In this document: positions 1 through 64,000 of the stretch, piece after piece
Numbering within the stretch: position 1 is the first letter of the stretch
Layout: each line of letters begins with the position of its first letter
Source: Cyanobacterium stanieri LEGE 03274
GTDB taxonomy: Bacteria > Cyanobacteriota > Cyanobacteriia > Cyanobacteriales > Cyanobacteriaceae
NCBI RefSeq assembly: GCF_015207825.1
Contig: NZ_JADEWC010000005.1
Span: 1-64,000, forward strand
Direction: 5' to 3'
Length of the DNA: 64,000 nucleotides
The notes under the pieces: model-generated
Seen by the model: only the letters and a program-made list of their open reading frames with translations
Database searches by the model: none
Told to the model about the DNA's origin: nothing
Position numbers and translations under genes: made by a program

Positions 1-894
1 CCCTTACCCCCCCTCGTGAAAAACAGTAATAAAAATCAAATTATGAATTATCCTACCCCCCAACAAAATAATGGTTACCATGCCTATAGCCATGATGTCA
101 GTGATGATGGTTTAGTCATTGCCGGGCGCAAATTTAAATCCCGTCTGATGACAGGCACGGGGAAATATCCCAGTATTGAATCCATGCAACAAAGCGTTAT
201 GGCCAGTGGTTGCGAAATCGTTACTGTAGCGGTGCGCAGAGTACAAAATAACGCCCCCGGCCATGAAGGATTAGCAGAAGCCCTCGACTGGACAAAAATT
301 TGGATGTTGCCCAATACCGCAGGTTGTACCAATGCCGAGGAAGCGATTAGGGTTGCCCGTTTGGGTAGGGAAATGGCGAAGTTATTGGGGCAAGAGGATA
401 ATAATTTTGTCAAGTTAGAAGTTATCCCCGATAGTAAATATTTACTACCAGACCCCATCGGTACTTTACAAGCCGCCGAACAGTTGGTAAAAGAAGGTTT
501 TGCAGTGTTACCTTATGTAAACGCAGATCCCTTACTCTGTAAGCGTTTGGAGGAGGTGGGTTGTGCCACAGTGATGCCCCTTGGTTCTCCCATTGGTTCT
601 GGTCAGGGTATCCAAAATGTTGCTAATATTAAGATTATCATTGAGCAATCCAAAGTACCTGTGGTGATTGATGCGGGTATTGGTAGTCCTTCAGAAGCTG
701 CCTACGGTATGGAATTGGGGGCAGATGCTTTATTGGTTAACAGTGCGATCGCCCTTGCCAAAAATCCTGTAATCATGGCTCAATCCATGGGATTGGCAAC
801 CCAAGCAGGAAGACTGGCTTATAAGGCAGGGAGAATCCCCATTAAAAATTATGCCAGTGCAAGTTCACCTTTAACGGGAGTAGTTACCAAGTAA
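1..894 (+). CDS. thiG: Thiazole synthase ThiG (possibly the C-terminal half of a ThiO-ThiG fusion)
   Basis: ThiG forms the thiazole phosphate ring of thiamine from 1-deoxyxylulose 5-phosphate, dehydroglycine and ThiS-thiocarboxylate. Visible are the N-terminal [19 protein letters not shown] strand, the Schiff-base lysine in [17 protein letters not shown], the glycine-rich [12 protein letters not shown] loop and [13 protein letters not shown] with a C-terminal ALLVNSAIA phosphate site. A GTG at 16 or an ATG at 43 could start a stand-alone ThiG of about 280-290 residues. However, the frame is open to the left edge and the first ~35 residues are a low-complexity linker. Many cyanobacteria carry a glycine oxidase-thiazole synthase (ThiO-ThiG) fusion, so this may be its 3' half. 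The ThiG function is clear; the true start is not visible. Confidence 0.93.
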
Positions 895-965
895 TTGATA
901 ATTAAGGCAATAGGGAGCTGTTTCGAGATGAGGAGCAAGGGGGATAGGGAGTAAAGGTACAATAA

Positions 966-1062
966 GTTCAATTTATTGAACGGATTATCGTTAGCCGTGT
1001 AATTCACTACACGGTGGGGGTACGAAGATACAATCTATTGATAACGAATTATCCGAACTTAA
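966..1062 (+). repeat. Dispersed ~100-bp hairpin repeat, family R1 (copy 1)
   Basis: The copy starts with the near-palindrome GTTCAATTTATTGAAC (966-981) and continues with GTTAGCCGTGTA and a stem CCGTGTA/TACACGG (995-1014). The tail reads ATAACGAATTATCCGAACTT. A closely matching copy of the whole unit lies at 55325-55423, and shorter or inverted relatives occur near 14.1, 23.1, 32.1, 51.1, 52.9 and 60.2 kb. All are intergenic. Confidence 0.75.
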
Positions 1063-1074
1063 TGTAATTGAATA

Positions 1075-1110
1075 CCCCCCTTATTGAGGGGGGCTAGGGG
1101 AGATCAAATT
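1075..1110. repeat. G/C-run hairpin repeat (copy 1)
   Basis: CCCCCCT-TATTG-AGGGGGG forms a 7-bp hairpin followed by CTAGGGGAGATCAAATTT. Relatives with the same tail (GGGGGG[C/T]TAGGGGGGATCAAA) are at 49162-49200 and 54503-54536. It sits just past the gatB stop codon and could also help end transcription. Confidence 0.6.
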
Positions 1111-2598
1111 TTAACCGTTCAACTTTTTATTAAGAATTTGGTTTGCCAATTTAGGTTCAGCCCTTCCACCAGTTTTCTTCATCAGTTGACCAACAAAAAA
1201 GCCTTGTAACTTAGTTTTTCCGGCCCTAAACTGTTCGAGCTTATCAGGATTTTCCGCCAATACCTCATCGATAATTTTAGCTAACTCATCAGGATCTGAA
1301 ATACTAACTAAGCCTTTACTCTCGACAATTTGCTTAGGAGAACCACCTTTTTCCAACAAATCAGGTAAGATTTCCTTAGCAATTTTACCGCTGATAGTAC
1401 CATTTTCGATGAGGGTGATTAACTCCGCCAACATCTCAGGCTTGAGGGCAATTTTAGTAATATCTAAATCCAAGTTGCTGTTTAGATAGGCGGCGATGTC
1501 CTGAGTTACCCAGTTAGCGGCACCTTTGGCACTAGCCCCCCCAGATACCACGGCTTCAAAATAAAGAGCTACATCCCGATCATCACAAAGTACCCTTGCA
1601 TCGTAGGCGGATAAACCATATTCGCTTTCGTAACGAGTGCGCTTTTGAGCGGGAAGTTCGGGTAATGTTTTTTGAAACTCATCCAATTGGGCATCGGTAA
1701 TTTCGAGGGGGGGTAAATCGGGTTCGGGGAAATAACGGTAATCGCTAGAGCCTTCTTTTATTCTCATGCTGATGGTGCGCTGAGCGCCTTCTTCCCATAG
1801 TCGGGTTTCTTGGAGGATAGGTTCACCATTTTCTACCGCTTCGATTTGTCTTTCAATTTCGTATTCGATCGCCTTTTGAATGGCACTAAAGGAGTTCATG
1901 TTTTTGATTTCTACCTTGACACCAAATTCTTTTTGCCCCTCTGGACGCACGGAAATGTTAACATCACAACGTAATGAACCTTCTTGCATATTACCGTCCC
2001 CAATGCCCAAATAACGGACGATACGGCGCAATTCTTGCACATATTCAGAGGCTTCTTGCCCTGTGCGTAAATCAGGTTCGGAAACGATTTCGAGCAGGGG
2101 AACACCCGTACGATTAAAGTCCACTAGAGAATGGGTTGAGCCTGAAAGGCGATCGCTCCCTGCGTGTACCAATTTTCCTGCATCCTCTTCCATGTGTAGG
2201 CGAGTGATACCGATGGTTTTGCGGGTGGCTTCCTTGGTTTTAGGATCTACTAATTCAATTTCTAATCTACCATGTTCGACGATGGGAAGGTCAAACTGAG
2301 AAATTTGGTAGTTTTTGGGTAAATCGGGATAAAAATATTGTTTACGATCAAATTTACTATAACGGGCAATTTGTCCTTGTAAGGCTAAACCCATCTTGAT
2401 AGCCGAGTTTAACACTTCTTGGTTTAACACAGGTAAAACCCCAGGATGCCCAAGACATACGGGGCAAACATTGGTATTGGGTGGGCTGTCAAATTCCGTC
2501 GAACAACTACAAAAAATTTTGCTCTTGGTATTGAGTTGACAATGGGTTTCTAAACCGATAATTGCTTCATATTTCGTTTTAGTAGCTGTTGCAATCAT
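1111..2598 (-). CDS. gatB: Asp-tRNA(Asn)/Glu-tRNA(Gln) amidotransferase subunit B
   Basis: GatB binds misacylated Glu-tRNA(Gln) or Asp-tRNA(Asn) and phosphorylates the side chain before GatA-supplied ammonia converts it to Gln or Asn. At 495 residues it has the family's usual length. It opens with the GatB signature around YEAIIGLETHCQLNTKSKIF. Zinc-binding cysteines are seen in FCSCS and VCPVCLG, the core has GSLRCDVNISVRP and VEIKNMNSFSAIQKA, and a helical YqeY-like tail ends in LANQILNKKL. Subunit C (gatC) lies 2 kb away on the same strand, separated by unrelated plus-strand genes; gatA is not in the window. ATG start at 2598 follows an AT-rich leader. Confidence 0.97.
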   Translation of the reverse strand: MIATATKTKYEAIIGLETHCQLNTKSKIFCSCSTEFDSPPNTNVCPVCLGHPGVLPVLNQEVLNSAIKMGLALQGQIARYSKFDRKQYFYPDLPKNYQISQFDLPIVEHGRLEIELVDPKTKEATRKTIGITRLHMEEDAGKLVHAGSDRLSGSTHSLVDFNRTGVPLLEIVSEPDLRTGQEASEYVQELRRIVRYLGIGDGNMQEGSLRCDVNISVRPEGQKEFGVKVEIKNMNSFSAIQKAIEYEIERQIEAVENGEPILQETRLWEEGAQRTISMRIKEGSSDYRYFPEPDLPPLEITDAQLDEFQKTLPELPAQKRTRYESEYGLSAYDARVLCDDRDVALYFEAVVSGGASAKGAANWVTQDIAAYLNSNLDLDITKIALKPEMLAELITLIENGTISGKIAKEILPDLLEKGGSPKQIVESKGLVSISDPDELAKIIDEVLAENPDKLEQFRAGKTKLQGFFVGQLMKKTGGRAEPKLANQILNKKLNG

Positions 2599-2661
2599 AT
2601 ATATATTTAATAACTAATAATTCTCTCTTGATTGCTTTATTTTATCCTTTTTGGGGCGATG

Positions 2662-2697
2662 AACAATGGACAATTGACAATTAGCAATGGACAATAA
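2662..2697. repeat. Heptamer tandem repeat (TGGACAA/TTGACAA type)
   Basis: Short run of degenerate 7-mers (AATGGACAATTGACAATTAG). The same 7-nt period recurs at 3156-3195, 34093-34119, 40803-40829 and 61506-61539, always intergenic. It resembles the short tandemly repeated repetitive (STRR) heptamers known from cyanobacteria. Confidence 0.65.
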
Positions 2698-2801
2698 ATA
2701 ACTATTCTTCCTTACCTTTTGCCGATTCCCTAATTTATATTGCGGGAAAAGAAGAACGATGAGAAAATATAAACCGTGACAATTCCTAGAAAAGTTTAAT
2801 A

Positions 2802-3092
2802 ATGTCAGATTTAAAAACCCAACTCAAAGAACAAATTGCCGAGATTGATTGGAAAGATTTAATTCCCCATGCCCAAAGAGATGCCATTATTTTAGTTGAT
2901 GATAACTTAGATCTTATTGAGGTGGGCAGTGCGATCGCCCTTAATGACACCAAAACCGTAGAAAACTGGATTAGCGAACAATTGATCCAAAAACCCAACG
3001 CCGAACAACTTAGCCACTGGAATAGTCAACCCACCACCCAATTTACCACCATTATTGTTCAACCCTTCGTTTTAATCAAAAGTTGTCATTAA
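2802..3092 (+). CDS. DUF2288 family protein
   Basis: This is a small, probably cytosolic protein of 96 residues. It matches what I know of the DUF2288 family: an N-terminal helix LKEQIAEIDWKDLIPHAQRD, a strand AIILVDDNLDLIEVGSAIA, a conserved tryptophan in VENWISEQLIQ, and the C-terminal strand TTIIVQPFVLIK. Members are found in cyanobacteria and proteobacteria; no biochemical role is established. It stands alone between gatB (divergent) and a histidine kinase on the same strand. The family assignment is by recall of motifs, not a search. Confidence 0.75.
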   Translation: MSDLKTQLKEQIAEIDWKDLIPHAQRDAIILVDDNLDLIEVGSAIALNDTKTVENWISEQLIQKPNAEQLSHWNSQPTTQFTTIIVQPFVLIKSCH

Positions 3093-3155
3093 TAAGGGAA
3101 TAGGGATTGGGTAATGATGATACTATATGGAATAGTAAGTCATTTTTATAAAGTT

Positions 3156-3195
3156 TAATTGTCCATTGTCCATTGTCCATTGTTAATTGTCCATT
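3156..3195. repeat. Heptamer tandem repeat (TTGTCCA) reaching a start codon
   Basis: TTGTCCA units repeat across TAATTGTCCATTGTCCATTG and onward to 3195. The in-frame stop at 3184-3186 and the first possible start (TTG, 3187) of the downstream histidine kinase both lie inside the array. Confidence 0.75.
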
Positions 3196-4557
3196 AATCT
3201 CCCCTTGTTTCAAACCACCAGAAGACGTTTAGCCCTTTATTACACCATTGTCACCGCCGTATTATTAATAATCTTTGCCATGGGTATTTATGGCTATGTT
3301 TATAAAACCCTCATTGATAGGATTGATGATACCCTCAAACACGTGGTGGAAATCGTTGAACCTTCCCTCGTTATTGATAATGTCAGTTTAGAGGAAGGTA
3401 AATATAAATTAAATGTCAATGCCAGTTTTCGTCAACATCCCGACACCACCAACAAGGTAGAAGATGATCACATTGATTTAGAATGGTTTAGTCCTAATGG
3501 CGAATTATTGTGGCAAACTTTAGAAGAGCCTTTACCCATTCCCCTTTCCTTCCATTCTGGGGGAAAAACCATCCGTATCTCCTCTGATTATCTCCTGCGC
3601 CAAATCACCAAAAGAATTGAAGTAGGGCGCTATGTATTGGGTTATTTGCGGGTAAGTCATCCCCTTTTTGATGTCATCAAACCCATTCGTCAATTAATTA
3701 CCGATTTAATTATTGGTGTATTATTAATGATTACCTCCGTAGGGGCGATCGGTTGGTTTTTGTCTGGCATTGCCATTCAACCCGTGAAGGAATCCTATCA
3801 AAGTTTAAAACAGTTTACCGCCGATGCTTCCCATGAGTTGAGAAATCCTATCGCCACCATTAAAACTAACATTCAAACTCTCCTAGCTTATCCTGAAATT
3901 GAACCCGAACAGAATAAAAAACAGTTGGAAATCGTTGAACGTTTAACTCAAAGGTTATCTAACTTAGTCAATGATTTATTATTTTTAGCCCGTAGTGATA
4001 GCGGTATTATTAACCCTAGTTTTCAAGCTATTCCCCTCGATTCTTTATTATTAGAAGTGGTGGAAGAACAAATAATTATTGCCCAAAGTAAATCGATTAA
4101 TTTATCATTAGAAATAATAGATGATAATTTAGAAATAAATTTTAAAGAAGTAAGTAGTGAAGATGAACTGTTCAGTATTGAAGGGGATTGGGGACAATTA
4201 TCGAGATTATTTACTAACTTAATTAGTAATGCAATTATCCATAGTTTTTCAGATATTAATAAAAAAGATAAAATAATTCAAGTAATCTTAAAATATCTTA
4301 AAAAAAACAATAAATATTATTATCAAATTCAAATAAAAGATAATGGAATCGGCATAGAAAAAGAAAATATTCCCCATCTTTTTGATCGTTTTTACAGGGC
4401 TGATTCTGCCCGTAGTTATCGGGATAACAATAATAGTAATACGGGGTTAGGACTTGCGATCGCCCTTGCCATTGTCGAAAACCATCAAGGTAACATCAAA
4501 GTAGAAAGTAACCTCAATGAAGGAACAACATTTATGGTAAATTTACCCAAAAAATAG
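3187..4557 (+). CDS. Two-component sensor histidine kinase, membrane-bound
   Basis: An inner-membrane kinase of about 456 residues. It has TM1 (about 13-37), a ~135-residue extracytoplasmic sensor region, TM2 (about 175-198), HisKA with phospho-acceptor His216 in DASHELRNPIATIK, and a complete HATPase: N box LFTNLISNAIIHS, G1 DNGIGIEKENIPHLFDRFYR and G2 TGLGLAIAL. There is no PAS or HAMP domain. The N-terminus (LFQTTRRRLALYYTIVT) resembles cyanobacterial RppB/NrsS-type kinases, but that is only a guess. No response regulator is adjacent. The start is odd: an in-frame TAA at 3184 forces a TTG (3187 or 3205) lying in or just after a heptamer repeat, since the next ATG is inside TM1. Confidence 0.9.
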   Translation: MSINLPLFQTTRRRLALYYTIVTAVLLIIFAMGIYGYVYKTLIDRIDDTLKHVVEIVEPSLVIDNVSLEEGKYKLNVNASFRQHPDTTNKVEDDHIDLEWFSPNGELLWQTLEEPLPIPLSFHSGGKTIRISSDYLLRQITKRIEVGRYVLGYLRVSHPLFDVIKPIRQLITDLIIGVLLMITSVGAIGWFLSGIAIQPVKESYQSLKQFTADASHELRNPIATIKTNIQTLLAYPEIEPEQNKKQLEIVERLTQRLSNLVNDLLFLARSDSGIINPSFQAIPLDSLLLEVVEEQIIIAQSKSINLSLEIIDDNLEINFKEVSSEDELFSIEGDWGQLSRLFTNLISNAIIHSFSDINKKDKIIQVILKYLKKNNKYYYQIQIKDNGIGIEKENIPHLFDRFYRADSARSYRDNNNSNTGLGLAIALAIVENHQGNIKVESNLNEGTTFMVNLPKK

Positions 4558-4578
4558 GGACGTAGTATTTTACGCCCC
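4550..4578 (-). terminator. Probable rho-independent terminator of gatC
   Basis: Read on the minus strand: GGGGCGTA-AAATAC-TACGTCCC (one bulged A) followed by TATTTTTT. It starts 8 bases past the gatC stop and overlaps the end of the convergent kinase gene. Confidence 0.55.
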
Positions 4579-4586
4579 AAAGAATA

Positions 4587-4874
4587 TTAACCCATTATTT
4601 TAGGAACTCGGAAAAAATCATCATCCCGAGAAGGTGCATTATCTAATAAACTTTCCCTATCTTCGTAGGTAGTTTGGGCATCAGAGCGCATAATATTACT
4701 AACATCGATCGCCCTTGTAGTGGGTTCAACTTCATCCGTATCTAATTCACTTAGTTGATCAAAATATTCGAGGATAGCATTCAACTGATTACCAAACTCT
4801 TGCTCCTCTTGTTCACTAATTTCCAAACGGGCTAAATTAGCCACCTTTTTAACTTCTTCTTGACTAATACTCAT
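4587..4874 (-). CDS. gatC: Asp-tRNA(Asn)/Glu-tRNA(Gln) amidotransferase subunit C
   Basis: GatC is the small subunit that wraps around and stabilises the GatA-GatB complex. The 95-residue protein has the full family pattern: [20 protein letters not shown] at the N-terminus, an acidic helix [29 protein letters not shown], and the C-terminal [19 protein letters not shown], which inserts towards GatA/GatB. It is transcribed alone here, convergent with the upstream kinase. Confidence 0.96.
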
Positions 4875-4971
4875 AAAAAATAACTAATAAAAAACAATAA
4901 AAATCCTCCCTAATCATAACAAGGAACAGGAATTAACAATTAAAAACACTGAAATGTATTAGTAGCTTTAA

Positions 4972-5001
4972 CCATTGCCCATTGCCTATTCCCCATTCCC
5001 C
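4972..5001. repeat. Heptamer repeat (CCCATTG/CCTATTC type)
   Basis: Degenerate 7-mers reading ATTGCCCATTGCCTATTCCC, downstream of ycf3. The same type recurs at about 5766-5800, 24280-24300 and 60140-60160, often linked to the other dispersed elements. Confidence 0.55.
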
Positions 5002-5033
5002 ACCTAAACTAATCACTATAAGATTAGACCAAA

Positions 5034-5555
5034 TTAGAAAAATACATCCATTTCAGATCTACCAGTGGTTTTCAACCAGTTTTGGGCCTCAAGGTAACTA
5101 TTAGGAGAAAGTCTAATGGCTTGTTTCCAATACTCAGCAGCCTTATCGAACAAATTTTCTGCCTCATCTTCCTTTCCCTCTTGCTTACACTTATCCCCTT
5201 GATAGTGGTATAACACCGCAATATTATTGAGGGCAGAAGGTTTACGGGGGTTAAGTTCCAAACATTGATGATAATACCCTAGGGCTTCCTCTAGTTTACC
5301 GTTACTAGCATGGATTAAACCCATATTATAGAGGATTTCGCTGCGATCGCTCGGATTATCCTCTAATCTGAGGGCTTCTTCATAGTTTTCAAGGGCTTCG
5401 GCATATTCCCCATCGGCTTGGGCAGACATACCATCACGATAATATACAAACGCTTCCTTTGCCTTAGGGTTAATCGGTAAAACCTTTAAAATAATATCCG
5501 CCATAACGGTAAAAGTCTTATCGATAAAATTATCATTTTTCTGAGATCTAGCCAT
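5034..5555 (-). CDS. ycf3: Photosystem I assembly protein Ycf3
   Basis: Ycf3 is a thylakoid-associated TPR chaperone needed to assemble the photosystem I core (PsaA/PsaB). The 173-residue protein starts [20 protein letters not shown] and carries three TPR units: around [40 protein letters not shown], and [20 protein letters not shown] near the end. Length and terminal sequence agree with cyanobacterial and plastid Ycf3. It sits alone between gatC and hemF on the minus strand. Confidence 0.96.
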
Positions 5556-5765
5556 ATATTTAATTTATTAAAAATAAAAGATTTTCCTTGATCCTAATAC
5601 AACAATTAATTATCTTGTGTTTAATTTTATTGCACAATTCCCTTACAAAATTAAGGCATTGGGTTTAAGGCCTAAACTAACAAATAGTAAATCAGGTGTT
5701 GCTTATTTTGTTTGGGTATGCAACATCATTAAAATACAGCAAATATATAATACTAGAACTATTAC

Positions 5766-5828
5766 TACTATTGCCCATTGCCTATTCCCTATTGCCTTAA
5801 TTATCAATTCTCCATTATCAACTATCAA
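5766..5828. repeat. Heptamer-type repeat tract beside the hemF stop codon
   Basis: CTATTGCCCATTGCCTATTC followed by further degenerate 7-mers (CTCCATTATCAACTATCAAT) runs up to the hemF stop (5829-5831). Confidence 0.5.
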
Positions 5829-6863
5829 TTATGTATCCCAGTTTGCCCAATCTTGGGGCTTGAGGAAAACATCATATAACTCCGCTTCAGGGGTATTCGC
5901 TTCGGGGGTATAACCATATTCCCAGCGCACCAAGGGAGGTAAAGACATCAAAATTGACTCCGTGCGCCCGTTGGTTTGTAAACCAAAAATAGTTCCCCTG
6001 TCATATACCAAATTAAACTCTACATATCTTCCACGGCGGTATAATTGGAAGTTTCTCTGGCGATCGCCATATTCCGTATTACGACGTTTTTCAGCAATAG
6101 GCACATAAGCAGGTAAAAAAGTTTTTCCGCAATCTTGCACAAAAGCAAAAATTTCCTCCCAACTGCGTTGTTTTTGAGGAGGTAACTGATTACTATATTG
6201 CGCCGCCGCCTTATCAGGGTGAGGGCCACGATAAATAGGATCATTTCCATCTTGATAATCAAAGAAAAGTCCACCCACCCCACGGGTTTCGTCACGGTGT
6301 TTTAAATAAAAATACTCATCACACCAACGTTTAAACACATTATAATACTCGGGATGATGCTTATCACAGGTATTTTTAAAAGTAGTGTGAAAATGCTTCG
6401 CATCCTCGGCAAAAGGATAATAAGGAGTTAAATCAGCACCACCCCCAAACCACCATACTGGCCCTGCTTCAAAATAACGATAATTGAGGTGTACTGTGGG
6501 AATATAGGGGTTTTTCGGGTGTAACACCATAGAAGTACCCGTAGCATAAAAACTATGACCTTCGGCCTCGGGGCGCTGTTTTAAAATGCTAGGGGGAAGA
6601 TGATTACCCCATACCTCGGAAAAATTAACCCCACCTTGTTCAAAAACATCACCATCAACCATAACACGAGATCTACCGCCTCCCCCTTCCTCTCTTTGCC
6701 AACTATCTTCCTGAAACTTACCTTTACCGTCAAGGGCTTCTAAGCCCTCGCAAATCTCATCTTGGATAGACTGCATAAATTGACTTACCCTAGTTTTTGC
6801 ATCTTCAGGAGGAAAAGAAGTAGAATTGATGGGGTTAGTATTTTCTTTAGTCGCTGTATCCAT
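5829..6863 (-). CDS. hemF: Oxygen-dependent coproporphyrinogen III oxidase
   Basis: HemF oxidatively decarboxylates coproporphyrinogen III to protoporphyrinogen IX, a shared step of heme and chlorophyll synthesis. The 344-residue protein has [33 protein letters not shown] (substrate-binding core), [25 protein letters not shown] and the C-terminal [20 protein letters not shown]. The conserved histidines and aspartates are present. It is a single gene on the minus strand; its stop codon abuts a heptamer repeat tract. Confidence 0.97.
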
Positions 6864-7061
6864 AAATAAAAACTTTTATTAAAATTACTAAAAATAACTT
6901 ACAATCTATCAATCTAAACTGTAAGGGGTCTCTAAACTAGAAAATTTTGCACATCTTAATATTATGCAATAAAACCTTCAGCGATAATTAGGCAAGACTA
7001 ACTTTCAATATTGTCTTAGGGAAAAAGTGAATAAATTATCGGTCAATTATCAATTATTATC

Positions 7062-7544
7062 ATGACTTTTAACTTTTCTTTTAAACTACTATTAGCTGAT
7101 GGTGAAAAACTGTTATGTCAATGCTCTCTTTACAAAACTTATCGAGTGACAACCACTATTCCCGTTGATGTAGTTTGGCATCGTTTAATCAATTTAGCGG
7201 ATATGTCTTGGCATCCTCTATTTGTGAAAACAAAGTTACCAAAAGGATTGATACCCAAACCAGGATTAATTTTTGGGGTTGTTACCCGTCTTACCCCTAT
7301 TCCGATTCGGGTGTTTGTGGAAAATGTTCGCCCTAAGGAGTTTTTGAGCATTCGTTTATTGGCGATTCCTGGTATTGAACAACGAATTACCTATCAAATG
7401 GAATCTACTTTGAAGGGTAGTTATATCGCTTATTCTATCACCCTTAAGGGTTGGTTATCTCCTGTGGTTTGGTGGTTTATGAAGCCTTATTCGGCTAAGG
7501 TTGCTTCTGAGTTGGTGAATGCGGCGGCGAAATCTTTACCTTAA
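7062..7544 (+). CDS. SRPBCC (START-like) family protein
   Basis: 160 residues, with the shape of a small helix-grip ligand-binding protein. A strand TYRVTTTIPVDVVWHRLINL is followed by the typical tryptophan turn MSWHPLFVKTKLPKG, a central beta sheet (PGLIFGVVTRLTPIPIRVFV), a strand pair around YQMESTLKGSYIAYSITLKG, and a long C-terminal helix. The ligand is unknown. Convergent with the MASE1 kinase gene (10 bases between stops). Assigned from fold pattern, so the subfamily is not claimed. Confidence 0.65.
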   Translation: MTFNFSFKLLLADGEKLLCQCSLYKTYRVTTTIPVDVVWHRLINLADMSWHPLFVKTKLPKGLIPKPGLIFGVVTRLTPIPIRVFVENVRPKEFLSIRLLAIPGIEQRITYQMESTLKGSYIAYSITLKGWLSPVVWWFMKPYSAKVASELVNAAAKSLP

Positions 7545-7553
7545 TTAAATTTT

Positions 7554-9893
7554 TTAATCACATTTTGTAATGATTTCTGATAGTTTTTCTATATCAATAG
7601 GTTTACTCAAAAAGTTATTAAAACCAAGGGATAAATATTTATCTTTTTCTTCTTCCCTAGAAGGGTCAAGAGCAATTATATAATGTTTATTATGATATAG
7701 TTTTCTCAGTTGTTTAACTGTTTCAATACCGTCTAGTATGGGCATTTTTATATCTAGGAAAATTACATCATATTTTTTATTTTTTACTTTTTCTAAGATT
7801 TGAGATCCATTAGTGACTATTTCTGCTTTATATCCTAATTTTTTTAGGGAATAAATTATGATTTTTTGATTGATGGGGTTATCTTCTGCTATCAATATTT
7901 TTAAGGATGATGACTTATTAATAATATCACCTGATTTTTCTTCATTAGCTAATTTTATTATGGGGGATAATTCTAAGGTAAAATAAACCGAATAGATTGA
8001 TCTTGAAGAAGATGGATTCCATTTACTAGGTGGATTTCCTTCTATTTTACCCTTATTTTCTATCCAGATTTTACCTCCCATGGTTTTAATTATTTTCTTG
8101 GCAATAAATAGTTCTAATTCTTGATTATCTGATTGGTTTGTGAAAATTTCTTCGGTGCGCTCTCGCAGTGGCACGGTGCGATCGCCCTTTACTATTTCCT
8201 TATTAATTTGTGTTATATTATTAGAAAAACTATTTATATTGAGATTATTTTTAACCACATCATTCGTGATTTTAAATAATAAATATAATTTATTTTTAGG
8301 TAAATTATTTTCAGCCAAATCATTTGCTTTTTGTACATCAATAAAAATAGAATTAGATTCATTACAAAAACCATTACTTAATATATTTAGAAATATTTGA
8401 CGAATTCTAGCACCATCTCCCATAAAAAAGGGTAAATCTTTTGGCACAGAAAAATAAATCTTATTCTCTAGTGTCTTATCCTGTTTGCCCAATAATAAAT
8501 TAACTGAATTAATAACATCATCAATCTGCAATTCTTCCTCTTGTAAACTTAAATTACCTAAATCGATAGAAGATACATTAAAAACATCATTGATGGCTTT
8601 TAACAAAGTTGCACTTGTTTTTTGAATTATTTTCAAACACTTTTCTTGTAGAGGATTTAACTTAGTATTAGCTAAAATATCAATCATTCCCATTAAATCA
8701 TTAATAGGTTTAATAAAGTCACTACTAACCTTGGCAAAAAATTGATTATTTTGTTTTGTTAAAGTTTCCGCTTCTTCCTTAGCCTTTGCTAAAGTTAATT
8801 GTTTTTTCAAAAGGGTATTATATTCCGTTAAAATCTTCTCCTTTGCCTCACTTTGTAAATCTTTTTGACGATTTAATTCTTCTAATAATTTATTTTTATT
8901 TGATAAATCCTGATTTAACTTGATTAATTGCTGTTTATGATAACCATTTTCCCTTAAAACTGCCCCTAAAAGTAAAGTTGTCATCGCAATACAGGCAATA
9001 AAAGATTGTAATATCAGTAAAGAATCCCTTGCCGACTCCATAGCAAAAGAAGTAGTTTGTGCAATGGTTGCCAACATTAAATTAATGGTAATCACTAAGA
9101 CAATTAAACTTGCCCCTAATTCTTGAAACTTAAATACTACCCACACCACCAAAGGAATATATAAAAACTGTATATCATAGGAAGTATTGATAATAGCGTG
9201 ATGAATAACAAATACTAAAACACTAACAATAAATGTATTTAACCATTGTTTTTTTATGGATTTTATAAAAACATTAATTTGTTTTTGCCATGCCACTATT
9301 AAAGGGGTAAAAATTAAAATTCCAAAACTATCACTTAACCACCAAGTAAGGGCAATTTCTAAGAATAAATCCCAAGTTGCCCTACCAAATCCACACACCA
9401 CACAAGCGCAAATTATTGCTACAGGTAAATGACTAATAAAACAACCAAAAAGAATAAATTGAGCGGTGTTTTTTACATTATGGAGAAAATAGCGATTATC
9501 AGATTGAGGAAAAATATTTTGATTTTCAGACTCACTACAAAGACTCGCTAATATTTTGCCCAATGATGTTACCACGGTGATACATATCACCAAGATAAAA
9601 CTACTCCAATTTTGCCACCCTTGAAAAATACTAATTTGAGTCATTAATATTCCTGCAAATACCCCCAACCAAGTGGAATAACCCCACAGAAAGACTAATC
9701 CTACTGCAATGCCCCCCGGTATCCAAATGGGGGTTGAACCTGTGTTGGGATACGTGGTAAAACTAATGGATATGAGGGATGTAAGAAAATAGCTAATGGC
9801 TACAATTATTTGCTTCCACCAAGGCACATGAAAAGGATTAAAGTCGTATTTTCTAATGGGAGAGAATAATAATTTCATGGTGAATAGTGACAA
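7554..9893 (-). CDS. MASE1-type membrane hybrid histidine kinase, probably a pseudokinase
   Basis: 779 residues: an N-terminal MASE1-like multi-pass membrane sensor (about 1-315), a coiled coil (about 325-385), a HisKA-like helical hairpin, an HATPase-like domain and a C-terminal receiver. The receiver looks functional (acidic AEDN, Asp714 in FLDIKMP, Lys in LSKP). The kinase part does not. The expected phospho-acceptor His is Ser391 in FFAKVSSDFIKPIN, the G1 motif DxGxG is replaced by KITNDVVKN, and G2 GxGLGL by QELELFIAKK. An N-box remnant, RQIFLNILSNG, remains. A HIP1-bearing stretch encodes KGDRTVPLRERTEE inside the ATPase domain. It may act as a receiver-bearing scaffold or sensor rather than a kinase. 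Confidence 0.85.
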   Translation of the reverse strand: MSLFTMKLLFSPIRKYDFNPFHVPWWKQIIVAISYFLTSLISISFTTYPNTGSTPIWIPGGIAVGLVFLWGYSTWLGVFAGILMTQISIFQGWQNWSSFILVICITVVTSLGKILASLCSESENQNIFPQSDNRYFLHNVKNTAQFILFGCFISHLPVAIICACVVCGFGRATWDLFLEIALTWWLSDSFGILIFTPLIVAWQKQINVFIKSIKKQWLNTFIVSVLVFVIHHAIINTSYDIQFLYIPLVVWVVFKFQELGASLIVLVITINLMLATIAQTTSFAMESARDSLLILQSFIACIAMTTLLLGAVLRENGYHKQQLIKLNQDLSNKNKLLEELNRQKDLQSEAKEKILTEYNTLLKKQLTLAKAKEEAETLTKQNNQFFAKVSSDFIKPINDLMGMIDILANTKLNPLQEKCLKIIQKTSATLLKAINDVFNVSSIDLGNLSLQEEELQIDDVINSVNLLLGKQDKTLENKIYFSVPKDLPFFMGDGARIRQIFLNILSNGFCNESNSIFIDVQKANDLAENNLPKNKLYLLFKITNDVVKNNLNINSFSNNITQINKEIVKGDRTVPLRERTEEIFTNQSDNQELELFIAKKIIKTMGGKIWIENKGKIEGNPPSKWNPSSSRSIYSVYFTLELSPIIKLANEEKSGDIINKSSSLKILIAEDNPINQKIIIYSLKKLGYKAEIVTNGSQILEKVKNKKYDVIFLDIKMPILDGIETVKQLRKLYHNKHYIIALDPSREEEKDKYLSLGFNNFLSKPIDIEKLSEIITKCD

Positions 9894-10056
9894 GGGGAAA
9901 AGCGATGATGGTTGTTGCTTTTAATTATAATTATGGTTTATTTTAGATTCTGTTATCAACCCTAATTGGGTTAAAATGTTATTTATACTTTTATTTATTA
10001 AAGATTTTATTGCTCTTAAAATGAGCATTTTTTCGATTTTATATGGTTAAACAATT

Positions 10057-11322
10057 ATGGCTGAATATGAAGGGTTTTTTGTCAGCAAAGAGTTTATTAG
10101 TTTATGTGAATCTCAGCTGATTTTATTGGCTCAAAATTTAGCGGTGCAAGAAAGTGCTATTTATTTAACGGAAAAAGTAAAAAGTGATGAACCAAGGTTG
10201 ATTCCTGTTATAGTTTATCCTTTTTCGAGGGATGAGGATAGTAACGATTTATTATTACTACCTGAGTCGGAGGATGGGGCAGATTTTGAGTTTAATTTAA
10301 TGGAGGAAAGTGATAGTGATTTAAATAATATTATTAATTATATTCCTGATTCTGCTTCCCCTTATCAGTTACTTTTACCCTTAATACATGATGATTCTAT
10401 GGTAGGTTTATTAGCTACTAATCGGGGTACAAAACCTTGGGGTAAAAGGGAGGTTTTACAAGTAAAAGAAGTTGCTCAAACCATTATTTTTGCGAGGCTT
10501 TTGGATCAAAAACAACAGATTTCTGAGCAACAATTAAAGGCTTATCAGCAATTGCAAAATTTACAAAATGATCATCTTGATGATTTTTTTCATCAATTAC
10601 GTAATCCTTTAACCGCTATTCGTACTTTTGGTAAATTGTTAATTAAACGATTAGTGGGAAATGATCGTAATTATACCATAGCACAAAGTATTGTTCGTGA
10701 GGGCGATCGCCTCTTAGACCTCATTGAAGATTTTAGTGAAGATTGGAAAGTAGTAAATAATAGCCCCCATCCTAGTCTAAAAGAAGGACAATCAACCAGC
10801 TTCTTCCTAACAGAAAATATCCAAAAATTAGAAAAAATAGACTTAAAACAACTAATTCAACCCCTCATCACAGGCATAGACTCCATCGCCCAAGATAGAA
10901 ATATTACTTTCATGATAGACATTGACGATAATTTACCCGCCGTTTCCAGTAATCCAAAAGCCTTAACAGAAATATTAAATAACTTATTAGATAATGCAGT
11001 AAAATATACCCCAGAAGGTGGTAAAATTTGCTTAGAAATTGTTAAACAAAAATCCACTAATCAAGGTGAAAAAATAGTCATCGAAATTAGTGATACGGGT
11101 TATGGTATTCCCCCCGAAGATCAAAAACATATCTTTGAACGTCATTATCGAGGAGTGCAGGAAAATAGCGACATTTATGGCACAGGTTTAGGATTAGCTA
11201 TTGTGAAGGAATTATGTGATAAAATGTCCATCGACATAGAAATTTTTAGTCCTTCTTTTTGGATCAAAAATCAACAGTTAAACGGTACTACTTTTTCTTT
11301 ATTTATTCCCATAGCATCATAG
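10057..11322 (+). CDS. Soluble histidine kinase, Hik2/chloroplast sensor kinase-like
   Basis: 421 residues without membrane spans: an N-terminal GAF-like domain (about 5-150), HisKA with His179 in FHQLRNPLTAIRTFGKLLIK, and an HATPase with N box EILNNLLDNAVKY, G1 DTGYGIPPEDQKHIFERHYR and G2 GTGLGLAIVKEL. The start EFISLCESQLILLAQNLAVQ and the HQLRNPLTAIRTFGKLL hairpin are what I recall of cyanobacterial Hik2, the relative of plant chloroplast sensor kinase. That family senses plastoquinone redox and salt or osmotic state. No response regulator lies nearby. Kinase identity is firm; the Hik2 assignment is moderate. Confidence 0.88.
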   Translation: MAEYEGFFVSKEFISLCESQLILLAQNLAVQESAIYLTEKVKSDEPRLIPVIVYPFSRDEDSNDLLLLPESEDGADFEFNLMEESDSDLNNIINYIPDSASPYQLLLPLIHDDSMVGLLATNRGTKPWGKREVLQVKEVAQTIIFARLLDQKQQISEQQLKAYQQLQNLQNDHLDDFFHQLRNPLTAIRTFGKLLIKRLVGNDRNYTIAQSIVREGDRLLDLIEDFSEDWKVVNNSPHPSLKEGQSTSFFLTENIQKLEKIDLKQLIQPLITGIDSIAQDRNITFMIDIDDNLPAVSSNPKALTEILNNLLDNAVKYTPEGGKICLEIVKQKSTNQGEKIVIEISDTGYGIPPEDQKHIFERHYRGVQENSDIYGTGLGLAIVKELCDKMSIDIEIFSPSFWIKNQQLNGTTFSLFIPIAS

Positions 11323-11393
11323 TTTTTTCTATTAATACAAGGTTGAAAATTTCCTCTTTTTAGCAATCTCAAATATTATCTTTTTCCTGTTAC

Positions 11394-12044
11394 CTACCTA
11401 ACCCCTAAATATTTATGGGTTTGTAAACTTAAACGCCATGAAGGATTATCCTTAATATAATCAAAAATTAATCCTTGAGCATCAGGGCTATTCCATTCTG
11501 GTTGTAAATACTTAATGGTATGACTAGAAACCTTTTCACCTTCAGATAAAGCCCATAGAAAGTCTTTCTCATTACCAATAACAACCTTTAATTCACTGGC
11601 ATGACGATAAATAGTTTCATGGGGTGTCTTATAAGGTTTGGGGGAAAATGTCACCCAATCAAAAACCCCAGAAAAAGGGTGAGCCCCTGATGTTTCTAAA
11701 TGAATATTTTTACCTGTTTTTCTCAACTCTATTGTTAAGGGATTTAAGTTATGTAATAAAGGTTCTCCTCCTGTAATTATAATAATATTAGTCTTAATTT
11801 TTTCTACTTTTTTAATAATTTCTTCAACAGTAAATAAAGGATATTTTTTCATTGACCATGTTTCTTTTTGGTCACACCAAGGACAAAAAACATCACAACC
11901 TGCAAGGCGAATAAAAAAAGCATTAACTCCCGCAAAAAAACCTTCTCCTTGTACAGAATGAAAGGTTTCTACCACAGGATAAGTGTATAATAAATGAGAA
12001 TTTTTTATATTTTTTGTATATTGTTCAGAAATAGTATTAGGCAT
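11394..12044 (-). CDS. queE: 7-carboxy-7-deazaguanine synthase QueE (radical SAM)
   Basis: QueE converts 6-carboxytetrahydropterin to 7-carboxy-7-deazaguanine in queuosine tRNA-modification synthesis. Residues 26-40 give the family start (VETFHSVQGEGFFAG). The 4Fe-4S/SAM cluster is bound by the CX3CX2C motif in GCDVFCPWCDQKETW, and GGEPLLH is the SAM-contacting GGE motif. Further on FSPKPYKTPHE and KVVIGNE match the family. 216 residues is normal. Other que genes are not in the window. Confidence 0.92.
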   Translation of the reverse strand: MPNTISEQYTKNIKNSHLLYTYPVVETFHSVQGEGFFAGVNAFFIRLAGCDVFCPWCDQKETWSMKKYPLFTVEEIIKKVEKIKTNIIIITGGEPLLHNLNPLTIELRKTGKNIHLETSGAHPFSGVFDWVTFSPKPYKTPHETIYRHASELKVVIGNEKDFLWALSEGEKVSSHTIKYLQPEWNSPDAQGLIFDYIKDNPSWRLSLQTHKYLGVR

Positions 12045-12116
12045 TATCTATATTAATTAAATTGCAATATTTAATGGAGATTATTTTTTTTAATCATAAA
12101 AAAGTTTGTGTATAAC

Positions 12117-12764
12117 TTAATTAGGTAACTTATTTTTTATAGATTCTAACTTAATAATTAATTGTTTTATTTTCTCCAAATCCTTTTGCCCCGGTTTAAC
12201 TTCTACCTTGCTAGAAAGATCAATTCCATCACATTGAAGAGTATTAAAAGCAGTAATAACATTATCGGGGCTAACACCCCCAGCCACCAACCAAGGGCGA
12301 GAGGGGCGATAATCTCGTAACTCATCCCAATTAAAAGTTGTACCTGTGCCGCCATGGATGCCTTTTTGATAGGTATCAATTAAGAGAGTATCAACCACAG
12401 GGATATATTTTTCGGCCTCTTGTCGAGATTGGGCATCTTTATATCTAATAGCTTTAATTATCTCGATAGACGGTAGAATTATCCGTAATTGCTCACAAAA
12501 GGCAATATCTTCTTCTCCGTGGAGTTGTACCCCTGTTAATCTAGTTTCTCGGACTATATCAACAATTTTGCTGACGGAGGCATTGACAAATACGCCGATG
12601 GTGCTAATTTGAGGGGGGAGCTTTTCAACGATCGCCCTTATACTAAAAGGAGGAATATAACGGGGAGAATCTTTTACACAGATAAAACCGATGGTATCAA
12701 CTCCCATAGATGCGATCGCCCTTGCCTCCTCAACATTAGTCAAACCACAGATTTTTATGCGCAT
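12117..12764 (-). CDS. trpF: Phosphoribosylanthranilate isomerase
   Basis: TrpF isomerises N-(5'-phosphoribosyl)anthranilate to CdRP in tryptophan synthesis. The TIM-barrel markers are KICGLTNVEEARAIASMGVD (catalytic Cys), IGFICVKDSPRYIPP, LTGVQLHGEED, VDTLLIDTYQKG (catalytic Asp), GGTGTTFNW, and the phosphate loop WLVAGGVSPDNV. I prefer the ATG at 12764 (MRIKICGLTN) over the in-frame TTG at 12776, because the family begins with this strand. About 215 residues. No other trp synthesis genes are adjacent; trpS is 17 kb away. Confidence 0.95.
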   Translation of the reverse strand: MRIKICGLTNVEEARAIASMGVDTIGFICVKDSPRYIPPFSIRAIVEKLPPQISTIGVFVNASVSKIVDIVRETRLTGVQLHGEEDIAFCEQLRIILPSIEIIKAIRYKDAQSRQEAEKYIPVVDTLLIDTYQKGIHGGTGTTFNWDELRDYRPSRPWLVAGGVSPDNVITAFNTLQCDGIDLSSKVEVKPGQKDLEKIKQLIIKLESIKNKLPN

Positions 12765-12893
12765 GATTCTGGCCAATAATATAAATAGTAAAAGTTAATA
12801 AAAAAAGATTAATTAAAGTTAAGTAAATCAGCAAAAAACTATTGAAAAGAGTAAAATAACCAAAATAGTTAACATATCAAATTTATCATAAAA

Positions 12894-13169
12894 ATGAATT
12901 TAATTGCTGTTTCTTCTCTAATAGCCCAAGTACCTCAAACCGTAGAATGGAATTTTCAAGTAGCCCTAGTAATGATTTCGGCTAACCTATTAGCGGTATT
13001 TATCGGACGTTTTGCCATCCAAAAAGCAGGGGTAGGGCCTGATTTACCCCTTCCCAAACCAGCCATTTGGAAAAAATTTGGACTTCCCGAATTATTGGCT
13101 ACTGCTAGTTTAGGACATATACTAGGAGCAGGATTTATCCTCGGTTTATCCAACGCAGGATTACTATAA
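12894..13169 (+). CDS. psaK: Photosystem I reaction centre subunit X (PsaK)
   Basis: PsaK is a two-helix peripheral subunit of photosystem I that binds chlorophyll and helps link antennae. The 91-residue protein starts with a short hydrophobic presequence-like part (MNLIAVSSLIAQVPQTVEWN). TM1 follows (VALVMISANLLAVFIGRFAI), then the stromal loop KAGVGPDLPLPKPAIWKKFG and TM2 (LLATASLGHILGAGFILGLS). Order and loop are diagnostic. It is monocistronic by spacing. Confidence 0.95.
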   Translation: MNLIAVSSLIAQVPQTVEWNFQVALVMISANLLAVFIGRFAIQKAGVGPDLPLPKPAIWKKFGLPELLATASLGHILGAGFILGLSNAGLL

Positions 13170-13575
13170 TTACCCATAATAAAGGTTAAGTGTTAGGTAA
13201 AATCAGACAAAATACCATTTTTCAGCTAAAATAAACTTGTTAAAATAACTGTTATTGATTTATCCTTTTTTTGGTATCAAACTCACCGTAAATAATCAAT
13301 TTGCATCCTACGCCCAAAATAATCCAAGCGTAGAGTTACCCCAAGTAACCGCAAAGCATGTTATCAATGATGAGATGTAAGCCAAAGTTAAACATTGTGC
13401 TAAAATCGTGGGAAAGGTTTTTAACCGATACTTCGACAACACTAAGTACAAGTGTAACCATAGACAAAAAAAGTAAAATTCAACCTTTTTTACTAACAGT
13501 CCGTGGTATTGGCGGTAGGGCATATCGCATCAGCTTCACTCCATAAAAAGTAATCCTTTTAAACGGTATTGCTCT
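13170..13575. other. Gene-free stretch downstream of psaK
   Basis: About 405 bases between psaK and the FHA gene. The open frames in it (for example 13358-13546 plus, 13308-13523 minus) lack recognisable sequence and overlap each other. No tRNA, clear hairpin terminator or dispersed repeat was found. A sharp plus-strand promoter could not be pinned down; TTAAAACTGTTATTGATT-like AT-rich tracts are the only candidates. Confidence 0.5.
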
Positions 13576-14055
13576 ATGAAGGAAGAATCCCCCGTTAACC
13601 CTTGTGGTGTAATAGTGGGAATTGTCAAAACTATACAAAATATCTATCCAGATGGAATGTTGGTGATTACCTTAACTCTTTTGCACCCCCTCAAATCTAC
13701 CCCTGTTCAAAAATGGAATTTTGAACCTAACAAGGTGATCAGAATTGGCAGGGCTAATGATAATGATGTAGTATTGTATAGTGCCGTAGTTTCCCGTCAT
13801 CATCTGGAAATCCGCCCCCATAAAGATGACTGGGCTTTAATAAGTCTAGGCTCTAATGGTACATTTGTAAATGGACGAAAAATTAATAAGGTTTTAGTAA
13901 AGGACGGTATGGTTATCCGTTTAGCTAGTTCAGGTCCTAAAATATTAATTCAACTAGGCTCTGATGATCAAGCTGTCAGTGCTAGTCGTGGTAAAAATGT
14001 CTCTGCTAAACCCATCAGTAGCAAGGATATTTCCAAGGAAACGGTTATTAATTAA
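13576..14055 (+). CDS. FHA domain protein
   Basis: 159 residues, with a forkhead-associated (phosphothreonine-binding) domain at about 45-135. The core motifs are IRIGRANDNDVVL, VVSRHHLEIRP (the SRxH phosphopeptide-binding core), WALISLGSNGTFVNGRKI (the SxNGT motif) and a following hydrophobic strand. The first 40 residues are a short region of unknown kind and the tail is Ser/Lys-rich. It probably docks a Ser/Thr-phosphorylated partner; neither kinase nor partner is encoded nearby. Confidence 0.88.
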   Translation: MKEESPVNPCGVIVGIVKTIQNIYPDGMLVITLTLLHPLKSTPVQKWNFEPNKVIRIGRANDNDVVLYSAVVSRHHLEIRPHKDDWALISLGSNGTFVNGRKINKVLVKDGMVIRLASSGPKILIQLGSDDQAVSASRGKNVSAKPISSKDISKETVIN

Positions 14056-14100
14056 CCTGATTAACAACTCATCTGCCCTTATGGCAAAATGAGCTACACC

Positions 14101-14180
14101 CAATCTGATTTAGAAAATATATTACCAATGCCCTTGCAATGAATTACAAGGCTAACAGTTTATGGTTCAATAAATTGAAC
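14101..14180 (-). repeat. Dispersed hairpin repeat R1 (inverted copy 2)
   Basis: Read on the minus strand it gives GTTCAATTTATTGAACC, CTGTTAGCCTTGTAATTCATTGCAAGG and an end like that of the 51.1-kb copy (AATCAGATTGGGTGTAG against ATCGGATTTGGTATA). It lies between the FHA gene and tlyA. Confidence 0.65.
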
Positions 14181-14199
14181 TATTATCACCCTTACTCCC

Positions 14200-15042
14200 C
14201 TACTGCCCATCATCCCTAATCCCTTTTCTGGTTAATTCTTCTAAATCCTTATCCGAAGGCATTAACCCACTACCTAAAATTCCTAACCATAATAAATATT
14301 CTACATTTCCCGCCGGCCCTTGAATCGGTGAAGGTATTAACCCCTTATATTTCCATCCTATATTAGTAGCACAATGAAGGATAGAGGCGATCGCCTCTGC
14401 TTGTAAACGATAATCCCTAACTACTCCCTTCTTACCAACCTTACCCTTACCCACCTCAAATTGAGGCTTAACCAACAAAACCACCTCCTTAGGATTAACC
14501 AATAAATCCCAAAGGGTAGGTAACACCTTCGTCAAAGAAATAAAAGATAAATCCATCACCCCCAAATCAGGAGGCTCTTTACCCTGATATAAATCATCAT
14601 AGGTAAGATAGCGAAAATTTGTCCTCTCCCGTAACTCCAAACGCTCATCTTGACGAATTTTCCACGCCACCTGCCCATAACCCACATCAACGCCATAGAC
14701 TTTTTTAGCCCCCCGTTGCAAAAGGCAATCGGTAAAGCCCCCCGTAGAAATACCCCCATCAAGACAAATTCTATTTTCCACATCAATAGAGAAATATTCC
14801 AACGCCTTAACCAACTTTTCCCCACCCCTAGAAACAAAAGGAGGTTCGGCTTTTACCTCAATGGGGCTATCCACATTGATTAAAGTACCAGGCTTATCAA
14901 CAATTTGCCCCTTAACCTTAACCTTTCCTGCCCTGATGATTTTTTGTGCCAGGGCGCGGGAAGTGCATAACCCCTGATTGGTTAATAGTGTATCTAATCT
15001 TTCTTTCGACAATGGTTTTTTTATTCCTAAAGAGTACCCCAA
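14200..15042 (-). CDS. tlyA: TlyA family rRNA (cytidine-2'-O)-methyltransferase
   Basis: 280 residues: an S4 RNA-binding domain (about 14-75, KERLDTLLTNQGLCTSRALA), then an FtsJ-like Rossmann methyltransferase. The SAM region is NRICLDGGISTGGFTDCLLQ and later motifs are VYGVDVGYGQVAWKIR, LGVMDLSFISLTKVLP, LLVKPQFEVGKGKVGKKGVV and the C-terminal PSPIQGPAGNVEYLLW. TlyA proteins methylate 16S and/or 23S rRNA; some homologues are hemolysin-like by name only. The next gene upstream on the same strand encodes a lytic transglycosylase, but the 5' end of tlyA is about 40 bases from that gene's stop. Confidence 0.93.
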   Translation of the reverse strand: MGYSLGIKKPLSKERLDTLLTNQGLCTSRALAQKIIRAGKVKVKGQIVDKPGTLINVDSPIEVKAEPPFVSRGGEKLVKALEYFSIDVENRICLDGGISTGGFTDCLLQRGAKKVYGVDVGYGQVAWKIRQDERLELRERTNFRYLTYDDLYQGKEPPDLGVMDLSFISLTKVLPTLWDLLVNPKEVVLLVKPQFEVGKGKVGKKGVVRDYRLQAEAIASILHCATNIGWKYKGLIPSPIQGPAGNVEYLLWLGILGSGLMPSDKDLEELTRKGIRDDGQ

Positions 15043-15080
15043 TTATTTTAAACCATGGGGCAACTAGATCAAAGTTAACC

Positions 15081-17252
15081 TTAACTGCCAAAATTAATAA
15101 ATCCAGAGGTTTCCCCATCAGGTTGATAAAGATTGACATAATTCCAATAATTACCAAATACTGTCTCCACATAACCCTTAGTTTCAGGGAAAGGAATATC
15201 CTCCACAAATTGATCAAAATCACTCAAGTCAAACCTTTCTATCCAGCTATCCACATTACTAGGGCCGGCGTTGTAACTGGCGATCGCTAATAGGGAATTA
15301 TTGTCATAATTACGGTGAGTATAATCAAGATACCATGTACCCAAATTAATATTATCATCAGGATCAGTAAGAGAATATTCTTCCAACTCAATTTGAGGGG
15401 CAATCCATTCCCCCGTCTCAGGCATTACCTGCATTAAACCAGTCGCACCCACGGGAGATTGAATCAAGGGTTGAAACCGTGACTCTTGACGCATGAGGGC
15501 GGTTACTAGAAAAGGATTAAGATTTCTCTGGGATGACCATTTGACAATCAAATCTTGGTAGGGCATGGGAAAAAGAGCATACCAATATTCAGGGCTACGG
15601 CGTAGGATGCGCCATTGACGTAAATCATCGGGGTTTTCTCGGGTGCTTAAGCTCCAAATTAGACTGATACTTTGTAAATATTGTCCATCCAACTGTTTCA
15701 ATAACCCTTGGGTAAATTGTTCGGTGACGCTCACATTATCAGGATTGGATAACTCTGCTTCAAAAAGGGCGATCGCATCTTGATCCTCCCCTAATAAATA
15801 TAGCTCCTTAAACATAGTCGAACCTCCGGGGGGAATCGGACGCATAGCAGGGGTTTGCACCTCAAAAGTTAAATCCCGCACATCGGTAAAATCCCCTACC
15901 CCACGACCTAAATTATAGGCCGAACGCCAAGCATAATAAGAATGGGGATGATTTTCCAACACAAACTCAAATGCCTCTTGTGCTTCCTCCGTCTGCCCCA
16001 ACCGTTGCGCCCATTTACCCACCCAAAAAGAAGCCCGAGGGGTAATACTGGCTTCTGGGTTATTAATGCCAATTTCTTGCGCCCACTGCCATGCGGAAAC
16101 TAAATCATTATTTTGGGCAAAATCTTGGGCAATTTGCCAACGAAAATCCGCCGCCTCATCGGATTGAGGATAACGGCTAATAATCTGATTTCTGACAACA
16201 CTGGCTTCATCACTTCTATTTTCACTGCTCAGAAGACCAAATTTTTGATTGAGGGCTTGGGGGGCATCATTGGGGAAGTTTTCCACCACTCGATCTAAAT
16301 ATTCCATGGCTTCATCCCCAGAAACCAAGGAAGCCAAACGACGTAAACCCAATCCCGTCTGCGATTCGTTGGGGTATTCTTGAATTAATTTTTGATAGGC
16401 TTCGATGGCGAGGGTTTGTTCATCTCCCACCTGATAACCCCTAGCGATGCGGTAAAGATTTTCGGGGGTGGATGGGGCTTTGATGTAAGCATCGGCACTT
16501 TTTCTAAATTGTCCCCTTGCCCAGTAGCTATCGGCGATTATTTGCCATTGGGCAGGTTCTAATTCTTCTTGGTAATCTGTGATTAATTTATCTCGAAAAC
16601 TATCGCTACGGGGTGTTAAGTCATATTCTGAGATGGTGAGTAATAATTCTTTTTGGTTGGGGTTTTGGGCTAATAATTCGTAAATAATATCCTTGGTGCG
16701 AGGATGTTGGGGGAATTGGGCGATCGCCCTTTGCCAATAATCTGGCTCTTCTTGGCCCAAAAGATAATACGCCTCAACGATTACAGGAGATTGGGGATAA
16801 TCATTAATTAAACTTTCCCATCGCTGTTTTGCTCCCAAGTTATCATTAGTCAACTCCAAAGCCCTTCCCTGACGTAAGACAATATAGGGGGCTAGGGTGG
16901 GGTATTGTCTCTCGAGGTTTTGTAAATAATTCCAGGCCTGTCCACCGTCAAATTCTTCCCTAATTAAATCATTGGCCAGTAAATATCTTGCCCTCGCCCT
17001 ATCTAGGGTAGCATCGCTACCGTTGGCAATTTCTTCTAAGGGGGCTTTTCTTTCCTCAAAACTCACATCGGCTAATTTTAGCACCTCTGAAGGGGCATCA
17101 AGGCGATATTCTGGTCTTTCTTCTAGTCGTGGTGCGATCACATTATCCCACAGGTTACCCAATTGGGGGGTTAATATCGTTGCCCCAATGATGCCGACAA
17201 TAAATAGTAAAATGGTGGAAATGGGAAGGATCAGTTTTTTGCTTTTTTTCAT
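15081..17252 (-). CDS. TPR-containing soluble lytic murein transglycosylase (Slt-type)
   Basis: 723 residues. An N-terminal signal anchor (KKLILPISTILLFIVGIIGA) puts the rest in the periplasm. A long alpha-superhelical TPR region (about 60-540) is followed by the SLT domain (about 565-700), with the catalytic Glu in LVTALMRQESRFQPL, then SPVGATGLMQVMPETG, NINLGTWYLDY and SYNAGPSNVDSW. It cleaves peptidoglycan glycan strands to 1,6-anhydro products. Architecture matches Slt70-like enzymes. It precedes tlyA on the same strand. Confidence 0.93.
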   Translation of the reverse strand: MKKSKKLILPISTILLFIVGIIGATILTPQLGNLWDNVIAPRLEERPEYRLDAPSEVLKLADVSFEERKAPLEEIANGSDATLDRARARYLLANDLIREEFDGGQAWNYLQNLERQYPTLAPYIVLRQGRALELTNDNLGAKQRWESLINDYPQSPVIVEAYYLLGQEEPDYWQRAIAQFPQHPRTKDIIYELLAQNPNQKELLLTISEYDLTPRSDSFRDKLITDYQEELEPAQWQIIADSYWARGQFRKSADAYIKAPSTPENLYRIARGYQVGDEQTLAIEAYQKLIQEYPNESQTGLGLRRLASLVSGDEAMEYLDRVVENFPNDAPQALNQKFGLLSSENRSDEASVVRNQIISRYPQSDEAADFRWQIAQDFAQNNDLVSAWQWAQEIGINNPEASITPRASFWVGKWAQRLGQTEEAQEAFEFVLENHPHSYYAWRSAYNLGRGVGDFTDVRDLTFEVQTPAMRPIPPGGSTMFKELYLLGEDQDAIALFEAELSNPDNVSVTEQFTQGLLKQLDGQYLQSISLIWSLSTRENPDDLRQWRILRRSPEYWYALFPMPYQDLIVKWSSQRNLNPFLVTALMRQESRFQPLIQSPVGATGLMQVMPETGEWIAPQIELEEYSLTDPDDNINLGTWYLDYTHRNYDNNSLLAIASYNAGPSNVDSWIERFDLSDFDQFVEDIPFPETKGYVETVFGNYWNYVNLYQPDGETSGFINFGS

Positions 17253-17330
17253 AAAAATTACTACACACTAGAAGTTACAACCATGGGAAATTTAAACCCA
17301 ATTACATCATCGGGAATAATTTCATTTTCC

Positions 17331-18197
17331 TTAGAGTTGATGCCCCGTTAATTTAACAAAGATGTCTTCTAAATTAGACGGACGAATCATGATTCCCGTT
17401 CTATCTTCAATATTATTAACATATTCGTTGGCTTTTTGGACGGTGGGAAAGAATTGGTAATCGATGCGTACTGCTCCGCAGATCCCTTCGGGATCACTCT
17501 TCTGAGTTACCATGATACCTTCTCCATATTTATGTTTAAATTCGTCCACCGTACCCAATTCGATTAACTGCCCCCCATCGATAATTCCTACCCTCTCGCA
17601 CAAAAATTCTACTTCCTCCATGTAGTGGGTGGTTAATAAAATTGTCATGCCCTGACGGTTCAAATCTTTGATAATTTCCCATAAACGACGACGGGTTTGA
17701 GGATCTAATCCCACCGTAGGTTCATCTAAAAATAAGACTTGGGGATTGTGTAAAAGCGCCCTAGCAATTTGTAAACGTCTTTTCATCCCCCCTGATAGGG
17801 TTTTTACTAAGTCTAAGCGGCGATCGCCCAATTCCACGTACTCTAACCAACGATCAATTAATTCTTTTCTTTGCTTATGGGGAATATGGTGCATCCTACC
17901 ATGAAACTCAAGATTTTCCCATACCGTTAATTCTCCATCCACGCTCGTTTGTTGCAATACTACCCCAATGTTACGCTTTACTTGTTCGGGGGAATTGATT
18001 ACATCATATCCAGCTACCTCTATTTTACCCCGACTAGGACGAGCAAGGGTAATTAACATCTTGATGGTGGTGGATTTTCCCGCTCCATTAGGCCCTAATA
18101 ACCCAAAGATTTCCCCTGATTTAATCTCAAAGGATAAGTCATTAACCACGGGAACTTTATTATATATTTTTGTTACTTTATCTAATCTTACAGCCAC
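17331..18197 (-). CDS. ABC transporter ATP-binding protein (ABC-2/drug-efflux type)
   Basis: 288 residues with Walker A GLLGPNGAGKSTTIKML, Q-loop VVLQQTSVD, signature TLSGGMKRRLQIARALLH, Walker B QVLFLDEPTVGLD and switch His TTHYMEEVE. The ~50-residue C-terminal extension is like that of NodI/DrrA/CcmA-type exporters. These energise ABC-2 permeases exporting lipids, polysaccharides or drugs. The permease is not next to it here, so the substrate is unknown. Confidence 0.92.
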   Translation of the reverse strand: MAVRLDKVTKIYNKVPVVNDLSFEIKSGEIFGLLGPNGAGKSTTIKMLITLARPSRGKIEVAGYDVINSPEQVKRNIGVVLQQTSVDGELTVWENLEFHGRMHHIPHKQRKELIDRWLEYVELGDRRLDLVKTLSGGMKRRLQIARALLHNPQVLFLDEPTVGLDPQTRRRLWEIIKDLNRQGMTILLTTHYMEEVEFLCERVGIIDGGQLIELGTVDEFKHKYGEGIMVTQKSDPEGICGAVRIDYQFFPTVQKANEYVNNIEDRTGIMIRPSNLEDIFVKLTGHQL

Positions 18198-18407
18198 GAT
18201 GTTTTTGCAATGGTTGTTAATGAAACTATTTAACTATCTTAATTCACTGAGGGGCATTGCACGGGTTATGGTATGAAATATAGTTGAATTACACTAAAAA
18301 CTAAGACTACTAAATATTATAACCGTTCCCTTCCTCAACGAGAAATTAGACCTAAAATCAGCAACGGCCACTAGGGTTTTATGGCATAGGGACATGGGGG
18401 ATAATCT

Positions 18408-21137
18408 TTATGGAGGAAACTTTTCAGTAATAAAGTTAATGGCTTGGGATTTGTTGGTAATTTTTTGATCTAAAAATAAGTCTTGAACGGTATGTAAAAT
18501 TATTTGATATTGCGGACTAGGTTTATAACCTAATGCTCTTAAATCATTACCATTAATAGGAGAATTTATTTTGCTCCAATGTAATAAATATTGCCATATA
18601 TTAGCCCTAATTATTTTATTACTTTTTACGGCAATTAAAATTAAATCTAATGGTTTATAATCTTCAAAAAATCTCACCTTTTGACTTAGTTTTATAGTTT
18701 GATTAAAATCATTTTCAATCTTTTCTTGATCTTTTTCTAACTTAGTTAACCGTTGAATACTATCTTTTGGTAATTGTAAATTTTCAGCTACCCTAATTCT
18801 ATTTTCTAAGGTAAGACTGGTTAAAATTATTTCTAAACGTAATAACCAAGAAGGAGTTTTATGATTTTCCTGTTCGAGATTATAATACCTTAACCAACGA
18901 TCTAAATAACGAATTTGCCACCATATTTGAGGGCTAATTTCACATTGAGGATGAATGCAACCGAGCGCCCCTAATTGTTGTAAAAGTTTCAGAGCTTTTT
19001 TCCAATAATTTGCCTGTAAAATATAACTTAATTCGGCTTTAAGACGAGTGGTTAGGGCTGGGATAGATGCTTTTTCTAGGGAAACCTTTTCAAAAATACC
19101 GCTACCGATGGCATATTTGATGTATTCCATGGTTTGGGCTTCAATGTCAAAATTTAGTCGCACCGCAAAGCGCACCCCCCGAAATATTCTGGTAGGATCT
19201 TCAATGAAACTATTAGGGTGTAAAACTCGGATAAGGTGCGATCGCACATCACGCACCCCCCCAAAAAAGTCCAGTAACTCCCCCGGATTAGGGTTAGTCA
19301 AACGCACCGCCAGAGCATTAATAGAAAAATCCCGACGGTATAAATCTTGACGAATCGAACTCGCTTCCACCTCAGGATTAGCCGCAGGATAAGGATAAAA
19401 CTCCGTGCGCGCGGTGGCAATATCCACCCATAAAGAATCTAAACTATCATCATTGTGCCAAGTTAAAGCGGCGGTTTGAAAATCTCCATGGATACTCAAA
19501 CGGGCTTGAGGATAACTTTCCTGTAGGGCTTGGGCAAGGGCAACCCCCGCTTCGGTGGTAGTGTTGCGATGAAAACCATCCACCACCAAATCAATATCCT
19601 CTAACTTGAGGGTGTCATTATTCCCCGTCAACAGTAAATCCCTAACCCCTCCCCCCACGAGGTAAAGATGCCATCCCCTATTTTCGGCATATCGGGCAGC
19701 CTGTTGTAATAATTCCCAGATGGGAGGATGTAACCTTTCTTGAAATGAAGGCAATAAACAAGAAATAATCGGCGATGTAGGGAGATGGGGTTGTTTACTA
19801 ATACGGGTTTGATGCAGTTGGCGTAAAATATCGGTGCGGGTGACAATACCCACTAAATCCCCCTCATCTAACACAGGCAATCTGCCAATGTCGTTGTTTA
19901 CCATCATGGCTTCTATGGTAGATAATCCCGTATCTGGGGTAATGGTATGTAAATTTTTACTCATGTAACCCTTGACGGGGGCATGGGCAAAACCATGATG
20001 TAAGGCTATGTCTATGTCACGGCGAGAAATTACCCCCACTAATTCCCCGTCTTGATCGACCACAAATAGCCCTGAGTGTCCATAACGTAGCAAGATACGT
20101 TGAGCTTTTTCGATGGTGGTTTGAGGGCGAATCGTCCGCACTGGGGAGGACATTAAGTCAAAGGCCGTAAGGGCGAGGGGGATTTGTCGATGGATTTCGG
20201 TTTTGATTTCTTCTAAAATTCCTTGGGGATGATCACAACGGATGGAAAAAGAAGCGGCGCTACTGTGGCCACCGCCTCCATATTTAGCGAAAATTTGACC
20301 TAAATTAACTGAATCTAGTTTAGAGCGTCCAATGACACCGAGTTTATTTTGTTTTCCTTTTTTTTGCTGATAAAAATGCCCGAAAATTAGTACATCTACT
20401 TCGATTAAATCCCCGATTCTACCCACCAAACTAGATAATCCTGGGATAAAATCAGGGGTTTTTAGAAGGGTAAAGGCGATCGCACTTTCGTTAATATATT
20501 CCGTTTCTACCTGATTTAAAACATCGGGTAATAAATCTTGTAATTGAGGAGATAAACTAGGTTCAGCATATTCAGATACCATGGCTAAATTAACCCCAAT
20601 ACCCATCAACCAAGCCAAGGCTAGGGCATCCCTATCGGTGGTTTGCTCAAAGGTTAATGAACCCGTATCCCCATGGATTCCTAAGGCCATCACCGTCGCT
20701 TCAATGCTATTGAGATTGACATTATGCTTTTGTAAAAGTTCACAAATAATTGTGCTTGTAGAACCTACTTTTTCGATATATTTATTAGTAGCCGTCAACG
20801 TGTGTTCATTTTCGGGGTGATGATCATAGATTGTTACAGACTCTACATTGGGCAACGACAACCACTGTACTCCATTCCCGATGCGATCGCCCCTTTGAGT
20901 ATCCACAATAAAAATATGACGAATTTTTTCAGGATGAATGGTACGCCGATCAATCAACGCCAACTCATCACGGTGAAAAGCTAAAAAATTCTTGACCGAA
21001 GGATGCGCCCCCCCCGTTAAGACAATTTTTGCCCGGGGATGAATCTTACTCAAACCCACCGCCGCCCCCAAAGTATCAAAATCCGCCGTTTGATGACACA
21101 AAATTAAATCCATACAACCCATGATAAATCTTTCCAC
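18408..21137 (-). CDS. DHH-CBS-poly(A) polymerase fusion: tRNA nucleotidyltransferase (A-adding or CCA-adding type)
   Basis: 909 residues in three parts. A DHH/DHHA1 phosphoesterase (about 10-315) has HQTADFDTLGAA, VDTQRG, YDHHPE and GGGGHSSAAS. Two CBS domains (about 318-435) carry MSSPVRTIRPQTTIEKAQ and MSKNLHTITPDTGLST. A class II nucleotidyltransferase head (about 480-900) has LYLVGGGVRDLLL, the catalytic DxD in EDIDLVVDG, RRDFSINALAVR and DPTRIFRGVRFAVRL. Synechocystis has separate CC- and A-adding enzymes, the A-adding one being a DHH/CBS-bearing long form, so A-adding activity is likely. The start is probably the Met at residue 9 (MDLILCHQTAD). Confidence 0.88.
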   Translation of the reverse strand: MERFIMGCMDLILCHQTADFDTLGAAVGLSKIHPRAKIVLTGGAHPSVKNFLAFHRDELALIDRRTIHPEKIRHIFIVDTQRGDRIGNGVQWLSLPNVESVTIYDHHPENEHTLTATNKYIEKVGSTSTIICELLQKHNVNLNSIEATVMALGIHGDTGSLTFEQTTDRDALALAWLMGIGVNLAMVSEYAEPSLSPQLQDLLPDVLNQVETEYINESAIAFTLLKTPDFIPGLSSLVGRIGDLIEVDVLIFGHFYQQKKGKQNKLGVIGRSKLDSVNLGQIFAKYGGGGHSSAASFSIRCDHPQGILEEIKTEIHRQIPLALTAFDLMSSPVRTIRPQTTIEKAQRILLRYGHSGLFVVDQDGELVGVISRRDIDIALHHGFAHAPVKGYMSKNLHTITPDTGLSTIEAMMVNNDIGRLPVLDEGDLVGIVTRTDILRQLHQTRISKQPHLPTSPIISCLLPSFQERLHPPIWELLQQAARYAENRGWHLYLVGGGVRDLLLTGNNDTLKLEDIDLVVDGFHRNTTTEAGVALAQALQESYPQARLSIHGDFQTAALTWHNDDSLDSLWVDIATARTEFYPYPAANPEVEASSIRQDLYRRDFSINALAVRLTNPNPGELLDFFGGVRDVRSHLIRVLHPNSFIEDPTRIFRGVRFAVRLNFDIEAQTMEYIKYAIGSGIFEKVSLEKASIPALTTRLKAELSYILQANYWKKALKLLQQLGALGCIHPQCEISPQIWWQIRYLDRWLRYYNLEQENHKTPSWLLRLEIILTSLTLENRIRVAENLQLPKDSIQRLTKLEKDQEKIENDFNQTIKLSQKVRFFEDYKPLDLILIAVKSNKIIRANIWQYLLHWSKINSPINGNDLRALGYKPSPQYQIILHTVQDLFLDQKITNKSQAINFITEKFPP

Positions 21138-21420
21138 ACCCCAAATATACCAATCTTGACCTAACTTTTATCTCTAAAAAGACAAGAAAACCCCTAAGGT
21201 GCGCTGTACAACTCCCGATAGTAAAAGAAAACAATCAAAATTAGCCATTCACCTCCATTCCCCATAAATCATCGTGAAAAGAAAAAAAATTTGCTATAAT
21301 CAATTGATTAAAATAAACTTTACATAGTCCTAAGTTTGCACATCTTAAGCCATAAAATTATGGTGTAATATGGGAATAGCTACTACTATTAACAGAAAAA
21401 ATATAAAGGAATAAAGATTT

Positions 21421-23052
21421 GTGTTATATCTGGCAGAAGTTAAAACCCAAACAAGAGGGTTTGTTGGTGGTTACAAAACAGAATTAAAATTATTAACCTC
21501 CCAAGCCGCCGATCAAACTTGGACGGCCATCACAGGAGAAGATATAATTACCACAGATGCAATTAACGAGCAAACTGGCAAAGGTACTCTCTACATCCTC
21601 AACTTAGATAATAACAAACAAATTCAAGGTCCCCCAGAATTAGCAGGTTCGCGCATAGTTAACTATTTGCGTCATTTTTCCCGCACCCTAGAAAAATCCA
21701 AATCCCAAGAAGAAGAAATCGAAGAATGGAAAGTTTCCCTACAAATTCAAGGGGAAGAAATCGCCAAAAGACAAGCAGAATTAGACGCCCAACAACAAAG
21801 ATTACAAGATCAAGAATCAAAACTTGCCCTCCTTGAAGAAGAAAAAAATAAATTAACTGCCGCCTGGGAACAACTTACCAACGAACAACAAAGACTTAAT
21901 AATAATAAAATAGATCAAGGGGAAATCCGTGAAAAATTAGAATCTATTTCAGGTGCAATAAAAAATAACATCACTCCCCCAGAAATGTTCACCCAACCCA
22001 TAGAAGAAATACTCTCAGGGGTAAACAATCAACAAGCAAAATTAGACGAATATTGGCAAGAATTAGAACATAACAAGAGTAGTTTAGAACAACAAAAAAA
22101 CGAACTAAACCATCAAAAAGAAAACTTAAAACAAAGACAAGAAGAATTATTAATCGCCAGAGAAGAATTAGCAAAAACTAAATTAACTCTTCAAAATATT
22201 AATAATCAACTACAGGAAAAAGAAAGCCTTTTACATCAATTTAACCTCACCAAAGAAGGAATAAAACGACTTCAAGAAGAAATCTATCTTTTAGGGGAAG
22301 ATGGGGAAGAACAACAAGTTGATATTCAAGCCTTAGAAACCATGCCCTTAGGAGACTTAGAAGCCAAGGTAAATGAAGTAAAAGAAGAAACTGCCAAGGT
22401 AGTCAACTTCGTTAATATGCAGGAGGAAGAATTAACTTTACAAAGTGACGAGGTAAAAGAAATTCAAAATAAAATTACTAAGGCCAGTGAGGTAGATAAA
22501 TTAGCCCTTGAAACGGAATTAGCTGATGCCCAAGAAGCTATGAAATTGTTAAATGAAACCTTAGTAGGGCAAAGACGAAACCTCAAAAAACAACAGAAAG
22601 TTTTAAACGAATATTTAAAGGTATTTAGTCGCCGTAAGGGAATCATTGATTTAGACTTTGCTGAGACTATTAATATTAAACCTCTCCTTACAGAAGTTGA
22701 TGCTCAAAAACTAGATATTGAGCAAAAAATCGAGCATTTTAACAACGAATTAAATCAACTAAAACAAACCCAAAAAACACAAGAAGAAAACCTAAACAAC
22801 CAAGAGCAAAAATATCAACAAGCAGAAAATCAACTACATTCAGATCAGGAAAATGTAGAACATTTATGTCGTCATACCGTAGAAATTCAAGCCAAAATTA
22901 ATTTATTAGAAGAAGCATTACATCCCATCCAAGAGCAGTTAAATGATATTAGAAATAATGCACAAAAACTCCAAGGAGATGTAGGACAAATTCATAGTAA
23001 GGTGGAGGCTCAAAATAATGCTATGAATGAACTACAATCTATGTTAAATTAG
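21421..23052 (+). CDS. hmpF: HmpF-like coiled-coil protein (type IV pilus motility/taxis)
   Basis: 543 residues. The conserved ~90-residue head (LYLAEVKTQTRGFVGGYKTELKLL, then WTAITGEDI and PELAGSRIVNYLRHFSR) matches cyanobacterial HmpF, required for pilus-driven motility and phototaxis. The rest is almost continuous Glu/Gln/Lys-rich coiled coil. The start is GTG at 21421, 9 bases after an AAGGAAT ribosome-binding sequence, and the alignment of the head requires it. No other hmp or pil genes are near. Confidence 0.88.
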   Translation: MLYLAEVKTQTRGFVGGYKTELKLLTSQAADQTWTAITGEDIITTDAINEQTGKGTLYILNLDNNKQIQGPPELAGSRIVNYLRHFSRTLEKSKSQEEEIEEWKVSLQIQGEEIAKRQAELDAQQQRLQDQESKLALLEEEKNKLTAAWEQLTNEQQRLNNNKIDQGEIREKLESISGAIKNNITPPEMFTQPIEEILSGVNNQQAKLDEYWQELEHNKSSLEQQKNELNHQKENLKQRQEELLIAREELAKTKLTLQNINNQLQEKESLLHQFNLTKEGIKRLQEEIYLLGEDGEEQQVDIQALETMPLGDLEAKVNEVKEETAKVVNFVNMQEEELTLQSDEVKEIQNKITKASEVDKLALETELADAQEAMKLLNETLVGQRRNLKKQQKVLNEYLKVFSRRKGIIDLDFAETINIKPLLTEVDAQKLDIEQKIEHFNNELNQLKQTQKTQEENLNNQEQKYQQAENQLHSDQENVEHLCRHTVEIQAKINLLEEALHPIQEQLNDIRNNAQKLQGDVGQIHSKVEAQNNAMNELQSMLN

Positions 23053-23125
23053 TCACATGATTGATTATGATAATAGTATTTTAAGTATTAAATGATTATC
23101 TTTAAATTATATAATTTATGAGTCT

Positions 23126-23229
23126 CACCGTGTAATGAATTACACGGCTAACGGTAATTCTTTCAATAAATTGAACTAAAATATTTATATTGCTAATTTG
23201 TAAGTGATCAAGCGGACTTGATATTAGTG
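23126..23229 (-). repeat. Dispersed hairpin repeat R1 (inverted copy 3)
   Basis: CCGTGTAATGAATTACACGG is a perfect 20-base palindrome. It is followed by CTAACGGTAATTC and TTCAATAAATTGAAC, i.e. family R1 reversed, and a tail AAGCGGACTTGATATTAG like the copy at 55.4 kb. Confidence 0.7.
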
Positions 23230-23339
23230 GTTAATCTTCAACAAATTATATTAAAACTACCTCTTATCTTTTCATAAATATTTAAATAAACCTAGCATAG
23301 TTGATTTTTTTTTATAATATCCATCTTCTAAAATTTCCC

Positions 23340-24086
23340 ATGAAAATAAGTTGTTTCCCTACCCATAAATCTTGGTTTTATTTGATGTTAATTTTGCTAT
23401 CCTCCATGGGAATTAATAACATAGCCCTAGCCCAAAACAATGAGCTAGAAAATAGACAACAACAATTTAATATTCCTCCAGAGTTAATGGAAAATAGCCC
23501 CGTATGGAAAAAATGGGTGGAAGAAACTCCGAATTTGTTAGAGGAAATCAAAACTAAACCGAGTTTTCCCACTAGGGTAAGGGTGGGCTACAGTGAGTTT
23601 CCTTCTAATAATAGTATTGGGGGAATTTCTTTGGGTATAGAAGATGTGTTTATCGGTGAGACTCCTTTAACTTTTAGTGCTAGATATGCTACTTCTTTTG
23701 ATGGGGAAGATAGTCAGGGAAATTCTTTGGAGCGTCGCTCTGTTAGTGCTAATTTAAATTATTATGTATTGCCATTGGGGGGATATTTTAACATTGCCCC
23801 TGTGGTGGGTTATCGCTCTATTACGACGGATGGTTATAGCACTGATGGGCTAAATTTAGGGGTGAGGTTAGCTTTACCTTTGTCGCCTCAGGGGGCGGCA
23901 GATGTGTTTATTTCTCAAAATTTTGTGGGTTTGGGTAGTAGTGATGAGGTGGGGATTACGGAAATTAGTGCGGGGTATGCTATTAATAAAAGTCTGCGTT
24001 TATCAACTCAAATTGAATGGCAAAATTCGATACAACAGTCTGATTCTCAGGTAAGTATTGGCTTTGAGTGGATGTTTAGGAGATAG
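23340..24086 (+). CDS. Exported beta-barrel-like protein of unknown function
   Basis: About 248 residues from the ATG at 23340. An in-frame TTG at 23301 would add 13 residues ahead of the signal peptide, which is less likely. The N-terminus is a signal peptide (KSWFYLMLILLSSMGINNIA-LAQ). After ~50 residues the protein shows repeated alternating hydrophobic strands (VRVGYSEFPS, ISLGIEDVFIG, LTFSARYATSF, VSANLNYYVLP, YFNIAPVVGYRS, LNLGVRLALPL) and ends in FEWMFRR, as in outer-membrane barrels. I do not recognise the family. Probably outer membrane or periplasmic. Confidence 0.75.
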   Translation: MKISCFPTHKSWFYLMLILLSSMGINNIALAQNNELENRQQQFNIPPELMENSPVWKKWVEETPNLLEEIKTKPSFPTRVRVGYSEFPSNNSIGGISLGIEDVFIGETPLTFSARYATSFDGEDSQGNSLERRSVSANLNYYVLPLGGYFNIAPVVGYRSITTDGYSTDGLNLGVRLALPLSPQGAADVFISQNFVGLGSSDEVGITEISAGYAINKSLRLSTQIEWQNSIQQSDSQVSIGFEWMFRR

Positions 24087-24093
24087 AAAATAT

Positions 24094-24145
24094 GGCGTTG
24101 GTGAATTAAGGTATGATTTTTAGTTTAGTTTGGCAATAGTAATAA
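24094..24145 (+). mobile_element. Truncated end of MITE family M2
   Basis: GGCGTTGGTGAATTAAGGTA with the following ~26 bases repeats almost exactly, in reverse, at 60155-60200, which is one end of a complete M2 element. The remainder of the element is missing: at 24146 another element (M1) begins. Confidence 0.6.
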
Positions 24146-24337
24146 TAACCTCAATTCGGGATAACGAGTTATGAGTGGCACAAGTTTTGGAGTCTAGGTT
24201 TGAGTTGGGATATTGTTTAATTACAGTATGAAATATATTTTTGATTACCAAAGTTATTGATTCTGACCAATATCACTACTGTTGCCTGTTCCCCATTCCC
24301 CACCTTTACCAGAAAATGTTATCCTGAACTGAGGTTA
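24146..24337. mobile_element. MITE-like element M1 (copy 1), its end forming the recN stop codon
   Basis: The left end TAACCTCAATTCGGGATAAC (24146-24165) is an imperfect inverted repeat of the right end GTTATCCTGAACTGAGGTTA (24318-24337). The ~190-bp interior has no coding capacity and includes CCCATTCC heptamers. The last three bases (24335-24337) are the recN stop codon. Related elements are at 36238, 40723 and 42776. Confidence 0.6.
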
Positions 24338-26077
24338 AGTATAGTGATTTTTTTCTCGACTGGCTTTTTGTAGTAGTGAATCGGCAAAGGCGAGGGCTTC
24401 GGTGGCTGAATGTCCCCCTGTAAGTTCGGCTAATTCGTCACGACGGGCATTTTGCTCTTTGAGGAGGGTTATTTTAACGATGGTGCGAATATCTTTGCCG
24501 TTGGTGGTGGAAGTTTCGGTAAGGTGTTTTGAGACTCGAAAGTGGTTATCTGCCATGGCGGCTACGAGGGGTTGATGGGTGACGCATAATACTTGGTGTT
24601 GAAGGCTTAGTTTATGTAGTTTATGGGCGATCGCCTGTGCTACTTTTCCTGATACCCCTGCATCAATTTCATCAAAAATAAGGGTTTTAGGATCAACTTG
24701 AGTGTCTGTAAAACAAGATTTGAGAGCTAAAAGAAATCGACTCATTTCCCCCCCTGATGCTGTCATGGCTAGGGGTTGTAAGTCTTCTCCGGGGTTAGGG
24801 CTAAAGTAATATTCTACTTGATCGCAACCTGTGATGGTGGGATTGGTGGAGGTTAGGCGACACTGAAATAATACTTTTTCCATACCGAGGGGTTTTAATT
24901 CCGAGGTGAGTTGTTTTTCTAGTTTGGAGGCGGCTTTAGTGCGTAGGGTGGTTAATTTTGCACATAAATCGAGGGTTTTAGTTTTGATTTGTTCATATTC
25001 TGCCTCTAATTCTTCGATGGAGCGTTCATTTTTTTCTAGTTGTTGTAATTCCTGTTTTAATCCTCGGTGATATTTAATCACTTCTGCTAAATTTGAGCCA
25101 TATTTACGACAAATTCGCTTAAGGGTTCTGATTCTTTCTTCTACCTCTTCTAATCTGTCGGGATCTCCTTCTAGCCCTGAACCATAACTATGGATTTGGT
25201 GTCCTGCTTCAACAATTTGATTGAGCGCCCCTTGCACCATTTCCAAAATACTGGTTAATTCTTTGTCGTAGTTAACCATTTCCATTAATACCCCTTCGGC
25301 TTTGCCTAAAATATCTGCGGTGGCACTTTCTTCGGTTTCGCTTTGATACAAGAGGTTATAGGCTTGGTAGCTTAATTGTTGTAATTCTACCACGTGGGTA
25401 AGCCGATCGCACTCTATTTCTAGTTGCTCTAATTCGTCGGCATCCCGTAAATGGATACTATTTAATTCCTTAATTTGATGTTTTAATAAGTCTAACCTTT
25501 GCAGTCGTTGTTGTTCTGATTGACGACGCGCCACGAGGGCATTATGGGCGTTATCCATCTCGAGAAATGCTTCTGTGACCAATTTTCGGTGATTTAAGAG
25601 GGTTTTACCCCCATAGGCATCTAATAAATCCCGTTGGGTTGCCATGGCGAATAATTCCCCCGTTTCTCCCTGTACGGTAATTTCTAAGAGGCGATCGCGC
25701 AGTGCCATAATAACTTGTTTATTGACTATCACCCCATTAACTCGACTACGGGAGCGAAAATTACCTTTCTTAAACGTCAAATCCCGACTACAAATGACTG
25801 TGCCATCATGAAAAGAATCTAATTCTTGCTCCTCTAACCATGTTTCTAAATTAGGATTACTATGAAACGTAGCCTCTACCACCGCCTTAGTTTCCCCATG
25901 ACGAATCATGCGATTATTCGCCTTTCCTCCCAATACCACATCAATGGCATCCAAAATAATTGATTTTCCTGCACCTGTTTCCCCCGTTAAAACATTTAAT
26001 CCTCGTCCTAACTCCAAATCTAAATGATCAACTAAGGCAAAATTATCAATACGAATGGAAATTAACATTAAATTCAA
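24335..26077 (-). CDS. recN: DNA repair protein RecN
   Basis: RecN is an SMC-like ATPase acting early in double-strand break repair by recombination. 580 residues: Walker A LNVLTGETGAGKSIILDAID near the N-terminus with RIDNFALVDHLDLELGRGLN before it, a long central coiled coil, then the ABC signature MTASGGEMSRFLLALKSCF and Walker B TLIFDEIDAGVSG followed by VLCVTHQPLVAAMADNHFRV. The in-frame Met at residue 4 is an alternative start. The stop codon TAA is formed by the terminal inverted repeat of element M1. Confidence 0.96.
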   Translation of the reverse strand: MNLMLISIRIDNFALVDHLDLELGRGLNVLTGETGAGKSIILDAIDVVLGGKANNRMIRHGETKAVVEATFHSNPNLETWLEEQELDSFHDGTVICSRDLTFKKGNFRSRSRVNGVIVNKQVIMALRDRLLEITVQGETGELFAMATQRDLLDAYGGKTLLNHRKLVTEAFLEMDNAHNALVARRQSEQQRLQRLDLLKHQIKELNSIHLRDADELEQLEIECDRLTHVVELQQLSYQAYNLLYQSETEESATADILGKAEGVLMEMVNYDKELTSILEMVQGALNQIVEAGHQIHSYGSGLEGDPDRLEEVEERIRTLKRICRKYGSNLAEVIKYHRGLKQELQQLEKNERSIEELEAEYEQIKTKTLDLCAKLTTLRTKAASKLEKQLTSELKPLGMEKVLFQCRLTSTNPTITGCDQVEYYFSPNPGEDLQPLAMTASGGEMSRFLLALKSCFTDTQVDPKTLIFDEIDAGVSGKVAQAIAHKLHKLSLQHQVLCVTHQPLVAAMADNHFRVSKHLTETSTTNGKDIRTIVKITLLKEQNARRDELAELTGGHSATEALAFADSLLQKASREKNHYT

Positions 26078-26202
26078 TTTACTCTGGTATATCTATTTTA
26101 AGGGCGATCGGTTGTTTCAATACTTCCACAAATAAAGTTGACCATAAAACATGATGCTATACTCTAAAACAAGCAAACTCATTTTTAGATTTTAATATTC
26201 AT

Positions 26203-26949
26203 TTGTCTAATCAAAATTCAGATTCACCCCTAGATATTGATGAGCAAAATTGGGTAGATGACATCGACGAATCTACCGACAAGGCTTTCACCTATTCTCC
26301 TTATCAACCGCCCCAAAAAGGCTATAACGTTAATCCCAAAACCATAGCCTTAGTGGAAACTGCTTTTTTAGCTAGTACCGCTAGTCTAATCTGGCTCATT
26401 GATTATTATTTTCGCTTAGGCCCATTTTTAAAAATGTTATACCCTTTACCCATTGCCCTAGTTTACATGAGACGGGGGCGACGGGCATCTATTATGACAA
26501 CTATCGTTTCGGGTTTGTTATTGAGTATTTTAATGGGGCCTCCCCGCAGTATTGTTTATATTATTCCCTATGGTTTAATGGGTATTCAATTGGGGGGAAT
26601 GTGGCGCAATAACTCCCATTGGCATTTATCGTTATTAATGGGCTCAATTATTGGTAGTTTTGGTTTTTTCTTCCGTTTTTGGCTTTTTTCGATTCTTTTA
26701 GGGGAAGATTTATGGATTTATGTTATCAATCAGATTACAGGGTTGGCGGACTGGATTTTCTTACGATTGGGTATATTATCTCAACCTAGCACTTTAGTTA
26801 TTCAATTATTAATTTTAGCGGTGGTTTTTGTTAATAATTTAATTTATTGTTTTACGGTGCATTTAGTAGCTTTATTAATGTTGGATAGACTAAAAAATCC
26901 CATTCCTCGACCTCCTGAATGGATTAAAATTATCCTAGATTATGAGTAA
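26203..26949 (+). CDS. DUF2232 family membrane protein
   Basis: 248 residues. An acidic cytosolic N-terminus (about 1-45) is followed by about six membrane segments: ETAFLASTASLIWLIDYYF, MLYPLPIALVYMRRGRRAS, VSGLLLSILMGPPRSIVYII, LLMGSIIGSFGFFFRFWLFS and LVIQLLILAVVFVNNLIYCF are the clear ones. The PLPIALVYMRRGRRAS loop and MGPPRSIVYIIPYGLMG are what I recall of the cyanobacterial DUF2232 (YybS-like) family, whose role is unknown. The start is TTG at 26203; no ATG lies before residue ~60. Confidence 0.8.
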   Translation: MSNQNSDSPLDIDEQNWVDDIDESTDKAFTYSPYQPPQKGYNVNPKTIALVETAFLASTASLIWLIDYYFRLGPFLKMLYPLPIALVYMRRGRRASIMTTIVSGLLLSILMGPPRSIVYIIPYGLMGIQLGGMWRNNSHWHLSLLMGSIIGSFGFFFRFWLFSILLGEDLWIYVINQITGLADWIFLRLGILSQPSTLVIQLLILAVVFVNNLIYCFTVHLVALLMLDRLKNPIPRPPEWIKIILDYE

Positions 26950-26977
26950 TATTTTCCTAATCCAGCGCATCTTAATT

Positions 26978-27156
26978 ACTGATGTTACGCAAAAAAAGAT
27001 AATTAGTTCTTGGTTTGAAGTGTTAGGTATCAGGTTCAAAAATTTAGAACAACTATACATTAATTAATGGTCTTATTTTCACTTCCTCAATAACCTCATA
27101 AAAACTTTTCATATTTTTAACCTGCTACTTGCAAAAAAAAATTACGTAACATCAGT
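26978..27156. mobile_element. MITE-like element M3
   Basis: The ends are ACTGATGTTACG (26978-26989) and its exact reverse complement CGTAACATCAGT (27145-27156), with further partial pairing of the A-rich inner flanks. The sequence TAATT stands directly outside both ends (26973-26977 and 27157-27161) and may be a 5-bp target duplication. The 179-bp interior has no open frame. Confidence 0.6.
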
Positions 27157-27180
27157 TAATTATGATAGTCTCAATTAAAA

Positions 27181-28194
27181 TTAAGATAAATATTGCTCGA
27201 TTTTTAATTTATTCTTTTCCACAAGGTATGAAGGTAAGGAAATATGGTTTAAATACTCTTGAGAGGATAAATTTTCATTATAATTTATTGTCCATTCTAC
27301 AAAATCTTTTAAAGCACTTATTTTAGTTTTATTTAGGTTATTTTTATTTATTAAAATTTGATTAATCACCATTAAAGGATACTTATAATTATTATTTTTA
27401 TCCTCGTTTAAATCATGATAATTCATGACAAAAACTGATTGATTACTATGGGGAGTAACAAAATTACCATAATTATTTTCAATGGTCGCAACACTCACTA
27501 AATCTTTGTCCACAAAAGGATATTCTACATAACTAATCCCTCCGTCTATTTGTTCAACGGTTGAGATAATACCTTGATTACTCCTTGCCTTGATGCCTTT
27601 TTTCCATGGAAAAACTTTTCCCTTTTCCATCTGATTTTTATCATAAATATTAGTAGTATTTAAATATCTAGTCAAAGCTAAATTAGTATTATTATTATTC
27701 CCCTGATAAATAAGTTTTATTGGTTTACTTGTTACTGCTCCTAACTCTTGCCAATCTTGTATTTTACCCGTAAAAATATCATGTAGTTGATTTTTAGTTA
27801 TCTTGAGATTTGCTAATTCTTGATTATTATAAATAAGGGCGATCGCCCTTAATCCTATATCAAAAGTGATCAAGTTTTTATCTAATACATTAAACGAATT
27901 TTGATTTAAAAGAGCATTATAAAAAACAAAATCAACTCGACCTCGACTTAAACGATTAATTAAAAAATCAGTATTATAAACAGAATGATATTTGAGCTGT
28001 AAATGGGAATTAATCAGATAATATTGATTAAACCATATTTGCATTGTAGAATCTGCTAAAATTTCTCCCATTCCTTGCATTTCCACCGACTTTAATTGAG
28101 CCGAAAATGCTCCACAATTATTACTAAAATAAGCTCCCGATAAACCCATCAAACCCCAAATAAACTTTCTTCTTTTTAACCTAAAATTATTCAT
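27181..28194 (-). CDS. PstS-like phosphate-binding (periplasmic) protein
   Basis: 337 residues. A twin-arginine-like N-terminus (LKRRKFIWGLMGLSGAYFSN) precedes a type II periplasmic binding protein. Visible are GMGEILADSTMQIWFNQYY, SRGRVDFVFYNALL (the phosphate-site region, degenerate), LITFDIGLRAIALIYN, ITKNQLHDIFTGKIQDWQEL (strongly PstS-like) and GGISYVEYPFVDKD. It likely binds phosphate or a related anion for an ABC importer; pst permease and ATPase genes are not adjacent. A three-repeat Pho box 97 bases upstream supports control by PhoB/SphR. Confidence 0.85.
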   Translation of the reverse strand: MNNFRLKRRKFIWGLMGLSGAYFSNNCGAFSAQLKSVEMQGMGEILADSTMQIWFNQYYLINSHLQLKYHSVYNTDFLINRLSRGRVDFVFYNALLNQNSFNVLDKNLITFDIGLRAIALIYNNQELANLKITKNQLHDIFTGKIQDWQELGAVTSKPIKLIYQGNNNNTNLALTRYLNTTNIYDKNQMEKGKVFPWKKGIKARSNQGIISTVEQIDGGISYVEYPFVDKDLVSVATIENNYGNFVTPHSNQSVFVMNYHDLNEDKNNNYKYPLMVINQILINKNNLNKTKISALKDFVEWTINYNENLSSQEYLNHISLPSYLVEKNKLKIEQYLS

Positions 28195-28290
28195 CTAATT
28201 AAAATATAATAAAAATAGCAAATATTAAACAAAATATTTACCTTAATCATAAACTCGTTGGTATATATTAGAATATGATGAGAAAAAATC

Positions 28291-28320
28291 AATTAAGAAA
28301 AAGTTAAAAACAGTTTAATT
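28291..28320 (-). promoter_or_regulatory. Pho box (PhoB/SphR-type) upstream of the PstS-like gene
   Basis: On the minus strand: ATTAAACT-GTT-TTTAACTT-TTT-CTTAATTG, three 8-mers at an 11-bp period with 3-bp spacers. This is the cyanobacterial Pho-box pattern PyTTAAPyPy(T/A). The middle unit fits perfectly and each outer unit deviates at one or two positions. Confidence 0.6.
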
Positions 28321-28532
28321 TTTTATTAACTTTGGTCTTACTTACATCAAAATAATATTTCACGAAACATAAACAACCTCAAAATATGAGTAATTTTAAT
28401 AAAAATTGAGATAAGCTAAACCTTTTATATAGTAGAAATTGCATCACCATTAAGAACTTTTACATAATTGTTTTCAAGAAAAAACTGCTTTATTATTTCA
28501 AGTAACTACATTTGATTATCAAAAAAATATTT

Positions 28533-29114
28533 ATGGATTATTTACAAACCTTACATTCAGCCATTGAAGAAAAATCAAAAAAACCAAACAGCGAAACAAT
28601 TTACAGCGCCTTATTAAATGCAGAAAAAGAAAACCGAAAACATAACATTAAATATGACTTTCATCAACTGTTAGGAAATTGGCGACTAATCTTCATCACA
28701 GGCACAAAAAGCAGTCAACAAAAAATGGGAGGATTACTAGGAAAAGGCTTTTATATTCCGCCCTTTGCCAAAATTACTATTTCTTATACCAAGGATGTTA
28801 ATTCATCCACAATATTGCAAGGAAAAGTTAACAATAAAGTTAATGTGGGGCTAGTTAATTTTCTAGTTTCTGGCCCAATTAAATATATAGAAAAACGAAA
28901 TATTCTTGCCTTTGATTTTAACCATTTATCAATGTCACTTCTCGGAAATCAATTATACGAACAAGATATAAGAAGTGGTGTTAAAAGTGAAGAAGAATTT
29001 TATCAAAATAATATTAATAAACAAGCCTTTTTTAGTTATTTTTTAGTCACCGAAAAATTTATTGCCGCTAGGGGAAGGGGAGGCGGTTTAGCTTTATGGA
29101 AAAAAATTAAGTAA
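28533..29114 (+). CDS. Plastid-lipid-associated protein (PAP)/fibrillin-like
   Basis: 193 residues from ATG 28533; an in-frame TTG at 28512 would add seven. The pattern is that of cyanobacterial fibrillin/plastoglobulin-like lipocalins: an N-terminal helix pair, then LLGNWRLIFITGTKSSQQKM, a barrel (FAKITISYTKDVNSSTILQG, KYIEKRNILAFDFNHLSM) and the C-terminal FLVTEKFIAARGRGGGLALW. Such proteins bind hydrophobic molecules at thylakoids. The divergent PstS-like gene shares the upstream region. Assigned from motif recall. Confidence 0.65.
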   Translation: MDYLQTLHSAIEEKSKKPNSETIYSALLNAEKENRKHNIKYDFHQLLGNWRLIFITGTKSSQQKMGGLLGKGFYIPPFAKITISYTKDVNSSTILQGKVNNKVNVGLVNFLVSGPIKYIEKRNILAFDFNHLSMSLLGNQLYEQDIRSGVKSEEEFYQNNINKQAFFSYFLVTEKFIAARGRGGGLALWKKIK

Positions 29115-29213
29115 AGAATATTGAAAAAAATTTTAGGTTTGGAATAAGTGTTTTTAAGGCCTTGGCAAGAAATTTGATTATAATCTAGCAGTAGTTAGGA
29201 TTACGAGGAGACA

Positions 29214-29891
29214 ATGTATATTTTAGTAGGTGGTGCGGGTATTACGGGGTTAGAACTAGCCAAAACTTTGGTTAATATCAATCATACCGTAGCAGTAATA
29301 GATATTGATCCCCTTGCCTGTCAATATGCGAGGGAAAAAATCGGCGTGATGGCTTTTGAGGGTAGCGCCGTTAATACAACCTTGTTGATGGAGGCGGGAA
29401 TTCGTAAGGCAACCTCGGTGATTGCGGCATTAAGGGAAGATGCTTTAAATTTGGCCATGGTAACTCTATCAAAACATTATGGAGTACCGCAAATTATTGT
29501 GAGAATGAATGACCGTGATTTTTATGAGCCTTATCGTTTAGCAGGGGCTACCCATATTATTAGTACCACAGAATTAGCAATTAATCGAATAGTAAATGCG
29601 ATCGAATATCCCCAAGTGGATGCTATGATGCACTTTGAACAAGGGCAAGTGGAAGTTATTAAACTATCTATTCCCAATCAATGTTACATTGTTGGTCGTA
29701 GTCTGGCAGAATTAGCCCAAGATTCTCGTTTTCCTGCAGGTACTTTAATTATTGGTTATCAAGCCCATCCCCACGAAGATTTGATGATTCCTAATGGTAA
29801 TACAATTTTGGAAAAGGGATCGACTATTCTGGTGGTGACAAAACCTGATTTAGTCAAAGAAGTAATTGACTTTATTGGTATGTGTACTTAA
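29214..29891 (+). CDS. K+ uptake regulatory subunit, TrkA/KtrA family (RCK domains)
   Basis: 225 residues. A Rossmann RCK_N domain MYILVGGAGITGLELAKTLV with Asp in AVIDIDPLAC binds NAD(H)/ATP, GSAVNTTLLMEAGIRKATSVIA follows, and the RCK_C domain (about 140-220) ends in GSTILVVTKPDLVKE. The protein forms the gating ring on the cytoplasmic face of a Ktr/Trk K+ channel; the KtrA of Synechocystis is the likely counterpart. The channel subunit gene is not adjacent. A clear GAGGAG ribosome-binding site precedes the ATG. Confidence 0.9.
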   Translation: MYILVGGAGITGLELAKTLVNINHTVAVIDIDPLACQYAREKIGVMAFEGSAVNTTLLMEAGIRKATSVIAALREDALNLAMVTLSKHYGVPQIIVRMNDRDFYEPYRLAGATHIISTTELAINRIVNAIEYPQVDAMMHFEQGQVEVIKLSIPNQCYIVGRSLAELAQDSRFPAGTLIIGYQAHPHEDLMIPNGNTILEKGSTILVVTKPDLVKEVIDFIGMCT

Positions 29892-29963
29892 TTTTAGCAA
29901 TCTTAAAAAGTCTTAATAAATGTTATAATTTGCCACTGGGTAGTTACATAAATTCTAAGTATA

Positions 29964-30968
29964 ATGAGCAAAAAGCGTATTTTATCAGGGGTACAACCAA
30001 CAGGAAATTTACATATCGGTAATTATTTAGGGGCAATTCGTAACTGGGTAGAGATGCAACCCCAGTATGATAACTTTTTTTGTGTGGTGGATCTTCATGC
30101 TATTACTGTACCTCATGATCCGAAGGTTTTAGCCCAAGATACTTATAATATTGCGGCCTTGTACTTGGCTTGTGGTATTGATTTAAATTATTCTACTATT
30201 TTTCTGCAATCCCATGTTACTGCCCATAGTGAGTTGGCATGGTTGCTTAATTGTGTTACTCCTCTAAATTGGTTGGAGAGGATGATTCAGTTTAAGGAAA
30301 AGGCGATTAAGCAGGGGGAAAATGTGAGTGTTGGTTTGTTGGATTATCCTATCTTGATGGCGGCGGATATTTTGTTGTATGATGCTGATCAAGTGCCTGT
30401 GGGTGAGGATCAAAAACAACATTTAGAGTTAACCCGTGACATTGCGATTCGTTTTAATGACCGTTTTGCTACGGAAGAAAATCCTGTTTTTAAAGTGCCT
30501 GAGCCTTTGATTCGTAAGGAGGGGGCTAGGGTAATGAGTTTGGCTGATGGTACGAAAAAGATGTCCAAGTCTGATCCTTCTGATTTGAGCCGTATTAGTC
30601 TTTTGGATTCTCCTGATCTTATCAAGAAAAAGATTAAAAAGTGTAAAACTGATCCTGTGATGGGTTTGGCTTTTGATCCTGAGCGCCCTGAGTGTAATAA
30701 TTTATTAAGTTTGTATGCTATCTTTTCGGGTAAGTCGAGGGATGAGGTTGCTTTGGAATGTGCGGATATGGGTTGGGGTAAGTTTAAGCCTTTGTTGACT
30801 GATGCAACCATTAAGGCGTTGACTCCGATTCAGAATAAATATGCTGAAATTGTCAGGGAAAAGGGTTATCTTGATTCTGTGTTGAAGGATGGTAAGGAAA
30901 AGGCTGATGAGGTGGCTAGTGCTACTCTTTTAAGGGTTAAGAAGGCTTTAGGATTTTTGGTTGGTTGA
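29964..30968 (+). CDS. trpS: Tryptophanyl-tRNA synthetase
   Basis: 334 residues, class I synthetase. RILSGVQPTGNLHIGNYLGA carries the HIGH-equivalent HIGN, and KMSKS is seen in GTKKMSKSDPSDLS. Between them are FCVVDLHAITVPHDP, LDYPILMAADILLYDADQVP (tryptophan pocket) and GEDQKQHLELTRDIA. It charges tRNA(Trp) with Trp. A GC hairpin follows the stop at once. Confidence 0.97.
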   Translation: MSKKRILSGVQPTGNLHIGNYLGAIRNWVEMQPQYDNFFCVVDLHAITVPHDPKVLAQDTYNIAALYLACGIDLNYSTIFLQSHVTAHSELAWLLNCVTPLNWLERMIQFKEKAIKQGENVSVGLLDYPILMAADILLYDADQVPVGEDQKQHLELTRDIAIRFNDRFATEENPVFKVPEPLIRKEGARVMSLADGTKKMSKSDPSDLSRISLLDSPDLIKKKIKKCKTDPVMGLAFDPERPECNNLLSLYAIFSGKSRDEVALECADMGWGKFKPLLTDATIKALTPIQNKYAEIVREKGYLDSVLKDGKEKADEVASATLLRVKKALGFLVG

Positions 30969-30978
30969 TTTTTTTACT

Positions 30979-30998
30979 CCCCCTACAGCATTAGGGGG
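30979..30998 (+). terminator. Hairpin after trpS, possible terminator
   Basis: CCCCCTA-CAGCAT-TAGGGGG is a perfect 7-bp stem 11 bases past the trpS stop. It is followed by CTGTTAGTTT rather than a clean T run, so intrinsic termination is plausible but not certain. Confidence 0.45.
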
Positions 30999-31155
30999 CT
31001 GTTAGTTTAAAGTTTTTCTAAATAACATTTGCTATTAATAGTTTATTAATAAAATATATTCTTTTTTAAGTTATTTTTAAATATTTATTTTTTATTTTGT
31101 TAATGTTTCAAGTTACGATAAACGTTTTTTTCTTCATAATCAATTCTCTATAAAA

Positions 31156-32058
31156 ATGGATAATAATTCATCAAAATTGCGAGGGGCGATCGCCCTTAAA
31201 AAGTTTTTAATTACCGCAGAAGTTACCCCTCCTAAGGGGGGAAATCCAGAAAGGATGTTGGAGGTGGCAAAACTACTTAAAAATCGAGTACATGGGGTTA
31301 ATATTACCGATGGTAGTCGGGCGGTGTTGAGAATGTCATCGGTGACAGCTTCTGCACTGTTATTGAGGGAAGGCATTGAACCTATTTGTCAGGTGACAGG
31401 GCGCGATCGCAACTCCATTGGTTTACAGGGTGACTTAATGGGAGCTTATGCCCTAGGAATTAGGAATATTTTAGCACTAACAGGAGATCCGATCAAAGCA
31501 GGAGATCATCTTCAAGCAAGGAGCGTTTTTGAGTTAGAATCTATTAAATTATTAAAGTTAATTAATCATCAATTAAACGAAGGTTTTGATATTAATAATA
31601 AGCCCTTACCTGACGGGAAATTAGATTTATTTGCAGGGGCGGCGGTTGATCCTCAGTCTAAAAGTTGGTCTGGATTACAAAGACGTTTTGAAAGGAAATT
31701 GGAAGCAGGGGCGCAGTTTTTTCAAAGTCAATTAATTACCGATTTTGATAAGTTAGATAAGTTTATGAACCAGATTGCGGTTAAGGGCGATCGCCCCATA
31801 TTAGCGGGAATATTCCTCTTAAAAAGTGCAAAAAACGCTCATTTTATTAACAAATACGTCCCAGGGGTAGAAATACCAGACCACATTATTAAACGTTTAG
31901 AAAATGCAAAAAACCCCCTCCAAGAAGGCATAAAAATAGCCTCTGAACAAGTTAAAATTGCTCAAACTATATGTCAAGGAGTTCATTTAATGGCTGTAAA
32001 AAAAGAAGAATTAATTCCCGAAATTTTAAATTTAGCAGGAATAAAACCCTTACAATAA
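31156..32058 (+). CDS. Methylenetetrahydrofolate reductase family protein
   Basis: 300 residues. The FAD-dependent MTHFR TIM barrel shows FLITAEVTPPKGGNPERMLE (catalytic Glu region), VHGVNITDGSRAVLRMSS, QVTGRDRNSIGLQGDLMGAY, IRNILALTGDPIKAGDH (conserved TGDPP-like), AGAAVDPQSKSW, GAQFFQSQLITDFDKLDKFM and HLMAVKKEELIPEIL. It reduces methylene-THF to methyl-THF for methionine synthesis. The N-terminal loop encodes GAIAL from an in-frame HIP1 site. It is the shorter prokaryotic form without a regulatory domain. Confidence 0.88.
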   Translation: MDNNSSKLRGAIALKKFLITAEVTPPKGGNPERMLEVAKLLKNRVHGVNITDGSRAVLRMSSVTASALLLREGIEPICQVTGRDRNSIGLQGDLMGAYALGIRNILALTGDPIKAGDHLQARSVFELESIKLLKLINHQLNEGFDINNKPLPDGKLDLFAGAAVDPQSKSWSGLQRRFERKLEAGAQFFQSQLITDFDKLDKFMNQIAVKGDRPILAGIFLLKSAKNAHFINKYVPGVEIPDHIIKRLENAKNPLQEGIKIASEQVKIAQTICQGVHLMAVKKEELIPEILNLAGIKPLQ

Positions 32059-32084
32059 TATTAGAAAAAATCTATCTTTGCAAT

Positions 32085-32115
32085 TAATAAATTACACGGC
32101 TAATGGTTAACCCTC
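32085..32115 (-). repeat. Fragment of dispersed repeat R1
   Basis: AATTACACGGCTAATGGTTA matches the central part of R1 (reverse orientation). The rest of the unit is absent, and the fragment ends a few bases before the ABC permease stop codon. Confidence 0.45.
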
Positions 32116-32125
32116 AATAGGTTTG

Positions 32126-33244
32126 TTAGGATTTATTGACCGTACGGGGATCAAGGGCATCCCGTAAACCATCCCCAAGGAGATTAAAAGACAATACAGT
32201 CAAAATAATTAATAAAGCAGGGGGAATAATCAACCAAGGTTGTAAAACAATGATAGAAGCATTGGAAGCTAAAGAGAGTAAATTACCCCAACTGGGATCT
32301 GGTTGTTGAATTCCTAAACCAATAAGGCTTAAAACCGATTCGGCAACGATAAAACTAGGAATAGATAGGGTGGCGGAAATGACAATATAAGTTGCAGTTT
32401 GGGGCAAGATATGACGAATAATAATATAAAATGGCCCTGCCCCGATCGCCTTTGCTGACTGAACAAATTCCTGCTCTTTAATGGATAATACCTGCCCTCG
32501 GATTACCCTAGCTAAACCAGACCAACCAATGAAAGAGGTAATTAAAACAATCAATAAAAATCTTTGCGCACTGCTAAGACTTGGGGGTAATACCGCCGCT
32601 AGGGCAACTAATAAATAAATACCGGGTATGGTCATTAAAACTTCCACCAATCGCATCAAAATGCTATCTATCCAACCCCCAAAATAACCCGCTATGCCAC
32701 CAATAAACATTCCTAAGGGGAAAGAAATGGCAATCCCTATTAAACCGATAAATAGGCTAATTCTTCCGCCGAATAAAATACGACTAAATTGATCCCTGCC
32801 CTGTTCATCTGTGCCTAAAAGGTTGATTTTTCCTTCCCCTGTAGTGCCAAATAAGTGTTTATTGACTGTAAATCCGCCAAAAATTTCTGTTTCTTCAAAA
32901 GTAGGTGGAAGGGGTAATTTTATTTGTAAAAATTGATAGGGAGTGCCTTCTACAAATAATTTAATGGGTGATGGATTATCCCAATCTACGTTTAAGAGGC
33001 GATCGCCCCTATCTAAATCCGTAGGCCCTTGGGTGGTAGGATACACATGGGGACCGATAAATTCTTGTTGTTGATTATTTAAATATATTCTGGTAGGAGG
33101 TAGTAAAGAACCGTCTGTCTGGGAAACATAGGGATCATAGGGAGCAATAAAATCAGCAAAAATAACCATTAAATAAAAGATAATTAAAATTATTGCTCCG
33201 ATTTTTGCCAGAGGATTCTTTTTAAGTTTACGCCACCAATTCAT
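32126..33244 (-). CDS. ABC transporter permease, DppC/OppC type
   Basis: 372 residues. TM1 (LAKIGAIILIIFYLMVIFAD) and the typical FIAPYDPYVSQ segment are followed by an unusually long soluble region (about 40-155). Next comes LLGTDEQGRDQFSRILFGGR, then five more membrane segments with the EAA-like loop QSAKAIGAGPFYIIIRHILP. Similar permeases import di/oligopeptides or nickel. The partner permease, ATPases and binding protein are not encoded nearby, which is common in cyanobacteria. Confidence 0.9.
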   Translation of the reverse strand: MNWWRKLKKNPLAKIGAIILIIFYLMVIFADFIAPYDPYVSQTDGSLLPPTRIYLNNQQQEFIGPHVYPTTQGPTDLDRGDRLLNVDWDNPSPIKLFVEGTPYQFLQIKLPLPPTFEETEIFGGFTVNKHLFGTTGEGKINLLGTDEQGRDQFSRILFGGRISLFIGLIGIAISFPLGMFIGGIAGYFGGWIDSILMRLVEVLMTIPGIYLLVALAAVLPPSLSSAQRFLLIVLITSFIGWSGLARVIRGQVLSIKEQEFVQSAKAIGAGPFYIIIRHILPQTATYIVISATLSIPSFIVAESVLSLIGLGIQQPDPSWGNLLSLASNASIIVLQPWLIIPPALLIILTVLSFNLLGDGLRDALDPRTVNKS

Positions 33245-33574
33245 ATTTTTTGATAATCACTAAATAATGGACAGTTAATCAAGCTCTTTTCTTTTTTTTG
33301 TAATCAATTATAAATAATAGTCTTAATTCAAAATACCTTTGATAATATAACTAATTTACGATGAAAAAATAAATATAAATATTAAATATATATTGAATTA
33401 TTTACAGGAGTAAAAATGTTTTTATCAAGGATTTGAATAGACTACAATTAGCTATTAAGTTTCTATATTTAAACATAAAAACAAAATTCTTAACATTTTT
33501 TTTTGATTATTAAATTCCAAAGTGTACTATGCTATTTTCATAAAAAACATGATAGCAAATAGACTTTAAAGATT
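33245..33574. other. Gene-free AT-rich stretch upstream of mscL
   Basis: About 330 bases. A small hairpin TGCTAT...ATAGCA (33529-33556) lies close to the mscL start. A six-codon frame after AGGAG (ATG 33416) is too short to support. No dispersed element was found. It presumably holds the divergent promoters. Confidence 0.45.
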
Positions 33575-34036
33575 ATGACAACTAATAATAACAAAAGTGG
33601 CATACAAAAATTTATAGCTGATTTTCGAGCCTTTATCATGCGAGGTAACGTCATTGATTTAGCTGTAGCGGTGGTTATCGGTGCAGCCTTTGGGCGCATC
33701 GTCAATTCCCTCGTAGAAGATGTCATCACTCCCCTTATTCTCAATCCTGCCATAGAAGCCGCAGGGGTAAGTCAGTTAGAAGAATTGAGTTATGGTGCAG
33801 TCAAATATGGTTTATTCCTTTCCGCAATTATTAATTTTTTAGTGATTGCTTTTTGTTTATTTTTGGTTATTCGCTCTTTTGAGTCCTTAAAACGTAAATT
33901 GGAGCGTAAACAACAAATCGCCGAAGCAGAAGCAGAAGCCGTCGCCGAAGAAGAAGTAAACCCCGAAATTGTGGTTCAAGAAAATCTCATTAAAGCCATT
34001 GAGAAATTAACAGAAACCATGAATCAAAAAGGGTAA
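33575..34036 (+). CDS. mscL: Large-conductance mechanosensitive channel
   Basis: 153 residues. The MscL signature lies near the N-terminus: FIADFRAFIMRGNVIDLAVA continuing VVIGAAFGRIVNSLVEDVITPL (TM1). A short periplasmic loop, TM2 (GLFLSAIINFLVIAFCLFLV) and a charged Glu/Ala-rich C-terminal helix follow. It opens under membrane tension to release solutes during hypo-osmotic shock. Single gene. Confidence 0.96.
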   Translation: MTTNNNKSGIQKFIADFRAFIMRGNVIDLAVAVVIGAAFGRIVNSLVEDVITPLILNPAIEAAGVSQLEELSYGAVKYGLFLSAIINFLVIAFCLFLVIRSFESLKRKLERKQQIAEAEAEAVAEEEVNPEIVVQENLIKAIEKLTETMNQKG

Positions 34037-34092
34037 TCAATTTCAGTTTGGGATAAGAATTGTCAGCTAGGAAAAGGCAACAGGCAGTAAAA

Positions 34093-34119
34093 TAATTGTC
34101 CATTGTCCATTGTTAATTC
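34093..34119. repeat. Heptamer tandem repeat (TTGTCCA)
   Basis: AATTGTCCATTGTCCATTGT: the same 7-mer units as at 3156, downstream of mscL. Confidence 0.65.
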
Positions 34120-34253
34120 TTCACACCTCACCATGGTTCTAATTGTAAAGTTTTGTAAAGACAATCAGGGAAAAATATAAAAAGTAGGTCAACTTTCAAG
34201 GGATTGATCTTAAGCTAGGATCAAAAGTACAGTTATCAATTGCCTTGTTCAGT

Positions 34254-35171
34254 ATGACGGAATCTATTTTATATACATCTATCCCCCGTTCTTCACAACC
34301 TAGCAAACCGATAAAATGGGTGTTATGGTTGGTGTGGAAAATGGCGATCGCAACTTTACTTTTAATGGCCATTGGGGCGGCTACTAGAGTGATGAATGCT
34401 GGTTTGGCCTGTCCTGATTGGCCCCTTTGTTACGGTCAAGTAATACCCACAAACCAGATGAATTTACAAGTATTTCTGGAGTGGTTTCACCGTCTCGATG
34501 CTTCATTTATTGGGCTAAGTGCGATCGCCCTTACAGGATTATCATGGTGGAAAAAATCAGCCCTACCCCGCTGGCTACCCTGGGCATCCACCTTTGCCCT
34601 TTGCCTAATTGTATTTCAAGGCATTCTCGGGGGATTAACCGTCACTCAACTCCTCAGATTTGATATTGTCACTGCCCATCTTGGCACTGCCCTATTATTC
34701 TTTGCCACCCTAGTGATTATCGGTAGTAAACTTAGCCCCTATCAAGGCACCGCCACCGTAGGCAATCTCAAAGCCATCAGCATTATTGCCAGTATTCTGG
34801 TATATATTCAATGTATTTTAGGAGGATTGGTAGCCAGTCAATGGGCAGCCCATCAATGCTTCGTAGGAAAACAACTGTGTTTGGTGATGAATAGTCACAT
34901 TATCGGGGTATTGCCCCCCACCATTACCACTCTCCTAGTAATTATCCTTTCGTGGCGTACCCCCGCTTTGGCAGTAAAATTAAGAAACCTCGCCAAAATC
35001 ATCGCCCTATTGCTTTTGAGTCAAATTCTCTTGGGTATAGCAACCTTTTATCTTCATCTCCAAGTCGAACCATTGACCATCGCTCATCATACCATTGGAG
35101 CCGCTTTATTTGGAAGTTTAGTATCTTTTAGTGTTTTTGCCAGTAGAGATGGAGAAGTGAGTTATCAATAA
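34254..35171 (+). CDS. ctaA: Heme A synthase (CtaA/Cox15)
   Basis: 305 residues from ATG 34254 (an in-frame TTG is at 34245). Eight predicted membrane helices carry the heme-binding pattern: TRVMNAGLACPDWPLCYGQV, EWFHRLDASFIG, DIVTAHLGTALLFF, then the second half ending in ... PLTIAHHTIGAALFG. It oxidises the C8 methyl of heme O to formyl, giving heme A for cytochrome c oxidase. ctaB follows on the same strand 168 bases on, so the two steps are probably co-regulated. Confidence 0.94.
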   Translation: MTESILYTSIPRSSQPSKPIKWVLWLVWKMAIATLLLMAIGAATRVMNAGLACPDWPLCYGQVIPTNQMNLQVFLEWFHRLDASFIGLSAIALTGLSWWKKSALPRWLPWASTFALCLIVFQGILGGLTVTQLLRFDIVTAHLGTALLFFATLVIIGSKLSPYQGTATVGNLKAISIIASILVYIQCILGGLVASQWAAHQCFVGKQLCLVMNSHIIGVLPPTITTLLVIILSWRTPALAVKLRNLAKIIALLLLSQILLGIATFYLHLQVEPLTIAHHTIGAALFGSLVSFSVFASRDGEVSYQ

Positions 35172-35338
35172 AAAAAGATAATTGATCAAAAAACAAAAAT
35201 AAAATTCTATTTTATCCTGCTTATTTTTCGTTTATTTTTGATTATCAATTTTTAATCCTTAAATCCATAAAGAACTATTTTCTTGAAAAAAAAGCGATTC
35301 TACCATAAATAAACCATCGATTCACAAAAATAATAATA

Positions 35339-36241
35339 ATGATTGGAACCAGTTTAAACCCTCGCAACGAAAACTTTAGGGAAGTAATTAAAAGTTATTA
35401 TCTCCTTACCAAACCAAGGATTATTCCTCTTCTATTGATTACCACCGCCGCTTCAATGTTTATCGCTTCTGGTGGAAATATTGATCCCTTTCAATTAATC
35501 ATCACCCTCCTAGGAGGCACACTAGCCGCCGCTTCTGCCCAAACCTTTAATTGTGTATATGATCAAGACATTGATTATGAAATGAAGCGCACCCGTAAAC
35601 GGCCTATTCCTTCGGGAAAAGTTCATCCTACCCATGCTCTTATTTTTGGTACTTTATTAGGTATCACATCTTTTACCCTTCTTGCCCTTTGGGTTAATCT
35701 TCTTTCTGCCTTGTTAGCCCTATCAGGCATTGTGTTTTATATGCTTATCTATACCCATTGGCTAAAACGTCACACCAGTCAAAATATTGTTATTGGTGGT
35801 GCGGCAGGGGCAATTCCCCCCCTCGTCGGTTGGGCTGCTGTAACCGGGGATTTGAGTTGGAGTGCTTGGGCTATATTTACCCTCATCTTTTTATGGACAC
35901 CTCCCCATTTTTGGGCTTTGGCGTTGATGATTAGTGATGATTATGCTGAGGTAAATGTGCCGATGTTGCCTGTGGTGGAAGGGGCTATTCCTACGGTAAA
36001 ACAAATCTGGATTTATACTATTATTACTGTGGTGTTTAGTTTTGTCTTAATTTATCCTTTACATACTTCGGGATTAGTATATCTCATAAGTGCGATCGCC
36101 CTTGGTACTTTTTTCATAGCTAAAGCATGGGAGTTACAACAAAAACCAGAGGATAAGGATAGGGCAAAATCCATGTTTAAATATTCTATTCTTTACATGA
36201 TGTTGTTATGTACAGGCATGGTAGTTGATAGCTTAGTTTAA
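35339..36241 (+). CDS. ctaB: Heme O synthase (protoheme IX farnesyltransferase)
   Basis: 300 residues, a UbiA-superfamily prenyltransferase with nine membrane helices. SYYLLTKPRIIPLLLITTAA opens the family; the first Asp-rich site is NCVYDQDIDYEMKRTRKRPI, the second ISDDYAEVNVPML, with YTHWLKRHTSQNIVIGGAAG between. It attaches farnesyl to heme B. It works directly before CtaA. The stop codon TAA (36239-36241) lies in the terminal repeat of a MITE-like element. Confidence 0.96.
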   Translation: MIGTSLNPRNENFREVIKSYYLLTKPRIIPLLLITTAASMFIASGGNIDPFQLIITLLGGTLAAASAQTFNCVYDQDIDYEMKRTRKRPIPSGKVHPTHALIFGTLLGITSFTLLALWVNLLSALLALSGIVFYMLIYTHWLKRHTSQNIVIGGAAGAIPPLVGWAAVTGDLSWSAWAIFTLIFLWTPPHFWALALMISDDYAEVNVPMLPVVEGAIPTVKQIWIYTIITVVFSFVLIYPLHTSGLVYLISAIALGTFFIAKAWELQQKPEDKDRAKSMFKYSILYMMLLCTGMVVDSLV

Positions 36242-36397
36242 CTTCAATTGGCGATAGAGGGTATGGGTGATGGGGGGTATGGGTGATGAGGAGTATGGGA
36301 GATGAGGAGTATGGGTGATAATAATTTATTTAATTATCAATGGTTAATTACCCATTCCCTGCCCTCACCAAAAAATGTTATCCCGAACTCAGGTTAA
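36238..36397. mobile_element. MITE-like element M1 (copy 2), overlapping the ctaB stop codon
   Basis: The right end GTTATCCCGAACTCAGGTTA (36377-36396) is nearly identical to the M1 copy at 24318-24337. The left end TTAACTTCAATTGGCGATAG is a degenerate inverted match and contains the ctaB stop TAA. Inside are tandem ~15-mers (GGGTGATGAGGAGTAT-like). No coding capacity. Confidence 0.55.
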
Positions 36398-36479
36398 GTT
36401 AGTTAGCTACTAGGTTGAAAATCTATTGTCAACTATTAATTTTTAAGATCAATAAAAATCTAAAACCTAGTTTATGAAG

Positions 36480-37481
36480 TTAGAAAAACCAACCGTAGGA
36501 GTGTAATCCTTTACCTAAAATATTGACTCCAAGATAACAAATCCAAACTACAAAAAAGCCACTAGCGGCCAAAATAGCTGGTTTTCTGCCCTGCCAACCC
36601 TTAGTAATTCTGGCATGGAGGTAGGCGGCAAATACAAGCCAAGTAATGAGAGCCCATGTTTCCTTGGGATCCCAACTCCAATATGAACCCCAGGCCTCGT
36701 TAGCCCACACAGCCCCTGAAATAATGCCGATGGTGAGTAGGGGGAATCCTAAGCCGATGATACGATAACTAATGTTGTCGAGGGTATCTACTAAGTTTAA
36801 ACGATCTGGGCTAAGGGTATTCTGGGCGATCGCCCCTTGTACTGGTTTTGTTAATACAGCAGTGCCACCTTGATTTGGGGTTAAATCTGATGGTATGGAT
36901 TCATGGTTATATTTTAAGTTAAATTGTTTAACATTACGATAAGCCCCAGTACCTACCGAGCTACCCCGCAATTGAATCTCTTTTCCTTGGGTAAAGATTA
37001 AAAAGGCGATCGCAATTAAAGAACCAACCATTAAAGCAGAATAGCTAAACATCATAACACTGACGTGCATCATTAACCAATTGGACTTCAGGGCAGGGAC
37101 GAGGGGTTCACTATGTTGCATTTCTGAGGGTAAGGAAAGGGTGGCAAAAGCTGTAATGCCCATGGCCACAGGGGCGGTAAAAACCCCTACCAAGCGACTA
37201 GCGCTCATATTTTCGGCGATTAAATGAACCACCGTGATTCCCCAAGTCAGGAAAAAGAGGGATTCATAAAGATTACTCAAAGGGAAATAACCCCCCTCAA
37301 TCCATCTTGCCCCCAGTAAAGTGGCGATGGCCAGATTAGCTATAATCATTCCCGTAGTGCCTAACTTGGGTAACCAAGTCAAATTAGGGAAAGCAGTGCC
37401 AACCCAATAAAGAAGCATTGTAACGAATAAGACGGCAAAAGAAATATTGTCTAAGGTACTTTGTAGGGCAACTAAATCCAT
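36480..37481 (-). CDS. ccsA: Cytochrome c biogenesis protein CcsA (ResC/Ycf5 type)
   Basis: 333 residues with about eight membrane helices and the heme-handling WWD signature [20 protein letters not shown]. Flanking conserved histidines are in [18 protein letters not shown] and [12 protein letters not shown]. In system II cytochrome c maturation it works with Ccs1/CcsB to deliver and attach heme to apocytochromes in the thylakoid lumen/periplasm. Some databases name this same protein CcsB. An Ala/Asn-rich loop (about 170-225) is a lineage-specific insertion. Confidence 0.93.
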
Positions 37482-37637
37482 AGGTTAAATTTATTTAATA
37501 AAAATAAGACGATCAAAAAAATATCTATTTATATTCTAAACCCCCATCGACCCCCATAAAAAAGACCAATTGTCAAAAGTAATGGAAAAAAAACGACATA
37601 TAATAGAAGAAAGTGTAATCAAAAAGCTAACTTAATC

Positions 37638-38135
37638 ATGACTCATCCCCCAGAAAATGATCCTATTGATTCTGTGTTAGCCAGTTTAACCAATCAATAT
37701 CAAAAAAAATCTACCCCAAAAAAAGATAATCAGTCAGAAAACTTATTAGCAGATATAGAAGCGCAGTTTAAACAAAAAAAAGCTCCCCCTAGGCCATCCC
37801 CAAAATCTTCAGGGGTAGATGATGCCCTAGCCTCCCTCACCCAAAATTTACAGAGTAAAATTAAACCCCGTGAACAAATTTCTAACCATGATTTTGAAGA
37901 AATTAAACGACAGGAGTTAGAAGCCCAAAGGAAAGCTAAGGCCGAAGCTAGAAAAAAAGAGGAATTAGCTAAAGCTGAAGCTAAAAAGAGAGAAGAATTA
38001 ACCATAAAAGCCCAACGATGGCTCAAAAATCTTAATCCTAACTCCGATGAGGGGTTTTGGTTTTCGCAATTTGCCATGTCCTATGACTCAAAACTACAAG
38101 CTGCCATAGACTATCTCAAGGCTTTGGAGAATTAA
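37638..38135 (+). CDS. Slr1339-type salt-stress-related protein
   Basis: 165 residues, soluble and highly charged. An N-terminal module DPIDSVLASLTNQYQKK is repeated loosely as VDDALASLTQNLQSK, each followed by Lys/Pro-rich linker. A Lys/Glu/Ala coiled coil (about 90-125) and a conserved end (AQRWLKNLNPNSDEGFWFSQ then FAMSYDSKLQAAIDYLKALE) complete it. The end matches what I recall for cyanobacterial 'salt stress protein, Slr1339 family', whose mechanism is unknown. A tRNA-Ser gene follows convergently. Confidence 0.65.
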   Translation: MTHPPENDPIDSVLASLTNQYQKKSTPKKDNQSENLLADIEAQFKQKKAPPRPSPKSSGVDDALASLTQNLQSKIKPREQISNHDFEEIKRQELEAQRKAKAEARKKEELAKAEAKKREELTIKAQRWLKNLNPNSDEGFWFSQFAMSYDSKLQAAIDYLKALEN

Positions 38136-38142
38136 TATAATA

Positions 38143-38227
38143 CGGAAAGGGTGGGATTTGAACCCACGGACTGTTGCCAGTCACTCGATTTCAAGTCGAG
38201 CGCGATCGACCACTCTGCCACCTTTCC
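38143..38227 (-). tRNA. tRNA-Ser (anticodon UGA)
   Basis: Read on the minus strand: acceptor stem GGAAAGG (38227-38221) pairs with CCTTTCC (38150-38144) and discriminator G is at 38143. The D arm GTGGCAGAGTGGTCGATCGC contains a HIP1-like GATCGC. The anticodon stem CTCGACTTGAAATCGAG gives loop anticodon TGA. A long variable arm (TGACTGGCAACAGTC) is typical of tRNA-Ser, and the T arm is GTGGGTTCAAATCCCAC. No encoded CCA. Confidence 0.95.
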
Positions 38228-38263
38228 ACAGCATAAGCACCTCATATTATAACATAATTATTC

Positions 38264-39325
38264 TTAAGCTGCGGGGAAAATACGAGCGCCCCCAGGGCAA
38301 ATACTTAATTTAACTTTTGTGCCAATGGGCAGTTGGGTAGAAGCGTTAGTTCGAGCATGAACCCTTTTACCGGAGGGGGTTTGTAAACAGTAACGATATT
38401 CCCTTCCCAAGAACTCTCTTTCTTGGACGATGGTGGGGCTTTGTTCATCGGGGGATAATATTACATCTTCTTGGCGAAACATCAACTCCCCTGTATCACA
38501 GGCAACGGGAATGTTTAACTCTAACTCCCCTAACTCCGTCATCCAAATATTATCCTTTTCCCTTGTTGCATCCACAAAATTAGCTTGGGTGACAAATTCG
38601 GCCACAAACCTTGATTGGGGCTGAACATAGAGATTCTCCGGGGTGTCTAATTGCTCTAAATTACCCCGTTGCATTACCCCAATGGTATCGGCGATCGCCA
38701 TTGCTTCTTGTTGATCGTGAGTAACGAAAATGGCGGCGGTGTTGGTACTTTTGAGAATAGTTCTGATTTCGTGGCGTAACCTTTCCCTTACTTGCACGTC
38801 AAGATTACTCAAAGGCTCATCTAAAAGGATTAATTCGGGTTGAGGGGCGATCGCCCTTGCCAAAGCAATACGCTGTTGTTGCCCCCCTGAAAGCTGATGG
38901 GGATAACGTTTTTCCAATCCAGCCAAACCCACTAAATTTAAAATTTCCTGCACCCGATGGAGAATCTCCCCACGACTAAAGCGAGGCTTTTTACTTTTTA
39001 AACCAAAGGCAATATTATCGGCCACGGTCAAATGGGGAAAAAGCGCATAATCTTGAAATACCATGCCCGTTTGTCGTTTCTCCGGCACCACCCAAAAACC
39101 ATCACCGCTGACAACCTGCCCCGCTAACTCAATGCGACCCCCATTAGGTTTCTCAAAACCCGCAATCATTCTTAACAAAGTAGTTTTACCACAACCCGAA
39201 GGCCCCAACAAGCCCAGTAACTCTCCCTTACGTAACTCAAAACTTACCTTATTAACAGCAGGAAGTTGATTGGGATGAAATTGTTTACTGACTTCGCTAA
39301 CTTGAAGAATGACTGAATCGGACAT
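38264..39325 (-). CDS. futC: Ferric iron ABC transporter ATP-binding protein FutC
   Basis: 353 residues: Walker A GLLGPSGCGKTTLLRMIAGF, Q-loop MVFQDYALFPHL, signature QLSGGQQQRIALARAIAP, Walker B LILLDEPLSNLD, His loop FVTHDQQEAMAI, and a C-terminal TOBE region (about 245-350) as in Fe3+/spermidine importers (FbpC/PotA group). FutA (binding protein) and FutB (permease) genes follow upstream on the same strand, which makes iron the likely substrate. In Synechocystis these genes are scattered; here they are clustered. Confidence 0.9.
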   Translation of the reverse strand: MSDSVILQVSEVSKQFHPNQLPAVNKVSFELRKGELLGLLGPSGCGKTTLLRMIAGFEKPNGGRIELAGQVVSGDGFWVVPEKRQTGMVFQDYALFPHLTVADNIAFGLKSKKPRFSRGEILHRVQEILNLVGLAGLEKRYPHQLSGGQQQRIALARAIAPQPELILLDEPLSNLDVQVRERLRHEIRTILKSTNTAAIFVTHDQQEAMAIADTIGVMQRGNLEQLDTPENLYVQPQSRFVAEFVTQANFVDATREKDNIWMTELGELELNIPVACDTGELMFRQEDVILSPDEQSPTIVQEREFLGREYRYCLQTPSGKRVHARTNASTQLPIGTKVKLSICPGGARIFPAA

Positions 39326-39527
39326 GGTCTTAATAAATAAAAAAAACTAAACAGATTTAGATAAGAAATCTTCTCAACAGTTATCAATATACCCCAAATG
39401 GATCATTTATTGCTAAAGTTTCTAGTTTATGATCATCTTTTCTTTACAAAAAAGAACAAGGGATTACTATCCCTTGCCCGAAATATATAAAACGATCTAA
39501 AATTCAATAGCCTTAATAGGGACTCAC

Positions 39528-40586
39528 TTATGCCCAACCAGCACGGTCCATAATTCTAATGGCCGCCGCAGAGTTAGGACCATGTCTGAAAACTCCGCTA
39601 GTATCTTCTTTAAAAGTACCAAAGGAACGTAAGAGAGGATCAATGGCAACTCCTTCTACTACAGGATATTCCGTATTACCAAGGGCAAAGTAGTTTTGAG
39701 CAGGAGCGCTTAATAAATATTCTAAAAAGGCGATCGCCCCTGCACGGTTAGGAGCATTTCTCAATACCCCAGCACCACTGATATTAATATGAGTACCAGG
39801 CCCATCTTGATCGGGGAAAAACACACCAATTTTATCCAATACTGCTCGAATGTTAGGATCATTAGAAGAACGATAACTACCCAAATAATAAGTATTTGCA
39901 CAAGTTACATGGGCAACCCCAGAAGCCACGGTTTCAATCTGGGCGCGATCGTTGCCTTGGGGGGGACGCAAGAAATTGCTCACAAGACCACGACACCAAT
40001 TTTCCGTAGCATCTGCACCATAATTGGCGATCATTCCTGCGGTCAAGGATTGGTTATAAATATTACTAGAGCTACGCATGACCAAACGATTTCTCCATTT
40101 GGTGTCGGTCAAATCTTGATAGGTGGAAAGCTCATTGGGGTTGACGTTTTCTTTGTTATAAATAATTACCCTAGCTCTTTTACTAAAAGCAAACCAATTA
40201 TTGCCAGGATCTCTTAAATAACTGGGAATAAGATTGCGCAGGGTGGAGGAATTTACAGGGCTAAATAGTCCCGCCTGTTGCGCTCGCCAAAGGTTAGCGG
40301 CGTTAACGGTCATAAAAATATCTGCAGGGCTATTGTTTCCTTCGCTTTGAATTCTTTCAAATAATTCATCTCCATTACCTTCAATTAAATTGACTTTAAT
40401 TCCTGTTAGTCGTTCAAAATCAGTGTAAAGTCTTTGATCGGTGTTGTAGTGACGAGATGAATAAAGATTGATTTGTTGTCCTTGGGCGGATGCTTCCCCT
40501 GCTTGAATTAATTCTCGAAGGGATACGGTGGCGAGGGTGGCGGCGGCACTTGCCCCTAAAAATTTTCTTCTACTAATGTTGCTCAT
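39528..40586 (-). CDS. futA: Fe3+-binding periplasmic protein FutA
   Basis: 352 residues. The twin-arginine signal MSNISRRKFLGASAAATLAT suggests Tat export. The mature part begins QQINLYSSRHYNTDQRLYTD, the iron-binding start of FutA/FbpA-type proteins (His/Tyr ligands), with further conserved RVIIYNKENVNPNELSTYQD, VTCANTYYLGSY (Tyr ligands) and PGTHINISGAGVLRNAPN. It captures Fe(III) for FutB/FutC. It corresponds to FutA1/FutA2 of Synechocystis; which paralogue cannot be told. A palindromic Fur-like sequence lies about 45 bases upstream. Confidence 0.93.
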   Translation of the reverse strand: MSNISRRKFLGASAAATLATVSLRELIQAGEASAQGQQINLYSSRHYNTDQRLYTDFERLTGIKVNLIEGNGDELFERIQSEGNNSPADIFMTVNAANLWRAQQAGLFSPVNSSTLRNLIPSYLRDPGNNWFAFSKRARVIIYNKENVNPNELSTYQDLTDTKWRNRLVMRSSSNIYNQSLTAGMIANYGADATENWCRGLVSNFLRPPQGNDRAQIETVASGVAHVTCANTYYLGSYRSSNDPNIRAVLDKIGVFFPDQDGPGTHINISGAGVLRNAPNRAGAIAFLEYLLSAPAQNYFALGNTEYPVVEGVAIDPLLRSFGTFKEDTSGVFRHGPNSAAAIRIMDRAGWA

Positions 40587-40629
40587 GTGGAATACGCTAC
40601 TTAGATACTAATTATTATTATTAATCATG

Positions 40630-40650
40630 GATAACATAATATCATTATAT
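40630..40650 (-). promoter_or_regulatory. Possible Fur box upstream of futA
   Basis: GATAACATAATATCATTATAT contains ATAAT-ATC-ATTAT, an inverted repeat resembling the Fur consensus GATAATGATAATCATTATC with an indel. It is 44-64 bases before the futA ATG. Confidence 0.4.
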
Positions 40651-40722
40651 TGAGAACTACTAGCAATTATTTTTGTTCAGATTCACATAAGGATTATTAG
40701 GTTTGCAGGTCATAACTTAAAA

Positions 40723-40873
40723 TAACCTCAGTTCGGGATTTGTCAGTATGGGAGATGGGGAGTGGAGGGGATGGGGAGTAAGAGTAAAATAGTTCAACTA
40801 TTCATTGTCAATTGTCAATTGTCAATTATTCACGCCTTTACAAGACGATAAATGTTATTCCAAATTCAAGTAA
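40723..40873. mobile_element. MITE-like element M1 (copy 3)
   Basis: Left end TAACCTCAGTTCGGGAT (40723-40739) matches M1. The right end GTTATTCCAAATTCAAGTAA (40854-40873) is a degenerate inverted counterpart. The interior holds GGGGAG-rich units and a TTGTCAA heptamer array (40803-40829). No coding capacity; it lies between futA and futB. Confidence 0.5.
40803..40829. repeat. Heptamer tandem repeat (TTGTCAA)
   Basis: CATTGTCAATTGTCAATTGT: three to four units of TTGTCAA inside element M1 copy 3. Confidence 0.65.
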
Positions 40874-40893
40874 AAATAGGGTTTGTGTAATAT

Positions 40894-42579
40894 TTATCTT
40901 TGCCGAGATTTGGCAATACGATAACTCAAAATAATTACAGGAATGATTCCTGCAATGATAATGGCTAGGGAGGGGGCAGAGGCTTCTACTAACCTTTCAT
41001 CGGAGGCATATTGATAAACTCGGATGGCGAGGGTGTCGAAGTTGAAAGGGCGCATGACGAGGGTGGCGGGTAATTCTTTCATTACGTCCACAAAAACGAG
41101 CATAATGGCGGTTAGGATTCCTCCCCACATTAAGGGTAGATGGACTTTAAATAGGGTTTGTATTGTTCCTAATCCTAAGCTACGGGAGGCGTCATCCAGG
41201 TTTGGTTTTATTTTTCCGAGGCTTGATTCAATGGTATGGAAGGAGACGGCTAAAAAGCGCACAAGGTATCCATAGATGAGGGCAAATACTGTGCCACTTA
41301 AAATTAATCCTGTGGAAATATTAAATTGACGTACCATGATTTGATCAATGATATTATCAAAATTACCTAGGGGTATGAGGATACCAACGGCAATGACTGA
41401 ACCTGGTACGGCGTAACCAAGGGATGCTATTCTGATGGAAGTTTTGACGGTTAATGAGGGAATTAATCTTTCTCCATAGGCCATGGTAAGGGCGATCGCA
41501 ATGGCAATCAGAGCGGAAATAATCGCTAAAATAAAACTATTACGGGTTAAAGTCCAAAATTGATCATTAAGAGTAACATCAATATTAGTAACGGTTAGGT
41601 GCAATAGATAAAGGGTAGGAATCAAAAAACCCAGGCTAAGGGGTAAAAGACAAAATATAAACGCCAAAAAACCTCTGCCCCATCCTAGTTGATAACGGGG
41701 TAATTTATCATTTGCCCCTCCTTGATAAAATTTAGCCTTAGCCCTAGACCATCTTTCTAATAAAATTAAGAATACAATAAATCCCATAAGTAAAAGAGAT
41801 AATTGAGCCGCTGCCTGTCTTTCTCCCATACCTATCCAAGTTCGGTAGATACCTGTGGTGAAGGTATTTACCCCAAAATATTGAACCGTACCAAAATCGT
41901 TAAGGGCTTCCATGAGGGCGAGGGCTAAACCTGCCATAATTGCAGGACGTGCAAGGGGTAAGCCCACTTTTAAAAAACTTTGCCATGGATTGTTACCTAG
42001 GGAACGACTGGCTTCGATGGTACATATGGACTGTTCTAAAAAGGCAACCCTAGTTAAAAGATAAACATAGGGATATAGTACTAAGATTAACATGGCGATC
42101 GCCCCTAACATACCGCGGGGTTCGGGAAACCAATAATCATCAAAACTTTCCCAATTAAAAGTATTTCGCAACCATATTTGTACAGGGCCAAAATAACTTA
42201 ATAAATTAGTATAGGCATAGGCTAACAGATAAGCAGGGGAAGCAAGGGGCATTAACAAAAAACATTCTAACCATCTCACTCCCCAAAATTCCGTCATGGT
42301 TACCAACCACGCACAGCCTACCCCTACCACTAAAACTCCCACCGCAACCCCTAACATCAGTACAAGGGAATTGGTAATATAACTAGATAAAACTGTTTCT
42401 ACTAAATGTTGCCAGATGTCTCGATTATCACCAAAAATACTGAGCGCAATAGTTAAAATTGGGATGCTAATTAAAATAGCTATGGTTATTAATGTCAGAT
42501 ACCAAAAAAAAATTGGTAAACGATATTTTATCTTCGTAAAATCAAACAAATAACTTGCCCTTGTTTCTCTTTCCAACAT
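40894..42579 (-). CDS. futB: Ferric iron ABC transporter permease FutB
   Basis: About 561 residues from ATG 42579 (the in-frame TTG at 42585 would add two). It is a fused double permease of about twelve membrane helices with two EAA-loop halves: SRSLGNNPWQSFLKVGLPLA and SRSLGLGTIQTLFKVHLPLM. Each is followed by an RPAIMAG or WGGILTA helix. This is the FbpB/FutB architecture for Fe3+ import with FutA and FutC. A strong Fur-like site overlaps the region just upstream of the start. Confidence 0.92.
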   Translation of the reverse strand: MLERETRASYLFDFTKIKYRLPIFFWYLTLITIAILISIPILTIALSIFGDNRDIWQHLVETVLSSYITNSLVLMLGVAVGVLVVGVGCAWLVTMTEFWGVRWLECFLLMPLASPAYLLAYAYTNLLSYFGPVQIWLRNTFNWESFDDYWFPEPRGMLGAIAMLILVLYPYVYLLTRVAFLEQSICTIEASRSLGNNPWQSFLKVGLPLARPAIMAGLALALMEALNDFGTVQYFGVNTFTTGIYRTWIGMGERQAAAQLSLLLMGFIVFLILLERWSRAKAKFYQGGANDKLPRYQLGWGRGFLAFIFCLLPLSLGFLIPTLYLLHLTVTNIDVTLNDQFWTLTRNSFILAIISALIAIAIALTMAYGERLIPSLTVKTSIRIASLGYAVPGSVIAVGILIPLGNFDNIIDQIMVRQFNISTGLILSGTVFALIYGYLVRFLAVSFHTIESSLGKIKPNLDDASRSLGLGTIQTLFKVHLPLMWGGILTAIMLVFVDVMKELPATLVMRPFNFDTLAIRVYQYASDERLVEASAPSLAIIIAGIIPVIILSYRIAKSRQR

Positions 42580-42590
42580 CGCCAACTATA

Positions 42591-42609
42591 GATAACTATT
42601 CTCAATATT
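42591..42609 (-). promoter_or_regulatory. Fur box upstream of futB
   Basis: GATAACTATTCTCAATATT agrees with the Fur consensus variant GATAATGATTCTCATTATC at 15 of 19 positions. It lies 12-30 bases before the preferred futB start, where repressor binding would block transcription or initiation. Confidence 0.55.
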
Positions 42610-42775
42610 ATAGTTAAAATCATTCATTAAGAGCAAACACAAGCTAAGTAATCTAACTTAATTTTCTCTGCTATGACTAAATTTTAGATTTTTGATAAAA
42701 AAGTTAGCTTACATTAATCCATTACGTTTATATAGTCAGATTTAATGGAAGTTGATCGATTGGATATGATATTAA

Positions 42776-42906
42776 TTAATCTAAATTCGAGATAAGATTT
42801 ATAGTTTTGCAAAAATGTGAAAAATGAACAATTGACAATAAATAATCAAACTATTATTGCCCTAACTCCTCATTTCCCCTAGTGACAAATCCCGAACGGA
42901 GGTTAA
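42776..42906. mobile_element. MITE-like element M1 (copy 4)
   Basis: The right end TCCCGAACGGAGGTTAA (42890-42906) matches the M1 terminus. The left end TTAATCTAAATTCGAGATAA is the degenerate inverted end. The interior has TTGACAA and CCTCATTTCCCC heptamer-like units. It ends 9 bases before the stop of the kinase-WYL gene. Confidence 0.45.
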
Positions 42907-42914
42907 ATCAAATA

Positions 42915-45008
42915 CTAATAAACATCCATAATATTTTTTGAAATTTCAATAATTTTTGTTCTTAATATCTCTGGCTGATGCACTTTTACTTCACCACCAA
43001 AACCTAGTATCCAACGGATTAAATCAAAGTCATTTAATGACCATATGGGTAGTGTAACTTGAAAACGATAAGGTTTGTTATTATCTGGACTTTTATCTAA
43101 ACTAAATATAGAAGAATTATAAACACTAAAAGCAGGTTTAGTCATTTTCATTTGTTGAGTAGAAAATCTTTTTGTACCTTCGGCAATAAACTTAAAAATA
43201 TCTTCACTAAACCATAATTCTATTTTTACTTCAGCATTTTTTTTCTGCTTACTTAAAAATGTTTTTTGCTGATGAATGTCATTGCCAAGATAGATACCAT
43301 AACTAGCAGATAGCAGTTTATTTAAATGATTTAAGGCTTTTTTTTGTTGGATGATGGTTTGGGTTTGAGGGGTTTCTTGTTCGATATAAAGTCTATCTAA
43401 ACGCTCAAAACGAAATAATTTATCTTTTTCTCCTCCTTGGTGTTGAAAGCCGAGATACCAAGCAAAGTTATAAAATACTATCTGTAATAACCAAGCGTCA
43501 AAACCTCCGTTTGTTTCCCCTTCATATCTAGCACGATTGGCAAATTTATTCAGTTTAACTAATTTTCTTTGTTCAATGAGATTTTGTAGCCTTTCGGTTT
43601 GATTACTCAGGGTTTTTGAATCTAAGCTATCAGTATCTATCATAGACCTATTGGCGATCGCCCTTACGGGATAAATATAATTATCATCAAAATGGGCTAA
43701 TCTCATCTTACGCTCAAAGTCATTATATAAATTAAGGGCAAGGGGATCATCAATATTTTTGGCTTGGGTTTGCAATAGACGAAAAGTATCAATTAATTCT
43801 TGTGGAGAAAGAATACCTGTGCCAAGAAAGTAACCATTACGCATAGTATTAGGTAAAATTTGATAGGGTTTAAGGATATATTCAATATCTTTACGCAGTA
43901 AATCTCGCCTTGCTTTAAGATGCTTGATATGACATTTTTCCTGTGCCATTAAATGTACTGTTAAATTGGTTAGATGTCCTGATAAACTAGATTTTGTGGG
44001 ATCATCTTTATGTTGAGATTCAGGAAAATATTGATTGAGATACTCTGCTTCTACAGTAGGTAAAAAAGGATTATCAAGGATTGTTTTAATAGTATTTAAA
44101 ATTCTCTCAAAAGTATATTTATCAGAAGCATAATGGGTAACAATATCTTGATCAACTACTACAGTTTCTTGATATTTATAATCTTTTTCTCCACCATTGA
44201 CTAAACCATAATTTCCCAGAAATTTTAAATCTTCAGCAATGGCTAATTTATCAGCATAAATAGTGCCTTTTAATCTTGCCATTATAGCGGTTATTTCACT
44301 GATAGAATCATCAAAAGAGAGTAACTCCCCGAAAATATTTTCAATAATTTGAGGATAGGCATATTGTAAATTACCCAACTCAGAATAGGAAGCGAGGAGA
44401 GAAATCAGGTGTAAGAGGCGATCGAAATCCATTAACCTAGAATAACGATGGAGAGTAATGTTATCTACATTAGTGCGATTATGCCTATTAATAATCCGAC
44501 GATTTAACGAGTCTAATTTCTTCGTAATAAACGATAACTTATACGGAGTATCAATTTTAACTTCATATATATGAATAAAACCCTCAGCCACATGGGGGGG
44601 AAACCTTCTCAAAGATTTTGTCATCTCATCAATGATATATTCCGGCACTTGTCTATCTCTTTCTTGATTACGCTTTTTACAAGTATCCACGTCAGGATTG
44701 AGATACCAAGCTACCCAGTCAATTTTACCAACCCTTTCTCGTATTTTATTTAAAAAATCAAATCTCCATGGTCTTTTTGTATTAGTCGCATCATAAATTA
44801 TTGGCAAATTTTTGTCATAGGCTTGTTTAATTTGCTCAATAACTTTTTGCTCTATTTCTTGCCAATTTCCCTGTATTATTTCATCTCCATAAAGTTGTTT
44901 TCGGACGGTATCAGTGGAGATAATTTGATAATTACCCGTTTGAGCTAAAAGTTTAGCAAACGTAGATTTTCCTGAAGCTGGTACACCAATTAAAAAGTGA
45001 CATAACAT
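42915..45008 (-). CDS. Polynucleotide-kinase-like P-loop / WYL domain fusion
   Basis: About 697 residues from ATG 45008 (a TTG at 45014 abuts the preceding stop). The N-terminal kinase (about 1-160) has Walker A LIGVPASGKSTFAKLL, STDTVRKQLYGDE, the family motif YDATNTKRPWRFDFLNKI and an arginine lid ERDRQVPEYIIDEM. This resembles AAA_33/Pnkp-type RNA or DNA 5'-kinases. After a long helical region (about 185-440), a WYL-type part (about 510-560) shows FYNFAWYLGFQH and LFRFERLDRLYI. The gene is last in the cmr operon, six bases after the CARF-HEPN gene. WYL domains often sense ligands and regulate CRISPR loci; this fused form is unusual. Function unknown. Confidence 0.8.
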   Translation of the reverse strand: MLCHFLIGVPASGKSTFAKLLAQTGNYQIISTDTVRKQLYGDEIIQGNWQEIEQKVIEQIKQAYDKNLPIIYDATNTKRPWRFDFLNKIRERVGKIDWVAWYLNPDVDTCKKRNQERDRQVPEYIIDEMTKSLRRFPPHVAEGFIHIYEVKIDTPYKLSFITKKLDSLNRRIINRHNRTNVDNITLHRYSRLMDFDRLLHLISLLASYSELGNLQYAYPQIIENIFGELLSFDDSISEITAIMARLKGTIYADKLAIAEDLKFLGNYGLVNGGEKDYKYQETVVVDQDIVTHYASDKYTFERILNTIKTILDNPFLPTVEAEYLNQYFPESQHKDDPTKSSLSGHLTNLTVHLMAQEKCHIKHLKARRDLLRKDIEYILKPYQILPNTMRNGYFLGTGILSPQELIDTFRLLQTQAKNIDDPLALNLYNDFERKMRLAHFDDNYIYPVRAIANRSMIDTDSLDSKTLSNQTERLQNLIEQRKLVKLNKFANRARYEGETNGGFDAWLLQIVFYNFAWYLGFQHQGGEKDKLFRFERLDRLYIEQETPQTQTIIQQKKALNHLNKLLSASYGIYLGNDIHQQKTFLSKQKKNAEVKIELWFSEDIFKFIAEGTKRFSTQQMKMTKPAFSVYNSSIFSLDKSPDNNKPYRFQVTLPIWSLNDFDLIRWILGFGGEVKVHQPEILRTKIIEISKNIMDVY

Positions 45009-45014
45009 ATACAA

Positions 45015-46283
45015 TTAATATTTATTAGAAAGTATTTTTAGATTACGTAAAATAATTTTATTTAAGTAATCAAAAGGATTAATATCAGGCATTTTTTTAG
45101 TTAACTGTTGTAATATTTTAAACATTTCCCTATCTAAATCTTCAGGTTTTTTAATATCATTAATAGCTGTTATTTCATGAATAAATAAATTCCGATCTCT
45201 CACATATCTATCCAATAAATTTATTCTTTCTATTAATTCTTGTTTATTATAGTTATTATATTGTATGATTTTCATCATAACAGGAATATTTAAAAATCTC
45301 AGATTAGGGTATTCTTGTTCTATTTGCTCTTGTAATCTTCCATGATCAAAATCTCGTATATTATTAATAATATCCTTTTGAATATCTGGCCATCTTTTAC
45401 TTGCCCATTGAGACTCATCCCCAAATTGTTTCATTAGTAAATATTTCAATAAATTCTCATGAAAAGCCACTAACCACACCAAAAAATCAGCATATTCTTT
45501 TTGCTTTAATTTAACACTAGCTTTAAAATAAACTTCTTTAATCAGGGTAAGTAAGTTTTTTTGTCTCAATGCTCCAAGTTCATTAGCCAAATTTTTCATA
45601 ACCTTATCATCATGTTTATTAACTAAGCTATAGGCTTGATTAAAATTAAAGGATAATCTCAATTTTCCATAATTAATAGCATCCTCAATTTTAGGATGAT
45701 ATAGGCTACTATTTTTAATAGTTAATAATGCAGAACTGTAGTTATAATTTATAATTTGTTTTGTAATAATTTGTAAATCAAATTCCTTTTTAAGACTATT
45801 TAAATTAGTAGGAAAAACTCGCTCTTGATTGGATTTTAATTGATAGGGATTTCTAACTTGCCACACATTGCTATGGGGTGCATAACCTGCACTTTGCAAA
45901 ATAGCCCAAGTGGATTTCATTACAGGAGTACCAGAAGAGGCATTAAATGCTAATATATCCCCTTTCTGTTGAAGATTTTGAGCTATTCTCAGCGCTTTTT
46001 TTGCTTCTTGTATGGCTAAGGTTAAATTGACAGGATCATCGGATAATTGATTAATAACGGGTATTAATTGTATCTCATCACAAGAATAGTTTTCTTGTAT
46101 CCAATCTCTGGTTAATTCTGCTTCTGTGGATGTGCCTTCGGTATGTAATAAAATGGCATTTTTGATGGTTTGATTTTTGTGTTGCGATAATTCTTTTATG
46201 AGAGTAACAATTGATCCTTCTTCTTGGTTTTTTTGTGGAAAAGGATCTTGTTTGCCAACAAAAGATAGTAAGATTATTGCCAT
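45015..46283 (-). CDS. CARF-HEPN CRISPR ancillary ribonuclease (Csm6/TIGR02710-like)
   Basis: 422 residues. The N-terminal CARF-type Rossmann domain (about 1-165) has MAIILLSFVGKQDPF, NAILLHTEGTSTEAELT and the ligand-loop FNASSGTPVMKSTW. The helical C-terminus (about 170-422) carries a HEPN motif Rx4H at Arg364-His369 (RDRNLFIHE). Such proteins bind cyclic oligoadenylates made by Cas10 and then cut RNA non-specifically. Its place after the RAMP genes in the cmr operon fits. Domain calls rest on motifs only; TIGR02710 family membership is likely. Confidence 0.8.
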   Translation of the reverse strand: MAIILLSFVGKQDPFPQKNQEEGSIVTLIKELSQHKNQTIKNAILLHTEGTSTEAELTRDWIQENYSCDEIQLIPVINQLSDDPVNLTLAIQEAKKALRIAQNLQQKGDILAFNASSGTPVMKSTWAILQSAGYAPHSNVWQVRNPYQLKSNQERVFPTNLNSLKKEFDLQIITKQIINYNYSSALLTIKNSSLYHPKIEDAINYGKLRLSFNFNQAYSLVNKHDDKVMKNLANELGALRQKNLLTLIKEVYFKASVKLKQKEYADFLVWLVAFHENLLKYLLMKQFGDESQWASKRWPDIQKDIINNIRDFDHGRLQEQIEQEYPNLRFLNIPVMMKIIQYNNYNKQELIERINLLDRYVRDRNLFIHEITAINDIKKPEDLDREMFKILQQLTKKMPDINPFDYLNKIILRNLKILSNKY

Positions 46284-46350
46284 GTTTCTATATTTATTAA
46301 TTTAGAAATATTTGACCCCTAAGTTATTTAATTATAGGGGAATTTTATAA

Positions 46351-47985
46351 TTACCAAAGTTGTTTAAAGTCGCTTACATTAGAGCGTAAATATTGGATAA
46401 ATTCTCGAGTTTTTTGACTGTCATCAGGGAAGATAGTTAATAACTCCACATATTGCTTAGTCACTAAAATTTTGTTATCTTCTCGTTTAATTCTTCTAGG
46501 ATACATGCGATGAATTATTCTGCCGATACGCCCCATTCTGCCTGTTAAAGTTGACTGTTTAATGGTTTTATCTCTTTGATATTGTCCATGGAAAAAGTCT
46601 ATGGCTTCACTATCCAGTTTATTTTCAGCAATTCTTCCCCATACTTGTACATTACCTTTTTTGAAAGTTTCTCGCCAGTTTGCTCCTTGGGGATTTAACT
46701 GTTTTTTGTTGTAGGTAACCCATCCTTTCATATTACTGTGAACACTATTAAGGAATTTGGTTAAATCTTCTAATTCATTGACAGTAATAAATAAGCCTGT
46801 GGAGGGTTTAATAAATTCCCAATGACAACCAATCATGGGTTTTCTGCCATTTTCTAAGTAGTCTGGATAAAATAAACGATGATCAATTCTGCGCCATGAT
46901 TTACCGAAACCACCGATAAAGAGGCTAAATTGTAGTAGTTTTTTGAGGAATTTTTTAAGGTTGTTTTGTCTGGCGGTGGATATATTTTTCATGGATAATA
47001 TATCAAGTTTGCCATGATTGAGTTGATATATGGGCATATCAAAAGGGCGACGGGCGGGAGTGTAGGTAAAGTCGTCTAATTCTAAATCAATGGCATCAAA
47101 AACGATGCCCAATTCTCCCACTACTGCCCCGTTTCTCCCTGCAAATCCTCCCCAAAGTTGTTTGGTGATGGCTTCGGCAGTGTTAGCATCGGTGACACCC
47201 CCAAGGAGTCTGAGGGTATGCCCCCGTAGGGCGGCTTTAAACATATTGGCTCGAAATTCACCCTTTTTATTAATCAATTGGGAGGCTAATCCTTTCCCTT
47301 TGAGGTTGACGGTAAGGAGGGAGTTTAATTCGTGACGATTTGTTAATTTTACTTGACCATATCCAGCACTTACCCTTGTACCGAGTCCCTGTGCGATCGC
47401 ACCTTCCCATATTTGCCAAATTTCGTTCCATGCCCCATCACTTAGGGGCTTTTTGGAAGTAATACCAAAAGTAAATTTAGGCTTGTATAGGGAAATTTGA
47501 ATAAAAGCTGAATGGTTACCACCATTTTTTACCTGCCAATCCTCTTGAGGATGCACCACATCCACCAATTCCTCGAACATCCATTCTTTATCAGGATAAC
47601 CCCCATGGAAACGTAAAATACCGGCGTGACTTTCTCCATCTTTCTCATAACCACAATATAAAGCCCGTTTATCCTTGGGGCAACTACGCCAAAAAGCGCC
47701 CTTCATACTCGAACCTGGAAAATAAGGAAATCCCTTCGCACCAATCACAGGGCGAATTACCCCCTCATCTTGCCCACTGTTGGTAATAAAGCGCCATGTA
47801 AATTGATATTCCCTTGTTTCGACATTGTCACGAAATTGATAATCTTTTTCCTCTAATTCTTCCACCCATTCATCCGCCCAGTTTTCGGCATCTTGTACAT
47901 TGGCACCAGGTACTAATCTTTGAATTTGACAGCGCCCTGGTAACTGGCTTCTAAACATCAGGGGTACATTGTTATAGTTAGGCAT
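46351..47985 (-). CDS. Cmr6-like RAMP protein with an extra C-terminal RAMP-like domain
   Basis: 544 residues, about twice a normal Cmr6. The N-terminal RAMP has GFPYFPGSSMKGAFWRS (the Cas7 motif), a strand pair, and the glycine loop GLGTRVSAGYGQVKL. A second half follows: RRPFDMPIYQL, FSLFIGGFGKSWRRIDHRLF (resembling the Gly/Arg loop of Cmr1) and a basic tail. Since no separate cmr1 exists in this locus, this protein may fill both positions at the 3' end of the crRNA filament, as in the III-Bv variant of Synechocystis pSYSA. That comparison is from memory. Confidence 0.8.
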   Translation of the reverse strand: MPNYNNVPLMFRSQLPGRCQIQRLVPGANVQDAENWADEWVEELEEKDYQFRDNVETREYQFTWRFITNSGQDEGVIRPVIGAKGFPYFPGSSMKGAFWRSCPKDKRALYCGYEKDGESHAGILRFHGGYPDKEWMFEELVDVVHPQEDWQVKNGGNHSAFIQISLYKPKFTFGITSKKPLSDGAWNEIWQIWEGAIAQGLGTRVSAGYGQVKLTNRHELNSLLTVNLKGKGLASQLINKKGEFRANMFKAALRGHTLRLLGGVTDANTAEAITKQLWGGFAGRNGAVVGELGIVFDAIDLELDDFTYTPARRPFDMPIYQLNHGKLDILSMKNISTARQNNLKKFLKKLLQFSLFIGGFGKSWRRIDHRLFYPDYLENGRKPMIGCHWEFIKPSTGLFITVNELEDLTKFLNSVHSNMKGWVTYNKKQLNPQGANWRETFKKGNVQVWGRIAENKLDSEAIDFFHGQYQRDKTIKQSTLTGRMGRIGRIIHRMYPRRIKREDNKILVTKQYVELLTIFPDDSQKTREFIQYLRSNVSDFKQLW

Positions 47986-48006
47986 CTTTTTTCCTCTAAA
48001 TAATAG

Positions 48007-48432
48007 TTATTTTTTTAGTAATCGAATAAGTCCAGCTTGTTCAAAATGATGATCATTTGTTAATGCTTGAGTTAGTCTTTTTTCTTTCATTAAAATAAAA
48101 CTAGAATAATCAACCAAACTCCAATTTTTATCAGGACGATTTTTGAACAAATCCCAAGCTAAACTATCTATATATTCATCCACGTGAATTATGTTCACAT
48201 GGTTAGATATTTTTAAACTATTAATAAACTCAATAATTTTTACTCTTGGAATATGAAGAGGACTTGAGAGGAGAACGCTTAATTCTGAAATAATATAATT
48301 AGTGGTAATTAATTTCTTTTTATTCTGAATTATTTGTCTATAAATTTTGACAGCATCCTGATGGTAATTTTGGGAGGAATCTACTAAATTACCCCATCCT
48401 GAAGTATCTACAAAAATGTTAGATATTTGCAT
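48007..48432 (-). CDS. PIN-domain toxin (VapC-like)
   Basis: About 141 residues from ATG 48432, which begins 5 bases past the antitoxin stop; an earlier in-frame ATG (48456) would overlap it. The PIN fold shows the acidic catalytic residues in IFVDTSGWGNLVD, TNYIISELSVLL, LVDYSSFILM and ALTNDHHFEQAG. VapC-type toxins are RNases cutting tRNA or rRNA. It is paired with the small antitoxin upstream, both embedded between cmr5 and the cmr6-like gene. Confidence 0.85.
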   Translation of the reverse strand: MQISNIFVDTSGWGNLVDSSQNYHQDAVKIYRQIIQNKKKLITTNYIISELSVLLSSPLHIPRVKIIEFINSLKISNHVNIIHVDEYIDSLAWDLFKNRPDKNWSLVDYSSFILMKEKRLTQALTNDHHFEQAGLIRLLKK

Positions 48433-48436
48433 TGCA

Positions 48437-48676
48437 TTAATCAATAGACTCCACATGAGAATGTCCTAAATAGTAATCATGATTTTCCAACCAGTCACTA
48501 TTTTTACTATCAAATGCTCCGATAAATTGCTCGAGAGGATCTTCTTCTGCTTCAAGATTAACTTGATCTAGGTAATTAAGAACCATATTTTCCAAAGTTT
48601 CTCCCTGTTTTTTAGCTTTTTTAATAAGTTTTTGATAAATATTTTCAGGGACATTTAGTAGTAACTGATGAGTCAT
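48437..48676 (-). CDS. Antitoxin of the PIN toxin pair
   Basis: 79 residues, with an N-terminal ribbon-helix-helix-like part (HQLLLNVPENIYQKLIKKAK) and the acidic tail DPLEQFIGAFDSKNSDWLEN then HDYYLGHSHVE. This tail is what I recall of cyanobacterial VapB-type antitoxins. Adjacent to the toxin gene with tight spacing; it probably neutralises the PIN toxin and autoregulates the pair. Confidence 0.75.
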   Translation of the reverse strand: MTHQLLLNVPENIYQKLIKKAKKQGETLENMVLNYLDQVNLEAEEDPLEQFIGAFDSKNSDWLENHDYYLGHSHVESID

Positions 48677-48730
48677 AATAATAATCTTCCATTTATTTAA
48701 TGGCGAGGCAATTCCTCGCCCTACTTCTAT

Positions 48731-49123
48731 TTATTTATAACGTTGTGTCCACCACACCATAGATTCTGTTAACTGGGTCAAAACTGCGATCGCAACTTTG
48801 CGCTGTTCTTGATCAAAATTCCATAATAAATCTGCCATGGCTTTAATTTGTTGAGTATTATTAGCACTAACATTATCATTAGGTAAATTAACCCCTGCAA
48901 TTGCCATAATTTCTACCAACTTTTGCCAAGTATCACGCCAATACCGTGCTTTTTCCTCACTGCCACGGGTACCCTGTAAGCGAAATTGCTCACCCCAAAA
49001 ACGTTCCAAACCATAAGAAACCGTCATACGCATCTTATAACCCTGATTAAGCGCATCACTACCCCTATATCTCAATACTAAATCATGCGCCGCCTGATCC
49101 AAATTATACGAATTCCAAGCCAT
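48731..49123 (-). CDS. cmr5: Cmr5/Cas11-like small subunit
   Basis: 130 residues, all-helical. WNSYNLDQAAHDLVLRYRGS, MRMTVSYGLERFWGEQFRLQ and MADLLWNFDQEQRKVAIAVL then TQLTESMVWWTQRYK make up a helical bundle. Small Cas11 proteins line the type III effector and contact target RNA. Sequence similarity to classic Cmr5 is weak; the assignment rests on size, helicity and position between cmr4 and the other RAMP gene. Confidence 0.72.
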   Translation of the reverse strand: MAWNSYNLDQAAHDLVLRYRGSDALNQGYKMRMTVSYGLERFWGEQFRLQGTRGSEEKARYWRDTWQKLVEIMAIAGVNLPNDNVSANNTQQIKAMADLLWNFDQEQRKVAIAVLTQLTESMVWWTQRYK

Positions 49124-49161
49124 TGTTATTTCTCCAAAATAATAAATTATTAACCTTTATT

Positions 49162-49200
49162 CCCCCCGAATTCGCGGGGGGTTAGGGGGGGATCAAATTT
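49162..49200. repeat. G/C-run hairpin repeat (copy 2)
   Basis: CCCCCCGAATTCGCGGGGGG then TTAGGGGGGGATCAAATTT; same tail as the copies at 1075 and 54503. It lies between cmr5 and cmr4 and could attenuate transcription of the distal cmr genes. Confidence 0.6.
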
Positions 49201-49218
49201 CCCTCACCTCAAGTAAAT

Positions 49219-50025
49219 CTAAAGCCCTCGCAACTCCACCGCACAATGTCCAAAACCAATAGACTCCAAACCCCCTAGATAAATCTCCCCCGTAGTGGAA
49301 TCATCCTCAAAAGGTTTCCATTCCCCCTGATTTTTCTTGATAGCCACAGGAAAAATCATTTGTGTACCCTCTGGCAAAGCCTCAGTGTTGAAGAAAGCAC
49401 CTTTTACCGCTATTTTCTCATTTTCATCTAGGCGCACCCTGCTCTGACGATACAACGCCATATCGTGAATCATAGCAATTTCATCATCCGCCACCACTAC
49501 CGCAGGTAACTCCTCCCCAAAAGGAAACCATGGCTTTAAATTCTGTCTGGGATGATCAATGGTGAGGAAACCAAAGTTAAAAAATAGGGTAGGTCGATTT
49601 TCCACGGTCAATGGTTTTAATACCGATGAACCACTGTAAACTTGGGGAACAGGATCAGTAATACCCGTAATACGTTTATAGCGTTTTAATAGTTTAGGAC
49701 AACTTACCCATACAACGGGTTGCCCGGGGCAAAATACAGGAAGCCAAACAACAGAGGCATATTCAAACTTAACCAGCGATTCTGTGGTGCTGTCGGTAAC
49801 TCCCGCATCCGCATCATGTCCATACCATTGATTACTGTCGTCTTTACCCTTATTTAACAACATTTCTGAGCGAAAACGACCCCGAATAGAACTACCAGGA
49901 ATAACCCCTGTGAGGGTGAATTGATCTCGGAAAATAAGGTTTAAATTGCCACTTTCTTCCCCTGCGGTGGCGCCCACATGAACAGGTGCTAAAGTTTCGA
50001 TGATACCGTAGGCTTTTTTATACAT
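49219..50025 (-). CDS. cmr4: Cmr4-like RAMP protein (Cas7 backbone)
   Basis: 268 residues. It starts with a Cas7/Cmr4 pattern: LAPVHVGATAGEESGNL, then TLTGVIPGSSIRGRFRSEML (IPGSS-xRG), and ends GEIYLGGLESIGFGHCAVEL (Gly-rich loop). Cmr4 forms the crRNA-binding backbone and in known systems cuts target RNA using an Asp in the first loop. Here the matching stretch reads GNLNLIFRD, with Asn27/Asn29 instead of an obvious Asp, so slicing activity is uncertain. It starts 2 bases after the cmr3 stop. Confidence 0.82.
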   Translation of the reverse strand: MYKKAYGIIETLAPVHVGATAGEESGNLNLIFRDQFTLTGVIPGSSIRGRFRSEMLLNKGKDDSNQWYGHDADAGVTDSTTESLVKFEYASVVWLPVFCPGQPVVWVSCPKLLKRYKRITGITDPVPQVYSGSSVLKPLTVENRPTLFFNFGFLTIDHPRQNLKPWFPFGEELPAVVVADDEIAMIHDMALYRQSRVRLDENEKIAVKGAFFNTEALPEGTQMIFPVAIKKNQGEWKPFEDDSTTGEIYLGGLESIGFGHCAVELRGL

Positions 50026-50027
50026 TT

Positions 50028-51002
50028 TTAGTTAACTCCATTAATTGCTAAAGGTAAACACAAACCACTACCTACCCTTTTGAGGGAGTAGCCTTCTTTG
50101 GGAAACCAATCCTCATCCCAATCCCACCATGATTTATTGAGGGATTCTGACAACACATAGACGCTTCCTGCACTGACGGCATAACGCCCTCTGCCCATTC
50201 TTCCCCCCGCACGATAGCGGTAGGGTATCGCCCTGTCGGTAAGAATTTTGTCAATTTTGGGAAAGGAGTCGGCTTCGGGATAGCGACGGGAAAGACGATT
50301 TGAACCCCACACGGCGGACGAAATCAGTGCAAAGGCTTTGGTAATGGGTTGTTGGAATAGTTGTTGAGTCGGGGTATTAAGGGGGATACTGTTGATTTCT
50401 ACGAGGTGATTTTCACCACCGAAACGATACCAGCCGTCGGGTAACTGGTAGGTGGAAAGATACACAAGAGAAGTATCATCATCCATCTGCACGGCGTTTT
50501 CGAGAAACAATCCCCCTTCTTCGGTATGTCTTTCATCCAGTCTCATTTTGGGATGTAACATGGGTACGAATTGCCATGGGCTTGTTTCTGTGGCTTGATT
50601 GTCTTTTATTTCTTGGGCTGATTGATTCCATTGACTAATTTTTTGCCATTTATAAGCTGGGGTTAATTCTCTGTTTTTTCGTTGCCATTTTCCTTCGTTT
50701 ATTTCCCATTCGTCGCTTTCTTTTTCATCGATAATTTTTGTCCATGGAATGGGAATATAAAAGTCTTGAATGTTGTTTTCTTTTGCCCAAAATGGCCCTG
50801 CTATGTGCAGTTTATCTACTAAATTTTGTTGACTTTCTATGGCTAAATTTTTATTAGCACTGAAGAATAATCCTGATACTGTGGCAGGATCTGGGGGAAA
50901 TTTAGAACGCGATCGCCCCACAAGATTTTCAGGAGATAAAAAGCCTCCTGCACTACCGTAGAGATAACCTAACGGCTTAATATTTATTAAATATTTGAAC
51001 AT
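50028..51002 (-). CDS. cmr3: Cmr3-like protein (Cas5)
   Basis: 324 residues. The RAMP fold typical of Cmr3: LINIKPLGYLYGSAGGFLSP at the start, a DPATVSGLFFSANKN segment, the GWYRFGGENHLVEI motif (FGGE is the Cmr3 hallmark) and the Gly-rich RAGGRMGRGRYAVSAGSVYV near the end. Cmr3 caps the 5' tag end of the crRNA beside Cas10. Located directly between cas10 and cmr4, co-transcribed. Confidence 0.85.
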   Translation of the reverse strand: MFKYLINIKPLGYLYGSAGGFLSPENLVGRSRSKFPPDPATVSGLFFSANKNLAIESQQNLVDKLHIAGPFWAKENNIQDFYIPIPWTKIIDEKESDEWEINEGKWQRKNRELTPAYKWQKISQWNQSAQEIKDNQATETSPWQFVPMLHPKMRLDERHTEEGGLFLENAVQMDDDTSLVYLSTYQLPDGWYRFGGENHLVEINSIPLNTPTQQLFQQPITKAFALISSAVWGSNRLSRRYPEADSFPKIDKILTDRAIPYRYRAGGRMGRGRYAVSAGSVYVLSESLNKSWWDWDEDWFPKEGYSLKRVGSGLCLPLAINGVN

Positions 51003-51076
51003 AATTATTGCCCTTAAAAAAAATGTTTGTAGTGAAGACTTTAGTCTTTTTTTTCAACTCTAAAGAGTTTACTACT

Positions 51077-51192
51077 AATACTCAATCCGTGAATCAAAAT
51101 ATACTTTAGTTCAATTCATTGAACAATAAACTGTTAGCCTTGTAATTAATTGCAAGGCTGGATGATATACTTTCTACATCGGATTTGGTATA
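51077..51192 (+). repeat. Dispersed hairpin repeat R1 (copy 4), downstream of cas10
   Basis: GTTCAATTCATTGAAC (51109-51125), CTGTTAGCCTTGTAATTAATTGCAAGGCTGG-like stem and the end TATACTTTCTACATCGGATT. The same ~110-bp unit in the same orientation lies at 52886-52995, so the two copies bracket cas10. Confidence 0.7.
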
Positions 51193-51196
51193 ACCT

Positions 51197-52750
51197 TTAA
51201 CCGCAAAACTGCCATCCTACTTCAACTAAATTATTAACCCAAATATTAAAATTATTTAGATCTTTATCTCCTACTAATTTTTCACGTTTGCTAAAAAGAT
51301 AATCACCCTTATTCTGAAAATAAATATCTAGTAAAGCCTTACTTAAACTAACATCTTTTTCAAATTTTAAAGAAGGATTAAAACTAATACTATGACGGGC
51401 TTTTAATTGAACTAAATCATTGTAAATATGAGCCCAATTTTCTTGTTTGTCTCTATCTTCATATGCCGACAACAAACCTAGATCATCCCATGGCACAGTC
51501 CATTCCACATATTGACCACTATTAAAGACAATACGCAGGGTTACTCGATTTCTGCCCTTATTTTTCGAGACTTTTTCCGCCTCTCGACAATGTTGTAAAA
51601 CATCCCGTTGCGGTACACTTCCCGCCACCCACACAAAGCCCACACTTAGGGTAATATCCTGACCGTGTTTTTGCCATTCTTGCTTAAGAGTGGATAGCCA
51701 TCTTAAGGCTTTCTTTTTCAATTCTGGGGAATCATCTACATCCCTTTTTTTACTATAAATAACCCCCAAAAAATCATCTCCCCCTGCATAAATAATACGT
51801 CCTAAATCACGGGGAAAATTATTACTTAAATTGTCCCCCCATTGACGCATGGCATCACTAAAATCTTTAATTTTTTGTTCTCCATTAGGTTCATTAAGCA
51901 ATTTTTTAAGATGATCACCTACTTTGTCACCATCCCCCATAAACCATCCTGTCCATTGTCCTGTAATATTATTTTCGGGGTCTGGTTTACGGCTTAATTC
52001 GCTAAACTTTTCAGGAAAAGGAAGATCATTTTTAGAAAATTTTTGGGGTATTCCAGTATTAGGTAAAGTGATTAATCTTTTAACTAATTCTGGTATGCTT
52101 AATCGTTCGTTTAAGTCTAAAACTTTGCCTTCCGTGGCTTCTTCTGTGCTGTTTTCTAAAACTGCGGATAATTTAAGATAAAAATCATCAATCTGTTGTT
52201 TATCTTGAGCTTTATTTAACGTTTTTGGGTTACGATGTCCACTTCCTAAACGGTTAAATGCGATCGCATCTGTACCTGTTAAACTGGAACTTTCACCAAT
52301 CCAATTAATACCAACCCAATCCCGAGATAACTTGTTACTTTCCAAGTCTTCGATGGCGGAAGTAATAGAATCCCCCTACCCCCAAAAAAATTCCCAAGTA
52401 TGGGTTGCCCACATTTCCCAGTCTCTATCCCAAGTGTAAACCACATCAGACACATGACTTTCAATCCATGCTTTACACTCCCAGAGGACTTTTTTCCAAG
52501 AGTTAACCAAGGTTTCTTTAACCAACTCCTGCGGAAAATCCCCTTTAATAAGAATACGATTCGGCATTCCTTTTGCCAACTTCGGCAAACCGGGAGAAAT
52601 AATCTTACATTGGTTATCCTCTGCACTATCAACGATTTTTTTGCTTAGATAAGACAAAATCAAAGATGCACCATATAAATCCCTCAGCTTACGGGATTTT
52701 TCTATAAATCCCTGCACTGGAGAAAAGGTAATTGCTGTATAAACTACCAT
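51197..52750 (-). pseudogene. cmr2: cas10/cmr2 (HD-less) interrupted by an in-frame TAG
   Basis: One open frame of 518 codons is broken only by TAG at 52376-52378 (codon 125). Before it lies Palm 1 (FSPVQGFIEKSRKLRDLYGA then SLILSYL). After it, in the same frame, come DSITSAIEDLESNKLSRDW, WFMGDGDKVGDHLK and the cyclase/polymerase motif YAGGDDFLGVI (GGDD codons 51773-51784). No N-terminal HD nuclease exists, so DNA cleavage is not expected; cOA synthesis by GGDD would be. A downstream restart at TTG 52345 could give a 382-residue protein. A CAG-to-TAG change, sequencing error, stop read-through or a two-piece Cas10 are all possible. Confidence 0.85.
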
Positions 52751-53129
52751 TTAAATTTTGATTAATATTATTCCCTTTACTATAAAACAATTTTTAGGAT
52801 AAGAATCGTGTTTTAAGCGAATGTGAATTTTCTTTATATTGCTTTGTTTTTCTTTGCAAAAGTCAATAAATAAATTAGAGTAACTATACTAAATCTGTCA
52901 ATCAAAATATACCTTAGTTCTATTCAACGATAAACTATTAGTCTCATAATTCATTGCAAAGCTGGATTATATACTTTCTGCATCGGATTTGATATTAAAT
53001 AGACTGTGGTAAATACTAACTAAAATCTTTACCCCACATATCTTTAGCCTTATTCGCATGAAAAAGATGTAAATTATTAAAAAAATCTGTACATTAGTAA
53101 TTGTTGAGATAAACAAGGGAAGTAACTCG
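52751..53129. other. Divergent intergenic region between the two CRISPR arms
   Basis: About 380 bases carrying the promoters of the minus (cas10-cmr) and plus (membrane gene) arms and one R1 repeat (52886-52995). No other gene was recognised. A ribosome-binding-like AAGGGAAG precedes the plus-strand start at 53130. Confidence 0.55.
52886..52995 (+). repeat. Dispersed hairpin repeat R1 (copy 5), upstream of cas10
   Basis: Direct copy of 51077-51192 with more mismatches: TTCTATTCAACGATAAACTA, GTCTCATAATTCATTGCAAAGCTGG-like stem, end TATACTTTCTGCATCGGATT. Confidence 0.65.
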
Positions 53130-54485
53130 ATGGATAATGAGCAGTTTGCACCAAAGGAAAACGAGGAAATCATAATTGTTGAGTCTGCTGATTTAGAAGA
53201 CATTGACATCGTCAAATCATCTACCAATAAAAACGAAGCCCCAGAAACTAAACCTTTAGAAGTAGTTAATCAAGAAGAAACAGAAGAAAATATCAAAGAA
53301 TTACCTGACTATATCGCCTTAATTAAATGGATTGAAACCAATCCTCGTTATGCCCACTTGGTGGCGATGGTTGATAAAGAAGGAGAAATAAAACCAAGTC
53401 AACCTGATAATCTATTCGTCAAAATAATCAAAAATTATTTATTAAGCATTCCCACGGAATATTATGGCAAATCCTATGTTACAGATAAGGTGAGAGATGA
53501 TGCGGTGGTGGTTTCCCGTCTTATTAATGCTAGTAATTTGATTGATTTTGTGGGTAATAGTCCATTGTGGTTTTTTGCTTTCAAGTCGTTGGGTAGTGGT
53601 TGGGCATTTTTTATTACTATTGTTATGAATATTATTATTCTTAAGTTTAGTAATGATTTATCAACTAAGATTAATACAAGTAACAAAAATTATCATTTAG
53701 TCAAAAAAGCAGGGTTATTTTCTGGGTTAGTTATTTTAAATGTTATTCAATCTGTCGCATCGGGCATTGGGGTAGAGTTATTTAATAATCAGTCGAAATT
53801 AACGGAAGTAAAAGCCCAAGAAATTGTTGAGAAACAGATGATAATTGAACAAGAAAATATGGAGGTTTTTAAAAATGCTACTTCTCCTCAATATGTAGCA
53901 GTAAAAGAACGATGTGAAAAAGGACAAGAAGAATTAAATAGTCTTCCTCATTCTAATCCCCGTTGGTATTCTTTGTATGCAGAAATGCACGGCACATGGC
54001 AAGAGCACACCCAGGATTGGGATAATGTACCCATGGAACAATTACCCGTCTGTCGTCAATTGGTGCGATTACAAAATGAGTTATTTGTTAATTATGAAAA
54101 TGCTCAAAATAACTTTAATAATTTGTTAATCGCCCGTAATGATGTTGGTAATGATCTGTTATTTTTAGATAGTAGTTTCCCTAATGTTTATCAGTCTCAT
54201 TTCACCCCTGAAGGGGAGTTAAAATCTTCTCTGGAATTGGTTACTTTGGCAACGAATAGTTTTTTAACCAAGTTGTTTGATGGAAAATTAGGGGCGATCG
54301 CCCTTCCCCTGTTTATATTATCATTCTCAGTAATCAGTAGCTTTGTGTCTTGTATCATCACTTGGAATTACTCCGAAGACGAATACGTAAAACTATCTTG
54401 GGATGAAGAATTAAAACAAAAAAGAGATTTATGGCTAGAAGCCCAATGGCGAAACCTAATCAACGACACTCAACAAAATCAATAA
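53130..54485 (+). CDS. Membrane protein of unknown function, CRISPR-arm gene 1
   Basis: 451 residues, no family recognised. An acidic disordered N-terminus (about 1-60) is followed by a soluble part with IALIKWIETNPRYAHLVAMV. Hydrophobic segments are PLWFFAFKSLGSGWAFFITIVMN-like (about 150-180), LFSGLVILNVIQSVASGIGV (about 195-215) and LGAIALPLFILSFSVISSFV plus SCIITW (about 390-420). Between the last two lies a ~170-residue helical/coiled region, giving three or four membrane spans with a large loop, an architecture like DUF4407-type proteins. It opens the plus arm upstream of cas1 and is a candidate type III-linked membrane effector or anchor. Confidence 0.7.
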   Translation: MDNEQFAPKENEEIIIVESADLEDIDIVKSSTNKNEAPETKPLEVVNQEETEENIKELPDYIALIKWIETNPRYAHLVAMVDKEGEIKPSQPDNLFVKIIKNYLLSIPTEYYGKSYVTDKVRDDAVVVSRLINASNLIDFVGNSPLWFFAFKSLGSGWAFFITIVMNIIILKFSNDLSTKINTSNKNYHLVKKAGLFSGLVILNVIQSVASGIGVELFNNQSKLTEVKAQEIVEKQMIIEQENMEVFKNATSPQYVAVKERCEKGQEELNSLPHSNPRWYSLYAEMHGTWQEHTQDWDNVPMEQLPVCRQLVRLQNELFVNYENAQNNFNNLLIARNDVGNDLLFLDSSFPNVYQSHFTPEGELKSSLELVTLATNSFLTKLFDGKLGAIALPLFILSFSVISSFVSCIITWNYSEDEYVKLSWDEELKQKRDLWLEAQWRNLINDTQQNQ

Positions 54486-54502
54486 AATCCCAAATTCAGT
54501 TC

Positions 54503-54536
54503 TCCCCTTATTAAAGGGGGCTAGGGGGGATCAAAA
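54503..54536. repeat. G/C-run hairpin repeat (copy 3)
   Basis: CCCCTTATTAAAGGGGGCTA then GGGGGGATCAAAA; family shared with 1075 and 49162. Lies between CRISPR-arm genes 1 and 2. Confidence 0.6.
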
Positions 54537-54563
54537 ACTTCATCAACCCAAACCATAACAACC

Positions 54564-55241
54564 ATGAATCACAACCGCAACGCAACCCTTCTTAGAGCAT
54601 TTATCAACGAAGTCCAAGAAACAGGAATCTTCCCCCATCCAGAAATAATCAATATTTTTGAACAACATCAACAACAACTCACCCAACCCAGAAAAATTCC
54701 CCCATTTCCCCACTTACCAACACCCCCCGAAAAAACACCAGAAACCCCAGCAAAAATTACAACCCCTCAACAACAACCAGAAAACCCACCCGAAACAACT
54801 ATAACTCCCCCAAAATCTCAATCCCTGATAACATCAGACTCCGACTACTCATCAGAAAAAGAATTATTACCCAATGCCCAATTCTCTCCCCCCCCCAAAG
54901 AAGAAAAAAACCCCCCAGACGACAACCATAACTATGGCATCTACCTAGAAAATCCCCATACTTCCCTAGCCCAGAATTTTTCAGAAAACTACTTTATTCC
55001 CCATCCCCACAACTTTGCCAATAACCCAGAAACCGTCATTCCCATACACCAAGAAATTGATTACCCTTCTTCCGAAACCTCCCCATCACAATCCTTAAAA
55101 TACGATAACCCCCAAACCATCTCCAGAAAAAAAAGAATAATCACCAGAGACGAAAAACTAATACAAAGCTACATCGAGTATGTGAGAAAAACTGGAGATT
55201 GTGAATATCCCCTCCTCGAAAAACAACTGTTACACAATTAA
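54564..55241 (+). CDS. Pro-rich disordered protein with duplicated end motifs, CRISPR-arm gene 2
   Basis: 225 residues, no family recognised. The middle (about 35-190) is low-complexity Pro/Thr/Glu/Ser-rich and surely disordered. The two ends look like copies of one short helical motif: residues 9-34 begin LLRAFINEVQETGIFPHPEI and residues 199-224 begin LIQSYIEYVRKTGDCEYPLL, sharing hxxxhIxxVxxTGxxxxP. This suggests a tether with two similar binding heads. Base composition is strongly C/A-rich on the coding strand, unlike the neighbours. No obvious ribosome-binding site. Coding status is supported by the long frame and the paired motif. Confidence 0.65.
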   Translation: MNHNRNATLLRAFINEVQETGIFPHPEIINIFEQHQQQLTQPRKIPPFPHLPTPPEKTPETPAKITTPQQQPENPPETTITPPKSQSLITSDSDYSSEKELLPNAQFSPPPKEEKNPPDDNHNYGIYLENPHTSLAQNFSENYFIPHPHNFANNPETVIPIHQEIDYPSSETSPSQSLKYDNPQTISRKKRIITRDEKLIQSYIEYVRKTGDCEYPLLEKQLLHN

Positions 55242-55585
55242 TTAATAATGGAACATTGCTGATTTTAGGTATGACTTCTCCTTGAGGAAGGGAATAGGGA
55301 ACGGTTATGACATTTAGAAGTCTTAGTTCAATTTATTGAAGGTTGACTATTAGCCGTGTAATTCATTACACGGTGGGCGACGAAAATAGAATCTATTTAT
55401 AACGAATTATCCAAACTTGATATTAGAGGGTGGGCAAACCAACACCAAAAATAAACAACAGTCCTTATTCGCTTGATAGCTATGTATTAATCAGAAAAAA
55501 TTGGTTTAAATAAAAAAGTCTCTGATAATTAAAGAGATTTGGGGGGGGATAAATACCAACCAAACCACCACAAAAAGAGGACAAA
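55242..55585. other. Non-coding stretch with M2 fragment and R1 repeat
   Basis: Contains CATTGCTGATTTTAGGTATG (55252-55271), a fragment of MITE family M2, and a long R1 copy (55325-55423). An AAAGAGATTTGGGGGGGGAT run precedes gene 3. No gene seen. Confidence 0.55.
55325..55423 (+). repeat. Dispersed hairpin repeat R1 (copy 6)
   Basis: GTTCAATTTATTGAAGGTTG, ATTAGCCGTGTAATTCATTA-CACGG, and a tail ATAACGAATTATCCAAACTT; the closest relative is the copy at 966-1062, 54 kb away. Confidence 0.75.
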
Positions 55586-55900
55586 ATGGAACATCATCAC
55601 GACAAAAAAACCATTTACCTATCCAATAGATCTATTTGGTCAAATATTGCATTATGTTTTATATTATCGCCCATCGCAGGTTACATCCACACCAGAAGAT
55701 GGAGCGCCTTGGGTAAAGTTTCACTGGCATTGTTTGCTTTTTTTGCCATAACAAGTCCTACCAATATGACCAATAGAGAAGCCTTTGAAAGAGGACAAAA
55801 ATACTCATTACTAGCCTCTATTATTTCTACTATTGATAATTCCATCGCCATTCAAAACGCCAAAAATAAATTAAAAAATAACGACTCATCGGATCTTTAA
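55586..55900 (+). CDS. Small membrane protein, CRISPR-arm gene 3
   Basis: 104 residues from ATG 55586, preceded by AGAGGACAAA. There are probably two membrane segments (SIWSNIALCFILSPIAGYIH and LGKVSLALFAFFAITSPTNM) and a charged C-terminal tail. An overlapping frame at 55539 is a shadow. No family recognised. Seventeen bases separate it from gene 4, so gene 3, gene 4, cas1 and cas2 look co-transcribed. Confidence 0.6.
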   Translation: MEHHHDKKTIYLSNRSIWSNIALCFILSPIAGYIHTRRWSALGKVSLALFAFFAITSPTNMTNREAFERGQKYSLLASIISTIDNSIAIQNAKNKLKNNDSSDL

Positions 55901-55917
55901 AAAAGAGACAAAAAAAG

Positions 55918-56226
55918 ATGTTAATTTCTTGGAAAGGAAGCCTCATCAAAAGTATTGCCATGGGCATAAGTAATGGCACCGTTACCCTAATATTGTTACT
56001 CATTGCCCCCATGGGATTAGCAGGAGTAATCACTACCACCATCGCCGTCATGCTCACCACTCTAGCAGTAAGTTTAAGTTTTGACCTTATTACCCTCTGG
56101 TTAATCAAATCCTCCGAAGTCAATTTTTTAGATCATCCCTATAAAAATCCTAAAGGGGGGCAAATTTCTTCAGCAAAAAAAATGGAAATAGAACTTAATC
56201 GACTCAGAAACCTTGAAGATGAATGA
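55918..56226 (+). CDS. Small membrane protein overlapping cas1, CRISPR-arm gene 4
   Basis: 102 residues. Two long membrane helices (AMGISNGTVTLILLLIAPMG and VITTTIAVMLTTLAVSLSFD plus LITLWLI) are followed by a cytosolic tail ending in a charged helix (SSAKKMEIELNRLRNLEDE). Its stop codon overlaps the cas1 start as ATGA (56223-56226), so translation of the two is probably coupled. Family unknown. The coupling suggests a role tied to adaptation or expression of cas1. Confidence 0.65.
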   Translation: MLISWKGSLIKSIAMGISNGTVTLILLLIAPMGLAGVITTTIAVMLTTLAVSLSFDLITLWLIKSSEVNFLDHPYKNPKGGQISSAKKMEIELNRLRNLEDE

Positions 56227-57215
56227 ATACCGTTTATGTATCGCAACAGGGTTGTTATTTATCCCTCAAAAAAGAATTATTGATAGTAAAACATGGTAAC
56301 AACATCCTTGAAGAAGTACAAATGCCCCTAGTAGAACAAATTTTGATCATGGGTAAATCCCAAATTACCACCCAAGCCATTCGCGCTTGTTTAATCAAAA
56401 ATATTCCCATTGTTTACCTATCTAGGATGGGCTACTGCTACGGGCGTACCATCTCCATTGAAAGGGGTTATCGTTATCTAAGTCGTTATCAACAACTTCT
56501 AGACTCTAATAATAAAATAACTGTTGCAAAAGCTATCGTGAAAGCAAAACTAGCTAATAGTCGAGTGATTTTGCGTCGGCAACAACAAAGAAAACCATCC
56601 ATCGATGTATCCCAGGCCCTCAATATCCTTAGCTATTTAATGGACAAAGTATCTCAAGCCTTAACCATTAATCAACTAATGGGTTATGAAGGCGCCGGGG
56701 CAAGTGCTTATTTTTCCGCCTTAGGGCAATGTATAACCAATCCTGACTTTATTTTTTTTGGGCGTAGTCGTCGCCCCCCCGGGAATCCCGTTAATGCGCT
56801 TCTGAGTTTTGGTTATCAAATTCTTTGGAATCATCTCTTGGTATTGATTGAATTACAAGGATTAGATCCCTATTATGGTTGTCTCCATCAAGCAAATGAG
56901 CGTCATCCTGTGTTAGCTTCTGACTTAGTAGAAGAATTTCGGGCTTCCATTATCGATTCTTTGGTGCTTTATTTGGTAAATAAAAATATAATCAACAGCG
57001 TAGATGATTTCACTTTTAAGCATGGCGGTTGTTATCTTAACCACAGTGGTAGAAAAAAGTTTTTAAATGTTTTTATCCAAAGGATGGAGGAATTAATCGA
57101 TACGGGTAGGGAAACCAAACAACCCCGCTGGGATTTGTTAACAAGGCAAGTAAGACGCTATAAAAATTTTGTTTATCATCCTGTTTTCGGGTATCAACCT
57201 TATCGTATTCGCTGA
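56223..57215 (+). CDS. cas1: CRISPR-associated endonuclease/integrase Cas1
   Basis: 330 residues. The integrase of spacer acquisition; forms a complex with Cas2. Catalytic metal-binding residues are Glu156 in LMGYEGAGASAYF, a His in GCLHQANERHPVLASDLVEE (His222 or 228) and Glu237/238 in LVEEFR. The N-terminal beta domain (NTVYVSQQGCYLSLKKELLI) is typical. Not fused to reverse transcriptase or Cas6. Stop TGA overlaps the cas2 ATG by one base. Confidence 0.97.
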   Translation: MNTVYVSQQGCYLSLKKELLIVKHGNNILEEVQMPLVEQILIMGKSQITTQAIRACLIKNIPIVYLSRMGYCYGRTISIERGYRYLSRYQQLLDSNNKITVAKAIVKAKLANSRVILRRQQQRKPSIDVSQALNILSYLMDKVSQALTINQLMGYEGAGASAYFSALGQCITNPDFIFFGRSRRPPGNPVNALLSFGYQILWNHLLVLIELQGLDPYYGCLHQANERHPVLASDLVEEFRASIIDSLVLYLVNKNIINSVDDFTFKHGGCYLNHSGRKKFLNVFIQRMEELIDTGRETKQPRWDLLTRQVRRYKNFVYHPVFGYQPYRIR

Positions 57216-57496
57216 TGCTTTTTTATCTAATAGTTTATGACATCACCGACGACAAACGCCGAAAAAAAATTGCGGATATTCTCGAAGGTTATGGGGTGAG
57301 GGTGCAATATAGCGTTTTTGAATGTGTTTTAAATCTTAAGCAATATCGGGAGTTGAAAAAAAGGTTACGAAAGGTTTTTAAACAGGAGGAAGACAATCTG
57401 AGATTTTACCCTATTTCGGATCATACTCTTAGAAAGGTGGAAACATGGGGACAAGGTTTGCCCCTCACCAATCCCCTAAAATCAAAGGTTATCTGA
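57215..57496 (+). CDS. cas2: CRISPR-associated protein Cas2
   Basis: 93 residues, ferredoxin-like Cas2. LFYLIVYDITDDKRRKKIAD carries the conserved Asp, followed by LEGYGVRVQYSVFECVLN, and DNLRFYPISDHTLRK near the end. Dimeric scaffold of the Cas1-Cas2 integrase. The start overlaps the cas1 stop by one base; the leader and array follow within 180 bases. Confidence 0.96.
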   Translation: MLFYLIVYDITDDKRRKKIADILEGYGVRVQYSVFECVLNLKQYRELKKRLRKVFKQEEDNLRFYPISDHTLRKVETWGQGLPLTNPLKSKVI

Positions 57497-57676
57497 TTGC
57501 GAGGGATCGCTGAATGTATCTCAAACAATCAAAATTCGTCATATCCCTCGTTCTTTTACTAAACAAGGGTTTGAAGTATGTATTTGATAAATTTCCAGTA
57601 TCATTTAAATCAATTTTTGTTAAGGTTCGCTAAGGTGCGCTGGACAGTAAGCGGAACAAGGAGTTAATATAAAGGT
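57497..57676 (+). promoter_or_regulatory. CRISPR leader
   Basis: 180 bases between cas2 and repeat 1. They include an inverted repeat CGAGGGAT (57500-57507)/ATCCCTCG (57543-57550) that may end cas2 transcription, an AT-rich middle, and TAAGGTGCGCTGGACAGT near 57631. A 10-mer-plus match to the latter (TAAGGTGCGCTGTACA) occurs at 21195. As cas1-cas2 lead into it and the degenerate repeat is at the far end, this side is the probable leader. Confidence 0.6.
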
Positions 57677-58011
57677 GTCGCTATCCTTCGGGGTAGTGGA
57701 ATTAATGGAAACGGCTCCCCCTGCTGACTCGGCTAACTCCTCAAATACATCAGGGGTCGCTATCCTTCGGGGTAGTGGAATTAATGGAAACTGCTGAGAA
57801 CGCTCAACACTTGGGCGAAATCTTGAACATCTGCGTTACCGCTTGTCGCTATCCTTCGGGGTAGTGGAATTAATGGAAACGCACGGAAATCAGAAGTTTC
57901 GGACATTTTTTGACCTTTTAATGTCGCTATCCTTCGGGGTAGTGGAATTAATGGAAACGTTCATCATTTTCCTTGATAAGAAACTCCTGAGCCCTACGAG
58001 TCGCTATCCTT
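57677..58011 (+). CRISPR. CRISPR array: four complete 36-nt repeats plus a truncated fifth
   Basis: Repeats are identical at 57677-57712, 57756-57791, 57845-57880 and 57923-57958; the fifth matches only its first 12 bases (58000-58011). They begin GTCGCTATCCTTCGGGGTAG and end AATTAATGGAAAC. Spacers are 43, 53, 42 and 41 nt. CTATCC-TTCG-GGGTAG forms a 6-bp hairpin capped by a C(UUCG)G tetraloop. Orientation: downstream of cas1-cas2, with the degenerate end distal. No cas6 gene is in the window, so processing by a host RNase (RNase E is known to do this for the Synechocystis III-Bv array) or a distant Cas6 is needed. Confidence 0.97.
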
Positions 58012-58217
58012 AATATCGTGTGGCTATTCTTTCTCTTTTTATCGTGATTTTGTCGAGTCGTAGTTTATTTAACGACCAAGGGAGAAAATAAATTAAAACA
58101 CAATTTTACAATCTTTTATTTTCAGTCCTAATATTGTTATTCGCATGAATAAATAAACTAATAAAAAAAGAGTTACTAAACTATTAGTAAATAACTTAAC
58201 TTATTTGTAAGTAAATA

Positions 58218-58901
58218 ATGCCAAAAGTAGAGATTATTTGCTTGGCGAATTCCAAAAAACTTGGTGGGCGCTGTATTGCGGGTATAAGGACTGATGGAAA
58301 GGGTTGGATACGTCCTGTAGGCAGTAATAATAATGATGGAACTCTTTTTGCTAATGATTATACTCTATCAAATGGTAGTGAACCCCAGATATTGTCTGTT
58401 ATTCAAATTGCTATTTCTACCCCCAAACCCCAATTATATCAACCAGAAAATTGGTTAACTGAGAGAATTCCTTGGCAATTGGTTGGTAAAACTCTTAATA
58501 AGTCTCATTTACAATTAATCGAAAATGCTTTTTTTCAGGGTGATAGTATATTTGGAACAAGGGGCGATCGCATTTCTTACCATCAATTACAGCAAAATCC
58601 TGCCAAAAGTTCTTTAGAAATCATTCAACCCCTCAATATTACATGGTGTATAAACAATAATTACTCAGGTAATCGACAAATTAGGGCAATATTTTCTTTA
58701 CATAATGTTCAATATAATTTAGTGGTAACAGATCCTAATTGGCTAGAACATTTAACAAAATTTGAACTCGGTTGTTACAGTTCAAAAGATATTGGGTTGT
58801 CTCAAGAGGTGCAATTTTTATTTACCATTAGTTTGGGTGTACCCTATAAAGGTCATTGTTATAAACTCATAGCTGCAGTTATTCCCTATGTGACTCGGTA
58901 G
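58218..58901 (+). CDS. Dual-OB-like domain protein
   Basis: 227 residues. EIICLANSKKLGGRCIAGIR then GKGWIRPVGSNNNDGTL is the characteristic opening of the dual-OB domain family as I recall it. A second beta barrel follows (IRAIFSLHNVQYNLVVTDPN, EVQFLFTISLGVPYKGHCYK). OB folds suggest nucleic-acid or nucleotide binding. It is the first gene of a three-gene unit with two DUF488 proteins; the gap to the next is 20 bases. Families with this pairing have been predicted as conflict/defence components; that link is inference. Confidence 0.75.
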   Translation: MPKVEIICLANSKKLGGRCIAGIRTDGKGWIRPVGSNNNDGTLFANDYTLSNGSEPQILSVIQIAISTPKPQLYQPENWLTERIPWQLVGKTLNKSHLQLIENAFFQGDSIFGTRGDRISYHQLQQNPAKSSLEIIQPLNITWCINNNYSGNRQIRAIFSLHNVQYNLVVTDPNWLEHLTKFELGCYSSKDIGLSQEVQFLFTISLGVPYKGHCYKLIAAVIPYVTR

Positions 58902-58921
58902 AATAATACACTTTTTAATCA

Positions 58922-59527
58922 ATGAAAATATTTACCATTGGGCATAGTAATCATCAAATCGAACAATTTATCTTTTTATTACAATTACATCAAGTAACGG
59001 CGATCGCTGATGTTCGCTCCATCCCCTATTCTCGATATAATCAACAATACAATCAAAAAAATTTGCAAAATAAACTAAAACAAAACAAAATTGCATATAG
59101 TTTTTTAGGAGATGAATTAGGGGCAAGAAGTAAAAATCCTAATTGTTATGTAAAAAATCAAGCCATATATGAAAAAATAGCCCAGACAGAAGAATTTTTG
59201 AAAGGATTAACAAGATTAATAAAAGGGACGAATAAACATAATATAGCTTTAATGTGTGCCGAAAAAGACCCTATTAATTGCCATCGTGCCATATTAATAT
59301 CTAGGTATTTATCAAAACAGAATATAACAATATTACATATTTTATCTAATGGTCAATTAGAATCACAAAATCAACTAGAAAAACGTTTACTTGATTTACT
59401 AGGATTAAATACGCCTAAACAATTAAATCTATTTGATTTCAGCCAAGAAAATTCCCAATCCGAAGATGATTTAATTGAAGATGCTTATCACATACAAGGA
59501 ACAAAAATAGCTTATTTACGAAAATAA
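58922..59527 (+). CDS. DUF488 family protein (first copy)
   Basis: 201 residues. MKIFTIGHSNHQIEQFIFLL, VTAIADVRSIPYSRYNQQYN, YSFLGDELGARSKNP and the family's end motif ALMCAEKDPINCHRAILIS are all present. The CxExxPxxCHR pattern suggests a metal or nucleotide site. The C-terminal ~50 residues (LLGLNTPKQLNLFDFSQENS) are an extension. Function is unestablished. Two bases separate it from the next gene. Confidence 0.88.
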   Translation: MKIFTIGHSNHQIEQFIFLLQLHQVTAIADVRSIPYSRYNQQYNQKNLQNKLKQNKIAYSFLGDELGARSKNPNCYVKNQAIYEKIAQTEEFLKGLTRLIKGTNKHNIALMCAEKDPINCHRAILISRYLSKQNITILHILSNGQLESQNQLEKRLLDLLGLNTPKQLNLFDFSQENSQSEDDLIEDAYHIQGTKIAYLRK

Positions 59528-59529
59528 AA

Positions 59530-59967
59530 ATGAAATTATTTACCATTGGTTTTACACAAACATCAGCCGAACAATTTTTTGATTCTTTAACAAAAAATAA
59601 AGTTACAACTTTAATTGATGTAAGGTTAAACAACTCTTCTCAACTTTCTGGTTATGCAAAAAAAAATGATCTTCAATATTTTTTAAAAAGAATATGTAAT
59701 ATAAATTATGTTCATATAAAAGATTTAGCACCTAACAAAGATATTTTAGACCAATTTAAAAAACAAAAAACTATATCATGGAAAGAATATGAAAAACACT
59801 ATTTAAAATTGATACAAGATCGCAAAATTGATAAAACAATATCCCCCAAACTATTTGAAAATGGATGTTTATTATGTAGTGAAAAAGAACCTCATTACTG
59901 TCACAGAAGGTTGTTAGCAGAATACCTTAACAAACAATGGGGAGGAATTTTAATTAAACATCTTTAA
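59530..59967 (+). CDS. DUF488 family protein (second copy)
   Basis: 145 residues. MKLFTIGFTQTSAEQFFDSL, VTTLIDVRLNNSSQLSGYAK, YVHIKDLAPNKDILDQF, and LLCSEKEPHYCHRRLLAEYL show the same fold as the gene before it, but a shorter, diverged version (the GDELGG-like loop is KDLAP). Tandem DUF488 copies with a 2-base gap imply a heteromer or a two-step function. Confidence 0.88.
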   Translation: MKLFTIGFTQTSAEQFFDSLTKNKVTTLIDVRLNNSSQLSGYAKKNDLQYFLKRICNINYVHIKDLAPNKDILDQFKKQKTISWKEYEKHYLKLIQDRKIDKTISPKLFENGCLLCSEKEPHYCHRRLLAEYLNKQWGGILIKHL

Positions 59968-60071
59968 TCCCATTCATTTCAAAGTGTGTACATTAAACAG
60001 ACTTTATGATTCACCTCCATTATTATACTTAATACCAAATTCGATCAGCATAGTAAACTAATAAAATTAAT

Positions 60072-60200
60072 GGCATTGCTGATTTTGAGTATGAAGCATT
60101 ATTGAATTACAGTAAATGTATAGTATTAAAACTATTATTACTATTGCCCATTCCCTATTGCCAAACTCAACTAAAAATCATACCTTAATTCGCCAACGCC
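60072..60200. mobile_element. MITE M2, complete with 8-bp target duplication
   Basis: The left end GGCATTGCTGATTTTGAGTA and the right end (reverse strand) GGCGTTGGCGAATTAAGGTA form imperfect ~23-bp terminal inverted repeats ending in TATGA. The exact 8-mer AAATTAAT stands directly outside both ends (60064-60071 and 60201-60208). The 129-bp interior has no open frame. Other ends of the family are at 24094 and 55252. Confidence 0.75.
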
Positions 60201-60240
60201 AAATTAATTAACAAATATACTAAAATAACTAACTTGCTTT

Positions 60241-60292
60241 CGGTTAATGGAAGGTTAACTGTTAGCCATGCAATTTATTATACAGTGAGGCA
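60241..60292 (+). repeat. Dispersed hairpin repeat R1 (degenerate copy 7)
   Basis: GTTAACTGTTAGCCATGCAA and TTTATTATACAGTGAGGC align with the R1 centre; the leading palindrome is eroded. Confidence 0.45.
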
Positions 60293-60361
60293 ACTGGGAA
60301 AATACTATAACTCATCCATTAGAATACATAAATCAAACGAAAACAAAAATATCCTTTAAAT

Positions 60362-60405
60362 AAAAAAGTGTTCTCAAGCCCCATAAAAACAAAGCCCAAG
60401 AACAC
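60362..60405 (-). terminator. Rho-independent terminator of rplT
   Basis: On the minus strand GTGTTCT (60405-60399) pairs with AGAACAC (60374-60368), extended by G-U pairs, and is followed by TTTTTTA. It lies 24 bases past the rplT stop. Confidence 0.75.
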
Positions 60406-60429
60406 CTTATATAAAAATCATAGACAAAT

Positions 60430-60780
60430 TTAGGCTTGAAGTGCTAACTCCACAACTTTTTTAAATGCGTCCATATCCTGAACAGCCAAAAGAGCCAACA
60501 TCTTACGATTAAGAGAAATATTAGCTTTATCTAACTTATAAATTAACTGACTATAGCTAATGCCGTGCATTCTTGCCGCCGCATTAACACGGGTAATCCA
60601 AAGACGACGAAAATCCCTTTTTTTCTTGCGACGGTCACGATAAGCATTACGTAACGCCTTCATGACTTGCTGATTAGCTGTACGGAATAACTTAGAGTGA
60701 GAACCTCTAAAACCCTTAGCTAACTTTAAAATCTTATTACGTCTTTTACGGGCGACGTTACCTCTCTTAACTCTACTCAT
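60430..60780 (-). CDS. rplT: 50S ribosomal protein L20
   Basis: 116 residues, a 23S rRNA-binding assembly protein. [20 protein letters not shown] then [20 protein letters not shown] at the start, [20 protein letters not shown] and the globular C-terminus ([20 protein letters not shown]) are diagnostic. It follows rpmI by 51 bases, as is usual; infC is not nearby. Confidence 0.98.
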
Positions 60781-60831
60781 TTTTTTACAATTAAATTAAT
60801 GTTACAAGGTTTAATAGAAGAAAATTTATTC

Positions 60832-61041
60832 CTACTTAGTACCATAAGGAAGCATTAAACGTACTTCCTTTTCATCACTTTCATGAACCAAAGTCATGTT
60901 GCTAAGACGACGACGTTTTTGTTCTGCACTTTTATGCTCTAACAAGTGATTCTTATTTGCTTTACGACGCATAATTTTCTTTCCGCTTCCAGTGATACGA
61001 AAACGTTTAGCAGCGGATTTTTTAGTTTTTACTTTAGGCAT
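60832..61041 (-). CDS. rpmI: 50S ribosomal protein L35
   Basis: 69 residues from ATG 61041 ([20 protein letters not shown]); an open frame continues 24 codons further upstream but is not conserved. [20 protein letters not shown] is the family core. First gene of the rpmI-rplT pair, which may be autoregulated by L20. Confidence 0.97.
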
Positions 61042-61142
61042 AGTTTTATCTAAATTAGCACAATTTACAATTATACATTTTTTTATGGTCATCCTGATAG
61101 AGATAAACCACAATTACTTAAAAAGGAGAACCCTTCTCGAAA

Positions 61143-61460
61143 TTACAGTTTAACTTCGATGTCAACCCCAGCGGGTAAGTCTAACTTCATCAAAGCATCA
61201 ATAGTTTTAGAAGAAGGTTGATAAATATCAATTACCCTACGATGAGTACGGGTTTCAAAATGTTCTCTCGAATCTTTATCAACGTGGGGAGATCTTAACA
61301 CACAGTAGATTTTACGTTTTGTGGGGAGAGGGATAGGACCTACTGGCTGAGCATTAGTACGATTAGCCGTTTCAACAATTTTAGTACAAGATGTATCGAG
61401 TAAACGACGGTCAAATGCTTTTAAGCGAATACGAATTTTTTGTTGTTGTAAAGTTGCCAT
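61143..61460 (-). CDS. rpsJ: 30S ribosomal protein S10
   Basis: 105 residues. [20 protein letters not shown] then [20 protein letters not shown] and [20 protein letters not shown] identify S10 (also NusE in antitermination). It is the last gene of the fusA-tuf-rpsJ order typical of cyanobacteria. Confidence 0.98.
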
Positions 61461-61505
61461 GATTTTTGTAGTTATTTACTGAGATTAATTTTTCAAGGTA
61501 CGAAA

Positions 61506-61539
61506 CAATTGACAATTGACAATTGACAATTGACAATTA
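61506..61539. repeat. Heptamer tandem repeat (GACAATT)x4
   Basis: Perfect GACAATT units follow CAATT in the tuf-rpsJ spacer, sited inside a translation operon. Confidence 0.8.
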
Positions 61540-61555
61540 TATTTTTAGTAGGGAT

Positions 61556-61595
61556 AAAATTAGGGCGTACAGAGAACTTAATCTGAGTAACGCCC
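61556..61595 (-). terminator. Possible terminator after tuf
   Basis: On the minus strand GGGCGT (61595-61590) and ACGCCC (61568-61563) form a stem, followed by TAATTTTAT. It is 20 bases past the tuf stop and may make rpsJ partly independent. Confidence 0.45.
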
Positions 61596-61615
61596 CAATT
61601 ATTATTTAATGCTTC

Positions 61616-62845
61616 CTACTGTAAAATTTTGGCTACAGCACCAGCACCGATGGTACGACCACCTTCACGAATCGCAAAGCGCATTCCTTGCTCGATCGCA
61701 ATGGGGTTGATTAATTCAACGGTCATTTTGATGCGATCGCCAGGCATTACCATTTCAGCTGCGCTACCATCGTCAGCGGTGAAGTCACTGATAGTTCCAG
61801 TTACGTCAGTGGTACGAACGTAGAACTGAGGACGGTATCCAGGGAAGAAAGGAGTATGACGACCACCTTCTTCTTTTTTAAGTACATAAACTTCAGCTTC
61901 AAACTTGGTGTGAGGAGTGATGGAAGAAGGTTTTGCTAAAACCATACCACGCTCGATGTCTTCTTTCTGAACACCACGAAGTAATAAACCTACGTTATCT
62001 CCAGCCATACCTTCATCCAAGGTTTTTTGGAACATTTCAACACCAGTTACAGTGGTGTTACGAGTATCACGAATACCAACTAACTCTACGGTTTCGCCAA
62101 CTTTTACTCTACCACGCTCGATACGACCAGTAGCAACAGTACCACGACCAGTAATGGAGAATACATCTTCTACAGCCATCAAGAAAGGCTTATCAACATC
62201 ACGCTCAGGGGTAGGAATGTAGCTATCTACTTCATCCATGAGAGTCCAGATTTTATCAGTCCACTCATTTTCACCTTTTTGAGTAGTAGGATTAGCAGTC
62301 ATTTGTTCTACAGCTTTGAGGGCAGAACCAGAAACAATAGGAATATTGTCACCATCAAAACCATATTCGCTTAAGAGTTCACGAACTTCTAACTCAACCA
62401 ACTCTAATAATTCTTCATCATCAACTTGGTCTTGCTTGTTTAAGAACACAGCGAGGTTAGGTACACCAACCTGTCTAGCTAAAAGGATGTGTTCACGGGT
62501 TTGGGGCATAGGGCCATCAGCCGCAGACACTACTAAAATAGCTCCATCCATTTGAGCCGCACCAGTGATCATGTTTTTAACATAGTCAGCGTGTCCGGGG
62601 CAGTCCACGTGAGCATAGTGACGACCAGGAGTTTCGTATTCTACGTGAGCAGTGTTGATGGTGATACCCCGTGCTTTTTCTTCAGGAGCAGCATCGATTT
62701 CATCATATTTACGAGCCTTCGCCTGACCAGCTGCAGATAGAGTTAAAGTGATAGCTGCGGTTAAAGTAGTTTTACCGTGGTCAACGTGACCGATAGTACC
62801 AATATTAACGTGAGGTTTCGTTCTTTCAAATTTTTCCCGTGCCAT
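61616..62845 (-). CDS. tuf: Elongation factor Tu
   Basis: 409 residues. GTPase motifs: G1 [10 protein letters not shown]2 region [15 protein letters not shown]3 [16 protein letters not shown]4 NKQDQ ([13 protein letters not shown], Gln where NKCD is common) and G5 SGSALK. Domains II and III follow ([35 protein letters not shown]). It carries aminoacyl-tRNA to the ribosome. The ~10-residue insertion in domain I is typical of cyanobacteria and plastids. Confidence 0.99.
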
Positions 62846-62878
62846 TTTCTTTGTCTTTTCCTAATTTAATTAATAAAT

Positions 62879-64000
62879 TTATACGTATCCTGTATTTTTG
62901 GTAATAATACCTTGAGCTACATTTTCAGGAACTTCAGAGTATTTACTGAATTCCATGCTAAATATACCACGTCCTTGGGTCTTAGAACGAATATCTGTGG
63001 CATAACCGAACATTGCTTCTAGGGGAACTTTAGCCGACACTTTAGCCAGTGAGCTTTCCGTTTCCATGCCTTCGATAATGCCTCGACGAGAATTGAGATC
63101 TCCTATAATATCACCAACATAATTGTCAGGGACTTCCACCTCAACTTTCATCGTTGGTTCTAGTAAGACAGGTTGTGCTTTCTTCACGGCATCTCTAATT
63201 GCCATAGACCCTGCAATTTTAAACGCCATCTCGGAAGAATCCACGTCATGGTAAGAACCGTCAATCAAAGTAACTTTTACATCAATAAGAGGATAACCAG
63301 CTATGATACCAGATTCACAGGCTTCTTTAATACCCTGCTCCACCGAAGGAATATATTCTTTAGGAATTGCACCCCCAGTAATTTTGGAGACAAACTCAAA
63401 TCCACTTCCTTCTTTGGCTGGTTCAACGTCGATTACCACGTGACCATATTGCCCTTTACCCCCGCTTTGACGGACGAATTTACCCTCTGTTTGTACGGCT
63501 TTACGGATGGTTTCTCGGTAAGCTACTTGGGGTTGTCCCACATTAGCCCCTACCTTAAATTCCCGTAACATCCGATCTACCAGAATTTCTAAATGTAACT
63601 CTCCCATTCCTGCGATTACTGTTTGGTTAGTTTCGGGGTTTATACTAACTTTGAAAGTAGGATCTTCATCAGAAAGGGACTGCAAGGCTTTGGACAATTT
63701 ATCCATATCTTGCTGAGTTTTTGGTTCTACCGCCACTGAGATTACAGGCTCAGGCACATAGAGAGATTCGAGAATAATCGGCTCACTATCATCACATAGT
63801 GTATCACCTGTGGTGGTATTTTTCAAGCCGATCGCCGCTCCTAGATCTCCTGCTCTTAATTCTTCAACCTCAATCCTGTCATTGGATTTAAGAATAATTA
63901 ACCTTGAAATACGCTCCTTAATATCCTTGGTAGAGTTGTAAACATAGCTACCTTTTTTAAGAACTCCAGAATATATTCTCAGGAAAGTTAGTCTTCCAAA
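62879..64000 (-). CDS. fusA: Elongation factor G, C-terminal part (open at the right edge)
   Basis: About 373 residues of domains II-V. The frame is open to the edge; the Met at 63826 is internal, since [17 protein letters not shown]-like sequence precedes it. Domain [23 protein letters not shown], domain [22 protein letters not shown] and [20 protein letters not shown], and domain [21 protein letters not shown] are clear. It drives translocation; fusA stands 33 bases before tuf. Confidence 0.98.

Follow-up and report, generated by a model that had tools for sequence, protein, structure and literature searches.

The cas10 (cmr2) gene of a type III-B CRISPR locus in Cyanobacterium stanieri LEGE 03274 is interrupted by an in-frame amber codon. 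The interruption is best explained by a recent nonsense mutation (CAG to TAG) that abolished the function of an ordinary gene for an HD-less Cas10, and we put the probability of this at roughly three in four. The gene lies in the window, by which we mean the whole 64,000-nt stretch of DNA that we analyzed (the beginning of contig NZ_JADEWC010000005.1), and we refer to this locus as locus A. On the minus strand, from 52750 to 51197, there is a single frame of 518 codons whose sole interruption is the TAG at codon 125 (CTA on the plus strand). No second lesion, either an indel or a further stop, was seen in cas10. We will refer to the window's genome as G000, to a genome from the same genus as G004, and to two genomes from the same family as G010 and G014. 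The parts of the gene are:

51197..52750, minus strand: cas10/cmr2, HD-less, interrupted, 517 amino acids if read through (identified from the frame and its TAG, from Pfam, NCBIfam, and PADLOC matches, and from a fold match to Cmr2 structures)
52376..52378, minus strand: in-frame amber codon TAG, codon 125 (CAG in G004; CAA in G010 and G014)
52379..52750, minus strand: translated part, 124 codons, comprising Palm 1 minus the end of its last strand
51197..52375, minus strand: part after the stop, with the remainder of Cas10, including Palm 2 and the GGDD motif (residues 323-326 of the read-through protein)

A preliminary description of this sequence stated that both sides of the TAG encode Cas10 in one frame, and this is correct. 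Upstream of the stop there is a match to Cmr2_N (Pfam, E = 3.6e-11), and downstream of it there is one to Cas10-Cmr2_palm2 (Pfam, E = 1.2e-15). The read-through protein matches PADLOC's Cas10b (PDLC02051) across residues 2-516 (E = 1e-210). An AlphaFold2 model of the read-through protein, built from 28 homologues (pLDDT 81.5), has the fold of Cmr2 from P. furiosus (3w2w_A; Z = 29.2, rmsd 3.6 over 435 residues). The alignment begins at residue 218 of the P. furiosus protein, past the HD domain, so the protein is HD-less. The proposal of a 518-codon HD-less Cas10 that needs no frameshift is thus borne out. The N-terminal domain of Cmr2 and the Palm 2 domain with its GGDD share one frame, but at the DNA level only. 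Because the TAG at codon 125 prevents a continuous frame for one Cas10 protein, we class the gene as a disrupted type III-B Cas10/Cmr2.

The stop had also been placed between Palm 1 and GGDD. It does precede GGDD, but in the model it falls within a strand (residues 119-126) that is the last of Palm 1 and closes the first ferredoxin-like domain. So the stop seems to cut Palm 1 near its end rather than separating it neatly from Palm 2.

We compared the gene to its homologues, as the preliminary description had suggested. Among the searched genomes of the window's genus, one other (G004) has the locus. Its cas10 is 93% identical and uninterrupted, with CAG at codon 125. The codon is CAA in both G010 and G014, so glutamine is the ancestral state, and the amber codon is a single C-to-T transition (CAG to TAG) in one lineage. 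As the homologue from G004 is continuous in the same frame, with CAG, a frame that is open by chance is not an issue. We searched for close cas10 alleles on plasmids or viral contigs and found none. Another proposal had been a two-piece Cas10. None of 36 further full-length homologues, nearly all of them from named cyanobacteria, is split or contains an internal stop. These homologues and the genes from G004 and G014 are single frames, and the gene from G010 is broken elsewhere, so we rejected a two-gene Cas10.

The neighbors of cas10 in locus A are:

50028..51002, minus strand: cmr3, intact (PADLOC among the bases for the name)
49219..50025, minus strand: cmr4, intact (NCBIfam match among the bases)
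48731..49123, minus strand: cmr5, intact (PADLOC among the bases)
48007..48456, minus strand: PIN-domain gene (Pfam PIN) inserted in the operon, toxin-antitoxin-like, with a small ORF upstream
46351..47985, minus strand: cmr6-type RAMP gene, 544 amino acids, intact (PADLOC Cmr6, E = 5e-212)
45015..46283, minus strand: CARF-HEPN effector (Csm6/Csx1 type), intact; frameshifted in G004
42915..45014, minus strand: accessory gene with an AAA/kinase-like N-terminus and a WYL/WCX C-terminus
56223..57215, plus strand: cas1, intact (named from sequence; homologues in the same place in G004, G010, and G014)
57215..57496, plus strand: cas2, intact (named from sequence; homologues in the same place in G004, G010, and G014)
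57677..57958, plus strand: CRISPR array with 4 repeats and 3 spacers

The presence of cmr3, cmr4, cmr5, and cmr6 next to cas10 fits a type III-B Cas10/Cmr2. (We did not find a separate cmr1 at the locus; the 544-amino-acid RAMP protein matches Cmr6.) The operon's genes and the array are intact, as had been described, but the array is short. None of its spacers is shared with G004, G010, or G014, and a phage search with two of the spacers gave zero matches. None of the three spacers matches elsewhere in the genome with up to 3 mismatches, so we rejected self-targeting as the driver of the loss. A promoter and terminator scan around cas10 gave no signal above chance.

Several other features of the locus are recorded here for completeness. 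The PIN gene and a small antitoxin-like ORF lie inside the cmr operon (48007-48720). The PIN gene is about 99% identical to its counterpart in G004, with zero synonymous changes, while the divergence of the neighboring cmr genes is 6-16%. We did not find the PIN gene in G010 or G014. These comparisons point to recent horizontal exchange of the PIN gene. A gene for a 451-amino-acid protein beside cas10 (53130-54485) matches C3a124 from PADLOC, a family of unknown function (E = 5e-170). It is conserved in G004, but neither G010 nor G014 yielded a match. On either side of cas10 lies a copy of a MITE-like repeat, one just 3' of the gene (51078-51191) and one upstream of it (52886-52998). In 0.87 Mb of the window's genome we counted about 30 matches to this repeat family, versus 1 in 1.24 Mb of G004.

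How old is the lesion? We polarized the changes on each branch by using G014 and G010 as outgroups. In the 392 codons after the stop, there are 14 synonymous and 6 nonsynonymous changes on the window's branch, versus 16 and 9 on the branch to G004 (Fisher p = 0.76). The region after the stop appears to be still under purifying selection, which implies that the stop is recent. Under simple assumptions, at most about 20-30% of the window's branch was free of selection. Given these counts and the single lesion, we rejected an old pseudogene. A caveat is that the constraint does not discriminate between a recent mutation, a base-call error, and a product that is still translated.

A sequencing or assembly error, in which the true base is a C that was misread in a draft genome, is unlikely. 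The stop lies in a homopolymer-rich tract (G5-C-A-G5), it is the only internal stop among the genes that we compared, and the remainder of cas10 looks functional, all of which would fit an error. A miscalled base or a minority variant at the TAG would also count against recent loss. But the difference is a substitution and not a change in the length of a homopolymer. To obtain a base rate, we set about 0.87 Mb of the window's genome against 1.24 Mb of G004. Across 224 orthologues (77,299 codons), the window's genome has one genuine internal stop, the TAG in cas10; the remaining candidates are differences at the ends of genes. (In the same orthologues, G004 has two internal lesions: a one-base frameshift in csm6, and another in the gene that corresponds to 31156-32058 of the window.) A single such stop across the 77,299 codons implies a low error rate, which speaks against a poor assembly and also against general read-through of TAG, with the limitation that the comparison covered only about 27% of the genome. 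The assembly's estimated completeness is 100% and its contamination is 0.12.

Alternatively, Cas10 might still be made, either full-length or in two pieces, by read-through of the TAG or by restarting after it. Such a C-terminal part would show the same constraint that we observed, which counts against recent loss. Residue 125 is variable across the Cas10 family, so any inserted amino acid would be tolerated, and ATG 271, where Palm 2 starts, has a weak AGGA ahead of it. Nevertheless, we consider continued production of Cas10 very unlikely, because we found no suppressor, restart site, or split homologue. A whole-genome search, followed by ARAGORN, found 39 tRNAs, none of which has a CUA, UUA, or UCA anticodon. 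We therefore rejected a suppressor tRNA, whose activity the preliminary description had suggested looking for. TAG is an ordinary stop codon in this genome (it terminates 105 of 449 long ORFs), and the 27% of the genome that was compared contains no further internal TAG, so we rejected genome-wide recoding as well. As for reinitiation, the first in-frame restart codon after the stop is TTG 136, which has no Shine-Dalgarno match, and the context of ATG 271 lies within a conserved coding stretch. With no good restart site past the stop, reinitiation was rejected, and no homologue is split at codon 125. Neither the read-through event nor the two-piece Cas10 of the preliminary description finds support in these comparisons. 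Overall, its interpretation is partly supported: its other proposal, recent inactivation, is backed by CAG or CAA in the relatives, the lack of any split homologue, the purifying selection after the stop, and the lack of a second lesion.

We then considered the consequences of losing Cas10. Translation would end after 124 residues, before the last strand of Palm 1 is complete, and the GGDD cyclase would not be made. The complex of locus A would not be assembled normally, and the locus would be silent and would have no cyclic oligoadenylate of its own. The preliminary description expected that crRNA-guided binding proteins would stay in place, and this may not be so. In Synechocystis 6803, knocking out cmr2 removes all of the crRNAs from CRISPR3 (PMC3575380), so locus A may have lost its complex and its crRNAs, and not its signal alone. 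The crRNAs from locus A are probably not stable. Since cyanobacteria lack Rho (PMC13289151), we would not expect strong polarity on the downstream genes of the operon.

The silencing of cyclic oligoadenylate signaling, which had also been proposed, would be expected for the signal from locus A but not for all of the signaling in the cell. Another contig (C14) encodes a second type III-B system with an intact Cas10 (626 amino acids, with GGDD), its own arrays, a CARF-RelE protein, and Csx1. (This system is part of a defense island, L050, L234, and L235 of G000, that also includes DruF-like and McrBC-like genes; the arrays are two small ones.) A search of G004 with P0001 detected no second Cas10. 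Because the Cas10 from C14 is intact, cyclic oligoadenylate could still be made, and silencing of all such signaling is unlikely. The second system would keep type III signaling going, and its redundancy may have allowed the loss of cas10 from locus A. Its messenger could even reach locus A's CARF-HEPN effector and activate it in trans, if the messenger species is the same for both. Signaling between type III loci has been proposed and is so far inferred statistically (PMC11229360). The two type III-B loci might even now form one network, in which the intact CARF-HEPN RNase of locus A has lost its own sensor and cyclase and is switched on only by the messenger from the second locus's Cas10, while sister lineages are independently dismantling the same signaling arm. 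We view this network as improbable.

Locus A is present in four genomes from the family. It is intact in G014, and each of the other three has one lesion in the signaling arm: the TAG in cas10 (G000), a one-nucleotide frameshift in csm6 (G004), and a one-nucleotide frameshift in cas10 (G010, which is a metagenome-assembled genome). The frameshift in csm6 (L245; G004 C1:1207492-1208750) is at an A8 tract, and slippage of one A by RNA polymerase would restore the frame. In G010, one G is deleted from a G-tract at FMGDGD (L096, on contig C22; the identical cas10 of L039 is at 10001-11544). The accessory gene downstream in G010 is shortened and is followed by transposase-like sequence. Across 391 genomes searched, no other match to the CARF-HEPN gene has an internal stop, with a few of the matches being partial.

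This pattern is suggestive: if activation is costly, then selection might repeatedly break the signaling arm (cas10 or the CARF-HEPN gene) in this family. This idea is compatible with the recent loss of cas10 and does not compete with it. Selection against signaling is plausible because, in a staphylococcal type III-A system, mutating the palm of cas10 abolishes the fitness cost and mutating the HEPN domain of csm6 reduces it (PMC5754349). Also, csm6 is one of only two genes in G004 with internal lesions, out of 224. However, there are just three events, chosen partly post hoc (the first was picked by the preliminary description), one is from a metagenome-assembled genome, and the two indels, of one base each, lie within or beside homopolymers. 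As cas10 and csm6 account for 939 of about 2,628 cas codons, all three lesions would fall in them by chance about 5% of the time, based on gene length alone. The lack of self-targeting spacers (at up to 3 mismatches) also counts against repeated selection. The frameshifted half of csm6 in G004 has 5 synonymous and 12 nonsynonymous changes, versus 3 and 2 (p = 0.31), and we rejected relaxed selection there as not significant. (In G004, cmr6 is likewise rich in changes.) We consider repeated selection a lead, possible but doubtful, and not a proven explanation.

In its Palm 1, Palm 2, GGDD, and full-length fold, locus A's Cas10 resembles type III-B Cas10/Cmr2 proteins such as P. furiosus Cmr2 (PDB 3w2w and 4w8y), but it lacks the HD domain and is interrupted at codon 125. 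Another similar system is CRISPR3 from Synechocystis 6803, a cyanobacterial type III system with Cmr2 (sll7090) whose repeats have the same length and the same 3' end, GGAAAC (PMC3575380). There, Cmr2 is intact, the deletion was made in the laboratory, and cmr5 is absent, while it is present here. Loss of the cyclase is also reminiscent of types III-C, III-G, and III-H, in which the Cas10 palm is inactivated throughout the subtype; III-G and III-H have replaced catalytic residues and have also lost their CARF effectors (PMC12669027). Locus A, in contrast, still has an intact GGDD at the DNA level and an intact effector, and its stop is probably recent.

At present, the finding amounts to a single, as yet unverified stop codon in a draft assembly. 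If confirmed, it would be a natural single-base knockout of cas10 in a genome that retains both the CARF-HEPN effector of the locus and a second type III system in intact form. Cross-talk between type III loci, so far a matter of statistical inference, could then be tested directly. The lesions in the sister genomes suggest that the costly signaling arm may be the first part of the locus to be lost.
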